42,816 nt of DNA from a virus. Position 1 is the first letter of the stretch. Each line of letters opens with the position of its first letter. Made by a program: the position numbers and the translations under genes. Where the stretch lies: the IMG/VR virus record IMGVR_UViG_3300018059_000020, positions 1 through 42,816 of that record; one strand, 5' to 3'. The notes under the pieces are model-generated. The model ran no database searches. It saw only the letters and a list, made by a program, of their open reading frames with translations, and was not told the DNA's origin. This document shows positions 1 through 42,816 of this stretch, one piece after another.

Positions 1-94
1 GTTGCCATTCGGATGGAAGACCACACCCAACACATTGATTTTCGCGATAAATCCTGTATACTGGCGACAACTAATCTACCTCAAGGAATATGCC

Positions 95-178
95 ATGAGA
101 GCGGAAGAGATTGAATCGAGACTGGAAGTCAATGGTGCCAGGCTTGTAAGATTGCAAGTTGCACCGCTTTCAAAATAG
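95..178 (+). pseudogene. Short ORF, possible truncated host gene start
   Basis: A 27-codon ORF (MRAEEIESRL...) follows a plausible ribosome binding site (AAGGA, 8 bases upstream). The amphipathic start looks like the beginning of a real protein, but the frame closes at once. The following 59 bases up to the antitoxin gene hold nothing I recognise, and neither do bases 1-94. It may be the stump of a decayed gene or chance. Confidence 0.25.
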
Positions 179-237
179 TGGACAATGCGAGTGTAGCGTA
201 GTAAACAAAACTGGACTAAGCTAATGGAGGTGCGACA

Positions 238-471
238 ATGGCGGTCGTAAACACGCACGAGGCTAACCTCTCCCGTCTCATAGACGAGGTTCAGGAGGGA
301 GAAGAAGTCGTTATTGCCAGGGGGAATAAACCTATGGCGCGGCTCGTTCCCTATAGAGCGAAGAGCCCCGTCCGCAGCCCCGGCTATCTGAAGGGGAAAA
401 TCAGGGTTGCCGATGACTTCGACGCGCCGCTCCCCGATGAACTACTCAATGCCTTCGAGGCCGGTGCATGA
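238..471 (+). CDS. Phd/YefM-family antitoxin
   Basis: A 77-aa protein with the usual layout of type II antitoxins of the Phd/YefM group. Its N-terminal dimerisation/DNA-binding segment (VNTHEANLSRLIDEVQEGEE, then VVIARGNKPMARLVP) matches the family pattern, followed by an acidic C-terminal tail that would wrap the toxin. GGAGGTG lies 6 bases before the ATG. The stop overlaps the start of the next gene (ATGA), the normal antitoxin-toxin coupling. The family represses its own operon and neutralises a PIN or Doc/RelE toxin. Here the toxin partner is broken, so the antitoxin may now be an orphan. It lies outside the prophage, in the left chromosomal flank. Confidence 0.85.
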   Translation: MAVVNTHEANLSRLIDEVQEGEEVVIARGNKPMARLVPYRAKSPVRSPGYLKGKIRVADDFDAPLPDELLNAFEAGA

Positions 472-846
472 GAATCCTGCTCGATACCCATGTCTATCTC
501 TGGTGGCTCGAAGACTCCCCCCAACTCTCCCCAGACTGCCCGCACCATGATCAGTGAGGCTGAAACCGTCTATATCAGCTAGGCAACGCTCTGGGAGGCC
601 GTCATCAAGATCGGGCTCGGAAAACTTGAAGCCGACCCCGCGAAACTCGTGACCGGGATACGCGAGAGCGGCTTCGAGCCTCTGCCGATACCACCCGAAC
701 ACACCCTTGCACTCCCCGGGCTTGCCAATCATCACAAAGATCCCTTCGACCGGATACTGATCGCGCAAGCCATTTCCGAACCGCTCCGCCTGGTTACGAT
801 GGACGGGGTTCTGTCGGCGTACTCCGATCTTGTAATCCAGGTCTGA
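468..846 (+). pseudogene. vapC: VapC-like PIN-domain toxin, frameshifted and with an in-frame stop
   Basis: The gene starts MRILLDTHVYLWWLEDSPQL, the standard opening of a PIN ribonuclease with the first catalytic Asp in LLDTH. Near 530 the frame is lost. It resumes one frame over as ARTMISEAETVYIS, meets TAG at 580-582, then continues as ATLWEAVIKIGLGKL through the conserved DPFDRILIAQA and a second acidic site near LVTMDG to a stop at 844-846. At least two lesions (frameshift and nonsense) make a working toxin unlikely. Family members are Mg-dependent RNases that cut tRNA or rRNA. The remains are full length, so decay is recent. Confidence 0.85.
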
Positions 847-870
847 TTACGGGAAACCGCAGAAGGGCTG

Positions 871-1011
871 GAGACGTGCGACATTTTCTTCCTCCTCCAC
901 GGCAAGAAATTAACAGATGAATTTTCCCTCGTCCGCATGAAGAAGGGGACAGGCAAGGAGTGGCTCTTGATTAAGAAAAAGGACGCTTATCAATTGCATC
1001 TCGTCAGTTGA
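871..1011 (+). pseudogene. ligD: Fragment of DNA ligase D 3'-phosphoesterase domain
   Basis: Reading from 880 gives DIFFLLHGKKLTDEFSLVRM followed by KKGTGKEWLLIKKKD, which matches the end of the LigD phosphoesterase domain (family pattern: LHGxKLxGxFxLVRM ... WLLIKKxD). There is no start codon or upstream catalytic half, and the frame ends at 1009-1011. LigD acts in bacterial non-homologous end joining; this piece cannot. It may have been truncated by older rearrangement, because the prophage end lies some 270 bp further on. The identification rests on about 35 residues. Confidence 0.6.
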
Positions 1012-1277
1012 TTCCTGCAGAAAAGGAATAGTTGACTTGGGGGCGATGGAGAGCAAGTGGGACGTCCATGATAAGTGGAAAGTAAAGACGCCCAAATTTC
1101 GCGTGCAGGGCGTTTTCATGAACCGGGCCAGGGGAAGTGTAAAGAGGTAATCGTTAAGGCAGTGGGATCATTACAGATCGACTTGTGGAAGTGTGTGAAA
1201 TCTTGGAGAAAACTTGTGGGATACTTCGGGGAGAAATTAAGCGGAGATTAGGCAGTAACCGGTCAGATCAAATCAGT
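1012..1277. other. Left chromosome/prophage junction, no gene recognised
   Basis: No convincing gene on either strand. The host-phage junction should fall here. Two further ACTGCC/GGCAGT cores (about 1160 and 1252) lie outside the clear end repeat at 1278-1298 and could be additional transposase sites, but a 6-base match is weak. I could not fix the exact terminal TG dinucleotide or a 5-bp target duplication by eye. Confidence 0.4.
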
Positions 1278-1298
1278 TTCGCGCGCGCTTTGGCAGTA
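1278..1298 (-). repeat. Left-end inverted repeat (candidate transposase binding site)
   Basis: On the minus strand this reads ACTGCCAAAGC, three bases, CGCGAA. The same pattern occurs on the plus strand at 41823-41843, with 19 of 21 positions identical. The opposed orientation at the two ends of a Mu-like element is what MuA-type end sites look like. It begins immediately after the stop codon of the leftmost phage gene. Confidence 0.6.
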
Positions 1299-1667
1299 TC
1301 AATTATACTTAGCTTTCTGGCGACGTATTGTATTCTGAGCTAAATCATTCACCGGGATTACAGTGCCATTTTCGATGTACCATTTCCATTCGAGTGGCTT
1401 CTCGTTTTCATCGGCTTGGAAAACTACGACGGCGTGGCCCGGTTCCTTATATGCCATCCAGCCTTTAACCTTGATATATCTACCAGAGGATTCCGATATT
1501 TGAACGATGCCGCCCATGTATTTAAGACAAGAAACGCCAGGATAAAGGCTTTCAGCCTCCTGAACCGACTTAATAGCATTGTTTTCAAAGAGTTCCTGCT
1601 CAATGCGAGCTTCTTCGCAGCCTGTCAAAATCAGTAACAGCATTATGCAAAGGAACAAGCTCTTCAT
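1299..1667 (-). CDS. Small lipoprotein of the lysogeny operon, unknown function
   Basis: A 122-aa protein with a signal sequence and clear lipobox (LILTGC, Cys at residue 17), so probably lipid-anchored. The mature part has a conserved-looking run ending in VKGWMAYKEPGHAVVVFQ and no family I recognise. Its start overlaps the stop of the upstream periplasmic protein by four bases, and both follow the phage repressor on the same strand. It is therefore probably transcribed in the lysogen from the repressor promoter. That position fits a lysogenic-conversion gene, for example surface exclusion, but this is inference. Base composition is lower in GC than the phage core. Confidence 0.75.
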   Translation of the reverse strand: MKSLFLCIMLLLILTGCEEARIEQELFENNAIKSVQEAESLYPGVSCLKYMGGIVQISESSGRYIKVKGWMAYKEPGHAVVVFQADENEKPLEWKWYIENGTVIPVNDLAQNTIRRQKAKYN

Positions 1668-2125
1668 TTAGCAACCTGTGCCGCAAAGGCCTTTAGCAGT
1701 AACCGATCATGCAAATTATCCAGTTGCAGAGACAAATCTTCCTTTTTTTTGCAGATTTTTGGATTCAAACTCTTACCAAATGCAGATTTATAAAGCTTTT
1801 TCTGTTCTTTAATTTCCATAGTATTAATTGCGTAAGATTCGTCAAGCCCTTCAAGTCTAGTGTAACTTGGATTTCCGGACCTTCCTTTAATCCTTTTCGT
1901 CGCACTGATTTGACCATCAATATTAATTTTGGTCGGCAGCAAATCGCAGTAATAGATAGCTGCATTCAAGCCCTTGTATTGCGTATTTTCGTAAATTGTC
2001 ATACGGGCTTTTTCTATCGCACCTCTATCGATCCCACGCCTCTCGAGCTCCTCAATTGCATCAGCAAAAGCAAAATAAGGAGTAAGTAATACAAGTAGCA
2101 AAAGAATAGCTAGTCTCCGCCCCAT
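1664..2125 (-). CDS. Exported periplasmic protein of the lysogeny operon, unknown function
   Basis: A 153-aa protein with an N-terminal signal peptide (MGRRLAILLLLVLLTPYFAFA, then D-A, residues 1-22). The mature part is charged, mostly helical and has two or three Cys (YYCDLLP near residue 59, PKICKKKED near 127), possibly forming a disulphide. It starts only about 10 bp after the repressor stop and overlaps the lipoprotein gene at its own stop, so all three appear to form one operon. I do not recognise the family. Low GC and the position next to the prophage end suggest an acquired cargo gene. Confidence 0.75.
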   Translation of the reverse strand: MGRRLAILLLLVLLTPYFAFADAIEELERRGIDRGAIEKARMTIYENTQYKGLNAAIYYCDLLPTKINIDGQISATKRIKGRSGNPSYTRLEGLDESYAINTMEIKEQKKLYKSAFGKSLNPKICKKKEDLSLQLDNLHDRLLLKAFAAQVAK

Positions 2126-2135
2126 AATTCCCCCC

Positions 2136-2825
2136 TTACCGCACCAATCGCCTCACCAGCCTACCCACCACCCTCAGCCGATCAGCAGCATCCCCCCTGA
2201 AAATCTCCGGCTCGTAAAGCGGGTTGTCGCTCTTCACGATCACCGTGCCGTCGCCCTTGCGCTGGATGCGCTTCACCAGAAGCGACTCGTCATATTGTAG
2301 CACATAAACCGAATCATTGCTTATGCGGCTAATGCCGGTATCTACCAGGATAAGGTCGCCGTCAAATAGGTAGGGCTCCATGCTGTCGCCCATCACGCTT
2401 ATCACCGCGGCGTTAGCCGGTGAAAGCCCAAGAGAAAGCTTCAGCCAGTCCGACTTGAACGCCAGATAGTCAACGATCTGCTCGCTTTGCACCACCGCCC
2501 CGGCGCCTGCCGAGGCCGCTATCTCATAGCGCGGTACCCGGACAAAATCTCCGCTCTTGTTCCACTCCGCAGTCTGATCCACCGCCAGCTGGGCGTCGCT
2601 GTCAACCGCACCTATTTCACGCGGACCTACACCCGCGGCCAGCCAAGCAAGATTAACTCCAGCCGCCTGTGCAATCACTTCAAGCGTATCCAATGATGGA
2701 AAAGTTTCTCCTATCAAATAACGACGAAGTGTCCCTTCAGAAATGGCGCACTTGTCGGCAAAAGAACGGTTAGATTCTCCTCCCATCACTATCTTTAAAC
2801 GAGATTTGAAGGCGTCAGAGTTCAT
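2136..2825 (-). CDS. Phage repressor, HTH plus S24 peptidase (CI/LexA-like)
   Basis: A 229-aa protein starting MNSDAFKSRL. An upstream ATG would add MRVRVRVRVGV, but that is operator repeat read as protein, so the later start is preferred. Residues 10-65 form an XRE-type helix-turn-helix. Residues 95-225 are a LexA/CI S24 domain with the catalytic Ser in VMGDSMEP (Ser148), Lys in LLVKRIQ (Lys185) and an Ala-Gly cleavage region in AASAGAGA (residues 103-110). It should bind the operator array around its own start and be inactivated by RecA-stimulated self-cleavage, tying induction to DNA damage. Mu itself has an unrelated repressor, so this is a variant control module. Confidence 0.92.
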   Translation of the reverse strand: MNSDAFKSRLKIVMGGESNRSFADKCAISEGTLRRYLIGETFPSLDTLEVIAQAAGVNLAWLAAGVGPREIGAVDSDAQLAVDQTAEWNKSGDFVRVPRYEIAASAGAGAVVQSEQIVDYLAFKSDWLKLSLGLSPANAAVISVMGDSMEPYLFDGDLILVDTGISRISNDSVYVLQYDESLLVKRIQRKGDGTVIVKSDNPLYEPEIFRGDAADRLRVVGRLVRRLVR

Positions 2826-2945
2826 AACACCAACTCTGACGCGAACTCTGACGCGCAAAATCTAAGTCAGAGTTTTCTAACATATTGTGATTATTCACAT
2901 ATTATCCCAATAAAAATAAATGCGTAAAAAAAGAACTCTGACGCG
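2812..2945. promoter_or_regulatory. Repressor operator array, five copies of AACTCTGACGCG
   Basis: The 12-base AACTCTGACGCG occurs at 2832-2843, 2844-2855 (tandem) and 2934-2945 on the plus strand. Inverted copies lie at 2812-2822 (covering repressor codons 1-4) and 2866-2874 (shorter). The last forward copy ends 10 bases before the -35 of the early promoter. The set spans the repressor start and the divergent promoter, as expected for autoregulation and early-gene repression. Which protein (S24 repressor or Ner) binds is inferred. Confidence 0.75.
2886..2899. repeat. Palindrome TGTGA-4-TCACA in the control region
   Basis: A 5-base perfect inverted repeat with a 4-base spacer, set in AT-rich DNA between operator copies. 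It resembles a CRP/FNR-family half-site pair but the spacing is two bases short of the usual six. It may be a site for Ner or a host regulator, or simply part of the repressor promoter. Confidence 0.3.
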
Positions 2946-2955
2946 TATTTTTTGG

Positions 2956-2984
2956 TTGACGTGCGTAGTTTTTGGATTTATAAA
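2956..2984 (+). promoter_or_regulatory. Early promoter, sigma-70 type
   Basis: TTGACG (2956-2961), a 17-base spacer and TATAAA (2979-2984) form a near-consensus promoter directed to the early genes; the first start codon is at 3039. An operator copy ends 10 bases upstream. This is the counterpart of Mu Pe. Confidence 0.75.
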
Positions 2985-3038
2985 TAGAACCCAAGAGACA
3001 AACAACTTTTGCAAAGAAGTTAAAAAAAGGAGTGGCAA

Positions 3039-3260
3039 ATGAATCCATATATCACCCCAAGTGCAACCGAATCATTAACATCTCAGGCAGACCGGATCGC
3101 TAATCGGTTTAACGCCTTGCCGCCGGGTGGTCGGCCCGCCTTCGCAGTGAATGTTACCGGCATCGGTGAAGCACTGGCCGAAGCGTTAATAGACCGAGGG
3201 TTGACGGTTATTCGTGTTGGCCGAGTAGCATGCTGGGAGAATCCTCCAGAGACTCGGTAA
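3039..3260 (+). CDS. First early protein, 73 aa, unknown
   Basis: AAAAAAGGAG precedes the ATG by 6-8 bases, so translation is likely. The sequence (FNALPPGGRPAFAVNVTGIG, then EALAEALIDRGLTVIRVGR) looks folded, with an alpha/beta feel, but I know no family. It is the first gene after the early promoter. Its last 53 bases overlap a convergent gene on the other strand. Possible roles are host takeover or regulation; nothing in the sequence decides this. Confidence 0.6.
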   Translation: MNPYITPSATESLTSQADRIANRFNALPPGGRPAFAVNVTGIGEALAEALIDRGLTVIRVGRVACWENPPETR

Positions 3261-3486
3261 ATACACAAACCTTATGAGTTGTCCTTGTTTCGCCTTCCAA
3301 AAGGATGTGCTCCACGTTGACAGCTCGAAGCAATTTGTATTTGTCTGCTCCGTACCAGCTTCTTGGATTTAAAAAGTCGCCCTTAGATATAGCCATAAAT
3401 GGAGACTCAGCCTCGAAATTAGCCAACAAGGAATCAACATTACCGGGCACGTATATTTCCAACAGATAACGAACAGGTTTTACCAT
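3208..3486 (-). CDS. Convergent 92-aa protein inside the early region, unknown
   Basis: A good Shine-Dalgarno (TGGAGG, 5 bases before ATG on the minus strand) and a coherent sequence (MVKPVRYLLEIYVPGNVDSL ... VEHILLEGETRTTHKVCVF) support a real gene. It runs against the early operon and overlaps the end of the first early gene. Lone minus-strand genes at this place are often expressed in the lysogen, so it may be an immunity or cargo protein. No family recognised. I see no clear promoter; the short gap to the ner-like gene (3487-3506) would have to hold it, or it lies inside that gene. Confidence 0.6.
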   Translation of the reverse strand: MVKPVRYLLEIYVPGNVDSLLANFEAESPFMAISKGDFLNPRSWYGADKYKLLRAVNVEHILLEGETRTTHKVCVFTESLEDSPSMLLGQHE

Positions 3487-3506
3487 AACTACCTCCAGGA
3501 GTTTCT

Positions 3507-3698
3507 ATGAACCGCAAAATCAAGGCCCTGCTCATAGAGCGGGGGATCAAACAGAAAGACATCGCCGCAGAGCTAGGCGTGCTGCTCTCCACCGTCTCCG
3601 GCGTCATCAACGGCCATCATTCATCACACCGAATCAAGGAGCACATCGCAAAAAAGCTCCACAAGCCCTACGAAAAGCTCTGGGGTAAAGCCGCCTGA
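3507..3698 (+). CDS. ner: Ner-like / XRE helix-turn-helix regulator
   Basis: A 63-aa protein consisting of one helix-turn-helix domain: KQKDIAAELGVLLSTVSGVI is the HTH, followed by RIKEHIAKKLHKPYEKLWG. CAGGAG precedes the ATG. Size and place (between the control region and transposase A) match Mu Ner, a negative regulator that turns down early and repressor transcription. By sequence it may be a short Cro/XRE protein rather than a strict Ner homologue; the role would be similar. Confidence 0.75.
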   Translation: MNRKIKALLIERGIKQKDIAAELGVLLSTVSGVINGHHSSHRIKEHIAKKLHKPYEKLWGKAA

Positions 3699-3781
3699 AT
3701 AATAAACAATTTTTCACAAAGCCGCAACCGTAAACAGCAAAAAATGTTTTGTTATTTTTCCGGCCCAGGAGGGCTTTCCGC

Positions 3782-6067
3782 ATGGAGCAACCGAAGATAC
3801 ACCACACCGCCAAGGAACTTGCAGGATTGCCAGGGATGCCATCAACAGAAAGTGCGGTGATTCGCCGTGCCAAAAAAGAATCATGGCCAAGCCAGCCCCG
3901 CGCCGGTCGCGGCGGCGGCCGCGAATACCCACTGACAACACTCCCCGCCGAAACCCGCGATCACCTGATGAACGCCCTGATCGCAGCCCTCCCCGAAAAG
4001 CTCTGCCCGCTCCCGGCAGTCAGCCCCGGCACCGCCCTGGTAAAACGAGAAAAAGCCCAGCTCCCCGCCATCGAAACCCTTGAAAAGTGGCGCCGCGAAT
4101 GTATGGACGCCAGGATGGTATTCATGCGCCTCATTGAACGCGCTGTCGCCTCCGACATCGGCGTGAACAGGGCGATCAATACCATCGCAGGGCAGGCGCA
4201 AAACGGCACCCTGCCGGCAGAGGTTGCCCGTTTCATCACGCTGGCCAACCAGCGGAGCGGCAAAGACACCAAAAAGCGGACACTATCCTACGACGGCATG
4301 ATGAAATGGTGGTCCCTCTGGGTAAAGAACGGCAAGAACCCGATCGCGCTTGCCCCCAAGGGCGTGAAAAAGCTCGAAGAAATAACCCTGCGCCACTACA
4401 TCCGCGACTATCCGGCAGGAAAAGCCGCGCTGGTCGCAGTTCCCGCCGCTATCCCCCCCTGGCTCACCTGGTTCCTCGACGAATACCGCAAATTCACCAA
4501 GCCGAGCCTTGCCGACGCGCACCGCACCCTCAGGCGGACGCTTCCCAGGGACATCCCCTATCCAACAGTCGATAAGGTCCGCCGGATCTGCAATCAGATA
4601 CCGCTGGTGCTCCTCGAAAAAGGGCGAATGACCGGCGCCGAATACAAGAGCATCCTGGGTTATGCCGAGCGGGACGCCCGAGAGTTCGACCCCATGACCA
4701 TCTGCCAGATCGACGGCCACAGCTTCAAGGCCTACGTCGCCCACCCGACCACCGGCGCCCATTTCCACCCCGAGGTCTGCGGCGTCATCTGCCTCACCAC
4801 CAAGATCCTGGCCGGCTGGTCGTGGGGGCTAGCCGAGAGCTGGCGCACCGTCGCCGACGCCTACCGCCACGCCTGCACAGTGACGGAAGAGAAACCGTGG
4901 GGCGGGGTAACGGCGATTCTGGAGGCCGATCGCGGCGCCGGGAACATGGCAGGTGTAAACTCAGACGACATAATCGGCATGTTCGCCCGTGTCGGCACCA
5001 CCTTCATCCCCCCCGAACAGGGAGGCAACCCCCAGGGGCACGGCGCCGTCGAGAGGAGCAACCAGAGCATTTGGATCAGGGCTGCCAAACAGCTTTGCAC
5101 CTACACCGGCAAGGACATGGACCGGGTCGCGAGAAAGCGGGTTTACATCCAGCTTGAAAAGGACTTAAAAAAAGCCAAAAACGAGGGGAAACTCGGGATG
5201 ACGAAGACCTCCGAGCTGCTCCTTGCGCCGGATGAATTCACGGCCTTTCTCCTGGACACCGCCATAGCCTACAACAACACCCCCCACAGCGCCCTCCCCA
5301 GGATCACCGCGCCGCCGCCGGGATATCCGGACGAACGGCCGCGCCGCCGCAACATGACCCCCTTCGAGGCCCTGGCCGAACGGCGAGCCCAGGGGTGGGA
5401 ACCGGTTGCCCCACTCCCCGAGATGCTGCCATATCTCTTTATGCCGCATGAGCGGATACGGGTCCGCCGTGAGAAATTTACCTTGAGAGGCAACACCTAC
5501 CACGCCTACGAGCTGCACAATTACCACCTGCGCGAAGATCTCATCGCCGCCTACGACATCCACGACGCGGAAAATGTCTGGGTGCTCGACCCGGACGAGC
5601 GGCCGATCTGCACGGCCAAATGGAACGGCAACCGGGTCCATGCCCAACCCGTGCCGGTGGTGCAGCAGGCGGTCATGGAACGCGAGAACCGCCGGACAAA
5701 GAACCTGGAGAACAAATTGGAGATGGTGCGAGGCGAGGCGGACAGCGCCATCGAAGTCGCCCCCACCCATATCGAGCTGCCGCCCGAAGTCCTGGCAGGG
5801 GAGGCGCGCAGAGAAGAACTCCACCAGCAGAAGGTCGTCTCCCTGGCCCAGTCAAAAAAGCTGCGCGACGTCTCCAGCTCCCTCGACGTTTATTACCTGA
5901 TCCTCGGCCGGATCACGGCCGGGACGGTGACTCCGTACCAGGTGCAGTGGAAGAAAGATTTCGAGTACTGGGAAGAAAACCGGAAAAAGGTAGGGCTGTT
6001 AAAGGACGATCCCTACTGCCTGCACGATCCCGAGGAACAGAAAGACAGGCTGAAGACTGAAGGCTGA
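3782..6067 (+). CDS. A: Mu-type DDE transposase A
   Basis: A 761-aa protein starting MEQPKIHHTAKELAGLPG, preceded by AGGAGG; an upstream TTG start lacks support. Domains: N-terminal Mu-type winged HTH for end binding (residues 1-60), helical region, RNase H-like DDE core with Asp311 (QIDGHSF), Asp383 (EADRGAG) and Glu424 (GHGAVERSNQ), then the Mu beta-barrel (about 500-580) and a charged helical C-terminus that would contact ATPase B. Longer than MuA (663 aa). It pairs the phage ends, nicks them and joins them to target DNA for integration and replicative transposition. Confidence 0.97.
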   Translation: MEQPKIHHTAKELAGLPGMPSTESAVIRRAKKESWPSQPRAGRGGGREYPLTTLPAETRDHLMNALIAALPEKLCPLPAVSPGTALVKREKAQLPAIETLEKWRRECMDARMVFMRLIERAVASDIGVNRAINTIAGQAQNGTLPAEVARFITLANQRSGKDTKKRTLSYDGMMKWWSLWVKNGKNPIALAPKGVKKLEEITLRHYIRDYPAGKAALVAVPAAIPPWLTWFLDEYRKFTKPSLADAHRTLRRTLPRDIPYPTVDKVRRICNQIPLVLLEKGRMTGAEYKSILGYAERDAREFDPMTICQIDGHSFKAYVAHPTTGAHFHPEVCGVICLTTKILAGWSWGLAESWRTVADAYRHACTVTEEKPWGGVTAILEADRGAGNMAGVNSDDIIGMFARVGTTFIPPEQGGNPQGHGAVERSNQSIWIRAAKQLCTYTGKDMDRVARKRVYIQLEKDLKKAKNEGKLGMTKTSELLLAPDEFTAFLLDTAIAYNNTPHSALPRITAPPPGYPDERPRRRNMTPFEALAERRAQGWEPVAPLPEMLPYLFMPHERIRVRREKFTLRGNTYHAYELHNYHLREDLIAAYDIHDAENVWVLDPDERPICTAKWNGNRVHAQPVPVVQQAVMERENRRTKNLENKLEMVRGEADSAIEVAPTHIELPPEVLAGEARREELHQQKVVSLAQSKKLRDVSSSLDVYYLILGRITAGTVTPYQVQWKKDFEYWEENRKKVGLLKDDPYCLHDPEEQKDRLKTEG

Positions 6068-6089
6068 AGACTGAAGGTGAGAAACTAAA

Positions 6090-6118
6090 AAAACCGCCTG
6101 CAGACACAGGCGGTTTTT
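6090..6118 (+). terminator. Intrinsic terminator between A and B
   Basis: AAAACCGCCTG, a 6-base loop, CAGGCGGTTTTT: an 11-bp stem ending in a T run, 22 bases after the stop of A. A preceding A run makes it potentially bidirectional. It should reduce read-through into B, unlike the uninterrupted early operon of Mu. Confidence 0.8.
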
Positions 6119-6164
6119 AATACCCCTTTGATAGGGGTAATCCAACGACAGGAGGAGAATAACA

Positions 6165-6938
6165 ATGAGACACGAGATGGTAAAGACAAAAGATGTAAGG
6201 TCCGCAGACAGTAAGGTCGGCGATCTGTTGGACCCCACGGCGGACATCGAGACAATGGGCTGCCTCTGGGGGCCTCCGGGCACCGGCAAAACCACCACGC
6301 TCGCCTACCTGACCAACCTCTACGACGGCATCTTTATCCGGGCGCTCGGCTGCTCCACGGTCACCAGCATCCTGGGCGACCTCTGCCTGATGCTGGGCGG
6401 CAAGAGGCTTTTGCGCCGTGCCGACATGGTGGAATTCATTTGTGAGCGATTGACCAAAGAAGACGGCAGCGACCGGCCCCTGGCTCCGCGGCCAATCTTT
6501 GTCGATGAGGCGGATTATTGTTTCCGCCAGTTCGAGATACTCGACTCCCTCCGCGACATCTACGATATCTCCGGCTGCCCGGTGATCCTGGTTGGAATGG
6601 AAGATATCGCCCGCACCATCCGCGAAAACGGCCGCTTTGCCCGGCGCATCACCCAGTGGATCGAATTCAAAGGGCTCGACCTGATAGACACCGCCCAGGT
6701 GGCCCTGGAGACATGCGAGGTGGAGGTCCGAGAGGATCTTATCGAGTACGTCCACCGGGAGACAGCCGGCAACATCGGCCGGGTCAAGATCGGCCTCGAT
6801 AAAATAGAGAAATTCGCCAGGGGCAACGGCCTCACTGCAATCTCGCTCGCCGACTGGGGCGAGCGCCCACTGTACTTTGACCAGCCCATCTTCGGCAAGC
6901 CGACAAAAGGCACGCCACCAAAGCACCCACGCAAATAG
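6165..6938 (+). CDS. B: MuB-like AAA+ ATPase, target-DNA selector
   Basis: A 257-aa protein with Walker A GPPGTGKTT (residues 36-44), Walker B IFVDEAD (111-117) and the alpha-helical lid of AAA+ proteins. GGAGGAG lies 7 bases before the ATG. It lacks the N-terminal HTH appendix of MuB (312 aa), as other short B proteins do. MuB polymerises on DNA with ATP, delivers target DNA to transposase A and gives target immunity. Placement straight after A supports the call. A strong terminator sits just upstream, so its level is probably set separately from A. Confidence 0.93.
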   Translation: MRHEMVKTKDVRSADSKVGDLLDPTADIETMGCLWGPPGTGKTTTLAYLTNLYDGIFIRALGCSTVTSILGDLCLMLGGKRLLRRADMVEFICERLTKEDGSDRPLAPRPIFVDEADYCFRQFEILDSLRDIYDISGCPVILVGMEDIARTIRENGRFARRITQWIEFKGLDLIDTAQVALETCEVEVREDLIEYVHRETAGNIGRVKIGLDKIEKFARGNGLTAISLADWGERPLYFDQPIFGKPTKGTPPKHPRK

Positions 6939-7001
6939 TCCCTTGTGACGCTGCGATAAATAATAACGACAACCGTGGGGCGTCCACAAAGGGGGAAAAG
7001 A

Positions 7002-7469
7002 GTGGCAAAGGAAAAGAAACGATACACAGCAGAGATGCTGCGCAGATGCATATGGAGAGGCTTGGGGGCGCTGAAGGCAGCCGCCATCCCGGAGTTGATG
7101 GGAGTCATACCGGGGATCGGCCGCGACAGCGTCAAAAAGGCCGTGCGCAGCATGGAGATACACGGCTACGTAGCAAAAAACGGCAAGAAGACCCGGTGGG
7201 GGATGCAGTATGCGCATACATACAAAAAGAGGTTATTCCCGCAGCTACCGCCCGTGTGCGAGCGCTGTGGAGAGCCGTTTTCGGCCAAAATCTGCGATCC
7301 TTCCTTAAAAGAGAAAAAGAAACAAAGAGAAAGAGAGAAAGTAGCGGCTCCGCCCGCCTATGTCCCCGCAGAGATCGACCCCGCCACCTGGCACAAGATC
7401 CCGGCCGAGATCACCAAGCGGCTGGAGCTGGCCCTGAATGATGAGGAGGTGGCCCATGACGCGGCCTGA
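7002..7469 (+). CDS. Early protein with winged-helix-like region and Cys motif, unknown
   Basis: A 155-aa protein from a GTG start at 7002, preferred because AAGGGGGA lies upstream; a GTG at 6975 has no ribosome site. Residues 5-55 (GALKAAAIPELMGVIPGIGR, then DSVKKAVRSMEIHGYVAKNG) read as a winged helix-turn-helix. CERCGEPF followed by KIC could bind a metal. A very basic Lys/Arg/Glu stretch follows. It is likely a DNA-binding early protein, precise role unknown. The end overlaps the next gene by 14 bases. Confidence 0.7.
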   Translation: MAKEKKRYTAEMLRRCIWRGLGALKAAAIPELMGVIPGIGRDSVKKAVRSMEIHGYVAKNGKKTRWGMQYAHTYKKRLFPQLPPVCERCGEPFSAKICDPSLKEKKKQREREKVAAPPAYVPAEIDPATWHKIPAEITKRLELALNDEEVAHDAA

Positions 7470-7761
7470 TCAGATGCAGCTACTGCGCGACACCTGCGCC
7501 CGTCTCACCCAGGCCGAAGTGGCCCGCCGGATAAAGTATAAAGACAGCACCGTCAGCCAGATACTTTCAGGTACCTACGGAGGGAGTCCGGACATTGTGC
7601 TGCAGCGCGTCGAAGAAGTATTCGGCTCCACAACCGTCCTCTGCCCTGTCCTGGGCGAGATCAGCCTGGGCAAATGCGCCGACAACAGAAAGCGGCCGCT
7701 GATAGCCACCAGCCCGCTCAACGTCCAGCTCTGGCGGGCGTGCAAGGAGTGCAAATCATGA
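7456..7761 (+). CDS. Helix-turn-helix early protein
   Basis: A 101-aa protein. GAGGAGGTG before the ATG at 7456 chooses this start over one 18 bases upstream. An HTH is clear in RLTQAEVARRIKYKDSTVSQ, followed by ILSGTYGGSPDIV, an XRE-like arrangement with a recognition helix ending at ILSG. Three Cys in the C-terminal third (LCPVLG, KCADN, CKEC) may hold a metal. Similar small HTH proteins lie between B and GemA in other Mu-like phages. Role unknown; transcription or replication control is likely. Confidence 0.75.
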   Translation: MTRPDQMQLLRDTCARLTQAEVARRIKYKDSTVSQILSGTYGGSPDIVLQRVEEVFGSTTVLCPVLGEISLGKCADNRKRPLIATSPLNVQLWRACKECKS

Positions 7762-7797
7762 CAAAACCAACCAACCCCCGCAAAGGAGGATTAAACC

Positions 7798-7926
7798 ATG
7801 CTTAAACGCCTAATTAAGAAAGCATTTACACCGCTGTTAAAAACAAAACCGGCACCGCTCTCATATGACGAACTGGAGCGTCGGATTGACAACCAGACCA
7901 AAAAAACGGAGGTGGGACATGCTTAA
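7798..7926 (+). CDS. Small basic protein 1 (42 aa), MLKRL type
   Basis: Begins MLKRLIKKAFTPLLKTKPAP after an excellent AAAGGAGG. The N-terminus is basic and amphipathic, the rest polar (SYDELERRIDNQTKKTEV). Its stop lies inside the start of the next small gene, which also begins MLKRL, so the pair looks like a tandem duplication of the translation start. A 15-codon ORF at 7758-7805 overlaps its ribosome site and may be a leader. No function can be assigned. Confidence 0.5.
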   Translation: MLKRLIKKAFTPLLKTKPAPLSYDELERRIDNQTKKTEVGHA

Positions 7927-8050
7927 ACGACTCTTCAGAAGGCTCAAAAGAAACCGCTACTTGAGAGATCACCGCCGCATCAGCGACTACCGCGCCACAG
8001 CAATGGCCGTGCGAATGGTCTGCACCGGCGCCCTGCGGAGGCTGGCATGA
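7919..8050 (+). CDS. Small basic protein 2 (43 aa), MLKRL type
   Basis: Begins MLKRLFRRLKRNRYLRDHRR, very rich in Arg, after GGAGGTG. The stop overlaps the ATG of the next gene (ATGA), and its own ATG overlaps the stop of the preceding small gene, so three genes are translationally chained. The charge suggests nucleic-acid or membrane contact. No family recognised. Confidence 0.55.
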   Translation: MLKRLFRRLKRNRYLRDHRRISDYRATAMAVRMVCTGALRRLA

Positions 8051-8877
8051 ACTTTTACAGCTATGCAGACAACAGAGGCATGCAGTACCACCCTACCAAG
8101 GAAGAGGCAATAAGCGCCTGTGATGGGGCTTTGCGGGAATTCATCCACAACGGCGGCATTAAGCATCCCGACGTCCTGGGGAATATCACCTGGGGCGAGG
8201 CGACCGAAAGGGTGGCACAGGTTGCCGACAATAGCTTCGCCCTTAAACGCCAGGACAGGCTTACCTACGAGGCCGCCCATCCCCAGGTGGTTGACGGCCG
8301 CATGCCCGATGCCGACGGCAACCTGATCCTCTTGTCTAACATCCACGAGCAGGATCAGCTGGAGCACGACATGGTTCTCTCTATCGCCGCGATCTGGGAG
8401 AACCTCAACGGGAAGCTGAACCGGTTTAAAGGGTATTGCTTCGAGGACGTGACCACCTTCGTAGACCTGCTGTTTGAGAAGTACAAAGCCAAGCGGGGTG
8501 GCACCGAGGGGAACATGTCGTTTACCACACTGGACCGGCGCTGGAAGTTGATTATCGCGATCCAAAAGACGATCGATTTCGGCCCGGAAATCGAGGTTGC
8601 CAAGGTGAAGATGCTGCAGGCCGTCAAAGAGATGGCCAACAGCGCCGACATGGAAACAATCGTCACGGCCACCTACACTCAGATTGACGGTAAACTGCGC
8701 GTCGCGGAGATTCTGCGGCTCTGCAACTACAAAATAAACAACGAGACCTGGAATGAGGCCGTTAAAATCGTCAAAGACGCCATAGAGGTGATCAGTAAGA
8801 AAAAGCAGATCAGACTCTATCACCGCAACGATCAGGGGCAGTATGACGCCGTGTCGCTCAATATAGCGGCGCTGTAA
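8047..8877 (+). CDS. DUF3164 phage protein with an extra N-terminal domain
   Basis: A 276-aa protein. Residues about 125-276 match the DUF3164 pattern typical of Mu-like phages: FEKYKAKRGGTEGNMSFTTL, KLIIAIQKTIDFGPEI, IRLYHRNDQGQYD and a C-terminal LNIAAL. The first 110 residues (MNFYSYADNRGMQYHPTKEE ... ITWGEATERV) look like an independent small domain seen as short phage proteins; its fusion here is less usual. DUF3164 has no proven function; its early position suggests a role in replication or regulation. GGAGG lies before the ATG. Confidence 0.8.
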   Translation: MNFYSYADNRGMQYHPTKEEAISACDGALREFIHNGGIKHPDVLGNITWGEATERVAQVADNSFALKRQDRLTYEAAHPQVVDGRMPDADGNLILLSNIHEQDQLEHDMVLSIAAIWENLNGKLNRFKGYCFEDVTTFVDLLFEKYKAKRGGTEGNMSFTTLDRRWKLIIAIQKTIDFGPEIEVAKVKMLQAVKEMANSADMETIVTATYTQIDGKLRVAEILRLCNYKINNETWNEAVKIVKDAIEVISKKKQIRLYHRNDQGQYDAVSLNIAAL

Positions 8878-8891
8878 ACGAGGGATAAACA

Positions 8892-9236
8892 ATGACAATG
8901 AACAAAAACATCCAGCCCGGCGATCATCTTTCGATCTTACCTCCCCATGGTCCGGCCGGCATCCTCAAACATCAGGTGGCAAGTGTGGTTGACGGCCAAA
9001 AATCCGCCTTCCACGGCAAAACCTACCTCTACCCGACACCATCCCACGGGCTGCAGCCGATCGGCGTCACCCAGGGGCTGGGCAGCGACTGCTGGATAGT
9101 AGCCTACATCACCCCGAGCGGCGCGCGGCGCAAAATCAGGACAAACCGGCTGCTGGTCCGGGCAGACGCAACCAAATTGCAGCAAGAGCTCGACGCCTGG
9201 GCGACAGCGCACTGCCTGGCAGAGGTGGCGCAATGA
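8892..9236 (+). CDS. Hypothetical early protein, 114 aa
   Basis: GAGGGATAAACA precedes two possible starts (8892 and 8898). The sequence (IQPGDHLSILPPHGPAGILK ... GSDCWIVAYITPSGARRKIR) looks beta-rich in the middle with a helical C-terminus. It overlaps the next start (ATGA). I do not recognise it. Confidence 0.6.
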   Translation: MTMNKNIQPGDHLSILPPHGPAGILKHQVASVVDGQKSAFHGKTYLYPTPSHGLQPIGVTQGLGSDCWIVAYITPSGARRKIRTNRLLVRADATKLQQELDAWATAHCLAEVAQ

Positions 9237-9418
9237 ACTGCCCGGTATGCAAAGCCGACATCGAAATAGCGGCCATTGACATCTGCCCTGCCGACCCTGC
9301 AAGCGGTAGTATTGAGGTGTTTTTCGACTGCGAGGCATGCGGTAATTTGTCGACCGCAACGCTGACGCCCGAAATGTTCATAAAAGTAGATGAGGAGGTA
9401 GCCAATGCTGATGCGTGA
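9233..9418 (+). CDS. Small zinc-ribbon protein, 61 aa
   Basis: Two knuckles, CPVC at the N-terminus and CEAC near residue 33, form a four-Cys zinc-ribbon frame, with a further unpaired Cys between. GAGGTGG precedes the ATG. Probably a metal-stabilised nucleic-acid or protein binder; the family is unknown. Its end overlaps the start of the next small gene by 14 bases. Confidence 0.6.
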   Translation: MNCPVCKADIEIAAIDICPADPASGSIEVFFDCEACGNLSTATLTPEMFIKVDEEVANADA

Positions 9419-9575
9419 AAAAGAAATCGACGGCATTGAGACCGTCGGGGATCTGCGATCCGCCTTGGCCGACGTCCCGGATGAAATGCCGTTGAAAGAC
9501 TGCTTTGACGAGCCTCTGATGGCGAGTCTGTACCAGGACAAGGAAACCGGGGATCAGCACGTAACAACCAGATAA
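9405..9575 (+). CDS. Small acidic protein, 56 aa
   Basis: Begins MLMREKEIDGIETVGDLRSA, preceded by GAGGAGG with ideal spacing, and ends HVTTR. The pattern TVGDLRSALADVPDEMPL resembles short phage proteins in which a DLxxxLxxxPDDxP segment precedes a beta hairpin. Function unknown. It closes a chain of overlapping genes (7002-9575); the next 109 bases are non-coding. Confidence 0.55.
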   Translation: MLMREKEIDGIETVGDLRSALADVPDEMPLKDCFDEPLMASLYQDKETGDQHVTTR

Positions 9576-9592
9576 CCCATGCGAAACGGAAA

Positions 9593-9657
9593 TACATGAA
9601 TTTATGTATTTTGCACATAGATTCATGTACTCCGTCGCCCCGGCGTGGCTGCCGGGG
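9593..9657. repeat. Two adjacent hairpins in the gap before the HTH protein
   Basis: First hairpin: TACATGAAT (9593-9601) pairs with ATTCATGTA (9621-9629), with inner ATGT/ACAT pairing. Second: CCCCGGC, 6-base loop, GCCGGGG (9638-9657). No T run follows, so neither is a classic terminator. They could be a regulator site plus an mRNA structure. Confidence 0.45.
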
Positions 9658-9684
9658 CCTGATGATGCAGCCAGGAGAAAGAGC

Positions 9685-10887
9685 ATGAGAACCATAACCA
9701 CAGACGTCTTTGTCGACACCGCCCCCAGGTCCGATCGCACCCTCGTCCCGCAATCCGAGATCGAGGCGTTCCCCTTGGCCGTCAAAACCTTCGACTGCAT
9801 CCTGCTCAAAGCAACGATCAGGCCCGAGCAGTGCGCCACCAACCGCACCAACGATCTCTACCTCTGCGGCAAATGCACCCAGGAAAAGCCCCAAGTACAG
9901 GCACGAGGCACGAGGCCAAAGGAGCGAGGTTCAAACCTCGAACCTAGAACCTCGAACCTGGAACCTGCATCAAAAAGCCCCTGGAGGCGAAACCCCATAT
10001 TCATTCCCGAGGTGATCCGCAAGGAAGCGCTGCCAACCCCGAGGCCAAAACCGGTAAAAGTAATAGCCGCTGCGCCGATCGTAAAACCGGCCAAAGCAGC
10101 AATACAACCGGTCAAGCGGGTAGCCGCTGCGCCGATCGCCAAACCGGTCAAGGCGGCAAAAAAGGTTGCAGCCCCGAGAAAAGCCAAACCGGTGATCTGG
10201 CCCTTCACCCCCGAGATGGACGCGCAGATCCGCGAGGTCTACCGCACCGGCACCGGCAAAAACGAGGTCCGGGAGCTGGCAGCGGCATTCAGTTACCCTC
10301 GCTGGGCCGTCTCCAAGCGGGCGCAGATCATCAGCGCCTACGATCCCCGGATCAAGGAGAGCAACTGGACAAAGGCCGAGCTAGCGCTCCTGAAGGCGAA
10401 CGCCCACAAGTGTCCCGATCGCATCCGCCTGGCGATGAAAGAAGCCGGCTTCAGCCGCTCCACCACCGCCATCCTCCTCAAGCGCCGGCGGCAGGGGATG
10501 CTCCAGGATCTCGCCGGCTATTCCGCCCATGCCCTATCCAACCTTTTCGGTGTCGACGCCCACTGCATCACCGGCTGGATCGACTCCGGCTGGCTCCGGG
10601 CCGAAAAGCGCGGCACAGCCCGCACCGCAGTCCAGGGCGGCGACATGTGGTACATCCTCAAACCAGACGTGCAGCGCTTCATCCTCAGCAATTTCGGCCT
10701 CATCGACATCCGCAAGGTCGACAAGTTCTGGCTGCTCGACCAGGTCACCGCCGGCGTCGCCTGCGACATCAGCCGCATGTGCCAGAGCTACGCCGCCGGC
10801 ATCGGCATCCACCAGGCAGCCGTGGCACTATCCGAGATAAACGACAGGATCACGGCAAAATACCTCACAGGTGAAACCAATGGGTAA
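9685..10887 (+). CDS. Phage protein with Ala/Lys/Pro linker and HTH-like C-terminal region
   Basis: A 400-aa protein starting MRTITTDVFVDTAPRSDR after AGGAG; a longer frame upstream lacks a ribosome site. The N-terminal 75 residues contain CILLKATIRPEQCATNR and CGKC. A dispersed repeat adds the peptide ARGTRPKERGSNLEPR plus its echo. Then comes a low-complexity linker with repeated AAAPI and KPVKAA units (about residues 118-170). The C-terminal 220 residues hold SANT/Myb-like or HTH segments (FTPEMDAQIREVYRTGTGKN; LSNLFGVDAHCITGWIDSGW). A DNA-binding role is likely, unproven. Confidence 0.65.
   Translation: MRTITTDVFVDTAPRSDRTLVPQSEIEAFPLAVKTFDCILLKATIRPEQCATNRTNDLYLCGKCTQEKPQVQARGTRPKERGSNLEPRTSNLEPASKSPWRRNPIFIPEVIRKEALPTPRPKPVKVIAAAPIVKPAKAAIQPVKRVAAAPIAKPVKAAKKVAAPRKAKPVIWPFTPEMDAQIREVYRTGTGKNEVRELAAAFSYPRWAVSKRAQIISAYDPRIKESNWTKAELALLKANAHKCPDRIRLAMKEAGFSRSTTAILLKRRRQGMLQDLAGYSAHALSNLFGVDAHCITGWIDSGWLRAEKRGTARTAVQGGDMWYILKPDVQRFILSNFGLIDIRKVDKFWLLDQVTAGVACDISRMCQSYAAGIGIHQAAVALSEINDRITAKYLTGETNG
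9898..9970 (+). repeat. Dispersed repeat family 1, copy A (in frame in a gene)
   Basis: A run of GCACGAGGCACGAGG followed by several AACCTCGAACC-like units. A second copy, about 85 percent alike by eye, is at 12657-12729. Both are read in the same frame, giving NLEPR...NLEPA-type peptides. Repeats of this kind are scattered in Geobacter-like genomes (recollection, not checked). Confidence 0.75.
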
Positions 10888-11062
10888 ATGGAAAGAGCAC
10901 CCGCGCTACAACGTGATATCGGTTCGCCTCTCTGATGTTGAGGTTGCGATGCTGGATAAGCTCCGCGGTAAAAAACGTCGTTCCGCCATCATGCTCCAGG
11001 CTTTTGAGGAGCTGGTAAAGGTTCAACTTGACAAAAAGACCAGATTGCATGCCGGGCAATGA
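10880..11062 (+). CDS. Small ribbon-helix-helix-like protein, 60 aa
   Basis: MGKWKEHPRYNVISVRLSDV followed by EVAMLDKLRGKKRRSAIMLQ fits the ribbon-helix-helix pattern: a beta strand with alternating residues (VISVRLS), then two helices. The ribosome site is weak (CAGGTGA), and the start overlaps the stop of the previous gene. RHH proteins are dimeric DNA binders, often autoregulators. Role here unknown. Confidence 0.65.
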   Translation: MGKWKEHPRYNVISVRLSDVEVAMLDKLRGKKRRSAIMLQAFEELVKVQLDKKTRLHAGQ

Positions 11063-11240
11063 TAAACGTGAGCTCTTTGAAGAGCGCGTCGCCATCATGA
11101 TCCACGATGGCCACCTGGAGCAAAGCGAAGCCGAGAGGAGAGCGCGGAAAATAGTCGAGGGGCGGGCAGACGAGCCCGAGCAGATAGACCTGGAGCTGCC
11201 GGAATACAAGCGGATGCTGCAGGAGTTTTATAAGAGATAA
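11049..11240 (+). CDS. Small charged protein, 63 aa
   Basis: Reads MPGNDKRELFEERVAIMIHD, then GHLEQSEAERRARKIVEGR: a charged helical protein. The start is uncertain: ATG 11049 is used, but TTG 11028 is possible; neither has a strong ribosome site, and coupling to the upstream gene is likely. The EERVAIMIHDGHLEQSEAER pattern recurs in phage and plasmid accessory proteins of unknown function. The first attC-like hairpin begins at its stop codon. Confidence 0.6.
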   Translation: MPGNDKRELFEERVAIMIHDGHLEQSEAERRARKIVEGRADEPEQIDLELPEYKRMLQEFYKR

Positions 11241-11285
11241 CGATCAGCTTTGAGCCGCCTGACGGCTCGAAAAAGCTGGTTATGA
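11237..11285 (+). repeat. attC-like hairpin 1
   Basis: ATAAC (11237-11241) and GTTAT (11279-11283) are inverted ends. Inside them CAGCTT pairs with AAGCTG and GAGCCG pairs with CGGCTC around the loop CCTGA, with unpaired bases between stems (GAT on the left, GAAA on the right). The folded layout resembles an integron attC recombination site, but the 5' core does not fully match RYYYAAC. No T tract for termination. Confidence 0.4.
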
Positions 11286-11304
11286 CATTTTGGGAGGATT
11301 GAGC

Positions 11305-11511
11305 ATGTATCAGGCATACAGATCGGATATAGGATGTTGGGCTGACAAAACCTGGCTGCCGTTTACTGGCGATACGGAAGCGGCTTGTCGTCAATCCGCA
11401 GTTAGCGGGGGTCTGACAGATTTCGACTTGGTGTATATAGCTCAGGTCGATCAAGAGGTTGAAGGTGTGCAGCCTGTCCCTGCGGATGCAAAGTTTGCAG
11501 GGAAGTTTTGA
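11305..11511 (+). CDS. Single-gene unit 1: 68-aa protein, unknown
   Basis: Starts MYQAYRSDIGCWADKTWLPF after GGGAGG at good distance; an upstream ATG is not needed. The protein looks folded and small (DLVYIAQVDQEVEGVQPVPA), with two Cys. No family recognised. It is the only gene between attC-like hairpins 1 and 2, and its GC is lower than that of its neighbours, consistent with separate acquisition. Confidence 0.6.
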   Translation: MYQAYRSDIGCWADKTWLPFTGDTEAACRQSAVSGGLTDFDLVYIAQVDQEVEGVQPVPADAKFAGKF

Positions 11512-11515
11512 TAGT

Positions 11516-11573
11516 CATAACGGGCCTGCGCTTGACCGGGGGCGCTTTTCCTCCGGTCGGAGCGCTTGTTATG
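11516..11573 (+). repeat. attC-like hairpin 2
   Basis: CATAAC (11516-11521) and GTTATG (11568-11573) are the inverted ends; inside, GCGC pairs with GCGC and GACCGG with CCGGTC around a 13-base loop, again with unequal unpaired bases. It is the same architecture as hairpin 1 with unrelated stem sequence, which is a property of attC sites. A separate 12-base perfect palindrome, CGGGAATTCCCG, follows at 11591-11602. Confidence 0.4.
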
Positions 11574-11629
11574 TCACGAATCACCCGCTGCGGGAATTCC
11601 CGTAACGGAACAAAATCAAGGAGATGGAT

Positions 11630-12253
11630 ATGGAAAACATAGACCGTAAATTCCGCATTCTGGCAGTCAACCCCGTCAACGGCAAAATCTACACTGAGGC
11701 CGATTCCCTCCTTCTCTGTGCCAAAGACACAGCCGTTCCTGCCGCACTCTTCGCTTATAAGCTGGAATGCGAACGCATCGGGGCAAACTCTGAACACATC
11801 AGAAGCATCGAACTGCTTTACAACCGGGTCAAGGATTACCATTCAGCCATTGAATGCCGGGTGCCTGATACTATCGGAGCAGAGATTCCGCGTTGTTTGG
11901 CTGGTGATTCCCCGCAGCCTGCCCCGCTTCCGCACCAACTCAGAATGATCGAAGAACGGCAGATGTTGGACGAAAACCGCCAAAAGCTGACCGCGTTTAT
12001 TATGGAGCCATATCAGGAGCGAGTTGTTGTTGAACGTAGGGAGCTGAACGAAAAGCGCAAAAAATTGATTTGCTATATCCAGTCTCCGCAATTCCATTCT
12101 GTGAACGGCGCTGAAAAAGCCCGGCTGCACAGACAGGCGGCTATCATGTCCGATTACTACGATATTTTGACAGAGCGTATCAACTCGTTCCGTCCTGCCC
12201 CTCCAGGACCTCCAACGGTGCCTGTCTGTCGGCACGATAAACACGTTGCCTAG
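11630..12253 (+). CDS. Single-gene unit 2: phage protein with helical crAss001_48-like C-terminus
   Basis: A 207-aa protein. The ATG at 11630 is chosen because AAGGAG lies 6 bases upstream; the ATG at 11624 touches it. The N-terminal 90 residues (FRILAVNPVNGKIYTEADSL ... RVPDTIGAEIPRCLAGD) recall a family of small phage proteins. Residues 100-195 hold a helical hairpin (PYQERVVVERRELNEKRKKL ... AIMSDYYDILTERI) like crAss001_48-related phage proteins; a partial extra copy of its first helix (MIEERQMLDENRQKLTAFI) precedes it. Function unknown. It lies alone between attC-like hairpins 2 and 3. Confidence 0.6.
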   Translation: MENIDRKFRILAVNPVNGKIYTEADSLLLCAKDTAVPAALFAYKLECERIGANSEHIRSIELLYNRVKDYHSAIECRVPDTIGAEIPRCLAGDSPQPAPLPHQLRMIEERQMLDENRQKLTAFIMEPYQERVVVERRELNEKRKKLICYIQSPQFHSVNGAEKARLHRQAAIMSDYYDILTERINSFRPAPPGPPTVPVCRHDKHVA

Positions 12254-12257
12254 AGTA

Positions 12258-12314
12258 ATCTAACGGCAAGCACAGCGGCGGAGCTTGCGGAGTCCGCTGC
12301 TGCGGGAGTTATGC
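12258..12314 (+). repeat. attC-like hairpin 3
   Basis: ATCTAAC (12258-12264) fits the attC 5' core RYYYAAC, and GTTATGC (12308-12314) is close to GTTRRRY (one mismatch). Between them GCA and CAGCGG pair with CCGCTG and TGC, leaving a single extrahelical C at 12300, a feature of true attC sites. It is the most convincing of the three. Confidence 0.45.
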
Positions 12315-12319
12315 ACGCA

Positions 12320-12580
12320 ATGCGTACAGAAACGGCAAATAAAATGGAAAATATGACACCAGCAGAATTGAAAGACGCCCGGCAAAAGCTGGGCTTAAAC
12401 ATGGCCGAAATGGCAAAAAGCCTGCGCACCCCGTATCGCACCTACCAGGAATGGGAAACAGGCGGTCGCCGCATCCCCGGCGTCTGCGCCGTGGCAGTGG
12501 AGCTGCTGCTTAAAAAGGACCGCTGGGTGATGATGGCGATCGATGCGCGGATCGCAAGGGAGTGCGGCAATGAACGCTGA
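12320..12580 (+). CDS. XRE-type helix-turn-helix protein
   Basis: Reads MTPAELKDARQKLGLNMAEM, then AKSLRTPYRTYQEWETGGRR and IPGVCAVAVELLL, the familiar HTH layout of NadS/HigA-like and phage XRE proteins. The start is uncertain: ATG 12320 has GGGAG 11 bases upstream; ATG 12311 lies inside the attC-like core, and 12344 or 12353 lack a site. It probably binds DNA as a regulator. It directly follows hairpin 3. Confidence 0.75.
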   Translation: MRTETANKMENMTPAELKDARQKLGLNMAEMAKSLRTPYRTYQEWETGGRRIPGVCAVAVELLLKKDRWVMMAIDARIARECGNER

Positions 12581-12761
12581 AAGAATCGACGAAAGCGGCT
12601 GGTGGCAGCAATGGCTGCCATTGCCCGGAAATGAGGGGGGGGGTACTCCCCAACAGCAGGCACGAGGCACGAGGACAAAGGCGCGAGGTTTAAACCTGGA
12701 GCCTCGAATCCCGAACCTCGAACCTGCATTAAGAGACCCTTTAACAGGAGTTAAACCATGA
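12570..12761 (+). CDS. Small protein ending in dispersed-repeat peptide, 63 aa
   Basis: Starts MNAERIDESGWWQQWLPLPG after GGAGTG and overlaps the genes on both sides (ATGA with gemA). From residue 30 on it is the translation of dispersed repeat family 1, so the original C-terminus is probably lost or extended. A run of nine to ten G near 12635 is a likely slippage point. May be a decayed gene. Confidence 0.45.
   Translation: MNAERIDESGWWQQWLPLPGNEGGGTPQQQARGTRTKARGLNLEPRIPNLEPALRDPLTGVKP
12657..12729 (+). repeat. Dispersed repeat family 1, copy B
   Basis: Same order of units as copy A at 9898-9970: GCACGAGGCACGAGG, AAAGG.GCGAGGTT, AAACCT, then CGAACCTCGAACCTGCAT. It is in the same reading frame as copy A. 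Confidence 0.75.
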
Positions 12762-13255
12762 CTAAACCAGCAAAAAAAGGCCCTGGCCGCCAAAGCCTTG
12801 GCGGAGGTGGCTACGATAAGTTCCGCCGCGAAGAACTCGCCAAGATCCACATCGGCAAGAAGGATTTGGCCCTGACAGACGACATCTACCGCGATATCCT
12901 CCGGGAGGCCGGCGGCGTCGAATCATCCAAAGACCTCGACTGGCGCGGACGGCAGGCGGTCCTGGAGCGTTACAAAGAGCTGGGATGGAAGCCGCAGCCC
13001 GCCAAAAAAGCAGCTCCCTCTACCTCTGGGAGAGGGCGGGGGGTGAGGGAGTTAGCCGACGATCCCCAGAGCAAGAAGATCCGCGCCCTCTGGATCGAGC
13101 TGCACCAGGCGGGCAAGGTGCGCGACCCGAGTGAGACGGCCCTGATATCTTACGTCAAACGCATGACCAAGGTCGCCGCCCTGCAGTGGCTGAACACAGC
13201 CCAGGCAAGCACAGTGATAGAAGCCCTGAAAAAGTGGCTGACCCGAGGGGCCTAA
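12758..13255 (+). CDS. gemA: GemA-like regulatory protein (DUF1018)
   Basis: A 165-aa protein with the family marks: ELAKIHIGKKDLALTDDIYR near residues 28-47, DILREAGGVESSKDLDWRGR, IRALWIELHQAGKVRDPSET and a C-terminal VIEALKKWL. GemA of Mu modulates host gene expression and DNA topology and lies before Mor, as here. The central linker (about residues 86-98, APSTSGRGRGVREL) is a translated dispersed palindrome (13013-13056), an in-frame insertion between the two conserved halves. Confidence 0.9.
   Translation: MTKPAKKGPGRQSLGGGGYDKFRREELAKIHIGKKDLALTDDIYRDILREAGGVESSKDLDWRGRQAVLERYKELGWKPQPAKKAAPSTSGRGRGVRELADDPQSKKIRALWIELHQAGKVRDPSETALISYVKRMTKVAALQWLNTAQASTVIEALKKWLTRGA
13013..13056 (+). 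repeat. Dispersed repeat family 5 copy inside gemA
   Basis: CTCCCTCTACCTCTGGGAGAG followed by GGCGGGGGGTGAGGGAG and TTAGCC. Related copies with the same GGGGTTAGC-type end occur at 23807-23845 and 39379-39413. Confidence 0.7.
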
Positions 13256-13269
13256 AGGAGAGGTAAACC

Positions 13270-13620
13270 ATGAACAATATTGACCTGAGCCGATACCCGG
13301 AAGTGCTTTCCGACCTGATCGACAAGGCCGCCGAGCAGATCGTCCTGCAGCTCGCACTGGCTCCCGACACGGCAAAGCAATCCGTCTACATCGTCACCGA
13401 GATCATCCGCCGGGACTGGTCCGGATCAAACCTCTACCTGGCCAAGGGGCTGGCCTACGATATCCAGAACCGCGACCGGGAGATGTACGGCGAGTTTACC
13501 GGCGGGAACCATAAGCAGCTGGCGGACAAATACGAGCTCACCGTCCGCCAGGTATACGATCGTCTCGCACGGATAGCCGAAGAAGAGTTCAAGCGCCGCC
13601 AGCCGGGCCTCTTTGAGTAA
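13270..13620 (+). CDS. mor: Mor-family transcription activator
   Basis: A 116-aa protein of normal Mor/C length. The N-terminal half is the dimerisation domain (LSDLIDKAAEQIVLQLALAP). The C-terminal HTH reads GGNHKQLADKYELTVRQVYD, then RLARIAEEEF, matching Mor. AGGAGAGG lies before the ATG. In Mu, Mor activates the middle promoter for C, which turns on late genes. No C gene follows here, so this single activator probably switches on the lysis and head genes directly. Confidence 0.92.
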   Translation: MNNIDLSRYPEVLSDLIDKAAEQIVLQLALAPDTAKQSVYIVTEIIRRDWSGSNLYLAKGLAYDIQNRDREMYGEFTGGNHKQLADKYELTVRQVYDRLARIAEEEFKRRQPGLFE

Positions 13621-13625
13621 AAAAG

Positions 13626-13654
13626 TTGACGGCAGCAACAAAAGCGGATATATA
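13626..13654 (+). promoter_or_regulatory. Sigma-70-like promoter after mor
   Basis: TTGACG (13626-13631), 17 bases, TATATA (13649-13654). The -35 box equals that of the early promoter. It points at an intrinsic terminator starting only 18 bases after the -10, so alone it would give an RNA of about 50 nt unless read-through occurs. Confidence 0.5.
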
Positions 13655-13671
13655 GCGACGATAATTCAATC

Positions 13672-13710
13672 AAGGCCCCTCTCCAACCCCGGAGAAGGGC
13701 CTTTCTTTTT
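13672..13710 (+). terminator. Intrinsic terminator after mor (end of early region)
   Basis: AAGGCCC...TCTCC pairs with GGAGA...GGGCCTT around AACCCC, then TTTCTTTTT. Strong stem and T run. It separates early genes from the late region. Confidence 0.85.
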
Positions 13711-13781
13711 GAACCCCCTCAAAAGACTCTTCCGCAATGAATCTGTAGTATCCCCCTCGTCATTGTTTTTCTCCTTAGCAC

Positions 13782-13862
13782 CCCGCCCCTGGACTCGTCT
13801 CCCAGGGGCGGGCACTTACATTAATAACACACCACACGTAGGGGCGGGTCTTGTGCCCGCCC
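13782..13862. repeat. Two palindromic dispersed elements in the early/late gap
   Basis: CCCGCCCCTGG (13782-13792) pairs perfectly with CCAGGGGCGGG (13802-13812). GTAGGGGCGGG (13838-13848) is followed by GCCCGCCC (13855-13862), the motif of repeat family 3 seen at 14530-14600 and 31204-31276. The rest of 13711-13936 holds no gene; a Mor-dependent promoter should lie here but I cannot place it. Confidence 0.7.
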
Positions 13863-13936
13863 GAGATAGCCGGCGAAACAGTACCGGCGAAAAAAGGGAG
13901 GGGGGCCGCCCCCTCCCCATCACCACGAGGTGACCC

Positions 13937-14527
13937 ATGAACATAACCGCAGCCCTCATCGCCAGTTTCCGCCGCGTCATCGTCGCCAACGAGCTCGACA
14001 ACGATCTTAACTACGCCCTCAAATTCAGCGACCCGGACGGCGTCCGGAGCGGCAAATCCGGCTGGAGCTTCGGCGTCTGCCAGTTCGACACTCAGAACAA
14101 CCCGGCCGCGCTCCAGTGCCTCGCCGAATGCGGTTTCACCCCCGCCGAGATCGCGGGTATCCGAAACCAGACCATCGACGTCCACCAGTTCGAGCATCGC
14201 CTCAACGCCAACGCGGCAATAGTCGAAAAATGGGACCGCCGCCAGCTCTCGAGCTGCCTCACCCGCGCCGACTATATCCTCGACAAATACGGCATCACTC
14301 CGGCCGACGACGCGGCATTACTCGCCGTCGCCGATTACGACAACCAGTACCACCTCTCCGATATCGACAAAGTCGGCACCCTGGTCCACGGCCTGAAACA
14401 CCTGGGCGTCCCGTTTACCGCCAAGGACGTGCTCCAGTACAAGCTCAGCGGCACAAAATACGGCCGCGAGCACCCCGGCGACTGCAAGCGCCGCTACGAT
14501 AACCTGGTCGAGATCATGGCAGCGTAA
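13937..14527 (+). CDS. Endolysin / lytic transglycosylase-like protein
   Basis: A 196-aa protein. The segment SGKSGWSFGVCQFDTQNNP near residues 38-56 has the aromatic-Gly-x-x-Gln pattern of lysozyme-like transglycosylases, and a Glu in VANELDND (about residue 19) is placed as the catalytic acid. It has no signal peptide and precedes a two-helix membrane protein, as an endolysin before a holin would. GAGGTGACCC lies upstream. It would cut peptidoglycan at lysis. The exact family is uncertain. Confidence 0.65.
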   Translation: MNITAALIASFRRVIVANELDNDLNYALKFSDPDGVRSGKSGWSFGVCQFDTQNNPAALQCLAECGFTPAEIAGIRNQTIDVHQFEHRLNANAAIVEKWDRRQLSSCLTRADYILDKYGITPADDAALLAVADYDNQYHLSDIDKVGTLVHGLKHLGVPFTAKDVLQYKLSGTKYGREHPGDCKRRYDNLVEIMAA

Positions 14528-14529
14528 AC

Positions 14530-14600
14530 GTAGGGGCGGACCGCTGGCCCGCCCGCCTTTGAATTGATAACCAAAGGGCGACCCACCGGGTCGCCCCTAC
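14530..14600. repeat. Dispersed palindrome, family 3
   Basis: Bounded by GTAGGGGCG and CGCCCCTAC as inverted ends, with inner GGGCGACCC/GGGTCGCCC pairing. It fills the gap between endolysin and holin, and AGGAGG of the holin gene follows directly. Confidence 0.75.
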
Positions 14601-14611
14601 AGGAGGCATCA

Positions 14612-14911
14612 ATGCTCGAATTAATCAAGTCACTATTCACCTGGCTCGGCGAAGTCCTGGAAGATCCCAACGACAAACAGGGCTCCACCAAGCGGCTCTG
14701 CCTGCTGCTCTTCCTGACCACCGTGATGTTACTCATCGCCATCATCACCCTTCTGACTACCCCGATCAAGTTCCCGGATATTCCGGAATCCGTACTTAGC
14801 CTCTACAAGTTCACCCTCTTGATCCTGACCGGCGCCATTGTGGGAGATAAGCTGATCGCCGCATACAAGTTAGTCAACGGAGGCGACAATGCTGACCAGC
14901 CTGATAAATAA
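14612..14911 (+). CDS. Holin candidate, two transmembrane helices
   Basis: A 99-aa protein starting MLELIKSLFTWLGEVLEDPN after AGGAGG. Two hydrophobic helices: LCLLLFLTTVMLLIAIITLL (about residues 29-48) and FTLLILTGAIVGDKLIAAY (about 66-84), with a charged tail. Size, topology and position after the endolysin fit a holin that forms the inner-membrane lesion at lysis. Other small phage membrane proteins look similar, so the call depends on context. Confidence 0.65.
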   Translation: MLELIKSLFTWLGEVLEDPNDKQGSTKRLCLLLFLTTVMLLIAIITLLTTPIKFPDIPESVLSLYKFTLLILTGAIVGDKLIAAYKLVNGGDNADQPDK

Positions 14912-15623
14912 GGGTAGAGACGCATTGCAATGCGTCTCTACAAGATTCACCGGCGACCTCCAGCAGATCGACTGGCCCCGCACCGGCCTCCTGTGCCTCT
15001 TCATCCTCGCCGCATTCTTTGCCCTCATGCAGTGCGCCATGCCGCAGATCCGCGAGATCACCACCACCGAATTCCGGCGCGTCCGCGAGATCCGCACCGT
15101 CGAGTCGGTCAAGCGCGTCCTGGTCCCATGCCCCGAGAAAGGGATAGTCGCTCTCGACAAAGCCGCGGTGGCGAAAAAACTGAACCTGACCTGGCTCCAG
15201 GGCGGCGATATCGCGCAGGCGAATACCACACCCCAACCCAACCTCCCCCAACCCCCTCCTAAATTAGGAGGGGGAGCCGCAGGCGGGGGTGATCCAGTCC
15301 CCGGCAACCCGGCCGACCTTCAGGTCACCGCCACCGCCGACCTGCCCGAAAGCAAGGCCGGCTACCAGGTCGTAACCGTATTCAACACCGAAACCGGCGT
15401 CACCGAAAACATCGCAAAAGAGAAGCTTTTGCCCTGGTTCGCCTTTGAGAATCACGGCTCCGCCAGCGCCTGGTACGGTTACAACCAGCAGCTGCTTAAC
15501 GTAGTCGACCTCGACGCCCGCTGGCAGTTCCTTCGGATAAAACAGGTGCACCTGGGGCTGCGCGGCGCTGTCGGCAGCGACGGTGACAAGCGCATCCAGG
15601 CCGGCACCATCTGGGAGTGGTGA
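14889..15623 (+). CDS. Membrane-anchored phage protein in the lysis region, unknown (possible spanin)
   Basis: A 244-aa protein with one transmembrane helix (GLLCLFILAAFFALMQCA, about residues 33-50) and a long outer part. Residues 8-20 are encoded by a palindromic repeat (14914-14941), and residues 113-130 (PQPPPKLGGGAAGGG) by another (15231-15290), so two mobile palindromes are carried in frame. The C-terminal domain (VTENIAKEKLLPWFAFENHG ... FLRIKQVHLGLRGAVGSDGD) is well formed but unknown to me. Position after holin would suit an i-spanin, yet the length is greater than usual. Confidence 0.5.
   Translation: MLTSLINKGRDALQCVSTRFTGDLQQIDWPRTGLLCLFILAAFFALMQCAMPQIREITTTEFRRVREIRTVESVKRVLVPCPEKGIVALDKAAVAKKLNLTWLQGGDIAQANTTPQPNLPQPPPKLGGGAAGGGDPVPGNPADLQVTATADLPESKAGYQVVTVFNTETGVTENIAKEKLLPWFAFENHGSASAWYGYNQQLLNVVDLDARWQFLRIKQVHLGLRGAVGSDGDKRIQAGTIWEW
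14914..14941. repeat. 28-bp perfect palindrome, family 2 copy A
   Basis: GTAGAGACGCATTG followed by its exact inverse complement. It lies in frame near the start of a gene. A second copy with one change is at 18440-18467. Confidence 0.9.
15231..15290. repeat. Dispersed repeat family 4, copy A
   Basis: CCCCCTCCTAA pairs with TTAGGAGGGGG (15252-15274), followed by GGCGGGGG. It is translated as PQPPPKLGGGAAGGG. A related copy is in the portal gene at 22601-22672. Confidence 0.8.
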
Positions 15624-15625
15624 CC

Positions 15626-16018
15626 ATGAGATATGTCCTATCAGTCCTATTAGTCATATCGGCCCTTTGTGCGCAGGTCTACGCGGCCGACACATGCAAC
15701 CTGGTGATGAAAGCCGGCGCCGATTTCAGACCCACGCTCGCCTGGGCCGATAAGACCGGCCATCCGATTAATATCACCGGCAACACATACCAGGCCGAGT
15801 TTCGCGACGCTCCGGAGGGGACGCTGTTCGCCCGGTACTCGACCGTTATTACCGACGCGGCCAATGGCAAAATGCAGCTCCGGCTGTCACGGGCGCAAAC
15901 CACACGGCTCTCCAAGAAAACCGGCGTCTGGGATATTAAACAGACTACCCCGGACGGCCAGGTCAAGTACCGTTTCGGCGGAACAGTGATAGTAAAGCCT
16001 CCGGTGACCGCGCCATGA
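15626..16018 (+). CDS. Exported beta-sandwich phage protein
   Basis: A 130-aa protein with signal peptide (MRYVLSVLLVISALCAQVYA, then AD). The mature part follows a pattern common in phage fibre/baseplate accessory proteins: ADFRPTLAWADKTGHPINIT, YQAEFRDAPEG, NGKMQLRLSRAQTTRLSKKT, GVWDIKQTTPDGQVKYRFGG. These normally lack a signal peptide; the family fold is probably Ig- or BppU-like. It overlaps the next gene and begins a run of four exported proteins. Confidence 0.65.
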   Translation: MRYVLSVLLVISALCAQVYAADTCNLVMKAGADFRPTLAWADKTGHPINITGNTYQAEFRDAPEGTLFARYSTVITDAANGKMQLRLSRAQTTRLSKKTGVWDIKQTTPDGQVKYRFGGTVIVKPPVTAP

Positions 16019-16320
16019 TCCGCCGTGTACTGCTCATAGCATGGCTCTGTCTGGGCGTTGTCGACATCAGTTACGCCGTTGATCCGGTCAACGTTACCAT
16101 CACCACCGATACCGTCAATGTCACCGTCACCGAAGAGACGATCAACGTTACCATCGATGACGGAGATACCGTAGTTGCCGTCACGGTGCCGGAGGTAGAG
16201 ATTATCCAGGTCGAAACACCAGGCGAGCAGGGCATCCCCGGTCCCCAGGGGCCGAAAGGCGCGGACGGCAGCGGCGGTACCGCCGGAACGCCGACAATGA
16301 TTTTCGGAGGGAGATTCTAA
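16015..16320 (+). CDS. Exported short collagen-like protein
   Basis: A 101-aa protein with signal peptide (MIRRVLLIAWLCLGVVDISYA). Next come Thr/Val-rich imperfect repeats (VNVTITTDTVNVTVTEETIN) and a short Gly-X-Y collagen segment, GEQGIPGPQGPKGADG. Such segments trimerise phage fibres. It overlaps genes on both sides by a few bases, so it is made with its neighbours. Confidence 0.65.
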   Translation: MIRRVLLIAWLCLGVVDISYAVDPVNVTITTDTVNVTVTEETINVTIDDGDTVVAVTVPEVEIIQVETPGEQGIPGPQGPKGADGSGGTAGTPTMIFGGRF

Positions 16321-17411
16321 TGCGGACATGGCTGCTGTTTATCATTCTCGGCCTCGCCGGTTGGGCCATCGCCGACACCCAGATACAGTTCCGCCAGGGA
16401 AACCAGGCCGATCTCCCCGCAACGGCCGCCCAGGGTGAACCTCTCTGGACTCGGGACACGCACAAACTCTACGTCGGTTACTCCACCGGTCTCACCGAGC
16501 TAGGAGCAACCGGTCCACAAGGCCCGGCCGGAGCGGACGGGGTAATCGGCCATGATGGTGCAGACGGAGCTACGGGCGCAACCGGCCCGCAGGGCACCCA
16601 GGGGCCTGCCGGGTATGACGGCAACGACGGCACAAATGGTACCAACGGAACCAACGGAACCAACGGAACGAACGGGACCAACGGTGCGGCAGGAGCAGAC
16701 GGCAAGAGCTATGACTGTTACATCACCGGTGGCGCCCGGACCATCCTTTACAACGCCCTGGGGCTGTTGCCGCTGCCCGCCATGACACCGTATACTGTAG
16801 CCTTCTACGAGTCCGGCCTCAGTGTCACACCAGCCAGCTACGCCTGGAGCGTCCCAACGACAAAAACGCTCCTCTCCGGATCAGGATCAAGCAGCAGCTT
16901 CACCCCCACAGTTTTCGGCACGTTCTCAGGCGCAAAAAGCGACAACTGGATTGCAGTAACAGCTACCTACAACGGCCAGACCTGCAAGGCCGTCGCCCCG
17001 ATCTCCATCACCCGCATCGGCGACACCGGCGCCCAGGGGCCGGCAGGCGTGCCCGGCTCTCCCGATACCCAGGCACAGATCCTGGCAAAAATCGCCACGT
17101 CCACGGATGCCGCCGTTCTGAGCATGCAGCAGGGTCCGACCGAGGCTGCAACCGTCGCAAAGTTTCAGATCAAGGACCGGACCCCCGGCAATACCCGCAT
17201 CTACTGCGACACCATTGCCTGCTATTTCAAGGATGTAAACGGCTACGTGCGGGTCCAGATCGATCCGACCAGTTACAGCATTATCATGCGTGATACGGCC
17301 AACAAACTGCGTCTGAGCCTCGACACCTTCGGCCAGATCCAGCAATACCGCGGCGACGGCATCAGGCTGGCATTCCAGGTCTTTTCCTCCGGACGGGTGG
17401 AGATCCGTTGA
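16320..17411 (+). CDS. Exported collagen-like tail-fibre-type protein
   Basis: A 363-aa protein: signal peptide (MRTWLLFIILGLAGWAIA); a segment like the N-terminal domain of phage receptor-binding proteins (IQFRQGNQADLPATAAQGEP, LWTRDTHKLYVG); a Gly-X-Y collagen stalk (about residues 64-125) with a tandem GTN run from a 9-base DNA repeat near 16630-16685; a globular region with four Cys; a second short GXY piece (GAQGPAGVPG); and a beta-rich tip (about 270-363). The architecture is a trimeric fibre, but the signal peptide implies passage to the periplasm or surface. Confidence 0.7.
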   Translation: MRTWLLFIILGLAGWAIADTQIQFRQGNQADLPATAAQGEPLWTRDTHKLYVGYSTGLTELGATGPQGPAGADGVIGHDGADGATGATGPQGTQGPAGYDGNDGTNGTNGTNGTNGTNGTNGAAGADGKSYDCYITGGARTILYNALGLLPLPAMTPYTVAFYESGLSVTPASYAWSVPTTKTLLSGSGSSSSFTPTVFGTFSGAKSDNWIAVTATYNGQTCKAVAPISITRIGDTGAQGPAGVPGSPDTQAQILAKIATSTDAAVLSMQQGPTEAATVAKFQIKDRTPGNTRIYCDTIACYFKDVNGYVRVQIDPTSYSIIMRDTANKLRLSLDTFGQIQQYRGDGIRLAFQVFSSGRVEIR

Positions 17412-17644
17412 AATACTTTATCGCGATCATATTAGCCTGCGCCATCGCCCTCGGACTGCACCCCGATCCGGCTCACCAGCCGGAGGGAGGCGACATGCTC
17501 GATGCGTTCCTCGCCGGGCCGGTAGCCCATGCGGATCAGCCCTGCATCAGGTTGAGCAGCTATACGCCGAGGTACCGCCCACAGACGGGCTACACCCCGA
17601 ATTTCAAGCCAGGCGACTGGCAGAAATGCACGAGGCTACCATGA
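17408..17644 (+). CDS. Small exported protein, 78 aa
   Basis: Begins MKYFIAIILACAIALGLHPD, a signal peptide or membrane anchor, with further Cys in QPCIRLS and KCTRLP. Residues 49-70 (SSYTPRYRPQTGYTPNFKPG) contain two YTP units. It is overlapped by the fibre gene before and the next gene after (ATGA). Unknown family; it may form a disulphide-linked partner of the collagen-like fibre. Confidence 0.5.
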   Translation: MKYFIAIILACAIALGLHPDPAHQPEGGDMLDAFLAGPVAHADQPCIRLSSYTPRYRPQTGYTPNFKPGDWQKCTRLP

Positions 17645-18216
17645 ACTATCGAATATTCACGTATCCACAAGTATCGCCTCAATACATCGTAGCCCATGGT
17701 GCGATCGGCGAAGAGACCGTGCTCAACCCCGGTGGCCCGGTAGAATTGCCGCCCGGCACGCCGGTCTACAAGCCAGGCAATTACAACATCTATGCTGCCG
17801 ACTCGGCCCAGCGGACCATTCTCTACGCCGATCCCGCGGGCACCGCCACCAGCGCCGAGATATTCAACGCCTGCCCCGGCTGCCGCAACTGGCGAGCCGA
17901 TCAGATCCGCAATGAGGGCTCAAGCAGGCTCTCCACCCTGGCCGGCCCCTATCAGGGACCGGAGCGCGAAACCTGGTCGATCCAGATGACCGAAGCCGAA
18001 GCGTGGCTGATAAACATGCAGGCCCCGACCCCGCTCCTGACCGCCCTGGCCGTCAACCGCGGCATCACCATCGATGCCCTGGTGGGGAAGGTCATGGAAA
18101 ACGTCCAGCTGTTTCGCGCCGTCTCCGGAGTGATTCTGGGGCAGCAGCAGGCGCTGCTCGATAGGATCTACACAACCCAGAACATCACCGACCTGCTCGC
18201 CATCACCTGGGGCTGA
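17641..18216 (+). CDS. Tail-fibre-assembly-like protein (DUF4376-like C-terminus)
   Basis: A 191-aa protein. The C-terminal half (AEAWLINMQAPTPLLTALAV, then NRGITIDALVGKV ... GVILGQQQALLDRI) matches the helical domain of tail-fibre-assembly/DUF4376-type proteins. The N-terminal half is beta-rich (PGGPVELPPGTPVYKPGNYN). There is no signal peptide. Its position behind a collagen-like fibre gene suggests a fibre chaperone for that fibre, placed far from the main tail genes. Confidence 0.6.
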   Translation: MNYRIFTYPQVSPQYIVAHGAIGEETVLNPGGPVELPPGTPVYKPGNYNIYAADSAQRTILYADPAGTATSAEIFNACPGCRNWRADQIRNEGSSRLSTLAGPYQGPERETWSIQMTEAEAWLINMQAPTPLLTALAVNRGITIDALVGKVMENVQLFRAVSGVILGQQQALLDRIYTTQNITDLLAITWG

Positions 18217-18219
18217 TCG

Positions 18220-18411
18220 ATGCACGTAACCGGAGATATAGAATGCTACGTATGCAAACAGCCCGTACTGGCACAGGGTCTGCTCCACATCGAGACGTAC
18301 GTGGATAAAGCCGGCCGGCGGGTAAATTACGGCCGCTGCTCCATCTGTTACTGTTTCCACCGCCGCGCCCCCGGCGATCCGGAAAGGCATCGGACGGTGG
18401 CCAATGGGTGA
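18220..18411 (+). CDS. Small putative zinc-binding protein, 63 aa
   Basis: Contains CYVC near the N-terminus and CSIC near residue 40, a CxxC pair likely to hold zinc, plus one extra Cys. The family is unknown. Weak ribosome site. Its last bases overlap the start of the broken TraR-like gene. Confidence 0.5.
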   Translation: MHVTGDIECYVCKQPVLAQGLLHIETYVDKAGRRVNYGRCSICYCFHRRAPGDPERHRTVANG

Positions 18412-18597
18412 CGAAATGGACCGGACACACAGCACAACCGTAGAGACGCATTGCAATGCGTCTCCACCCTCGACGATTGCGTCGACTGCGGCCAGATCAT
18501 CCCCGAGGCGCGCAGAGAGAAGATGCCCGGATGCCTGCGCTGCATCGGCTGCCAGAATGACCATGAACAACTGTTATCCCACTGGAGGGCTCTGTGA
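18404..18597 (+). pseudogene. TraR/DksA-type zinc-finger protein, interrupted by a palindromic repeat
   Basis: The start MGDEMDRTHSTT is typical of short phage TraR/DksA proteins, but after 12 codons the frame is broken by a palindromic repeat (18440-18467). One frame over, the gene continues DDCVDCGQIIPEARREKMPG, CLRCIGCQND to a stop at 18595-18597, with the complete C-x2-C ... C-x2-C finger. Removing 29 bases restores one open frame (STT then LDDC), so the repeat insertion explains the break. Intact members bind RNA polymerase and alter promoter choice. Translation of the second part from another start is not excluded. Confidence 0.75.
18440..18467. repeat. 28-bp palindrome, family 2 copy B
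   Basis: Same as the element at 14914-14941 except for one base in the right arm (TCTCCAC for TCTCTAC). Its presence breaks the TraR-like gene. Confidence 0.9.
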
Positions 18598-18896
18598 ATT
18601 ACCAAGGATGGATCTTAGCTTTCAACGTTTTCCAATTTGTTCTGACCAGCGGCATCGGCATCTACGTCTGGTGGTCCAACCGCGACAAGATCACCAACAC
18701 GCGGTTTAAAATGCTTGAAGATAAAATGATCAAGCTTGAGACCGACATCCTCCACCCGCCATCCTGTCCGCATCATCCGGGTTTTGTCGGCCGCCTCGAC
18801 AAAATCGACCGGGGCGTCAGCAAGATCGACGGCCGCTTAGAGGGGATCGGCCGCATGGTCGATCTACTGACACAAAACGAATTGGGAGGGAAATAA
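18594..18896 (+). CDS. DUF2730-family membrane protein (Mu gp25-like)
   Basis: A 100-aa protein from GTG, overlapping the previous stop. One N-terminal transmembrane helix (ILAFNVFQFVLTSGIGIYVW), then a coiled-coil-like part with LEDKMIKLETDI and LDKIDRGVSKIDGRLEGIGR. Length and layout match DUF2730, found before the terminase genes of Mu-like phages. Function unknown. Confidence 0.8.
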   Translation: MNYQGWILAFNVFQFVLTSGIGIYVWWSNRDKITNTRFKMLEDKMIKLETDILHPPSCPHHPGFVGRLDKIDRGVSKIDGRLEGIGRMVDLLTQNELGGK

Positions 18897-19204
18897 TGAG
18901 CGAAGCCTTTATCCAGCTGATGGCCGAACATCGACGGCTCGTCATATTGCGGGCTCTGGCCAGCGATCAAACCGCCGGCAAAGCCAATGATTCCATTCTC
19001 CACACCATTGTCGTCGATCGTGGCGTCCAGAGCTCCAGGGATCAGATAAAAGCCGCCTTGTCGTGGCTCAAGGACCAGGGGATGGTAACGCTGAAGACCC
19101 TCGAAAGCGGCACCTTTGTCGCCACCATCACACAAACCGGCCTCGATGTCGCCTGCGGCAATGCGATTGTACCGGGCGTTCAGCGCCCCTCGCCGGGGGC
19201 CTGA
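18896..19204 (+). CDS. Winged-helix phage protein (VpaChn25_0724-like, Mu gp26)
   Basis: A 102-aa protein. It reads EHRRLVILRALASDQTAGKA, NDSILHTIVVDRGVQSSRDQ, IKAALSWLKDQGMVTLKTLE, the ArsR-like winged helix-turn-helix of this phage family. It starts on the last base of the previous gene's stop. Always next to the small terminase gene in Mu-like phages, so a packaging or late regulatory role is possible, unproven. Confidence 0.8.
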   Translation: MSEAFIQLMAEHRRLVILRALASDQTAGKANDSILHTIVVDRGVQSSRDQIKAALSWLKDQGMVTLKTLESGTFVATITQTGLDVACGNAIVPGVQRPSPGA

Positions 19205-19205
19205 C

Positions 19206-19790
19206 ATGGGCAAACGGCAAGAACAGGAACTGGACGCCATCCGCCTCTATGCCGACGGCACGGAGATCCCGGCGATCGCCGTTGATCTGCAGGTGTCCGA
19301 AAACTCCCTCCGGCAGTGGAAGAAACGCGCCGGCACAGAATGGGACGACGCCCGCCGCGCCGCCCGCAAGGGACAACTCGCCTCCATGGAGGATGTCGGC
19401 TCCCGTATCCGGCGCTCCCGGGAGATCACAACACAACTCACCGGCAATGCCAAGAACCAGGGCGAACTGGGACTGCTGCTCAATCAGAGCCTCCAGACCA
19501 TGGTTTTCGACATGCTCGGCCAGATATCCACCACCGGCATCGTCGACATGGAAACCATGGCCGCGACCACCGACCAGTTGAAGGGGCTCAGCCTCACCCT
19601 GGCCCGGCTGGAGAAATCAGCCTCCGACAACTTGAAGCGCGACGCCGAGATTCGCAATCAGGCCCATGAAAATGCCTTGAAGCTGGCAGCCGCCACGGCA
19701 GTGAAAACGGTAAAAACCATCAAGGGCGCTACCGATGAACAGATCGAACAGATCAGGGCCGATATCCTCGGCGTGGAGATCCAGAAGTGA
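19206..19790 (+). CDS. Small terminase subunit-like protein, DUF3486 (Mu gp27)
   Basis: A 194-aa protein from MGKRQEQELDAIRLYADGTE. An N-terminal HTH (PAIAVDLQVSENSLRQWKKR) would bind DNA, followed by long helices (LLNQSLQTMVFDMLGQIS; LTLARLEKSASDNLKRDAEI). The pattern fits DUF3486, the likely small terminase of Mu-like phages. It overlaps the large terminase start (GTGA). Confidence 0.88.
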   Translation: MGKRQEQELDAIRLYADGTEIPAIAVDLQVSENSLRQWKKRAGTEWDDARRAARKGQLASMEDVGSRIRRSREITTQLTGNAKNQGELGLLLNQSLQTMVFDMLGQISTTGIVDMETMAATTDQLKGLSLTLARLEKSASDNLKRDAEIRNQAHENALKLAAATAVKTVKTIKGATDEQIEQIRADILGVEIQK

Positions 19791-21391
19791 CCAGCGAGGT
19801 AACCCAGCCAGATACCGGCAATCTGCCGGTGCGCAATGTCCCCGCCTGGGCCACCCCCAAGCGCAAGGACTTGCGCGTCCCGCCGGTGCTGTTGCCATAC
19901 CAGCAACGCTGGATCGCCGATCAGTCAGACGTCAAGATTTTCGAGAAATCACGGCGTGTCGGTATCTCCTGGGCCGAGGCCGCCGACGCCGTCCTTTATG
20001 CCGCCGCCGACAGCGGTGATGATGTCTGGTATATCGGCTACAACAGAGAGATGGCCCTGGAGTTCATTCTCGACGCCGGTATGTGGTCGCGCAAGTTCCA
20101 ATCGTTCATCGCCACGATCGAAGAGACAGAAGAGGTTTTCACCGATTACGAGGTGGTCGGCGGCCAGAAGATCGTCACCGAGCAGAAGATTCTCGCCTTC
20201 CGGATCACCTTCGAATCGGGTAACCGGATCACCGCCCTTTCCTCCAGGCCGAACAACCTGCGCGGCAAACAAGGGAGGGTAATCATCGACGAGGCGGCGT
20301 TCCATGAAAACCTCGCCGGACTGATCAAGGCCGCCATCGCGCTGCTCATGTGGGGCGGTCAGGTGCGGATTATCTCCACCCACTTCGGCGACGCCAACGA
20401 GTTCAACGAGATCATCCAGGAGATCCGCGCCGGCCGTCTCGAATACTCCCTGCATCGCTGCACCTTGGACGACGCCCTGGCCGATGGCCTTTTCCAGCGC
20501 ATCTGTCTGGTACGGGGTAAGGAATGGACACCGAAAGCAGAGGCCGAGTGGCGGCAGAAGCTCATCAACTTCTACCGCGGCAATGCCGACGAAGAACTGT
20601 TCTGTATCCCGAGCCAGGGTACCGGGGTCTACCTCGCCCGCGTCCTGATCGAGCGCTGCATGAACGAAGCGCTGCCGGTCATCAAGTGGAGCTGCAGCAA
20701 CGAGTTTGCCATGCTCCCAGACGAAGACCGGTCCGCCGCCGCCCTCGACTTCTGCCGGGAACACCTCTTGCCGCTCCTGGATCTGTTACCGAAACAGCGC
20801 AAGCACTGCTTCGGCGAGGACTTCGCCCGCTCTGCCAACCTCACCGTCCTCTACCCGGCCACCATCAGCGAGACGCTGCGCTTGCGCGTCCCATTCGTCG
20901 TCGAGCTGTTCAACGTCCCTTTCAGGGAGCAAGAGCTGATCTGCTTCTATATCCTCGACCGCCTCCCTCTGTTTCAGCACGGCGCCTTCGACGGCCGCGG
21001 CAATGGCCAGTACCTTTCCGAGCGCGCCCAGCAGAAATACGGCATGCTCAAGATCACCCAGGTCATGCTCACCGAGGCCTGGTACCGGGAAGAGATGCCC
21101 AAGTGGAAGGCGCATTTTGAAGACGGCACCATCGAGCTGCCGAAAAACGACGAGCACATGGATGATTACCGCGCCGTCAAGATGGTGCGCGGCGTGCCGA
21201 AGATCCCGGAAAAACAGACCGCCACCAAACCGGACGCCGCAGCTATCGGCATTGCCCGCCACGGCGACGCCGCCATAGCCAGCTGCATGATGGTTTTTGC
21301 CAGCCGCCAGGCACCCGGCGATACCTGGGCCGCCTCCCGCGGCCACCGCGCCACACGAAAAATACTAGAGGGGTACCACAATGCAGCGTAA
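19787..21391 (+). CDS. Large terminase subunit (Mu gp28-like)
   Basis: A 534-aa protein from a GTG start. ATPase: adenine-binding YQQRW near residues 38-42, Walker A-like EKSRRVGISW (53-62), Walker B VIIDEA (165-170), coupling motif near ISTHFGD. Nuclease: RNase H-like with Asp345 in FGEDFARS and further acidic residues in GAFDGRGNGQYLSERA and TKPDAAAIGIARHGDA. It packages phage plus flanking host DNA by headful. Normal length for the family (about 550 aa). Confidence 0.95.
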   Translation: MTSEVTQPDTGNLPVRNVPAWATPKRKDLRVPPVLLPYQQRWIADQSDVKIFEKSRRVGISWAEAADAVLYAAADSGDDVWYIGYNREMALEFILDAGMWSRKFQSFIATIEETEEVFTDYEVVGGQKIVTEQKILAFRITFESGNRITALSSRPNNLRGKQGRVIIDEAAFHENLAGLIKAAIALLMWGGQVRIISTHFGDANEFNEIIQEIRAGRLEYSLHRCTLDDALADGLFQRICLVRGKEWTPKAEAEWRQKLINFYRGNADEELFCIPSQGTGVYLARVLIERCMNEALPVIKWSCSNEFAMLPDEDRSAAALDFCREHLLPLLDLLPKQRKHCFGEDFARSANLTVLYPATISETLRLRVPFVVELFNVPFREQELICFYILDRLPLFQHGAFDGRGNGQYLSERAQQKYGMLKITQVMLTEAWYREEMPKWKAHFEDGTIELPKNDEHMDDYRAVKMVRGVPKIPEKQTATKPDAAAIGIARHGDAAIASCMMVFASRQAPGDTWAASRGHRATRKILEGYHNAA

Positions 21392-22973
21392 CGGCCTCTA
21401 TTTGGCAGATGGATCATTCATGCGCTTCGAACAGCGAGGCGCCGCCACAAGTCTTTCCTCCGAGATCGCGACCCGATCCCGGTCCCTGGACTACTACACC
21501 CTGGGCAACATGTACCTGCCCAATCCCGACCCGATTCTCAAGGCCCAGGGCAAGGACATCAAGGTCTATACCGATCTCCTCACCGACGACCGTGTCGGCG
21601 GCTCCATGATCAACCGGATCAACGCCACCCTGGCGCTCGACTGGGAGATCGATCGCGGCAAAAGCAGCAAGTCCCGCCAGGCCAGGTTCGTCAAGGAAGT
21701 CTTCAGCCGGCTGCCGCTCAACACCACCATCGAGCAGACCATCCGCAACTCTCGCGGCTTCGGCTACGCCCCTGCCGAAACCGTCTGGACCAAGCGCGGC
21801 GACGGCCTCAACGCGCCGGTCGACGTGATCTACAAGCCTCAAGCCTGGTTCGTTTTCGGGGAGAACAACGACTTGCGCTTCCTCTCCAGGGAGCAGCTGC
21901 TGACCGGTGAAGAGCTGCCCGCGCGCCGCTTCCTCTGCCCGGTCAACGAGGCAAGCTATGAGAACCCCTACGGCCTCGGAAACCTCTCCCGCTGCTTCTG
22001 GCCGGTCGTCTTCAAAAAAGGGGGCGGCTGGCAGTTCCGCATCAAATACGCCGAAAAGTTCGGCGCCGTCTGGCCGGTGGGCAAGCTTCCCCGCTCCGCC
22101 ACCCAGGACCAGATCGACGACATGCTGGGCATACTCGAAGACATGATCAACGACGGCGTCGCAGTGATCCCCGACGACGGCAGCGTCGAGTTCCTGGAGA
22201 GCGCCTCCAAGGGCGCCACCTCCGACATGTTCAGCACCATCCTGGCCGATGCCAACAGCGCCATCTCCACAGTCTGGCTCGGCCACGCCGGCGCCGGGCA
22301 GTCGGTAGGCGGCAGTCTGGGCGGCGAAGAGATGGCCATCGAAGTGCGCAAGGACCTGCGCGACTCGGACAAGACCATGGTCGAGGCGACCATGAACCAG
22401 CTCATCGATTATATCTGCGAAGAGAACTGGGGCAGCAGCGAAGGGGCGCCGCGCTTCTCGCTCTGGGAAGAAGAGGACGTCGACAAGGTCCAGGCCGAGC
22501 GCGACGATCTGCTCGCCGGCGCCATGGAAAAGAGCGGCCTCAAACTCGCCCAGGTGTATTTCGAGCGGACCTACAACCTGCAGCCGGGAGACGTGGAAGT
22601 AACCACCCCCCAACCTCCTTTAGGCCCTTTGGGTCCTCCTAAATTAGGAGGGGGTGCCGAAGGCGGGGGTGGTAAGTTCGCCGAGTCACCCTCCCTTGAT
22701 AAGGGGAGGGCCGGGGAGGGGTTTCCCGACCAGATAGCCCTCGACAAGTTCATAGCCGGACTCACCACACCGGCGGAGCTGCAGGAACTGATAGCCGGGG
22801 TATTGAAGCCGGTCTTCAAGGCAGTCGAAGAAGGCGGCGATCTCCAGGAGCTTTACGACGAACTCCCCAGGCTCTTTCCTGAAATGGACACGAGCCGGAT
22901 TGAAGAGATCCTCGGCCGGGCCTTCTTTGTCGCCTCCGTCTGGGGCCGTCTCTCGGCAGAAAACGAAGGATGA
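21381..22973 (+). CDS. Portal protein, DUF935 (Mu gp29-like)
   Basis: A 530-aa protein. Family marks: YYTLGNMYLPNPDPIL, DDRVGGSMINRINATLALDW, ETVWTKRGDG, YENPYGLGNLSRCFWPVVFK, GGSLGGEEMAIEVRKDL. It forms the ring through which DNA enters the head. About 45 residues near 408-452 (TPQPPLGPLGPPKLGGGA ... DKGRAGEGFPDQ) are translated dispersed palindromes at 22601-22725, a tolerated in-frame insertion close to the C-terminal crown region. Confidence 0.95.
   Translation: MQRNGLYLADGSFMRFEQRGAATSLSSEIATRSRSLDYYTLGNMYLPNPDPILKAQGKDIKVYTDLLTDDRVGGSMINRINATLALDWEIDRGKSSKSRQARFVKEVFSRLPLNTTIEQTIRNSRGFGYAPAETVWTKRGDGLNAPVDVIYKPQAWFVFGENNDLRFLSREQLLTGEELPARRFLCPVNEASYENPYGLGNLSRCFWPVVFKKGGGWQFRIKYAEKFGAVWPVGKLPRSATQDQIDDMLGILEDMINDGVAVIPDDGSVEFLESASKGATSDMFSTILADANSAISTVWLGHAGAGQSVGGSLGGEEMAIEVRKDLRDSDKTMVEATMNQLIDYICEENWGSSEGAPRFSLWEEEDVDKVQAERDDLLAGAMEKSGLKLAQVYFERTYNLQPGDVEVTTPQPPLGPLGPPKLGGGAEGGGGKFAESPSLDKGRAGEGFPDQIALDKFIAGLTTPAELQELIAGVLKPVFKAVEEGGDLQELYDELPRLFPEMDTSRIEEILGRAFFVASVWGRLSAENEG
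22601..22725. repeat. Two dispersed palindromes in the portal gene (families 4 and 5)
   Basis: TCCTCCTAAATTAGGAGGGGG (about 22633-22653, with the variable CCTTTAGGCCCTTTGGG before it) and CCTCCCTTGATAAGGGGAGGG (about 22690-22710) followed by GGGGAGGGG. Both keep the reading frame. Confidence 0.8.
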
Positions 22974-22994
22974 ATTATGAAGTATGAATTATGA
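22971..22994. repeat. Short GAATTATGAA repeat
   Basis: GAATTATGAAG then TATGAATTATGAAA between portal and F-like genes. The same motif is repeated, also as an inverted copy, at 31885-31946. Confidence 0.55.
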
Positions 22995-23803
22995 AAAAAG
23001 TCGACCTGCTATACGCCTTCGGCCTCAAGCCGGAGCGGGCCATCGCGTACCTGGAGTCGAAGGGGATGCGCATCACCTTCGACTGGCACGAGATGCTCGA
23101 CGAAGCGCACGACAAAGCCTTCACCGTGGCCAAGGTCATGCGGCTCGACATCCTCCAGGATCTGCGCGGCGCCGTCGCCGAGACCATGGACAAAGGCCTC
23201 ACCTTCCAGGATTTCCGCAAGAGCCTGGAGCCGACCCTGCGCTCAAAAGGCTGGTGGGGAAAGAAAGAGATCCTCAATCCCGCGACAGGCGAGCTGCGCA
23301 TGGCCCAGCTCGGCTCTGTCAGACGGCTGGAAACCATCTACGAGCAGAACGTCCAGACGATCTATTCAGCCGGCCGCTACCGCTCCCAGATGGATGGCGC
23401 CGCGAGCCGTCCTTTCTGGATGTTCGTGGTTGTCATGGATGTCCGGACCAGCCGCATCTGTTCGCCCCTGGCCGGGCAGATATTCCGTTATGACGATCCG
23501 ATCTGGGCTAGTTTATACCCGCCGAACCACTTCCGCTGCCGCACACGGGTACGCGCCCTCGACGACGCGGGCGTCATCGAGATGACCAAAGACGGCCATG
23601 GCGTCTGGAATGCCGAAGGGTCGAAAGGCCGTCTCGGCAGCCGCGAGGTTACGCTCAAGGACGGCGCCGTCGCCACCATCGCCACCGTCAAGATCGGCAG
23701 CACAACAGTCGCCACCGATCCCGGCTTCAACTACAACCCCGGCAAAACGGCCTGGCAGCCCGACCCGGCGAAATACGACAAGCCGCTGCGCAAACTGCTG
23801 TAA
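22991..23803 (+). CDS. F-like head morphogenesis protein (Mu gp30)
   Basis: A 270-aa protein. The conserved Mu F block is at residues 147-195: VVVMDVRTSRICSPLAGQIF then SLYPPNHFRCRTRVRAL, with the Cys and His typical of the family. Acts as a minor head/connector protein early in procapsid assembly. It is shorter than Mu F and ends soon after the block. A short ATGAATTATGAA repeat lies over its start (22971-22994), and the ribosome site is poor. Confidence 0.9.
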   Translation: MKKVDLLYAFGLKPERAIAYLESKGMRITFDWHEMLDEAHDKAFTVAKVMRLDILQDLRGAVAETMDKGLTFQDFRKSLEPTLRSKGWWGKKEILNPATGELRMAQLGSVRRLETIYEQNVQTIYSAGRYRSQMDGAASRPFWMFVVVMDVRTSRICSPLAGQIFRYDDPIWASLYPPNHFRCRTRVRALDDAGVIEMTKDGHGVWNAEGSKGRLGSREVTLKDGAVATIATVKIGSTTVATDPGFNYNPGKTAWQPDPAKYDKPLRKLL

Positions 23804-23806
23804 AAA

Positions 23807-23845
23807 CTCCTCCCCTTAGTTAAGGGGAGGCTGGGAGGGGTTAGC
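23807..23845. repeat. Dispersed palindrome, family 5
   Basis: CTCCCCTTAG-TTAAGGGGAG with tail GGGAGGGGTTAGC. It sits between the F-like and G-like genes and supplies their only possible ribosome site (GGAGGGG). Confidence 0.8.
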
Positions 23846-23849
23846 TTTT

Positions 23850-24443
23850 ATGTCGATGGTGGAGCTGAAAATAGACGATCGCGAATGCCTCCGGGTGCTC
23901 GATAAGATCGCCCGCAAGGGGCGCGACGCCTCGCCGCTCATGGTCGCCATCGAAGGTGACATGCTCGATGCCGTCGAGGAGAACTTCAGGCAGGAAGGGC
24001 GGCCGAAATGGGCGGACCTGCGCCCCCGCACAAAAAAGGCGAGGGAGAAAAAAGGGCACTGGCCCGGCCAAATCCTCCAGGTAAAGGGGATACTGGCCAA
24101 ATCCGTCCAGGGCAGACACGACAGCCACAGCGTAATTGTCGGCACCAACGACAAGCGCGCCAAGCTGCTCCACTTCGGCGGCGAAGTCGCCCACGGCGCA
24201 CGGGAACGGACGCTTCACTTTAAGCAGGTAAACAGGGGGAAGATTACCCGAGCGGCGCAAAACGAAAAAGGGCGACTGGAGGGAGGAGACCTCTTTTCAA
24301 AAAAGAAAGGAAGCCACTACGGCATGAAGGTCCAGGGCAAAGCCTACACAGTGAAGATCAAGGGGCGGCCGTTCATGACCATGCAGCCTGCCGACATCGC
24401 CAAGATCAAGCGGCACGGCCTCCAATTTCTGGCCGACTTGTAG
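23850..24443 (+). CDS. G-like virion morphogenesis protein (Mu gp31, tail completion)
   Basis: A 197-aa protein. Family marks: VAIEGDMLDAVEENFRQEGR, WADLRPRTKKAREKKG, GHWPGQILQVKGILAKSVQG, VGTNDKRAKLLHFGGEV and the C-terminal RPFMTMQPADIAKIK. Mu gpG and its relatives (P2 gpS) complete tails or join them to heads. A palindrome upstream supplies GGAGGGG as ribosome site, 9 bases before the ATG. Confidence 0.9.
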   Translation: MSMVELKIDDRECLRVLDKIARKGRDASPLMVAIEGDMLDAVEENFRQEGRPKWADLRPRTKKAREKKGHWPGQILQVKGILAKSVQGRHDSHSVIVGTNDKRAKLLHFGGEVAHGARERTLHFKQVNRGKITRAAQNEKGRLEGGDLFSKKKGSHYGMKVQGKAYTVKIKGRPFMTMQPADIAKIKRHGLQFLADL

Positions 24444-24697
24444 CCTCTACAACTCACGACTTACTGCTTTTCACGACTCACGGTTTTAAGCCGCCAAATT
24501 TGCCCGCCAGCGCTTTCGGGGTATAACCCCCCGGCCTGCTCCCGGCAAACCGGCTACAAGGAAATTTAAAGACTGTTTTAAATCGGTTCTGAAACAGGCA
24601 GCAGATGTTTTTTGAAGGGGCTCAAAAGATTTAAAGGATCAAGTAGTGTAAAACATCTAAGTGTTCGGTGAAACCGAACACATAAAAGGAGTCGCGC
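24444..24697. promoter_or_regulatory. Gap before the protease gene with a hairpin near its start
   Basis: No gene in these 254 bases. GTGTTCGGT, GAA loop, ACCGAACAC (24661-24681) is a perfect 9-bp hairpin just before AAAAGGAG and the ATG at 24698. It has no T run, so it may control translation or mRNA ends rather than terminate. I do not see a clear promoter. Confidence 0.5.
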
Positions 24698-25999
24698 ATG
24701 GCGACACTCAAAACAAACGAACCGATGGAAGGCGCCTGGATCGAAGCGTTCAAGGTCGGCACCTGGACCGACAGCGCCGGATATACTTCTCCCTGGCCGC
24801 CGGACCGGATTGATGCCTTATTGGCCAAGTATAATCCGAGTTTCCACACCGCCCCGATTCGTATCGACCACATCGAACCCCTCCAGCGCAAGGGTCGCGG
24901 CCCGGCATTCGGCTGGATCGCCGCAGCCAGGCGCGACGGTGATCGGGTCATGGTCAAGCTTTCCCAGGTGCAGCCCCAGTTCGAAGAGTGGGTCCGTTCC
25001 GGCATGTTAAAGGCCCGCTCCATCGCCTGGGACCAGGATAAAGGTATTCATCACCTGGCATTCCTCGGCTACAACTGCCCGGCGATACCGGGGATGGAAA
25101 ACGTCTACGACGACGGCGACAACGTCGTCACTATTCAATTCAAGGAAGGAGGCAGCATGACCAAGGAAAACGAGAAGAACCCCCTGAAGCGAGCATTTGC
25201 GGCGTTCATGCAGTTCATGAGCGGCGGGGCAAAGGAGCGGTCGCAGTTCTGCGCCGACTGCAAGGACAACGTCTGCGTGTCCTGCTGCCCCACCGGAGCC
25301 GTCAGCATGACCGCAGACAAGGGAGCGATCATCGACCCTGCCAAATGTACAGTCTGTTACGCCTGCAGCCGGGCCTGCTGCATGATGCGCGACCCGGTCC
25401 AAGGGATGGAAGTAGCCAACTATAACGATAAGGAGACGGAGATGAAAATTGAAGAAGTCGAAGCCGTTGTCGCCAAAGCAGTCGGAGCGGCAATCAAGCA
25501 GTTCAGCGACCAGCTGGCAGTATTCTCGGAAGAGAACAAGGGGCTGAAAACAGAGCTCACCGGTCTGCGCAAGCAGTTCAGCGACTCTGCGGCCGACGGC
25601 GATCGCCGGGAGTTCACGGCATTCTGCGCCTCTCTTCCCACGCGGATCGCCCCGGCCCAGATCCCCGCCCTCGTTGCCCACATGCAGACGCTGAAGGGCG
25701 CTGAGCCGGTCGAGTTCGACGACGGCAAGGGAAACAAGATCACGAAGAGCCAGCTGGAGATGTACCAGGAGAGCCTCAAAGCCCTTCCGCAAACGATCCA
25801 GCTGAGCGAATTCGCCACAGGAGATCGGGTCGGCAACCGCAAGACCGTCACGGTAGATACCGGGGAGTTCGGCGACGGGCAAGTGGACGAGGATCGTTTA
25901 CAGCTCCACAGCGACGTCCTGGCATACCAGGAAGCCCACGCCGGCACGTCCTACGATACCGCCCTCACGGCCGTCATGTCAAAGAAAGGGGGGAACTGA
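24698..25999 (+). CDS. Prohead protease/scaffold (Mu I/Z type) with an inserted ferredoxin-like domain
   Basis: A 433-aa protein. Residues 1-150: Mu I-like prohead protease, with PAFGWIAAARRDG and KARSIAWDQDKGIHHLAFLG (candidate catalytic Ser108). Residues 183-230: C-x2-C-x4-C-x3-C-P (Cys 185, 188, 193, 197) then C-x2-C-x2-C-x3-C (217, 220, 223, 227), the two-[4Fe-4S] pattern of DmsB/NrfC-type ferredoxins with VSMTADKGAIIDPAKC between. Residues 249-433: helical scaffold (Z-like). Good internal ribosome sites precede Met154 and Met249, so shorter products are likely. The scaffold shapes the procapsid and is then removed; what a cluster does there is unknown. Confidence 0.9.
   Translation: MATLKTNEPMEGAWIEAFKVGTWTDSAGYTSPWPPDRIDALLAKYNPSFHTAPIRIDHIEPLQRKGRGPAFGWIAAARRDGDRVMVKLSQVQPQFEEWVRSGMLKARSIAWDQDKGIHHLAFLGYNCPAIPGMENVYDDGDNVVTIQFKEGGSMTKENEKNPLKRAFAAFMQFMSGGAKERSQFCADCKDNVCVSCCPTGAVSMTADKGAIIDPAKCTVCYACSRACCMMRDPVQGMEVANYNDKETEMKIEEVEAVVAKAVGAAIKQFSDQLAVFSEENKGLKTELTGLRKQFSDSAADGDRREFTAFCASLPTRIAPAQIPALVAHMQTLKGAEPVEFDDGKGNKITKSQLEMYQESLKALPQTIQLSEFATGDRVGNRKTVTVDTGEFGDGQVDEDRLQLHSDVLAYQEAHAGTSYDTALTAVMSKKGGN
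25146..25159 (+). promoter_or_regulatory. Internal ribosome site and start for ferredoxin-scaffold product
   Basis: AAGGAGG (25146-25152) and ATG at 25157 in the frame of the protease gene. It would give a 280-aa product with the Fe-S module plus scaffold, in the way Mu Z is nested in I. Spacing is a little short (4 bases). Confidence 0.6.
25430..25444 (+). promoter_or_regulatory. Second internal ribosome site, start for scaffold without Fe-S module
   Basis: AAGGAG (25430-25435), 6 bases, ATG at 25442, in frame. It would give a 185-aa scaffold starting MKIEEVEAVVAKAVGAAIK, directly after the Fe-S module. Confidence 0.65.
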
Positions 26000-26002
26000 C
26001 CC

Positions 26003-26947
26003 ATGGGTAAAAATCAATTTGCAGATCAGCTGTCAGGCCTCCGGGTCGTAGATCCCATCCTGACCAACCTCGCCCGCGGCTACACCAATGCCGACTCCAT
26101 CGCCGACATAGCGTTTCCGATCGTCGGCGGCCTGACCCTGGAGAGCTCGGTCTATATCCTCTTCGGCAAAGAAGCCTTCCGCCTCTACAACACCGAGCGC
26201 GCCATTCGCGGCAACTCCAACCGGATCGCGCCGGGCAAGCCCAGCTCCGACAAGTACGTCATGACCGAACACGACCTCGAATACCCGATCGACTACCGCG
26301 AGGATCAGGACGCCGCCTTCGCCCTGCAGAAGTACGCCACCAACCTGGTTGTTGCCGGCATCCAGCTCCGCCGGGAAAAACTGGCGGCAGATCTCGCATG
26401 CAACCCGGCCAACTACGGTGCGGGCAACAAGCTGGCCCTGGCCGGCGACGACTGTTTCTCCGAGCCCGCCTCCGACCCGGTCGGCGTCACCCAGGACGGC
26501 GACGAAGCGCTCCGCAGTCAGATCGCCAAGCGCTCCAACATCATCATCGTCGGCGCCTCCACCCTGTCGCTCTGGAAGAAACATCCCCAGTTCCTGGCCC
26601 GGATCAAGTCCACCGAAAACAAGGTGGTCACCAAGGCCATCATCGAAGAAGTCCTGGAGAAGAAGATCGTCGTCGGCGAGATGATCTACACCGACGATGC
26701 CGGCAACGCCTTCGACATCTGGGGCGACATGATGCTCATGCTCTACCAGCCCGCCGCAGTCACCGGCCAGGAACGGACCATGTACGAGCCCTCCTACGGC
26801 TACACATTCCGCAAAAAGAACAAGCCGGTCGTCGATACCTACGTCACCAACGGCGGCAAGGTCCAGCTGATCCGGAACACCGACCTCTTCGACCTGAAGA
26901 TCGTCGGCGCCGACGCCGGTTACCTGGTCACCAATACCAAGAAATAA
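26003..26947 (+). CDS. Major capsid protein (Mu T-like)
   Basis: A 314-aa protein straight after the scaffold. It reads IADIAFPIVGGLTLESSVYI, GKEAFRLYNTERAIRGNSNR, YPIDYREDQDAAFALQKYAT and C-terminal PSYGYTFRKKNKPVVDTYVT, a layout shared with capsid proteins of B3-like transposable phages. The fold is presumably HK97-like. Position and length (Mu T: 305 aa) support it. Confidence 0.88.
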   Translation: MGKNQFADQLSGLRVVDPILTNLARGYTNADSIADIAFPIVGGLTLESSVYILFGKEAFRLYNTERAIRGNSNRIAPGKPSSDKYVMTEHDLEYPIDYREDQDAAFALQKYATNLVVAGIQLRREKLAADLACNPANYGAGNKLALAGDDCFSEPASDPVGVTQDGDEALRSQIAKRSNIIIVGASTLSLWKKHPQFLARIKSTENKVVTKAIIEEVLEKKIVVGEMIYTDDAGNAFDIWGDMMLMLYQPAAVTGQERTMYEPSYGYTFRKKNKPVVDTYVTNGGKVQLIRNTDLFDLKIVGADAGYLVTNTKK

Positions 26948-26959
26948 GGGGGGTAAATC

Positions 26960-27391
26960 GTGAGCGCTGAAGAGCAGAAAAAGACATACCGGATAACCGG
27001 AACCAATATCCGGTTATCCGGCAAGGTTCACCGCATCGGCCGGAAGATCGACCTCACCGTCGAAGATGCGGAGCGGCTGAAGGAATTCCTCGAACCGCTC
27101 GAAGAAGAGCCGGCGGAAGATACCGCCGAGATCGATGCTCTCAAAGAGCTTATCTCGAAGCTGAATGGTCAGCTTGCCGAGAGGGAAAGCGACCTCGATG
27201 AATTGACCGGTGAGCTGAGTGAGCTGTGTACTACGGTCAACACTCAGAACGCCAACATCATCAACCTAAACGCCGGGGTCGCCGATCGCGACAGCACCAT
27301 TGCTCTCCGCGACAAAAGCATCGACGGCCTCACCAACCAGATCGCCAAGCTCAAAGAAGCTCTGGTAAAAAAAGAAGGAGGTAAGAAGTGA
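26960..27391 (+). CDS. Coiled-coil head protein, 143 aa
   Basis: GTG start after GGGGGG. An N-terminal small domain (RITGTNIRLSGKVHRIGRKI, DLTVEDAERLKEFLEPL) is followed by a long heptad-patterned coiled coil (LISKLNGQLAERESDLDELT ... QNANIINLNAGVADRDSTIA) to a Lys-rich end. It lies between capsid and decoration genes, so it is probably a head accessory or fibre. No firm family. Confidence 0.65.
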   Translation: MSAEEQKKTYRITGTNIRLSGKVHRIGRKIDLTVEDAERLKEFLEPLEEEPAEDTAEIDALKELISKLNGQLAERESDLDELTGELSELCTTVNTQNANIINLNAGVADRDSTIALRDKSIDGLTNQIAKLKEALVKKEGGKK

Positions 27392-27717
27392 AAACCCAGA
27401 TCATTCTCGGAACCTGCTCCATAACCGCCCTGACCGCCGACCTCGTAGCAAAGCGCTTCGTCGGTTTCGACGGCGCCAAATGCGGCGCCGGTGCCAAGGC
27501 CCTCGGCGTCTGCGATGCCGATACCGCCGTCACACGCCCGGCGCCGGTCAACTTCTCCGGCATCCTCCTCGTCGAGGCGGCCGGTGTCATCGCCGCCGAT
27601 GCCGACGTCGATTCCGATGCCGACGGCAAGGCCGTCACCCACAACGCCGGAGCCATCAACGGCCACACCCTCGACGCGGCCGCGGCCGCAGGGGACATCA
27701 TCCGCATCAAGTTCTAA
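27388..27717 (+). CDS. DUF2190 capsid decoration protein
   Basis: A 109-aa protein from GTG (GGAGG upstream), overlapping the previous stop. It reads RFVGFDGAKCGAGAKALGVC, PAPVNFSGILLVEAAGVIAA, a tandem of Asp-rich turns and the C-terminal AAAAAGDIIRIKF: the beta-barrel DUF2190 pattern of head cement proteins. It would stabilise the expanded capsid. Confidence 0.88.
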   Translation: MKTQIILGTCSITALTADLVAKRFVGFDGAKCGAGAKALGVCDADTAVTRPAPVNFSGILLVEAAGVIAADADVDSDADGKAVTHNAGAINGHTLDAAAAAGDIIRIKF

Positions 27718-27730
27718 AGGAGGTTAATCC

Positions 27731-28159
27731 ATGAGTAACAAGTCATTCGAGATAGGTTTGATCATTGCCGGCTGCTTGATTCTGGCCACCGCCGCCATGG
27801 CGCTTGCCGCCGGCAGATATCCCTGGACCGCCGGAGCACTCACCGTTGCGAAGGAAGTCACCAGCAAGCCGCCCGTGGCTCCGGAAAAGGGGCAGTCTGG
27901 CTGTAACACCCAGACCATTACCAAGGGGGCTATCCAGGGGAAATACAGCTCTGTCGCCGGTTATGTCAGCTACAGCGCCGATGTTGTTACCGCCGCCGGG
28001 GCGGCCGAGCCGGTCAAATGGGAATTGGACGGCACCCAGGTAGCTACCGGCCCTGGTTTCGAATTCGTCAACTCCAGGGGTACCGAATACTCCCGTGCGG
28101 TCCAGCGAGTCTATTCCGCCGTCGCCCGGTCCCTGACCAGTTGCACCAGGCGGCGATAG
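27731..28159 (+). CDS. Protein with N-terminal membrane/signal segment, 142 aa
   Basis: AGGAGG precedes the ATG. Residues 8-27 (IGLIIAGCLILATAAMALAA) form a signal peptide or anchor ending in an AxA site. The rest is beta-rich (SVAGYVSYSADVVTAAGAAE, PVKWELDGTQVATGPG) with two Cys. It is unusual to find an exported protein at the end of the head genes. It recalls the exported group at 15626-17644; a shared purpose is only a guess. Confidence 0.6.
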   Translation: MSNKSFEIGLIIAGCLILATAAMALAAGRYPWTAGALTVAKEVTSKPPVAPEKGQSGCNTQTITKGAIQGKYSSVAGYVSYSADVVTAAGAAEPVKWELDGTQVATGPGFEFVNSRGTEYSRAVQRVYSAVARSLTSCTRRR

Positions 28160-28186
28160 TATAGATACTTGAATTAAGCGATCCGT

Positions 28187-28215
28187 AAAGAGGGCGGCAC
28201 GTCCGCCCTCTTTTT
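28187..28215 (+). terminator. Intrinsic terminator after the head genes
   Basis: AAAGAGGGCGG, loop CACGT, CCGCCCTCTTTTT. It is an 11-bp stem with a T run, the strongest in the window, between the head and neck/tail modules. Confidence 0.9.
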
Positions 28216-28229
28216 ACCAGGAGACAGCA

Positions 28230-28667
28230 GTGTCCTACACCGATTACGACAGGATGAAAAAGGCGATACCCGAACAGACCCTGATCGAGCTGACCGACGA
28301 TCCCGGCCTCGGCGTGGTCGATCAGGAGAAGATCGACGGCTGCATCGAGGCGGCCGACAGCGAGATCGACGGCTATATCCCGGAGGAATTTCCGCTGCCT
28401 CTGGTCCCGGTACCCAGGGTCATCACCCGCATCTCCACCGTCATCAGCATCTACAACTGTTTCGCCCGGTACGCCGGCAAGATCCCGGAAACCTGGGCAA
28501 CCCAGTATGACAACGTCGTCAAGCTCCTGGAGAAAATCCAGACCAAGAAAATCAACCTCCGCCAGGAAGAACAGGGTGAAACCACTACTCCGCCTCCTGC
28601 AGAGCGTTTCAAGATGTCGGCCCCGGAGCGGATCTTCACCGGAGACAAACTGAAAGGCTATATCTGA
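28230..28667 (+). CDS. DUF1320 neck protein (Mu gp36)
   Basis: A 145-aa protein from GTG after AGGAG. It reads TDYDRMKKAIPEQTLIELTD, IDGCIEAADSEIDGYIPEEF, PLPLVPVPRVITRISTVIS: the DUF1320/gp6-like head-tail connector pattern. It probably forms the adaptor ring under the portal. Confidence 0.9.
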   Translation: MSYTDYDRMKKAIPEQTLIELTDDPGLGVVDQEKIDGCIEAADSEIDGYIPEEFPLPLVPVPRVITRISTVISIYNCFARYAGKIPETWATQYDNVVKLLEKIQTKKINLRQEEQGETTTPPPAERFKMSAPERIFTGDKLKGYI

Positions 28668-29206
28668 TGCCCGCCATCCTCGACGTAACCGAAATAGAGA
28701 AGGCGGTCGAAACCCGGCTGGTGGAGAAGATCTCGCCGATCCGCAAGACCGCCATCCAAAAAGACGGTCGCTACCTGTTCAACAATCCGGCGCTCGCCAT
28801 CTCCATATTCGAGTCCGGACAGTGGGTCAAGGAGGGGAAGCGGAGCTACCTGGTCCCCTGCACGTGCCACGTCCTCCTTACCGTTTCCAACGCCAAGGGG
28901 GAAGAGGGACGCCGCCGCATCGCCAACCCGCTCGTTTTCGCCATCGTCCTCGCCCTGGCCCAGCAGGATCTGGGGCTCAGTCTCAAAGAGCCGGGCATCG
29001 AACCTCGGCGTTTTGCCGATGTCACCGATGCTGACGATTGGGACGCAAACAAGATCGTCTACCTGGTCGAGTTCGGCCTCGGCTTCTACTTCCAGGTACC
29101 GAAAGACGAAGACGAAGCCTTAGACCTCATCGGCGTCGCCGTCGATTATTTACTGGAGCCGGGCGATGAAATCGCCGATGCCCAGGACGAAATAAACCCC
29201 GCATAA
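28667..29206 (+). CDS. DUF1834 neck/tail terminator protein (Mu gp37)
   Basis: A 179-aa protein that starts on the last base of the previous stop. It reads NPALAISIFESGQWVKEGKR, YLVPCTCHVLLTVSNAKGEE, GRRRIANPLVFAIVLALAQQ, matching DUF1834. Its place between gp36 and the sheath genes fits a tail terminator or stopper. Confidence 0.88.
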   Translation: MPAILDVTEIEKAVETRLVEKISPIRKTAIQKDGRYLFNNPALAISIFESGQWVKEGKRSYLVPCTCHVLLTVSNAKGEEGRRRIANPLVFAIVLALAQQDLGLSLKEPGIEPRRFADVTDADDWDANKIVYLVEFGLGFYFQVPKDEDEALDLIGVAVDYLLEPGDEIADAQDEINPA

Positions 29207-29216
29207 AGGAGGCACC

Positions 29217-29420
29217 ATGCCGCTCGTAATGGCCCCGGAGGGCCTCAAGTGTCCGAAGGAAGGCAAACGCCGCGAATACATCACCGACGATCCCAAGGGC
29301 GTCGAAGTTCCCGACACCATCTACTACCGGCGGCTGCTGGCCGAGGGGTCGCTGCTCGAAGTCATCCCCGACCCCCCCGTGGCAAAGGGCGGAGAAAAAG
29401 AAGGAGGCAAAACTAAATGA
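29217..29420 (+). CDS. DUF2635 protein (Mu gp38)
   Basis: A 67-aa protein after AGGAGG. It reads PEGLKCPKEGKRREYITDDP, KGVEVPDTIYYRRLLAEGSL, the small DUF2635 pattern always found before the sheath gene in Mu-like phages. Role unknown. Confidence 0.88.
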   Translation: MPLVMAPEGLKCPKEGKRREYITDDPKGVEVPDTIYYRRLLAEGSLLEVIPDPPVAKGGEKEGGKTK

Positions 29421-30829
29421 ACGACACGCTCCCCAGTTCCACCAAAAAGCCTGGCGCCTATATCGGCTTCAATACCACCCTGGCAAACCGCAACCTGCCG
29501 TCCAATCCGCAGCGAGTCCTGGTGCTCGCTCAGCGCCGCAGCACAGGCACCGTCGCCGCCCTGGTCCCGACCCAGGTATTTTCCGACTCGGCCGCCGCCG
29601 ACTTTTTCGGCGCCGGCTCCGCCGCGCACCTCATGTGCCGTGCAGCCATCAAGGCAAACCCGCTGATCGATCTCACGGCGATCGCCGTCGACGACAATGC
29701 CGCCGGCGTCATGGCCGCCGGCACCGTCACTATGACCGGCCCGGCCACAGCCGCCGGCGTCCTCACCCTCTGGATCGCCATGAAAAAGGTCGAGCTCGCC
29801 ATCGCCAGCGGCGATTCCGCCAACAGCATCGCCGCCGCCCTCAATACTCTCCTGGGCCAGATCGCAGACCTGCCGGTCACAGCCGGAGTCGCCGGCGCTA
29901 TCGTCACCCTGACCGCCAAGCACAAGGGGCTCATCGGCAATACCATCAAGGTTGCCAAAGACGCCAATGCCGCCCTCCCGGCAGGCGTCACCGCCACGGT
30001 CGTCGCCATGGCTGCCGGCGCCACCGAACCGGACGTGACCAACGCCCTCACCGCCGTTTTCCCGGTGCGCTACCAGCTGATCGCCACCCAGTTTTCAGAC
30101 GCCACCAACATGGGGCTCCTGAAGACCCACCTGGACACCGTATCAGGCAAGGTCGAACAACGCGGCGCCAGAGGCTATACCGGTCTGGTCGGCACCTACG
30201 CCGCCAGCATCGCCATTGCCGCCGCCACCCCGTTCGAGCGGATCTGCCACGCCTGGTCGCGCGGCTCGCGCGCGCTCCCCTGCGAACTCGGCGCCGCTTA
30301 CACCGCCTACCGCGCGAGCGTGGATGATCCTGCCATGCCGCTCGACGACGAAGTGCTTCCCGGCATTCCGGTACCGCCGGTCCAGAGCGACTGGCCGAGC
30401 CGTGCCGAGCAGGAGAGCGCCCTCGACAACGGCCTCACCCCGCTCTATGTCGGTGTTGATAATCAGCTCCACATAGCCCGCGCCATCACCAGCTACCTCA
30501 CCGACGCCGCCGGCAACCCCGACGAAACGCTCCTGGACGATAACCCGATCCCGATCCTCGATTACGTCCGCGACACGGTCCGCGCCATTCCGCGGCCGAA
30601 AAAATGCACCCAGAAGCGCGCCGACGCCTACCGCGACATGATCTATGCCCAACTCAAGAAACTGGAGCGGGCCGAGATCCTTCAGGACATCGACAAATAC
30701 AAGGACCGGCTGCAGGTGGTCGCCAATCCCGAAGACCGCCCGGCTGGCTGGTTCCGGGTCACCATCCCGGCGCCGTATGTCCCCGGACTGCATGTCCTGG
30801 ATACGACCATCGAGCTGTATTGCCTTTAA
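29417..30829 (+). CDS. Tail sheath protein (Mu L, gp39)
   Basis: A 470-aa protein. The start (PSSTKKPGAYIGFNTTLANR), VFSDSAAADFFGAGSAAHLM, VAIAAATPFERICHAWSRG-like segments and the C-terminal GWFRVTIPAPYVPGLHVLD, TTIELYCL are those of Mu-type sheaths. It forms the contractile outer tube. Overlaps the previous gene. Length is near Mu L (495 aa). Confidence 0.95.
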   Translation: MNDTLPSSTKKPGAYIGFNTTLANRNLPSNPQRVLVLAQRRSTGTVAALVPTQVFSDSAAADFFGAGSAAHLMCRAAIKANPLIDLTAIAVDDNAAGVMAAGTVTMTGPATAAGVLTLWIAMKKVELAIASGDSANSIAAALNTLLGQIADLPVTAGVAGAIVTLTAKHKGLIGNTIKVAKDANAALPAGVTATVVAMAAGATEPDVTNALTAVFPVRYQLIATQFSDATNMGLLKTHLDTVSGKVEQRGARGYTGLVGTYAASIAIAAATPFERICHAWSRGSRALPCELGAAYTAYRASVDDPAMPLDDEVLPGIPVPPVQSDWPSRAEQESALDNGLTPLYVGVDNQLHIARAITSYLTDAAGNPDETLLDDNPIPILDYVRDTVRAIPRPKKCTQKRADAYRDMIYAQLKKLERAEILQDIDKYKDRLQVVANPEDRPAGWFRVTIPAPYVPGLHVLDTTIELYCL

Positions 30830-30842
30830 ATGGAGGTTTAAC

Positions 30843-31199
30843 ATGATAGTTTCACGCTGCACCCTGGAGATCAATGGCGAAGAGATCGACGACTTTGATG
30901 AGATCACCGAGCCGGAGGTCGAATATAACAAGCCGATCGACCTGATGCACAAGACCAGCCACATCGAAGTTACCCAGCGCTACAAGGGAATCAAGTTGAA
31001 GTACCTGGTCCCTGCCGATGCTCCCGAGTTCGATTTCACCCTGGTGAAGGATGGAGTCCTCACGATCTCCTACGCCAACGGCACCCGGCGCCGCTACATC
31101 GGTGTCTATGTCAACAAAGTCGGCAACGAGACGTACAAGGACGGCGGCGAAACGAAGCGCGACGTCGAATTCTCCGCCGAAGACCGAGATCCGAAATAA
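30843..31199 (+). CDS. Tail tube protein (Mu M, gp40)
   Basis: A 118-aa protein from ATG 30843 after TGGAGG. It reads IVSRCTLEINGEEIDDFDEI and RYKGIKLKYLVPADAPEFDF, the Mu tube family. Forms the inner tube inside the sheath. Confidence 0.93.
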   Translation: MIVSRCTLEINGEEIDDFDEITEPEVEYNKPIDLMHKTSHIEVTQRYKGIKLKYLVPADAPEFDFTLVKDGVLTISYANGTRRRYIGVYVNKVGNETYKDGGETKRDVEFSAEDRDPK

Positions 31200-31203
31200 A
31201 ACA

Positions 31204-31276
31204 GTAGGGGCGGGTTCCAAACCCGCCCTTAATGCAATGAAGACCAAAGCGGGCGGGTCATGGACCGCGCCCCTAC
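31204..31276. repeat. Dispersed palindrome, family 3
   Basis: GTAGGGGCGGGTT-AACCCGCCC hairpin and a distal CGCCCCTAC, so the outer ends pair as in the copy at 14530-14600. Lies between tube and chaperone genes. Confidence 0.8.
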
Positions 31277-31289
31277 AAAGGACAAACCC

Positions 31290-31820
31290 ATGTTTACCGA
31301 AAAGATCATCTTCCCCGACGGCATCATTGTCGGTGGCGTATTGTTCACCGAGGCAATTCTCGAAGAAGAGGAGTTCGGGCATACCCTCCGCGCCTCCAGC
31401 CTGCCCGACATCGACACCAACCGCCTCGACGACCAGGCGTATTACGCCGCCGCCCTCCTGGCCGTCCGCCTCAAGGTCCCCGGCCTGTTCGAGGCGCGTA
31501 TGAGGTATGACGACGGTTTCAAGGAACTCGTGGAAACGTATGCTGAAGACCTTGAGATGCCCCCGGAGCGGATGACCGCCGCACGGGTCCACCCTGTGTC
31601 GGCGGAGCTGATCGAAGGGCTCTCCAGGGGCGACGGCCGCAAGCTGTTGGCCGCCAGCGCCGTCCTCAGTACGCGGAGGGCGGAGTTTCGAAAAGAAGCT
31701 CTTGCCGTTCCGGATGGACTGCTTAGTGCTGATGAAGCTGGGGTATCGGGAAAAGGAGCTGCTGTCAAAGAGTCCGGGGGAGATCAAGGGGATACTGGCG
31801 GCATACAACCGGCTGCATGA
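31290..31820 (+). CDS. Tail assembly chaperone (Mu gp41), short form
   Basis: A 176-aa protein from ATG 31290 (AAAGGA upstream). It reads TEKIIFPDGIIVGGVLFTEA, AARVHPVSAELIEGLSRGDG. By position between tube and tape measure it is the chaperone that coats the tape measure during tail assembly. The last part overlaps a second frame (to 31884) with its own coherent sequence, so a longer frameshift product is expected. Confidence 0.85.
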   Translation: MFTEKIIFPDGIIVGGVLFTEAILEEEEFGHTLRASSLPDIDTNRLDDQAYYAAALLAVRLKVPGLFEARMRYDDGFKELVETYAEDLEMPPERMTAARVHPVSAELIEGLSRGDGRKLLAASAVLSTRRAEFRKEALAVPDGLLSADEAGVSGKGAAVKESGGDQGDTGGIQPAA

Positions 31821-31884
31821 ACTGGCCAATAACGGCGGCAAATCAGGCCGAACCTACAAGATCAAGCGCAAGAAAAAAGGATGA
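31690..31884 (+). CDS. Frameshift extension of the tail chaperone (gp41-gp42 type)
   Basis: The frame one base ahead (equal to a -2 shift) reads KKLLPFRMDCLVLMKLGYRE, KELLSKSPGEIKGILAAYNR, LHELANNGG to a stop at 31882-31884. It overlaps the short form for about 130 bases and has no ribosome site of its own. A slip near CGAAAAGAAG (31689-31698) would join STRRAEFRK to it. Mu is the known case of a -2 frameshift in this gene pair (Xu, Hendrix and Duda 2004), so the frame relation is as expected. The exact slip site is inferred. Confidence 0.65.
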   Translation, partial: EKKLLPFRMDCLVLMKLGYREKELLSKSPGEIKGILAAYNRLHELANNGGKSGRTYKIKRKKKG

Positions 31885-31946
31885 GGGATGAATTATGAAT
31901 TATGAAAAAAAGCCTTAACTTCATACTTCATAATTCAACAGTCATA
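31885..31946. repeat. GAATTATGAA repeats, direct and inverted
   Basis: GATGAATTATGAATTATGAA is followed by TTCATACTTCATAATTCA, so the region can fold. Same motif as 22971-22994. It lies before the tape measure gene. Confidence 0.6.
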
Positions 31947-31959
31947 ATTGGGGTTAAAG

Positions 31960-33759
31960 ATGGGCGATACTTTCAGACTGGCAATGCAGCTCACAATGAT
32001 CGACCTCCTCTCCGGGGTCGCCGACCGTGCGAAATCGCACATCAAGGCGCTTGGAGAGCAGGGCAAGCAGGTGGCCAGAGACTTCGAGCAGATGGAGCGC
32101 AACGCCACCCGCGGCCTCAAGGCCATCGCCGTCGCCAACTACACCATCAACAAGATCAAGCCCGGCGTCGCCTCCGCCGCCGACATGCAGGAAGCCACCC
32201 TCGACGTCAAGATGAATCTGAAGGAAAGCGGCCAGAACGCAGGCGAATTGGCCCGGCAGCTGGCCGTCGTCCGTGCAACCGCCGTAGACATCCAAAAGCA
32301 GATGCCGTTTGGCGCAAAGGAAGTGATGGGAACGGAAAACGTCCTCCTTAAAGCCGGCCTGAAAATGCAGGACGTCACCGCTAAGGGAGGCGCAGCCTGG
32401 GCGGCATCGGCGCTGGCCACCATGGCCAAAACAGACCCACAATCCATAGGCGAAGGAATGATCACTATTGCCGCTCCTTTTAACCTGAAAGGCGGCGAGT
32501 ATGCCGAGGTGGCCAATTTCCTGCAAAAGGTCGACCAGGCTTCAGTCTCGACGATCCCGGACCTGTTTGAAGGGATGAAAATGGTGGCGGGGCAAGCCGC
32601 CATGATGAAGGTGTCCTGGAAGGATACGCTTATAGCGATGGGCACTCTCTCTCAAAGTGGTCTCAAGGGTACTATGGGCGGCACCGCCCTTGGCGATTTC
32701 TTTGAACGGCTGGTGGCGGGGTCTCGCATCACCCGTAAAATGATTGCTGCCGTAAATGCCGATTTAGCACGGCAAGGCAAGCAGCCCCTCAAGTTTTGGG
32801 ATGATAAGGGGCATCTTAAACAGCTCCCAGTAATAATCAAAAACCTGCGCGAATCAATGAGCGGTTTCACCGATGAAAAAAAGCTCCTCATCATGCATAA
32901 AATATTCGAAACTCAGGGCGGTAGGGCCGCAGCAGCTTTGATGCACGAAGGGGCGGGCTCCTGGGAGGAGGTCGCCGCCGGGGTCGGTAAAGCCGCCGAC
33001 ATCCAGGAGAAGCTCAATATCAGGATGGAAGGCTTCAACGCCAACCTCAAATCGCTCTCCGGAACCAGTCAAACTACCGCCGCCTCGTTCTTTTCCCCCT
33101 GGCTGGAACCGCTTAACGCCATTATCCAGAAAGCCAACGACGCCACAGCCGCCCTCGGCAAGTTCGCCGACAAGCACCCGAAAACCACCGACACGGTCAA
33201 CGGCGTCCTCGCCGCCGGTGTGGCCACTGCTGCCGGCTACGGTGCCTACAAACTCGCCAAGGCTGGTTGGTATGGCGGTAAAGTGCTCAAAGGGCTCCGC
33301 GGCCTCCCCGGCGCATCCCTGGCCATGGGCGTCGCCGAGGGCAAAGCCGTCCAGGCCGCCACCGGTGTTCAACCTGTCTTCATTACCAATTGGCCGAATA
33401 GCTTCGGCACGGCCGCCGCCGTCGCCAATGCCGGAGGGATCGTCGCAGGCGGCGGGGGCAGGGCTGCACTGGCCGGGACACTGGCAACGGCCGGGCTGGT
33501 GACATCGGTCGTTGCCGCGCCGCTTATCTCCAAGATCATCAGCGATGCCCAGCGGGCGAACGGCTGGGACTCCCACGCTTTTGGCCGCGGCACCAAGGAA
33601 TACGAGGTGATGGGTGTCGGCGGCAAGAAGCGCGACATCAACCTCACCGTCCAGATCGACAGCCAGGGACGCCTTATCAGCCGCTCCGACGACATGGGCT
33701 CGCAGATCAAAACAGTTCGCCGGGGCGCGTTCTTCGACGACATGCTCGTGAGCCACTGA
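31960..33759 (+). CDS. Tape measure protein (Mu gp42)
   Basis: A 599-aa protein from ATG 31960. It reads RLAMQLTMIDLLSGVADRAK, MKLSWKDTL-like segments (MMKVSWKDTLIAMGTLSQSG), GTALGDFFERLVAGSRITRK: the TP901-type tape measure core. A hydrophobic Ala/Gly part (VLAAGVATAAGYGAYKLAK; ALAGTLATAGLVTSVVAAPL) is typical of the segment that enters the host membrane. At about 0.15 nm per residue the tail would be near 90 nm. Confidence 0.93.
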   Translation: MGDTFRLAMQLTMIDLLSGVADRAKSHIKALGEQGKQVARDFEQMERNATRGLKAIAVANYTINKIKPGVASAADMQEATLDVKMNLKESGQNAGELARQLAVVRATAVDIQKQMPFGAKEVMGTENVLLKAGLKMQDVTAKGGAAWAASALATMAKTDPQSIGEGMITIAAPFNLKGGEYAEVANFLQKVDQASVSTIPDLFEGMKMVAGQAAMMKVSWKDTLIAMGTLSQSGLKGTMGGTALGDFFERLVAGSRITRKMIAAVNADLARQGKQPLKFWDDKGHLKQLPVIIKNLRESMSGFTDEKKLLIMHKIFETQGGRAAAALMHEGAGSWEEVAAGVGKAADIQEKLNIRMEGFNANLKSLSGTSQTTAASFFSPWLEPLNAIIQKANDATAALGKFADKHPKTTDTVNGVLAAGVATAAGYGAYKLAKAGWYGGKVLKGLRGLPGASLAMGVAEGKAVQAATGVQPVFITNWPNSFGTAAAVANAGGIVAGGGGRAALAGTLATAGLVTSVVAAPLISKIISDAQRANGWDSHAFGRGTKEYEVMGVGGKKRDINLTVQIDSQGRLISRSDDMGSQIKTVRRGAFFDDMLVSH

Positions 33760-33760
33760 G

Positions 33761-35008
33761 ATGAACATCGAAACCGAAACAGGCTGGCTCGACGACATCG
33801 AGCTCGAGATGGTAGACATCTCCGATACATTCTCCAAGGCGATCGCCCGCTACGAATACCCCTACGCCGATGGCGCCGATCTCGAAGACATGGGGCAAAA
33901 GGCCCGCACCCTCAAGATCCGCTGTTATTTTTTCGACAACGCCGCTCAATCCACCTACAACGACCACATCACCCTCATCGATTACCTCTCCAGGAAGAGC
34001 GATTTCGAACTGCTCCACCCGAAATACGGCATCCTCCACGGAAAAGTTGAAAACGTCAACGTTCGCCATGACGAGCGCAAGCGCTGCGCCGAGGTGGACA
34101 TCGACTTCATCGAGCAGATGCGCGACAGCATCGAGGCGAGCGTCGCCGAGGATGTCGCCGACTCGGTCGAGACCGCATTTGAAAACGCCCAGGAAGAGCA
34201 GTACTCCTCTATCGTCACAGCTGCGATCGCTGCAGTCGGCTCAAAGGTCATGATCGACGTACCGGCCGAAAACAGCCTGATGGTGCAGTTTGTCGGCCTT
34301 ACCGGCCCGGTGCGCGACTTTGCCGCCGAGGTCGATGTTTATGTCCGCCGGTTCGAGGCGCAGGCTATTGATATCACCAACCCCGCCAACTCCCTGGTCG
34401 CCGGCATCCACTACGCCACCAACCTGCCGGGCCGGCTGCTCGGCAGCATCACCCGCGCCGTCGAGCGCCATGCCAGGCTCTTTGATGCCCTTGCCGCCGC
34501 TCCGGCCCGTTTCCTCGCCAGCCTCGATAATGGTCTGCTTAAGCTTCAGGTGACCATCGCCGTCCCGAGCTCCGGCCGCAGGGCAGCAGCGGCGCTGTCC
34601 GCCCGCTCCCTCATCGCCGCTACCCTCAAAATCGCCTGCGCCCAGCGGCTCGCCCTCGAAGCGGCTTATCTCTACCAGGCCGATGACCGGGCCGATAGCC
34701 GGGCCATGAACGCCAACGATCTGGAGGCATCCCTGGCGCTGGTCCGCACCCGCCTCCAGGAGGCGCTCGATCTCGACCGGGGCATCACCGGGCTGACCGC
34801 CATGGCCTGCTCGCTCCTGGAGCATGTCACCGCAGCAAAGTCCGACAGGGAATCGCTCATCACTGTCGATATCGACCGCCCGCTGCCGCTGCACATCATC
34901 TGCCTCCGCTACGGCCTCTCCTCAGCCGACGCCGAGCGGCTCCAGGCGCTCAACAGGTTCCGCAACACCAACAGCATCAGCGGCGAGGTGCAGATCTATG
35001 TCAGATAG
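33761..35008 (+). CDS. DNA circularisation/baseplate protein N (Mu gp43)
   Basis: A 415-aa protein. The N-terminal domain (GWLDDIELEMVDISDTFSKA, YADGADLEDMGQKARTLKIR, GILHGKVENVNVRHDERKR) is the Mu N 'DNA circularisation' family. The C-terminal IICLRYGLSSADAERLQALN, RFRNTNSISGEVQIYV is a LysM-like end found in such proteins. In Mu it belongs to the baseplate hub region. Overlaps the next gene. Confidence 0.92.
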   Translation: MNIETETGWLDDIELEMVDISDTFSKAIARYEYPYADGADLEDMGQKARTLKIRCYFFDNAAQSTYNDHITLIDYLSRKSDFELLHPKYGILHGKVENVNVRHDERKRCAEVDIDFIEQMRDSIEASVAEDVADSVETAFENAQEEQYSSIVTAAIAAVGSKVMIDVPAENSLMVQFVGLTGPVRDFAAEVDVYVRRFEAQAIDITNPANSLVAGIHYATNLPGRLLGSITRAVERHARLFDALAAAPARFLASLDNGLLKLQVTIAVPSSGRRAAAALSARSLIAATLKIACAQRLALEAAYLYQADDRADSRAMNANDLEASLALVRTRLQEALDLDRGITGLTAMACSLLEHVTAAKSDRESLITVDIDRPLPLHIICLRYGLSSADAERLQALNRFRNTNSISGEVQIYVR

Positions 35009-36089
35009 GATCGCCATCCAGGTCGGCACGACCCGCATCGAGCATTTCATCTCCTACCGCATCGAGCACGATCTCTATGTTGCCGATCATGCTTTCAGTC
35101 TGCAGCTGTCCAACCCGGAAATAGACATCCGGCCGGGCATGCAGTGCCGGATCTTCGTCAACAACCAGCTGGAGTTGACCGGCCTGATCGAGCGGCGCCA
35201 CCGCGTGTGCGACAAGGGGGGCAAAACCCTGACCATTGAGGGGCGGGACCTGATGGGGCTCCTAGTGGACTCATATTGCGAGTCATTTAATGACGTGGAA
35301 GGGAAAACTATCCGGCAGCTGGCCGAGCTGCTGCTGAAGAGCGTCCCCTTCATTAATCGTAAGAACATCATCGGGCAGCTCGACCTGGTCGGTAAACTCA
35401 AAACCCGCAAACGGCGCGGTACCGCCGACTTCATGTCGTTTTTTGATGCGCCCCATAAACTGGCAAAAATCGCCCCCGGCATGACCGTGTTCCAGGCGCT
35501 CCAGACCTATGCCCTTTCCCGCGGGGTGATGTTCTTCAGCCTGCCCGACGGCACCTTTGTCTTCGATGAACCGCTCACCGGCGGCGACCCGGATTACAAC
35601 ATCGCCTTCACCGGCGAGGGTGGCGGAAACAACGCCCTCGCCGCCGACATCGATGAAAACATCAGCAAACGCTATTCCAAGGTGACCGTCATCGGCCAGC
35701 AGCAAAGGACTGATACCGACGGTCTGGGCGAGCCGACTCACAATTCACCCCCTGGAGTGGCCCTAGACGACACCTTCCCCTTTTACAAGCCGTTCGTCGC
35801 CTGCAACAACAACGACTCCCAGAGCCCGCGGCTGCGCGCCAGGATGATGTTGAACAAGATGCGCCACGACGGCCAGCCGATGGAGTACGAAATGCCGCGC
35901 CACTCTCAGGCTGGCATCAACTTCAGCATCAACCGCATGGCCATGGTCAACGACACCGTCCATGGGATCACGGGCAACTACCTGGTCACCGCCCGCACCC
36001 TCTGCCTGGATAAGCAGGCCGGTCCGACCACAAAGCTCCGTCTCGGCCTGCCGGGGCTGGTTGCAGGCGAAACCGGGAGGCACAAATGA
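34998..36089 (+). CDS. Baseplate hub protein P (Mu gp44)
   Basis: A 363-aa protein from ATG 34998. It reads YVADHAFSLQLSNPEIDIRP, GMQCRIFVNNQLELTGLIER, LTIEGRDLMGLLVDSYCESF, FQALQTYALSRGVMFFSLPD: the gp27-like hub of Mu P. It forms the trimeric hub on which the spike sits. The end overlaps gp45. Confidence 0.93.
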   Translation: MSDRIAIQVGTTRIEHFISYRIEHDLYVADHAFSLQLSNPEIDIRPGMQCRIFVNNQLELTGLIERRHRVCDKGGKTLTIEGRDLMGLLVDSYCESFNDVEGKTIRQLAELLLKSVPFINRKNIIGQLDLVGKLKTRKRRGTADFMSFFDAPHKLAKIAPGMTVFQALQTYALSRGVMFFSLPDGTFVFDEPLTGGDPDYNIAFTGEGGGNNALAADIDENISKRYSKVTVIGQQQRTDTDGLGEPTHNSPPGVALDDTFPFYKPFVACNNNDSQSPRLRARMMLNKMRHDGQPMEYEMPRHSQAGINFSINRMAMVNDTVHGITGNYLVTARTLCLDKQAGPTTKLRLGLPGLVAGETGRHK

Positions 36090-36550
36090 TGATCCGCGGC
36101 ATCATCGAAAGCGTTTCCGGCGGAATCGTCCGGCTGATCAGCGCCACCGGCCGCGTCGGCGAGTCGTTCGCAAAGCGTGAGTTCTTCCAGCATTACGGCT
36201 TCGCCTCACGCCCCAAGCCGGGCGCGGAGCATGTCACCCTGATCGCCGGCAACATGCTCATCACCATCGCCAGCGACGACCGCCGCTACCGCATCGAGCT
36301 TGCCGAGGGAGAAGTCTGCATCCATGACGACCTCGGCCAAAAGGTGCATTTGACGCGGGACGGCATTGTCATCAAAACCGACCAGAAAGTGACCATCGAC
36401 GCCCCGCTCCTGGACGTGTCCGGAGATATCACAAGTGGCGGTAATATCAGCGATTCAACCAGAAGTATGGCTGCCGATCGGCAGATCTACGACGGCCACA
36501 ACCATATCGCGGCGGGGAGCATCACCAGCCCGCCGCAGCAACCGGAGTAA
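36086..36550 (+). CDS. Baseplate spike protein gp45 (Mu gp45-like)
   Basis: A 154-aa protein. It reads FFQHYGFASRPKPGAEHVTL, IASDDRRYRIELAEGEVCIH, a triplet beta-helix region (VIKTDQKVTIDAPLLDVSGD) and a histidine pair near the end (DGHNHIAAGS), the likely iron site of such spikes. Forms the membrane-piercing needle. GGGAGG precedes the ATG. Confidence 0.93.
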   Translation: MMIRGIIESVSGGIVRLISATGRVGESFAKREFFQHYGFASRPKPGAEHVTLIAGNMLITIASDDRRYRIELAEGEVCIHDDLGQKVHLTRDGIVIKTDQKVTIDAPLLDVSGDITSGGNISDSTRSMAADRQIYDGHNHIAAGSITSPPQQPE

Positions 36551-36572
36551 ACGCCGCAAATGGAGAGAGATA

Positions 36573-37574
36573 ATGTCCAGAGTATTCATAGATGGGTTTG
36601 AGAGCGGCGGGATCGGACTGTGGGAATCGTTAAATGCGGGCTCTTACGCGGTGAATGCAGTCATGGGCGGGAAGGATGGAAATTATGCGCTAGTGCTGAA
36701 CGGCAGAGCCCTAAGGATAGCCCTTTCAGCTAATGGAGAGTATTATGTGGCTGCAAAAATAAGTGCCGCCATTGATACCAATCAAACCTTTCTTGCATTT
36801 TATAATGGTGCGACGGCATTAGGATCTTTGCGATATAATGCTGCTGTGGCTGCTTACCAAGTCGCCCTTGGTAATCCTGGCTCTGGTTCATCTGGGACTG
36901 TGCTGGCGACAGGAACTACCTACATCCCTGGGTCAACTACATTCAACCTCGAATGGTGGTATAAACCTGCCACAGATGGAACGGGGAGGACGATCGTAAA
37001 GGTCAACGGGGTGGTTCAATTCGATTTTACTGGGGTGACTGCTGCGTCCCCAGGCAATATCAATTATCTTCATCTCGAAGGTATTACAGGTGTCAGCTAT
37101 GTCGATAATGTCGTGATCGATAATTCGGAATGGCCTGGGACAACCAACATTCAGGCACTGAAGCCTAATGCTGCAGGGACAAACAGCCAGTTCATCCCCA
37201 GCGTCGATGGAGTTGCTAACTATACGATGGTCGATGAGGTTCCGGCGGTGGATACTGATTATGTCCGCACCAACGATGAAAATACCCTTGATCTATACGG
37301 GCTGACCGATTTTGTCCCGCCGCAGTCCGCGGTACCCTGGAAAATAAAGTGCATTCAATCGCAGGCAAGGGGGGAGTACGAGGGTGTCGCCAACGTTACT
37401 GGGCTTAATCTGGCAGTCAAGACAAATGGTGTTACCAGTGAGAGTGCCACTCAACCACTTACTACTGTTTTCTCCGATGTAGCGGCAATCTGGTCATTGA
37501 ATCCCGCTACAGGATTATCGTGGACCATTGCAGAGCTCGACGCACTTGAGGCAGGTTTCAAGGCGAAGTTGTAA
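36573..37574 (+). CDS. Lectin-like (LamG-type) phage structural protein, low GC
   Basis: A 333-aa protein starting MSRVFIDGFESGGIGLWESL (GGAGAG upstream). Residues 1-190 follow a concanavalin/LamG-like jelly roll seen in phage tail proteins (AAKISAAIDTNQTFLAFYNG; GRTIVKVNGVVQFDFTGV; YVDNVVIDNSEWPG). Residues 200-333 form a second beta domain (YTMVDEVPAVDTDYVRTNDE, ... TGLSWTIAELDALEAGF). GC is clearly below neighbours and it interrupts the usual gp45-gp46 order, so it is probably acquired. It may decorate the baseplate and bind carbohydrate. Confidence 0.7.
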   Translation: MSRVFIDGFESGGIGLWESLNAGSYAVNAVMGGKDGNYALVLNGRALRIALSANGEYYVAAKISAAIDTNQTFLAFYNGATALGSLRYNAAVAAYQVALGNPGSGSSGTVLATGTTYIPGSTTFNLEWWYKPATDGTGRTIVKVNGVVQFDFTGVTAASPGNINYLHLEGITGVSYVDNVVIDNSEWPGTTNIQALKPNAAGTNSQFIPSVDGVANYTMVDEVPAVDTDYVRTNDENTLDLYGLTDFVPPQSAVPWKIKCIQSQARGEYEGVANVTGLNLAVKTNGVTSESATQPLTTVFSDVAAIWSLNPATGLSWTIAELDALEAGFKAKL

Positions 37575-37577
37575 GCC

Positions 37578-38147
37578 ATGGCCATTAGCAATGAACTTGC
37601 AGTCAGCCAAGCACTTGTCCAAGCTGAGCACGCTGATGATGCCTTACATGTAGCGCAAGCACTTGTCCAAGCTGAGCACGCTGATGATGCCTTACATGTA
37701 GCGCAAGCAGTGGTTCAGGTCGAATTCGGCACCCTAAAAGTCCTTGTTTCTCAGGTTGTAGTCCAAGTCGAATTCGGCGCACCGGACCAGGAACCCATGT
37801 ACATCATTACGCTACAACCCGACGGCAGCATCAACCTCGATTTCGGGCCGGGCGACGACCTGTTCAACAGCGTGGTGCTCTCCCTGGAGATCCGGAAAGG
37901 ATCATGGTGGCTCGATCCCGAGTTCGGTCTGGCGGTCCGCCCCCGCATGAAAAACAGCGCCAAAACGGCGCGCCTGTTCGAGGCAGATCTCCGCGCCGCA
38001 TTGCAGTGGCTCATAACCGCGAAGCGCGCCACGGCCGTAGTTATCGCCACAGAACGGGAGCTGCCCAGCCGGCTCAAGGCCTTCATCGAGGTTACCGGAG
38101 CCGATGGCCGGACCGTACCCTACACCAAGTTCATCGAGGTGGTTTAA
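37578..38147 (+). CDS. Baseplate protein gp46 with repeat-encoded N-terminus
   Basis: A 189-aa protein. Residues 74-189 (MYIITLQPDGSINLDFGPGD ... RKGSWWLDPEFGLAVRPR) are the gp46 (W/gp25-like) baseplate family. Residues 1-73 are repeats: QALVQAEHADDALHVA twice, then VVQVEFG twice. The repeats resemble the VVQVE tails found at the ends of some phage structural proteins. A start at 37797 without the extension is possible, but its ribosome site is weak (CAGGAA). gp46 probably forms wedge units. Confidence 0.85.
   Translation: MAISNELAVSQALVQAEHADDALHVAQALVQAEHADDALHVAQAVVQVEFGTLKVLVSQVVVQVEFGAPDQEPMYIITLQPDGSINLDFGPGDDLFNSVVLSLEIRKGSWWLDPEFGLAVRPRMKNSAKTARLFEADLRAALQWLITAKRATAVVIATERELPSRLKAFIEVTGADGRTVPYTKFIEVV
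37608..37703 (+). repeat. Perfect 48-bp tandem repeat, two copies
   Basis: Units 37608-37655 and 37656-37703 are identical, starting CAAGCACTTGTCCAAGC. 48 is a multiple of three, so the frame is kept. The beginning of a third unit (CAAGCA) follows. Confidence 0.95.
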
Positions 38148-38924
38148 ATGGCCTTTAAAAAGAGTTTCAACAACATCCTGACCGATCTTTTGACCAGCTA
38201 TCAGAACCAGATGCCGGACATCGACATCAGCAAGGGGAGCCCGGTCTACATCAAGAGCGCAGCGCTCGCCTCGGCGCTCTGGGGGCTGTACAACGAAGGG
38301 GAGTATGTCGACCTGCAGCGCTTCGCCGACTCGTGCGATCGGGAGACGCTGGAGCATTACATCGCCATTCGCGGCATGTCGTTTATCCCAGCTGAAACCG
38401 ATGCCGCACTTCGTGCCCGCGTGCTCGACGACATCCGCCATCCCCCCGCAGGCGGTAATAAATACGATTACATCCGCTGGGCAAAGGAGGCATCGCCCCT
38501 GGTAAAAAACGCCTGGTGCGTCCCGAGCGGCCAGGGGGCAGGCACCATCGATGTGATCGTTCTCGCCGATGCCGCCGCTACCGGTTCGGAGATCCCGACA
38601 TCCGATCTTTTAGCCGCGGTGCGGGCCTACATCGTCGACATCTGCCCGGCCGACGTCAGGTTCCTCCGGGTCCTCGCGGCCGAGCTGATCGTTCAGGCCG
38701 TAACCATAGCCCGCATCGGCTCCGACTATGTCGCCGCCTCAGCCATCGCCGACATTACCGCCTATCTGGCGGGCATGGAGCCGGGCATCAGCCTCTATCG
38801 CGATCAGCTCAAACTGCTGGCCCTGGGTGGTGGTCCCGGCAGCGCCCCGGTCACGACTCCGGCGGCCGATGTGATCCCGACCGCATACCAGATGCTCCGG
38901 CCCGGAGTGATAGATGTCCACTAG
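38148..38924 (+). CDS. Baseplate J-like protein (Mu gp47)
   Basis: A 258-aa protein. It reads QNQMPDIDISKGSPVYIKSA, RETLEHYIAIRGMSFIPAET, DAALRARVLDDIRHPPAGGN, KYDYIRWAKEASP and a Cys-containing GIDVIVLAD-like strand: the Mu baseplate J family. It is shorter than Mu gp47 (360 aa), yet the end (PTAYQMLRPGVIDVH) looks complete. Forms the wedge. Confidence 0.93.
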   Translation: MAFKKSFNNILTDLLTSYQNQMPDIDISKGSPVYIKSAALASALWGLYNEGEYVDLQRFADSCDRETLEHYIAIRGMSFIPAETDAALRARVLDDIRHPPAGGNKYDYIRWAKEASPLVKNAWCVPSGQGAGTIDVIVLADAAATGSEIPTSDLLAAVRAYIVDICPADVRFLRVLAAELIVQAVTIARIGSDYVAASAIADITAYLAGMEPGISLYRDQLKLLALGGGPGSAPVTTPAADVIPTAYQMLRPGVIDVH

Positions 38925-39378
38925 CGAGCTTCTTGCATTGCTGATCCCGATCGCGTTCGGCGGGATTCAGCCCCAGGACCTGGAGCAGGAAGGCGCGGCG
39001 CTCGACGGATTCCTGGCCGATCTGGAGGCGCTTCGCCAGACGCTCATGACCGATAGCGACGAACTGATTCCGTCGAGCGACCGGATCAGGCTCGTGCCGG
39101 TTAGCGGCGACATCAAGAAACCCTATTTCGTCGCACTGGCCGCAGCCCGCGGTTACACCATCCGCATCGACGACTATATCCTCGACGACCCGTGGTGCTA
39201 CTTCACCGCCGGCATCTCCCTGGCCGGAGATTACCTGGCGCAGGAAAACACCATTCGGCCCTGGATATGGGAGGTGGTCGTCATGGCCGTTCCGGTCGCG
39301 ATTCCGGCTCCTGACCTGGAAACGCTGCTGAACGATCTGAAACCGGCGCACGTACTACTCAACTTCACCTATCTCTAG
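38914..39378 (+). CDS. Tail/baseplate protein gp48-like (DUF2313)
   Basis: A 154-aa protein overlapping J. It reads LEQEGAALDGFLADLEALRQ and ends NDLKPAHVLLNFTYL, the usual C-terminal signature (KPAHT-like) of YmfQ/gp48 proteins, which link the baseplate to tail fibres. Confidence 0.82.
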   Translation: MSTSELLALLIPIAFGGIQPQDLEQEGAALDGFLADLEALRQTLMTDSDELIPSSDRIRLVPVSGDIKKPYFVALAAARGYTIRIDDYILDDPWCYFTAGISLAGDYLAQENTIRPWIWEVVVMAVPVAIPAPDLETLLNDLKPAHVLLNFTYL

Positions 39379-39413
39379 CCCTCCCCTGACAAGGGGAGCG
39401 GGGAGGGGTTAGC
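39379..39413. repeat. Dispersed palindrome, family 5
   Basis: CCCTCCCCTGACAAGGGGAG with the tail GGGGAGGGGTTAGC. Lies between gp48 and the tail fibre gene. Confidence 0.8.
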
Positions 39414-39424
39414 AGGAGGATTTA

Positions 39425-40348
39425 ATGGCTAAAACAGTCTTCGCAGACGGCGATATCGTTACTAAAACAGGCGGCACCCGCGTTCTGGCCGCATGGCTCA
39501 ACAAGGTTTTCAGCCACCGCCACGACGGCGCAGATGCCGACGGCAGCGCCCCGCTCGACTATGCCGAGGATACGGGAGCCGTCAACGCCCTGGTCGCAGC
39601 GCTTGCCCCGGCGCTGGCTGCCCTCGTCGTCGGCATGCCGTTCGGCATCCGGGTCGGCAATACCAACACCGGCGCAACTACCCTCAATCTCAACGGACTC
39701 GGTGCACTCCCGGTCCACAAACTGGGAGGCGCCGCGCTGGCAGCCGGCGATATCCAGGCCACCCAGATCGTACGGTTCGCGTACGACGGTGCGGCTTTCC
39801 AGATCCTCTCATACAACTCCCCTCCGAGTAACGATACGCAAACCGTCCAGGGGCAGTCCGCGGCCATGCTTGCCCCTCCCGGCGCCCTGGTTCCGTTCGG
39901 CATGGCGAGCGTACCCACAGGCTGGCTTCTTTGCGACGGCCGGGCCGTTCTGCGCGCTACCTATGCAGCCCTCTATGCCGCCATCGGCACCACCTGGGGC
40001 GCGGGTGACAATGTCTCGACGTTCAACCTTCCTGATCTCCGCGGCGAATTCCTCCGGGGCTCGGATAACGGCCGCGGTGTAGATGCCGGGAGGGCTATTG
40101 CGAGTTTTCAGGCCGATGGGCTGAAGCAGCACCAACACTATGTGGCTAACTACGACTTCAATGCAAGCCCAGCCGGCACTGAACTCACTAATAATAACAC
40201 ACTCATGGTTTCCGGGAACACCCACGCCGAACAGGGCTATACACTGAACGGCTCCAACACGGTAGCGACACGGGGGCTTTCCAGCGAGACCGGAGGGCCC
40301 GAGACCCGGCCGCGCAACATCGCCGTGCTCTACTGCATCAAATATTAA
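39425..40348 (+). CDS. Tail fibre with phage tail collar domain
   Basis: A 307-aa protein after AGGAGG. N-terminal part (FADGDIVTKTGGTRVLAAWL, NKVFSHRHDG) is followed by a GAxTLNLNGLGALPV beta segment (residues 75-130). A collar domain near 138-230 reads ALVPFGMASVPTGWLLCDGR, YAALYAAIGTTWGAGDNVST, FNLPDLRGEFLRGSDNGRGV. The end RPRNIAVLYCIKY is typical. It is short and simple for a receptor-binding fibre. Confidence 0.9.
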   Translation: MAKTVFADGDIVTKTGGTRVLAAWLNKVFSHRHDGADADGSAPLDYAEDTGAVNALVAALAPALAALVVGMPFGIRVGNTNTGATTLNLNGLGALPVHKLGGAALAAGDIQATQIVRFAYDGAAFQILSYNSPPSNDTQTVQGQSAAMLAPPGALVPFGMASVPTGWLLCDGRAVLRATYAALYAAIGTTWGAGDNVSTFNLPDLRGEFLRGSDNGRGVDAGRAIASFQADGLKQHQHYVANYDFNASPAGTELTNNNTLMVSGNTHAEQGYTLNGSNTVATRGLSSETGGPETRPRNIAVLYCIKY

Positions 40349-40353
40349 AGGAG

Positions 40354-40512
40354 GTCCGGCATGGCGGCAAGATCTACCTGTCCGCCAATGGTGTGCTCAC
40401 CCATGCGGTAAGCGGCAACCCGATCGGCACAGCGATCAGCGCAACTGAGATATTAATTGGGGGCTGTGTAGGGGAAAGAGATAATAAAGAGGAAGCGGCC
40501 GAACCATGTTAG
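40354..40512 (+). pseudogene. Fragment of a phage structural gene
   Basis: After AAAGGAGG the frame through 40366 reads GGKIYLSANGVLTHAVSGNP, IGTAISATEILIGGC and stops at 40510-40512. It resembles the end of DUF2190- or fibre-type proteins (KIYLSA ... G.LT ... IGTA). There is no start codon in this frame, while the ATG next to the ribosome site (40361) opens a different frame of 16 codons. Best read as a truncated duplicate. Confidence 0.45.
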
Positions 40513-40588
40513 AGCATGGCCCGACCGCCAACACACAGTATCAAACACTGTGAGCCGGCCGAGGCTTCCCGCTCCGATCAGAGCCGGG
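40491..40588 (+). ncRNA. Possible structured RNA before the methylase gene
   Basis: A three-way junction can be drawn: GGAAGC-GGCCG (40491-40501) pairs with CGGCC and GCTTCC (40556-40569); inside are CCATG-TTAGAG-CATGG (40504-40519) and CACAGT-ATCAAAC-ACTGTG (40534-40552). A third hairpin, GCTC-CGATCA-GAGC (40571-40584), follows. It has no T run. It could be an mRNA leader controlling the methylase, a separate small RNA, or DNA structure. It does not fit a tRNA. Confidence 0.45.
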
Positions 40589-40631
40589 AGAGCCTACCAC
40601 AACCAACCTGAAAAATAAAGGGGCTCACACA

Positions 40632-41402
40632 ATGAAACATTATCCGATAGTAGCATGGCCAGGCGGCAAACGCCGATTAGCAAAGGTTTTACTGCCCATG
40701 ATTAAAAGCAGGCAACATGAATGTTATGTCGAAGAATTTGCCGGTGGCGCCAGTATGTTTTTCATGCGCGACCCGGCAGGCGTTGAAGTTTTAAACGATG
40801 TTAATACCGAAGTAATAAACCTTTATCGGGTGGTTAAAAATCACCTGGAAGAATTTATCCGGCAGTTCAAGTTTGCATTGAGCAGCCGCCAACTGTTTGA
40901 ATGGGCAAAGGAGACACCAACCGAAGTTCTCACTGATATCCAGCGTGCTGCGAGATTTCTGTATTTACAGAAATTATCTTTCGGCGGCAAGGTATCATCA
41001 CAAACCTTCGGCATCTCCCCAAGTTCACCGCCCAGATTTAACATCCTCCGCCTCGAGGAGGATCTAAGCCAGGCACACCTGAGACTGGCCAGGGTTTGGA
41101 TTGAGCACCTGGACTGGGATGTCTGTCTGAAAAAATATGACAGGGACTACACCCTCCATTTCATGGACCCGCCGTATTGGGAAACCGAAGGCTACGGCGT
41201 TCCGTTTTCACTGGAGGAATATGCCAAGATAGCCGAAGCCATGCGAACCATGAAAGGCTCGACTATTCTCACCATTAACGACCACCCGGAGATGAGGCTG
41301 ATATTCAAGGGCTTCAAGTTCGACACCGTCAAGATCGACTACACCATCGGAGGTGGAGGCAAGGGCAAAGGGCGGCAAGAATTGATCTACCGGAACTGGT
41401 AA
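40632..41402 (+). CDS. dam: DNA adenine methylase (D12 class, Dam-like)
   Basis: A 256-aa protein after AAGGGG. Motifs: PGGK (residues 10-13), SAM-binding FAGGAS (36-41) and catalytic DPPYW (179-183), in the order of D12-class N6-adenine methylases. GC is lower than in the morphogenesis genes. Placed at the right end like Mu mom, it would modify phage DNA against host restriction. No partner endonuclease is present, so it is a solitary methylase. Confidence 0.93.
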   Translation: MKHYPIVAWPGGKRRLAKVLLPMIKSRQHECYVEEFAGGASMFFMRDPAGVEVLNDVNTEVINLYRVVKNHLEEFIRQFKFALSSRQLFEWAKETPTEVLTDIQRAARFLYLQKLSFGGKVSSQTFGISPSSPPRFNILRLEEDLSQAHLRLARVWIEHLDWDVCLKKYDRDYTLHFMDPPYWETEGYGVPFSLEEYAKIAEAMRTMKGSTILTINDHPEMRLIFKGFKFDTVKIDYTIGGGGKGKGRQELIYRNW

Positions 41403-41785
41403 TAACGAGGATTGATTTTAAAGGTTGGTATCTATGGCATAAACTAGCATGGGCAAGGTCAAAAAGTGCCACTACAGGGCAATTTCGGAGGCCGTAAAGA
41501 AAAGCCCTCCAGGAAGGGCCGTGAAAAGTCAATTAATCATGAATATCAATTTCAACGCTACAAGCCAACCTCGCCACAGTAGCTGTTCCATGAAATGATA
41601 AAGTGCTGAAAATGGGTTATAAAGGCAGGCTCATAAGGCATAGTTGGGGTAGGGCAAGAGTAGAAAATGCCGCCATAGCTAAATCTAGCAAGCTCACAGC
41701 CGAATCGCCGACAGATTCACCTGTAAAAAGACTGTTAATAATGACATCCATTATCAAGTTTAAAAGGGGATTTCAAAGCATGTTT
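41403..41785. other. Right-end non-coding region with imperfect direct repeats
   Basis: No convincing gene; a 64-codon frame from GTG 41603 has no ribosome site. Two 40-base segments, 41437-41476 and 41637-41676, share GGCATA ... GGGCAAG ... AAA.TGCC (24 of 40 positions). These may be transposase or regulator sites inside the right end. Confidence 0.35.
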
Positions 41786-41812
41786 AAGAGGGGTTAAACG
41801 CCCCTCTTTTTT
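41786..41812 (+). terminator. Intrinsic terminator at the right end
   Basis: AAGAGGGG, loop TTAAACG, CCCCTCTTTTTT. It ends rightward phage transcription just inside the end repeat, protecting the host DNA from phage transcription. Confidence 0.85.
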
Positions 41813-41822
41813 GAAGCACTTC

Positions 41823-41870
41823 TACTGCCAAAGCAAACGCGAATCACTGCCAAATTGAGCGCGCGGCAAC
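41823..41870 (+). repeat. Right-end repeats (candidate transposase binding sites)
   Basis: ACTGCCAAAGC-AAA-CGCGAA (41824-41843) is the inverted partner of 1278-1298. A second, looser copy, ACTGCCAAA...GCGCGCGGCAAC, starts at 41846. The phage end is expected at or shortly after this block; the CA pairs in GGCAACAG (41866-41873) are candidates for the terminal dinucleotide. Confidence 0.55.
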
Positions 41871-41997
41871 AGAAGATATGCATCGTAGATACGGGATAGG
41901 CACCCAGTTGTCGAGCTTTGCGTGAAACTGCTTTTTTCAGGTGTTTCTCAACAACATCGAACAGCCGGGCGCCGAATATCACCTCATGGATAATCAC
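41871..41997 (-). pseudogene. Possible host gene start cut by the prophage
   Basis: On the minus strand a GTG at 41997 opens IIHEVIFGARLFDVVEKHLK, KAVSRKARQLGAYPVSTMHI, which looks like genuine protein. The frame runs on to 41794 through the phage end repeat and terminator, where the sequence no longer looks natural. This suggests a host ORF truncated by insertion. No obvious continuation is found at the left junction, and the family is unknown. Confidence 0.35.
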
Positions 41998-42046
41998 GTA
42001 TCGTACTTGACATAATATATCTTATCGGACGTTGATGATATGCTTA

Positions 42047-42116
42047 AACCGGGCTCAAGGCCCGGTTCCACTCCATCAGACATTCCACTCCATCAGACAT
42101 TCCACTCCTTCAGATA
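42047..42116. repeat. Hairpin and 17-bp tandem repeats downstream of paaK
   Basis: AACCGGGC-TCAAG-GCCCGGTT (42047-42067) is a stem that, read leftward, is followed by TTTAAG, a weak terminator for paaK. Two exact units TTCCACTCCATCAGACA and a third, changed unit follow (42066-42116). Confidence 0.65.
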
Positions 42117-42133
42117 AGCATCTCCCGGCTCTA

Positions 42134-42816
42134 CTATAGTTTCCGTCGGTCAATAACCCTTGCTGCTTTACCTTCTTGCCTGGGAATGCTGTTCGGCTCC
42201 ACCAGTTTTACGATAACTCCGACACCGAGCATCGACTCGATCCGCTTCTCAATCATCTCAAGAAATGCCTTTTGTCGCTTCATTTCGTCGAAGAAGATGT
42301 TTTCTGTAACCTCGATCCTCACTTCGAGCACATCCATGGCCCCCATCCGGTCAACCACCAGTTGGTAATGGGGTTCGCATCCTTCGATGGCAACCAGCAC
42401 CTCTTCGATCTGCGACGGGAAAACATTCACCCCTTTTATGATGAGCATGTCATCGCTGCGCCCCATGGTTTTTTTCATCCTCACCTGAGTCCTGCCGCAT
42501 GAGCATTTCGAGTAGTCGAGACTGGTAATGTCCCTGGTACGGTACCGGACCATCGGGAATGCCTCTTTTGTCAGGGTGGTCAGCACGAGTTCTCCGACGC
42601 TCCCCGGCGGCAATGGTTTGCAGGTTTCCGGATCAATAATTTCAGGGATAAAGGCGTCTTCAAAGATATGCATGCCGCATTTATGCCGGCACTCTCCGGC
42701 GACACCCGGCCCGATAATCTCAGAGAGGCCGTAGTTATCCGTGGCGCTTATGGAGAGCCTGCTTTCAATTTCCCTGCGCATCGCCTCTGACCAAGGCTCA
42801 CCGCCAAATAACCCTA
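42134..42816 (-). CDS. paaK: Phenylacetate-CoA ligase, C-terminal part (runs off the window)
   Basis: The frame is open from the window edge: [19 protein letters not shown], then [19 protein letters not shown], an AMP-binding signature, hinge [10 protein letters not shown], the four-Cys-like KCSCGRTQ stretch and a PaaK C-terminal domain ending [17 protein letters not shown]-like ([18 protein letters not shown]). An internal ATG at 42781 is not the true start. The enzyme joins CoA to phenylacetate using ATP; related proteins serve aromatic acid use in anaerobes. It is host DNA outside the prophage. Confidence 0.93.

Follow-up and report, generated by a model that had tools for sequence, protein, structure and literature searches.

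Gene content of the locus and the phage

The window, meaning the whole stretch of 42,816 nucleotides that was analysed (IMG/VR record IMGVR_UViG_3300018059_000020), is a Mu-like contractile-tailed phage or prophage containing genes for an S24-type repressor, a MuA-like transposase (phrog_310, 5.8e-111), a late transcriptional activator, a terminase, a portal, a minor head protein, and a tail sheath. In its head region, an uninterrupted frame at 24698..25999 (+) encodes a 433-aa protein (phrog_976) annotated as a Mu I/Z-type head protease with a predicted ferredoxin segment and a scaffold. The gene for a Mu G-like virion morphogenesis protein lies upstream (23850..24443, +; phrog_26, 1.6e-23), and the major capsid gene directly downstream (26003..26947, +; phrog_1005, 7.5e-87). 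At the right edge of the window, a C-terminal fragment of a host phenylacetate-CoA ligase (42134-42781, - strand) is 87% identical to a Desulfobacterota/Thermodesulfobacteriota genome. This fragment marks the host flank and suggests a host in that phylum, which is largely anaerobic, in agreement with the anaerobic host supposed in an earlier note on this DNA. Elsewhere in the window, a Phd/YefM-type antitoxin ORF lies near the left edge (238-471), a D12-class N6-adenine DNA methyltransferase is found at the right end of the phage (40632-41402), and a perfect 48-bp tandem repeat of 2.1 copies (37608-37709), coding ALVQAEHADDALHVAQ, sits inside a tail-region ORF (37578-38147).

The 433-aa protein has the domain order protease, eight-Cys segment, coiled-coil scaffold, and all of its features given below are on the + strand. 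The assemblin-like maturation protease domain covers aa 10-151 (24725..25150), and the Mu I kinship proposed for this part was borne out by the match of aa 8-156 to the head maturation protease family phrog_976 (2e-47). The putative catalytic residues H58 (24869-24871), S108 (25019-25021), and H119 (25052-25054) are unchanged in an alignment of 18 homologues, and the top Foldseek neighbours of the protease model are herpesvirus assemblins, albeit weak ones (E 0.008 at best), from which we infer an assemblin-type His-Ser-His triad. The Mu gpZ-like scaffold part (25442..25999) consists of a coiled coil followed by a C-terminal segment; AF2 predicted a long helix at aa 251-311, as expected of a scaffold, and this part clusters in a tree with insert-less prophage scaffolds from the host order.

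The gene order of morphogenesis protein, I/Z, and major capsid protein in a transposable phage is that of phage Mu I and Z and their transposable-phage homologues, in which protease and scaffold likewise share one frame; their internal scaffold start has a predicted counterpart here. Unlike these relatives, the present protein carries a predicted 2x[4Fe-4S] module in the linker, an additional predicted internal start, and a divergent protease domain, and its length of 433 aa compares with 373 aa for the peptidase of Chromohalobacter phage YPCBV-1.

The eight-cysteine segment and its relatives

Between protease and scaffold, the motif C185-x2-C188-x4-C193-x3-C197-P198 is followed by C217-x2-C220-x2-C223-x3-C227, giving eight Cys in dicluster spacing with VSMTADKGAIIDPAKC as the linker between the two motifs. 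The earlier note had read both Cys patterns and this linker between the Mu I-like and Z-like parts, and they were recovered exactly, in one uninterrupted frame. The interval of 25157-25441 given there for the domain does enclose it, yet it runs from start to start: the predicted 2x[4Fe-4S] core with its eight invariant Cys occupies only aa 185-227 (25250..25378), and the remainder is two linkers. Linker 1 (25157..25249) begins with the internal start MTK and includes a helix at aa 162-175 predicted by AF2 with low confidence; it is fast-evolving, with 53-70% aa identity among the three phages that carry the fusion, and MTK is nevertheless invariant. Linker 2 (25379..25441) contains MMRxPVxGMEVA, conserved in the three-phage alignment.

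When the insert (94 aa, 10 Cys) was shuffled 200,000 times, the full pattern of C-x2-C-x4-C-x3-C-P and C-x2-C-x2-C-x3-C never occurred, and a loose version appeared in none of 50,000 shuffles of the whole protein. The best NCBIfam match of the insert was the DmsB model TIGR02951 (1.4e-6), with 28.4 bits against an equivalog cut-off of 214.1, while a profile of three sequences matched Fe-S subunits solved in the PDB at 1.1e-6 to 1.5e-5, including the NrfC protein 2vpw. Comparison by hhalign with bacterial DmsB-like segments aligned all eight Cys at a probability of 99.0%, a partly circular result as the set was chosen by the Cys motif. The proposed DmsB/NrfC-type kinship is upheld by these matches, and phrog_16249, a stand-alone phage ferredoxin, also matched at 5.3e-6. 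The Fer4 profile gave a divided answer: the window segment reached 14.5-17.3 bits, under the Pfam gathering cut-off of 21.1, whereas the segment of L004, a relative described below, scored 25.7 on PF00037 and was the only relative to pass. AF2 runs on the full protein and on the insert alone, with 3-18 alignment rows, gave the insert a pLDDT of about 35-43, too low for a confident fold, and this region as a whole stayed mostly below 50.

With the electron-transfer subunits of the DmsB/NrfC/HybA type, the segment has in common motifs II and III, the Cys spacing, and a CPTGA box. It differs from them in comprising one dicluster unit (motifs II-III) instead of four motifs with 16 Cys, in its last Cys without Pro, and in the attached capsid-assembly domains. 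Stand-alone phage ferredoxins, known as auxiliary metabolic genes, are also phage-encoded, whereas in these three phages the predicted ferredoxin shares the frame of a late head gene with protease and scaffold, and the window contains no separate ferredoxin and no partner Fe-S ORF. The segment is classified as a predicted in-frame ferredoxin module of the DmsB/NrfC motif II-III type, and its eight invariant Cys and profile matches indicate that it very likely binds two [4Fe-4S] clusters.

The same fusion was found in L003 (37 kb contig, 71% protein identity) and L004 (4.3 kb contig, 69%), which were reached through capsid and terminase gene searches and both come from metagenome 3300025013, so that it is known from three sequences, all of them metagenome contigs. 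Neither the protein as a single query nor the insert by itself brought up relatives in direct searches, and a strict eight-Cys DNA pattern run over IMG/VR retrieved only L003 and L004. The count of homologues with and without the insert, as advised by the earlier note, gave the Cys motif in 3 of the 52 distinct protease-domain ORFs gathered, the other 49 being without it, and the insert was absent from homologues in about 530 genomes sampled from the host phylum and order, a set in which two phylum searches drew essentially identical genomes and the order sample overlaps the phylum sample. Neither absence from all relatives nor failure against the profiles, which the earlier note held to count against its reading, occurred, although the window segment by itself falls short of the Fer4 threshold.

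The window phage and L003 are collinear across the head module. In all three phages the eight ligand Cys are invariant and the extra C196 and C228 vary. Estimates of dN/dS (NG86, three phages) were 0.16-0.18 for the Fe-S core, 0.14-0.17 for the protease, and 0.21-0.30 for the scaffold, and purifying selection on the Fe-S core is as strong as on the protease domain. On this sequence evidence, the ferredoxin module is regarded as genuine and under selection.

Internal starts and possible roles in head assembly

Both internal starts described by the earlier note are present. The Shine-Dalgarno sequence AAGGAGG (25146..25152) precedes the ATG at 25157 with a calculated energy of -11.7 kcal/mol, the strongest in the ORF and in the top 0.5% of in-frame codon positions; the corresponding values are -11.8 in L003 and -7.4 in L004. 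The residues preceding this start differ among the three phages (KEGGS, EEDYR, EQENS), and the purine run and MTK are constant. AAGGAG (25430..25435) precedes the scaffold start at 25442 with a calculated -9.3 kcal/mol, in the top 1.2% on the same ranking. L003 and L004 likewise have a strong scaffold start, four insert-less relatives give -8.2 to -12.5 for theirs, and comparison of these sequences identifies this start as ancestral. Among the leading Shine-Dalgarno candidates of the four insert-less relatives scored, no counterpart of the 25157 start was present, although several insert-less relatives do have a Met at the equivalent position. The strength of the 25157 start in the fusions, set against these relatives, suggests that a separate Fe-S-scaffold product arrived together with the insert. 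Such a nested product is plausible, and the conserved Shine-Dalgarno sites point to probably three products: the full protease-Fe-S-scaffold, an Fe-S-scaffold from 25157, and a plain scaffold from 25442.

The reading that we prefer, at close to an even chance, is a Mu-type protease/scaffold with an in-frame, cluster-loaded Fe-S module and three products, in which the module acts as a folded junction element in the procapsid core. A 2x[4Fe-4S] module of the DmsB/NrfC type, fused in-frame into the protease-scaffold linker, would be carried into the procapsid core by the scaffold part, and there the cluster-loaded domain would sit as a folded unit between the other two parts during assembly or maturation. 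Judged from its position, this unit may alter how the scaffold interacts or when proteolytic release takes place; redox dependence would be possible and not required. In the Mu-like phage JBD30, the prohead protease cleaves the scaffold, which is thought to exit through capsomer pores (PMC11445458). Under such cleavage and exit, a folded cluster domain would be released, retained, or degraded.

As a rule, the scaffolds of capsids are transient proteins that carry no cofactor. Already on record are phage tail-tip proteins with Fe-S clusters and ferredoxins that phages encode as stand-alone genes. In the titles, abstracts, and term counts of the openly licensed literature, a ferredoxin in a phage head protease/scaffold was not found. 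As far as they are described where cited in PMC11445458, the Fe-S clusters of lambda gpL and the GTA hub also place a metal cluster within a virus morphogenesis protein, but these are single clusters in tail proteins, in contrast to a ferredoxin module in a head scaffold. A conserved module of this kind in a scaffold would connect iron-sulfur biogenesis, and possibly redox state, with the assembly of virions in anaerobes.

A redox or oxygen switch, the attractive reading put forward by the earlier note, appears unlikely. In it, oxidation or loss of the cluster would alter the activity of the protease or the scaffold and so confine head assembly or maturation to reducing conditions. The module adjoins the protease, [4Fe-4S] modules are often oxygen-sensitive, and the presumed host phylum is largely anaerobic, all of which would suit a switch; no regulatory partner was seen, and the cluster may be purely structural, as is proposed for lambda gpL and the GTA hub in the account given by PMC11445458. 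Slightly more doubtful still is the specific version in which the Fe-S-scaffold reads how reducing the host cell is and licenses proteolytic maturation, which would make it the first redox-controlled capsid scaffold.

The strong start at 25157 would yield a protease-free Fe-S-scaffold, and the variable linkers on either side of the core could hold cleavage sites, so the module might be packaged cargo: the scaffold would carry the ferredoxin into the procapsid and proteolysis would free it, with some retained in the virion for delivery to the next cell. The presumed exit of cleaved JBD30 scaffold by capsomer pores (PMC11445458) speaks against such retention, and this explanation is held to be improbable. 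An auxiliary electron carrier, in which the Fe-S-scaffold product takes part in the electron transfer of the infected host and owes its scaffold fusion to an accident of gene capture, would accord with the electron-transfer role of motif II-III modules in DmsB/NrfC and with the module's own ribosome-binding site. This is quite improbable in view of the single dicluster taken from a four-motif subunit, the late head gene position with no partner gene within the window, and the retention of the fusion without separation in three phages.

Binding of zinc or of no metal, which would make the Cys segment merely a folded spacer, is very improbable: the Fer4 score of the window under its cut-off, the missing Pro after the last Cys, and a linker that tolerates modules are in its favour, but the eight ferredoxin-spaced Cys are invariant while C196 and C228 vary, and the profile matches are specific to Fe-S subunits. 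An assembly artefact, which the earlier note had named as fatal to its reading, or a decaying chance fusion is hardly credible despite the rarity of the fusion and its confinement to metagenome contigs, and the artefact was rejected because three different contigs, about 70% identical and with collinear head modules, share the same junctions, invariant Cys, and purifying selection (core dN/dS about 0.16-0.18).

Origin of the fusion and the linker as an apparent insertion site

In the scaffold tree, a single clade (99/96) unites the three fusions, adjoining insert-less prophages of the host order in genomes G413 and G457. In the protease tree, the branch that they share with a remnant in G475 is very long (1.8 changes per site), and along it H58, S108, and H119 are retained; the protease was either swapped or fast-evolving. 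Taken together, the two trees indicate that the fusion joined an ordinary scaffold to a divergent protease and a ferredoxin. The G475 prophage (G475:C27; L103/L121) shares this divergent type of protease (E 1.3e-82), and its frame changes directly after the protease part, near a transposase-like ORF, as either a prophage remnant or a rearrangement, so that it is uninformative on the insert. Capture of the module from a host ferredoxin is likely; a search of host ferredoxins for the donor gave weak best matches of about 30 bits.

Genome G137 carries two prophage copies (L077 and L090, with ORFs of 472 and 506 aa) in which the protease-scaffold linker contains DUF6582 (PF20223, 5e-17), showing that this junction accepts modules. 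The protease-scaffold junction of Mu-like phages therefore looks like a general insertion site, a linker that accepts foreign modules, a predicted Fe-S module here and DUF6582 elsewhere.
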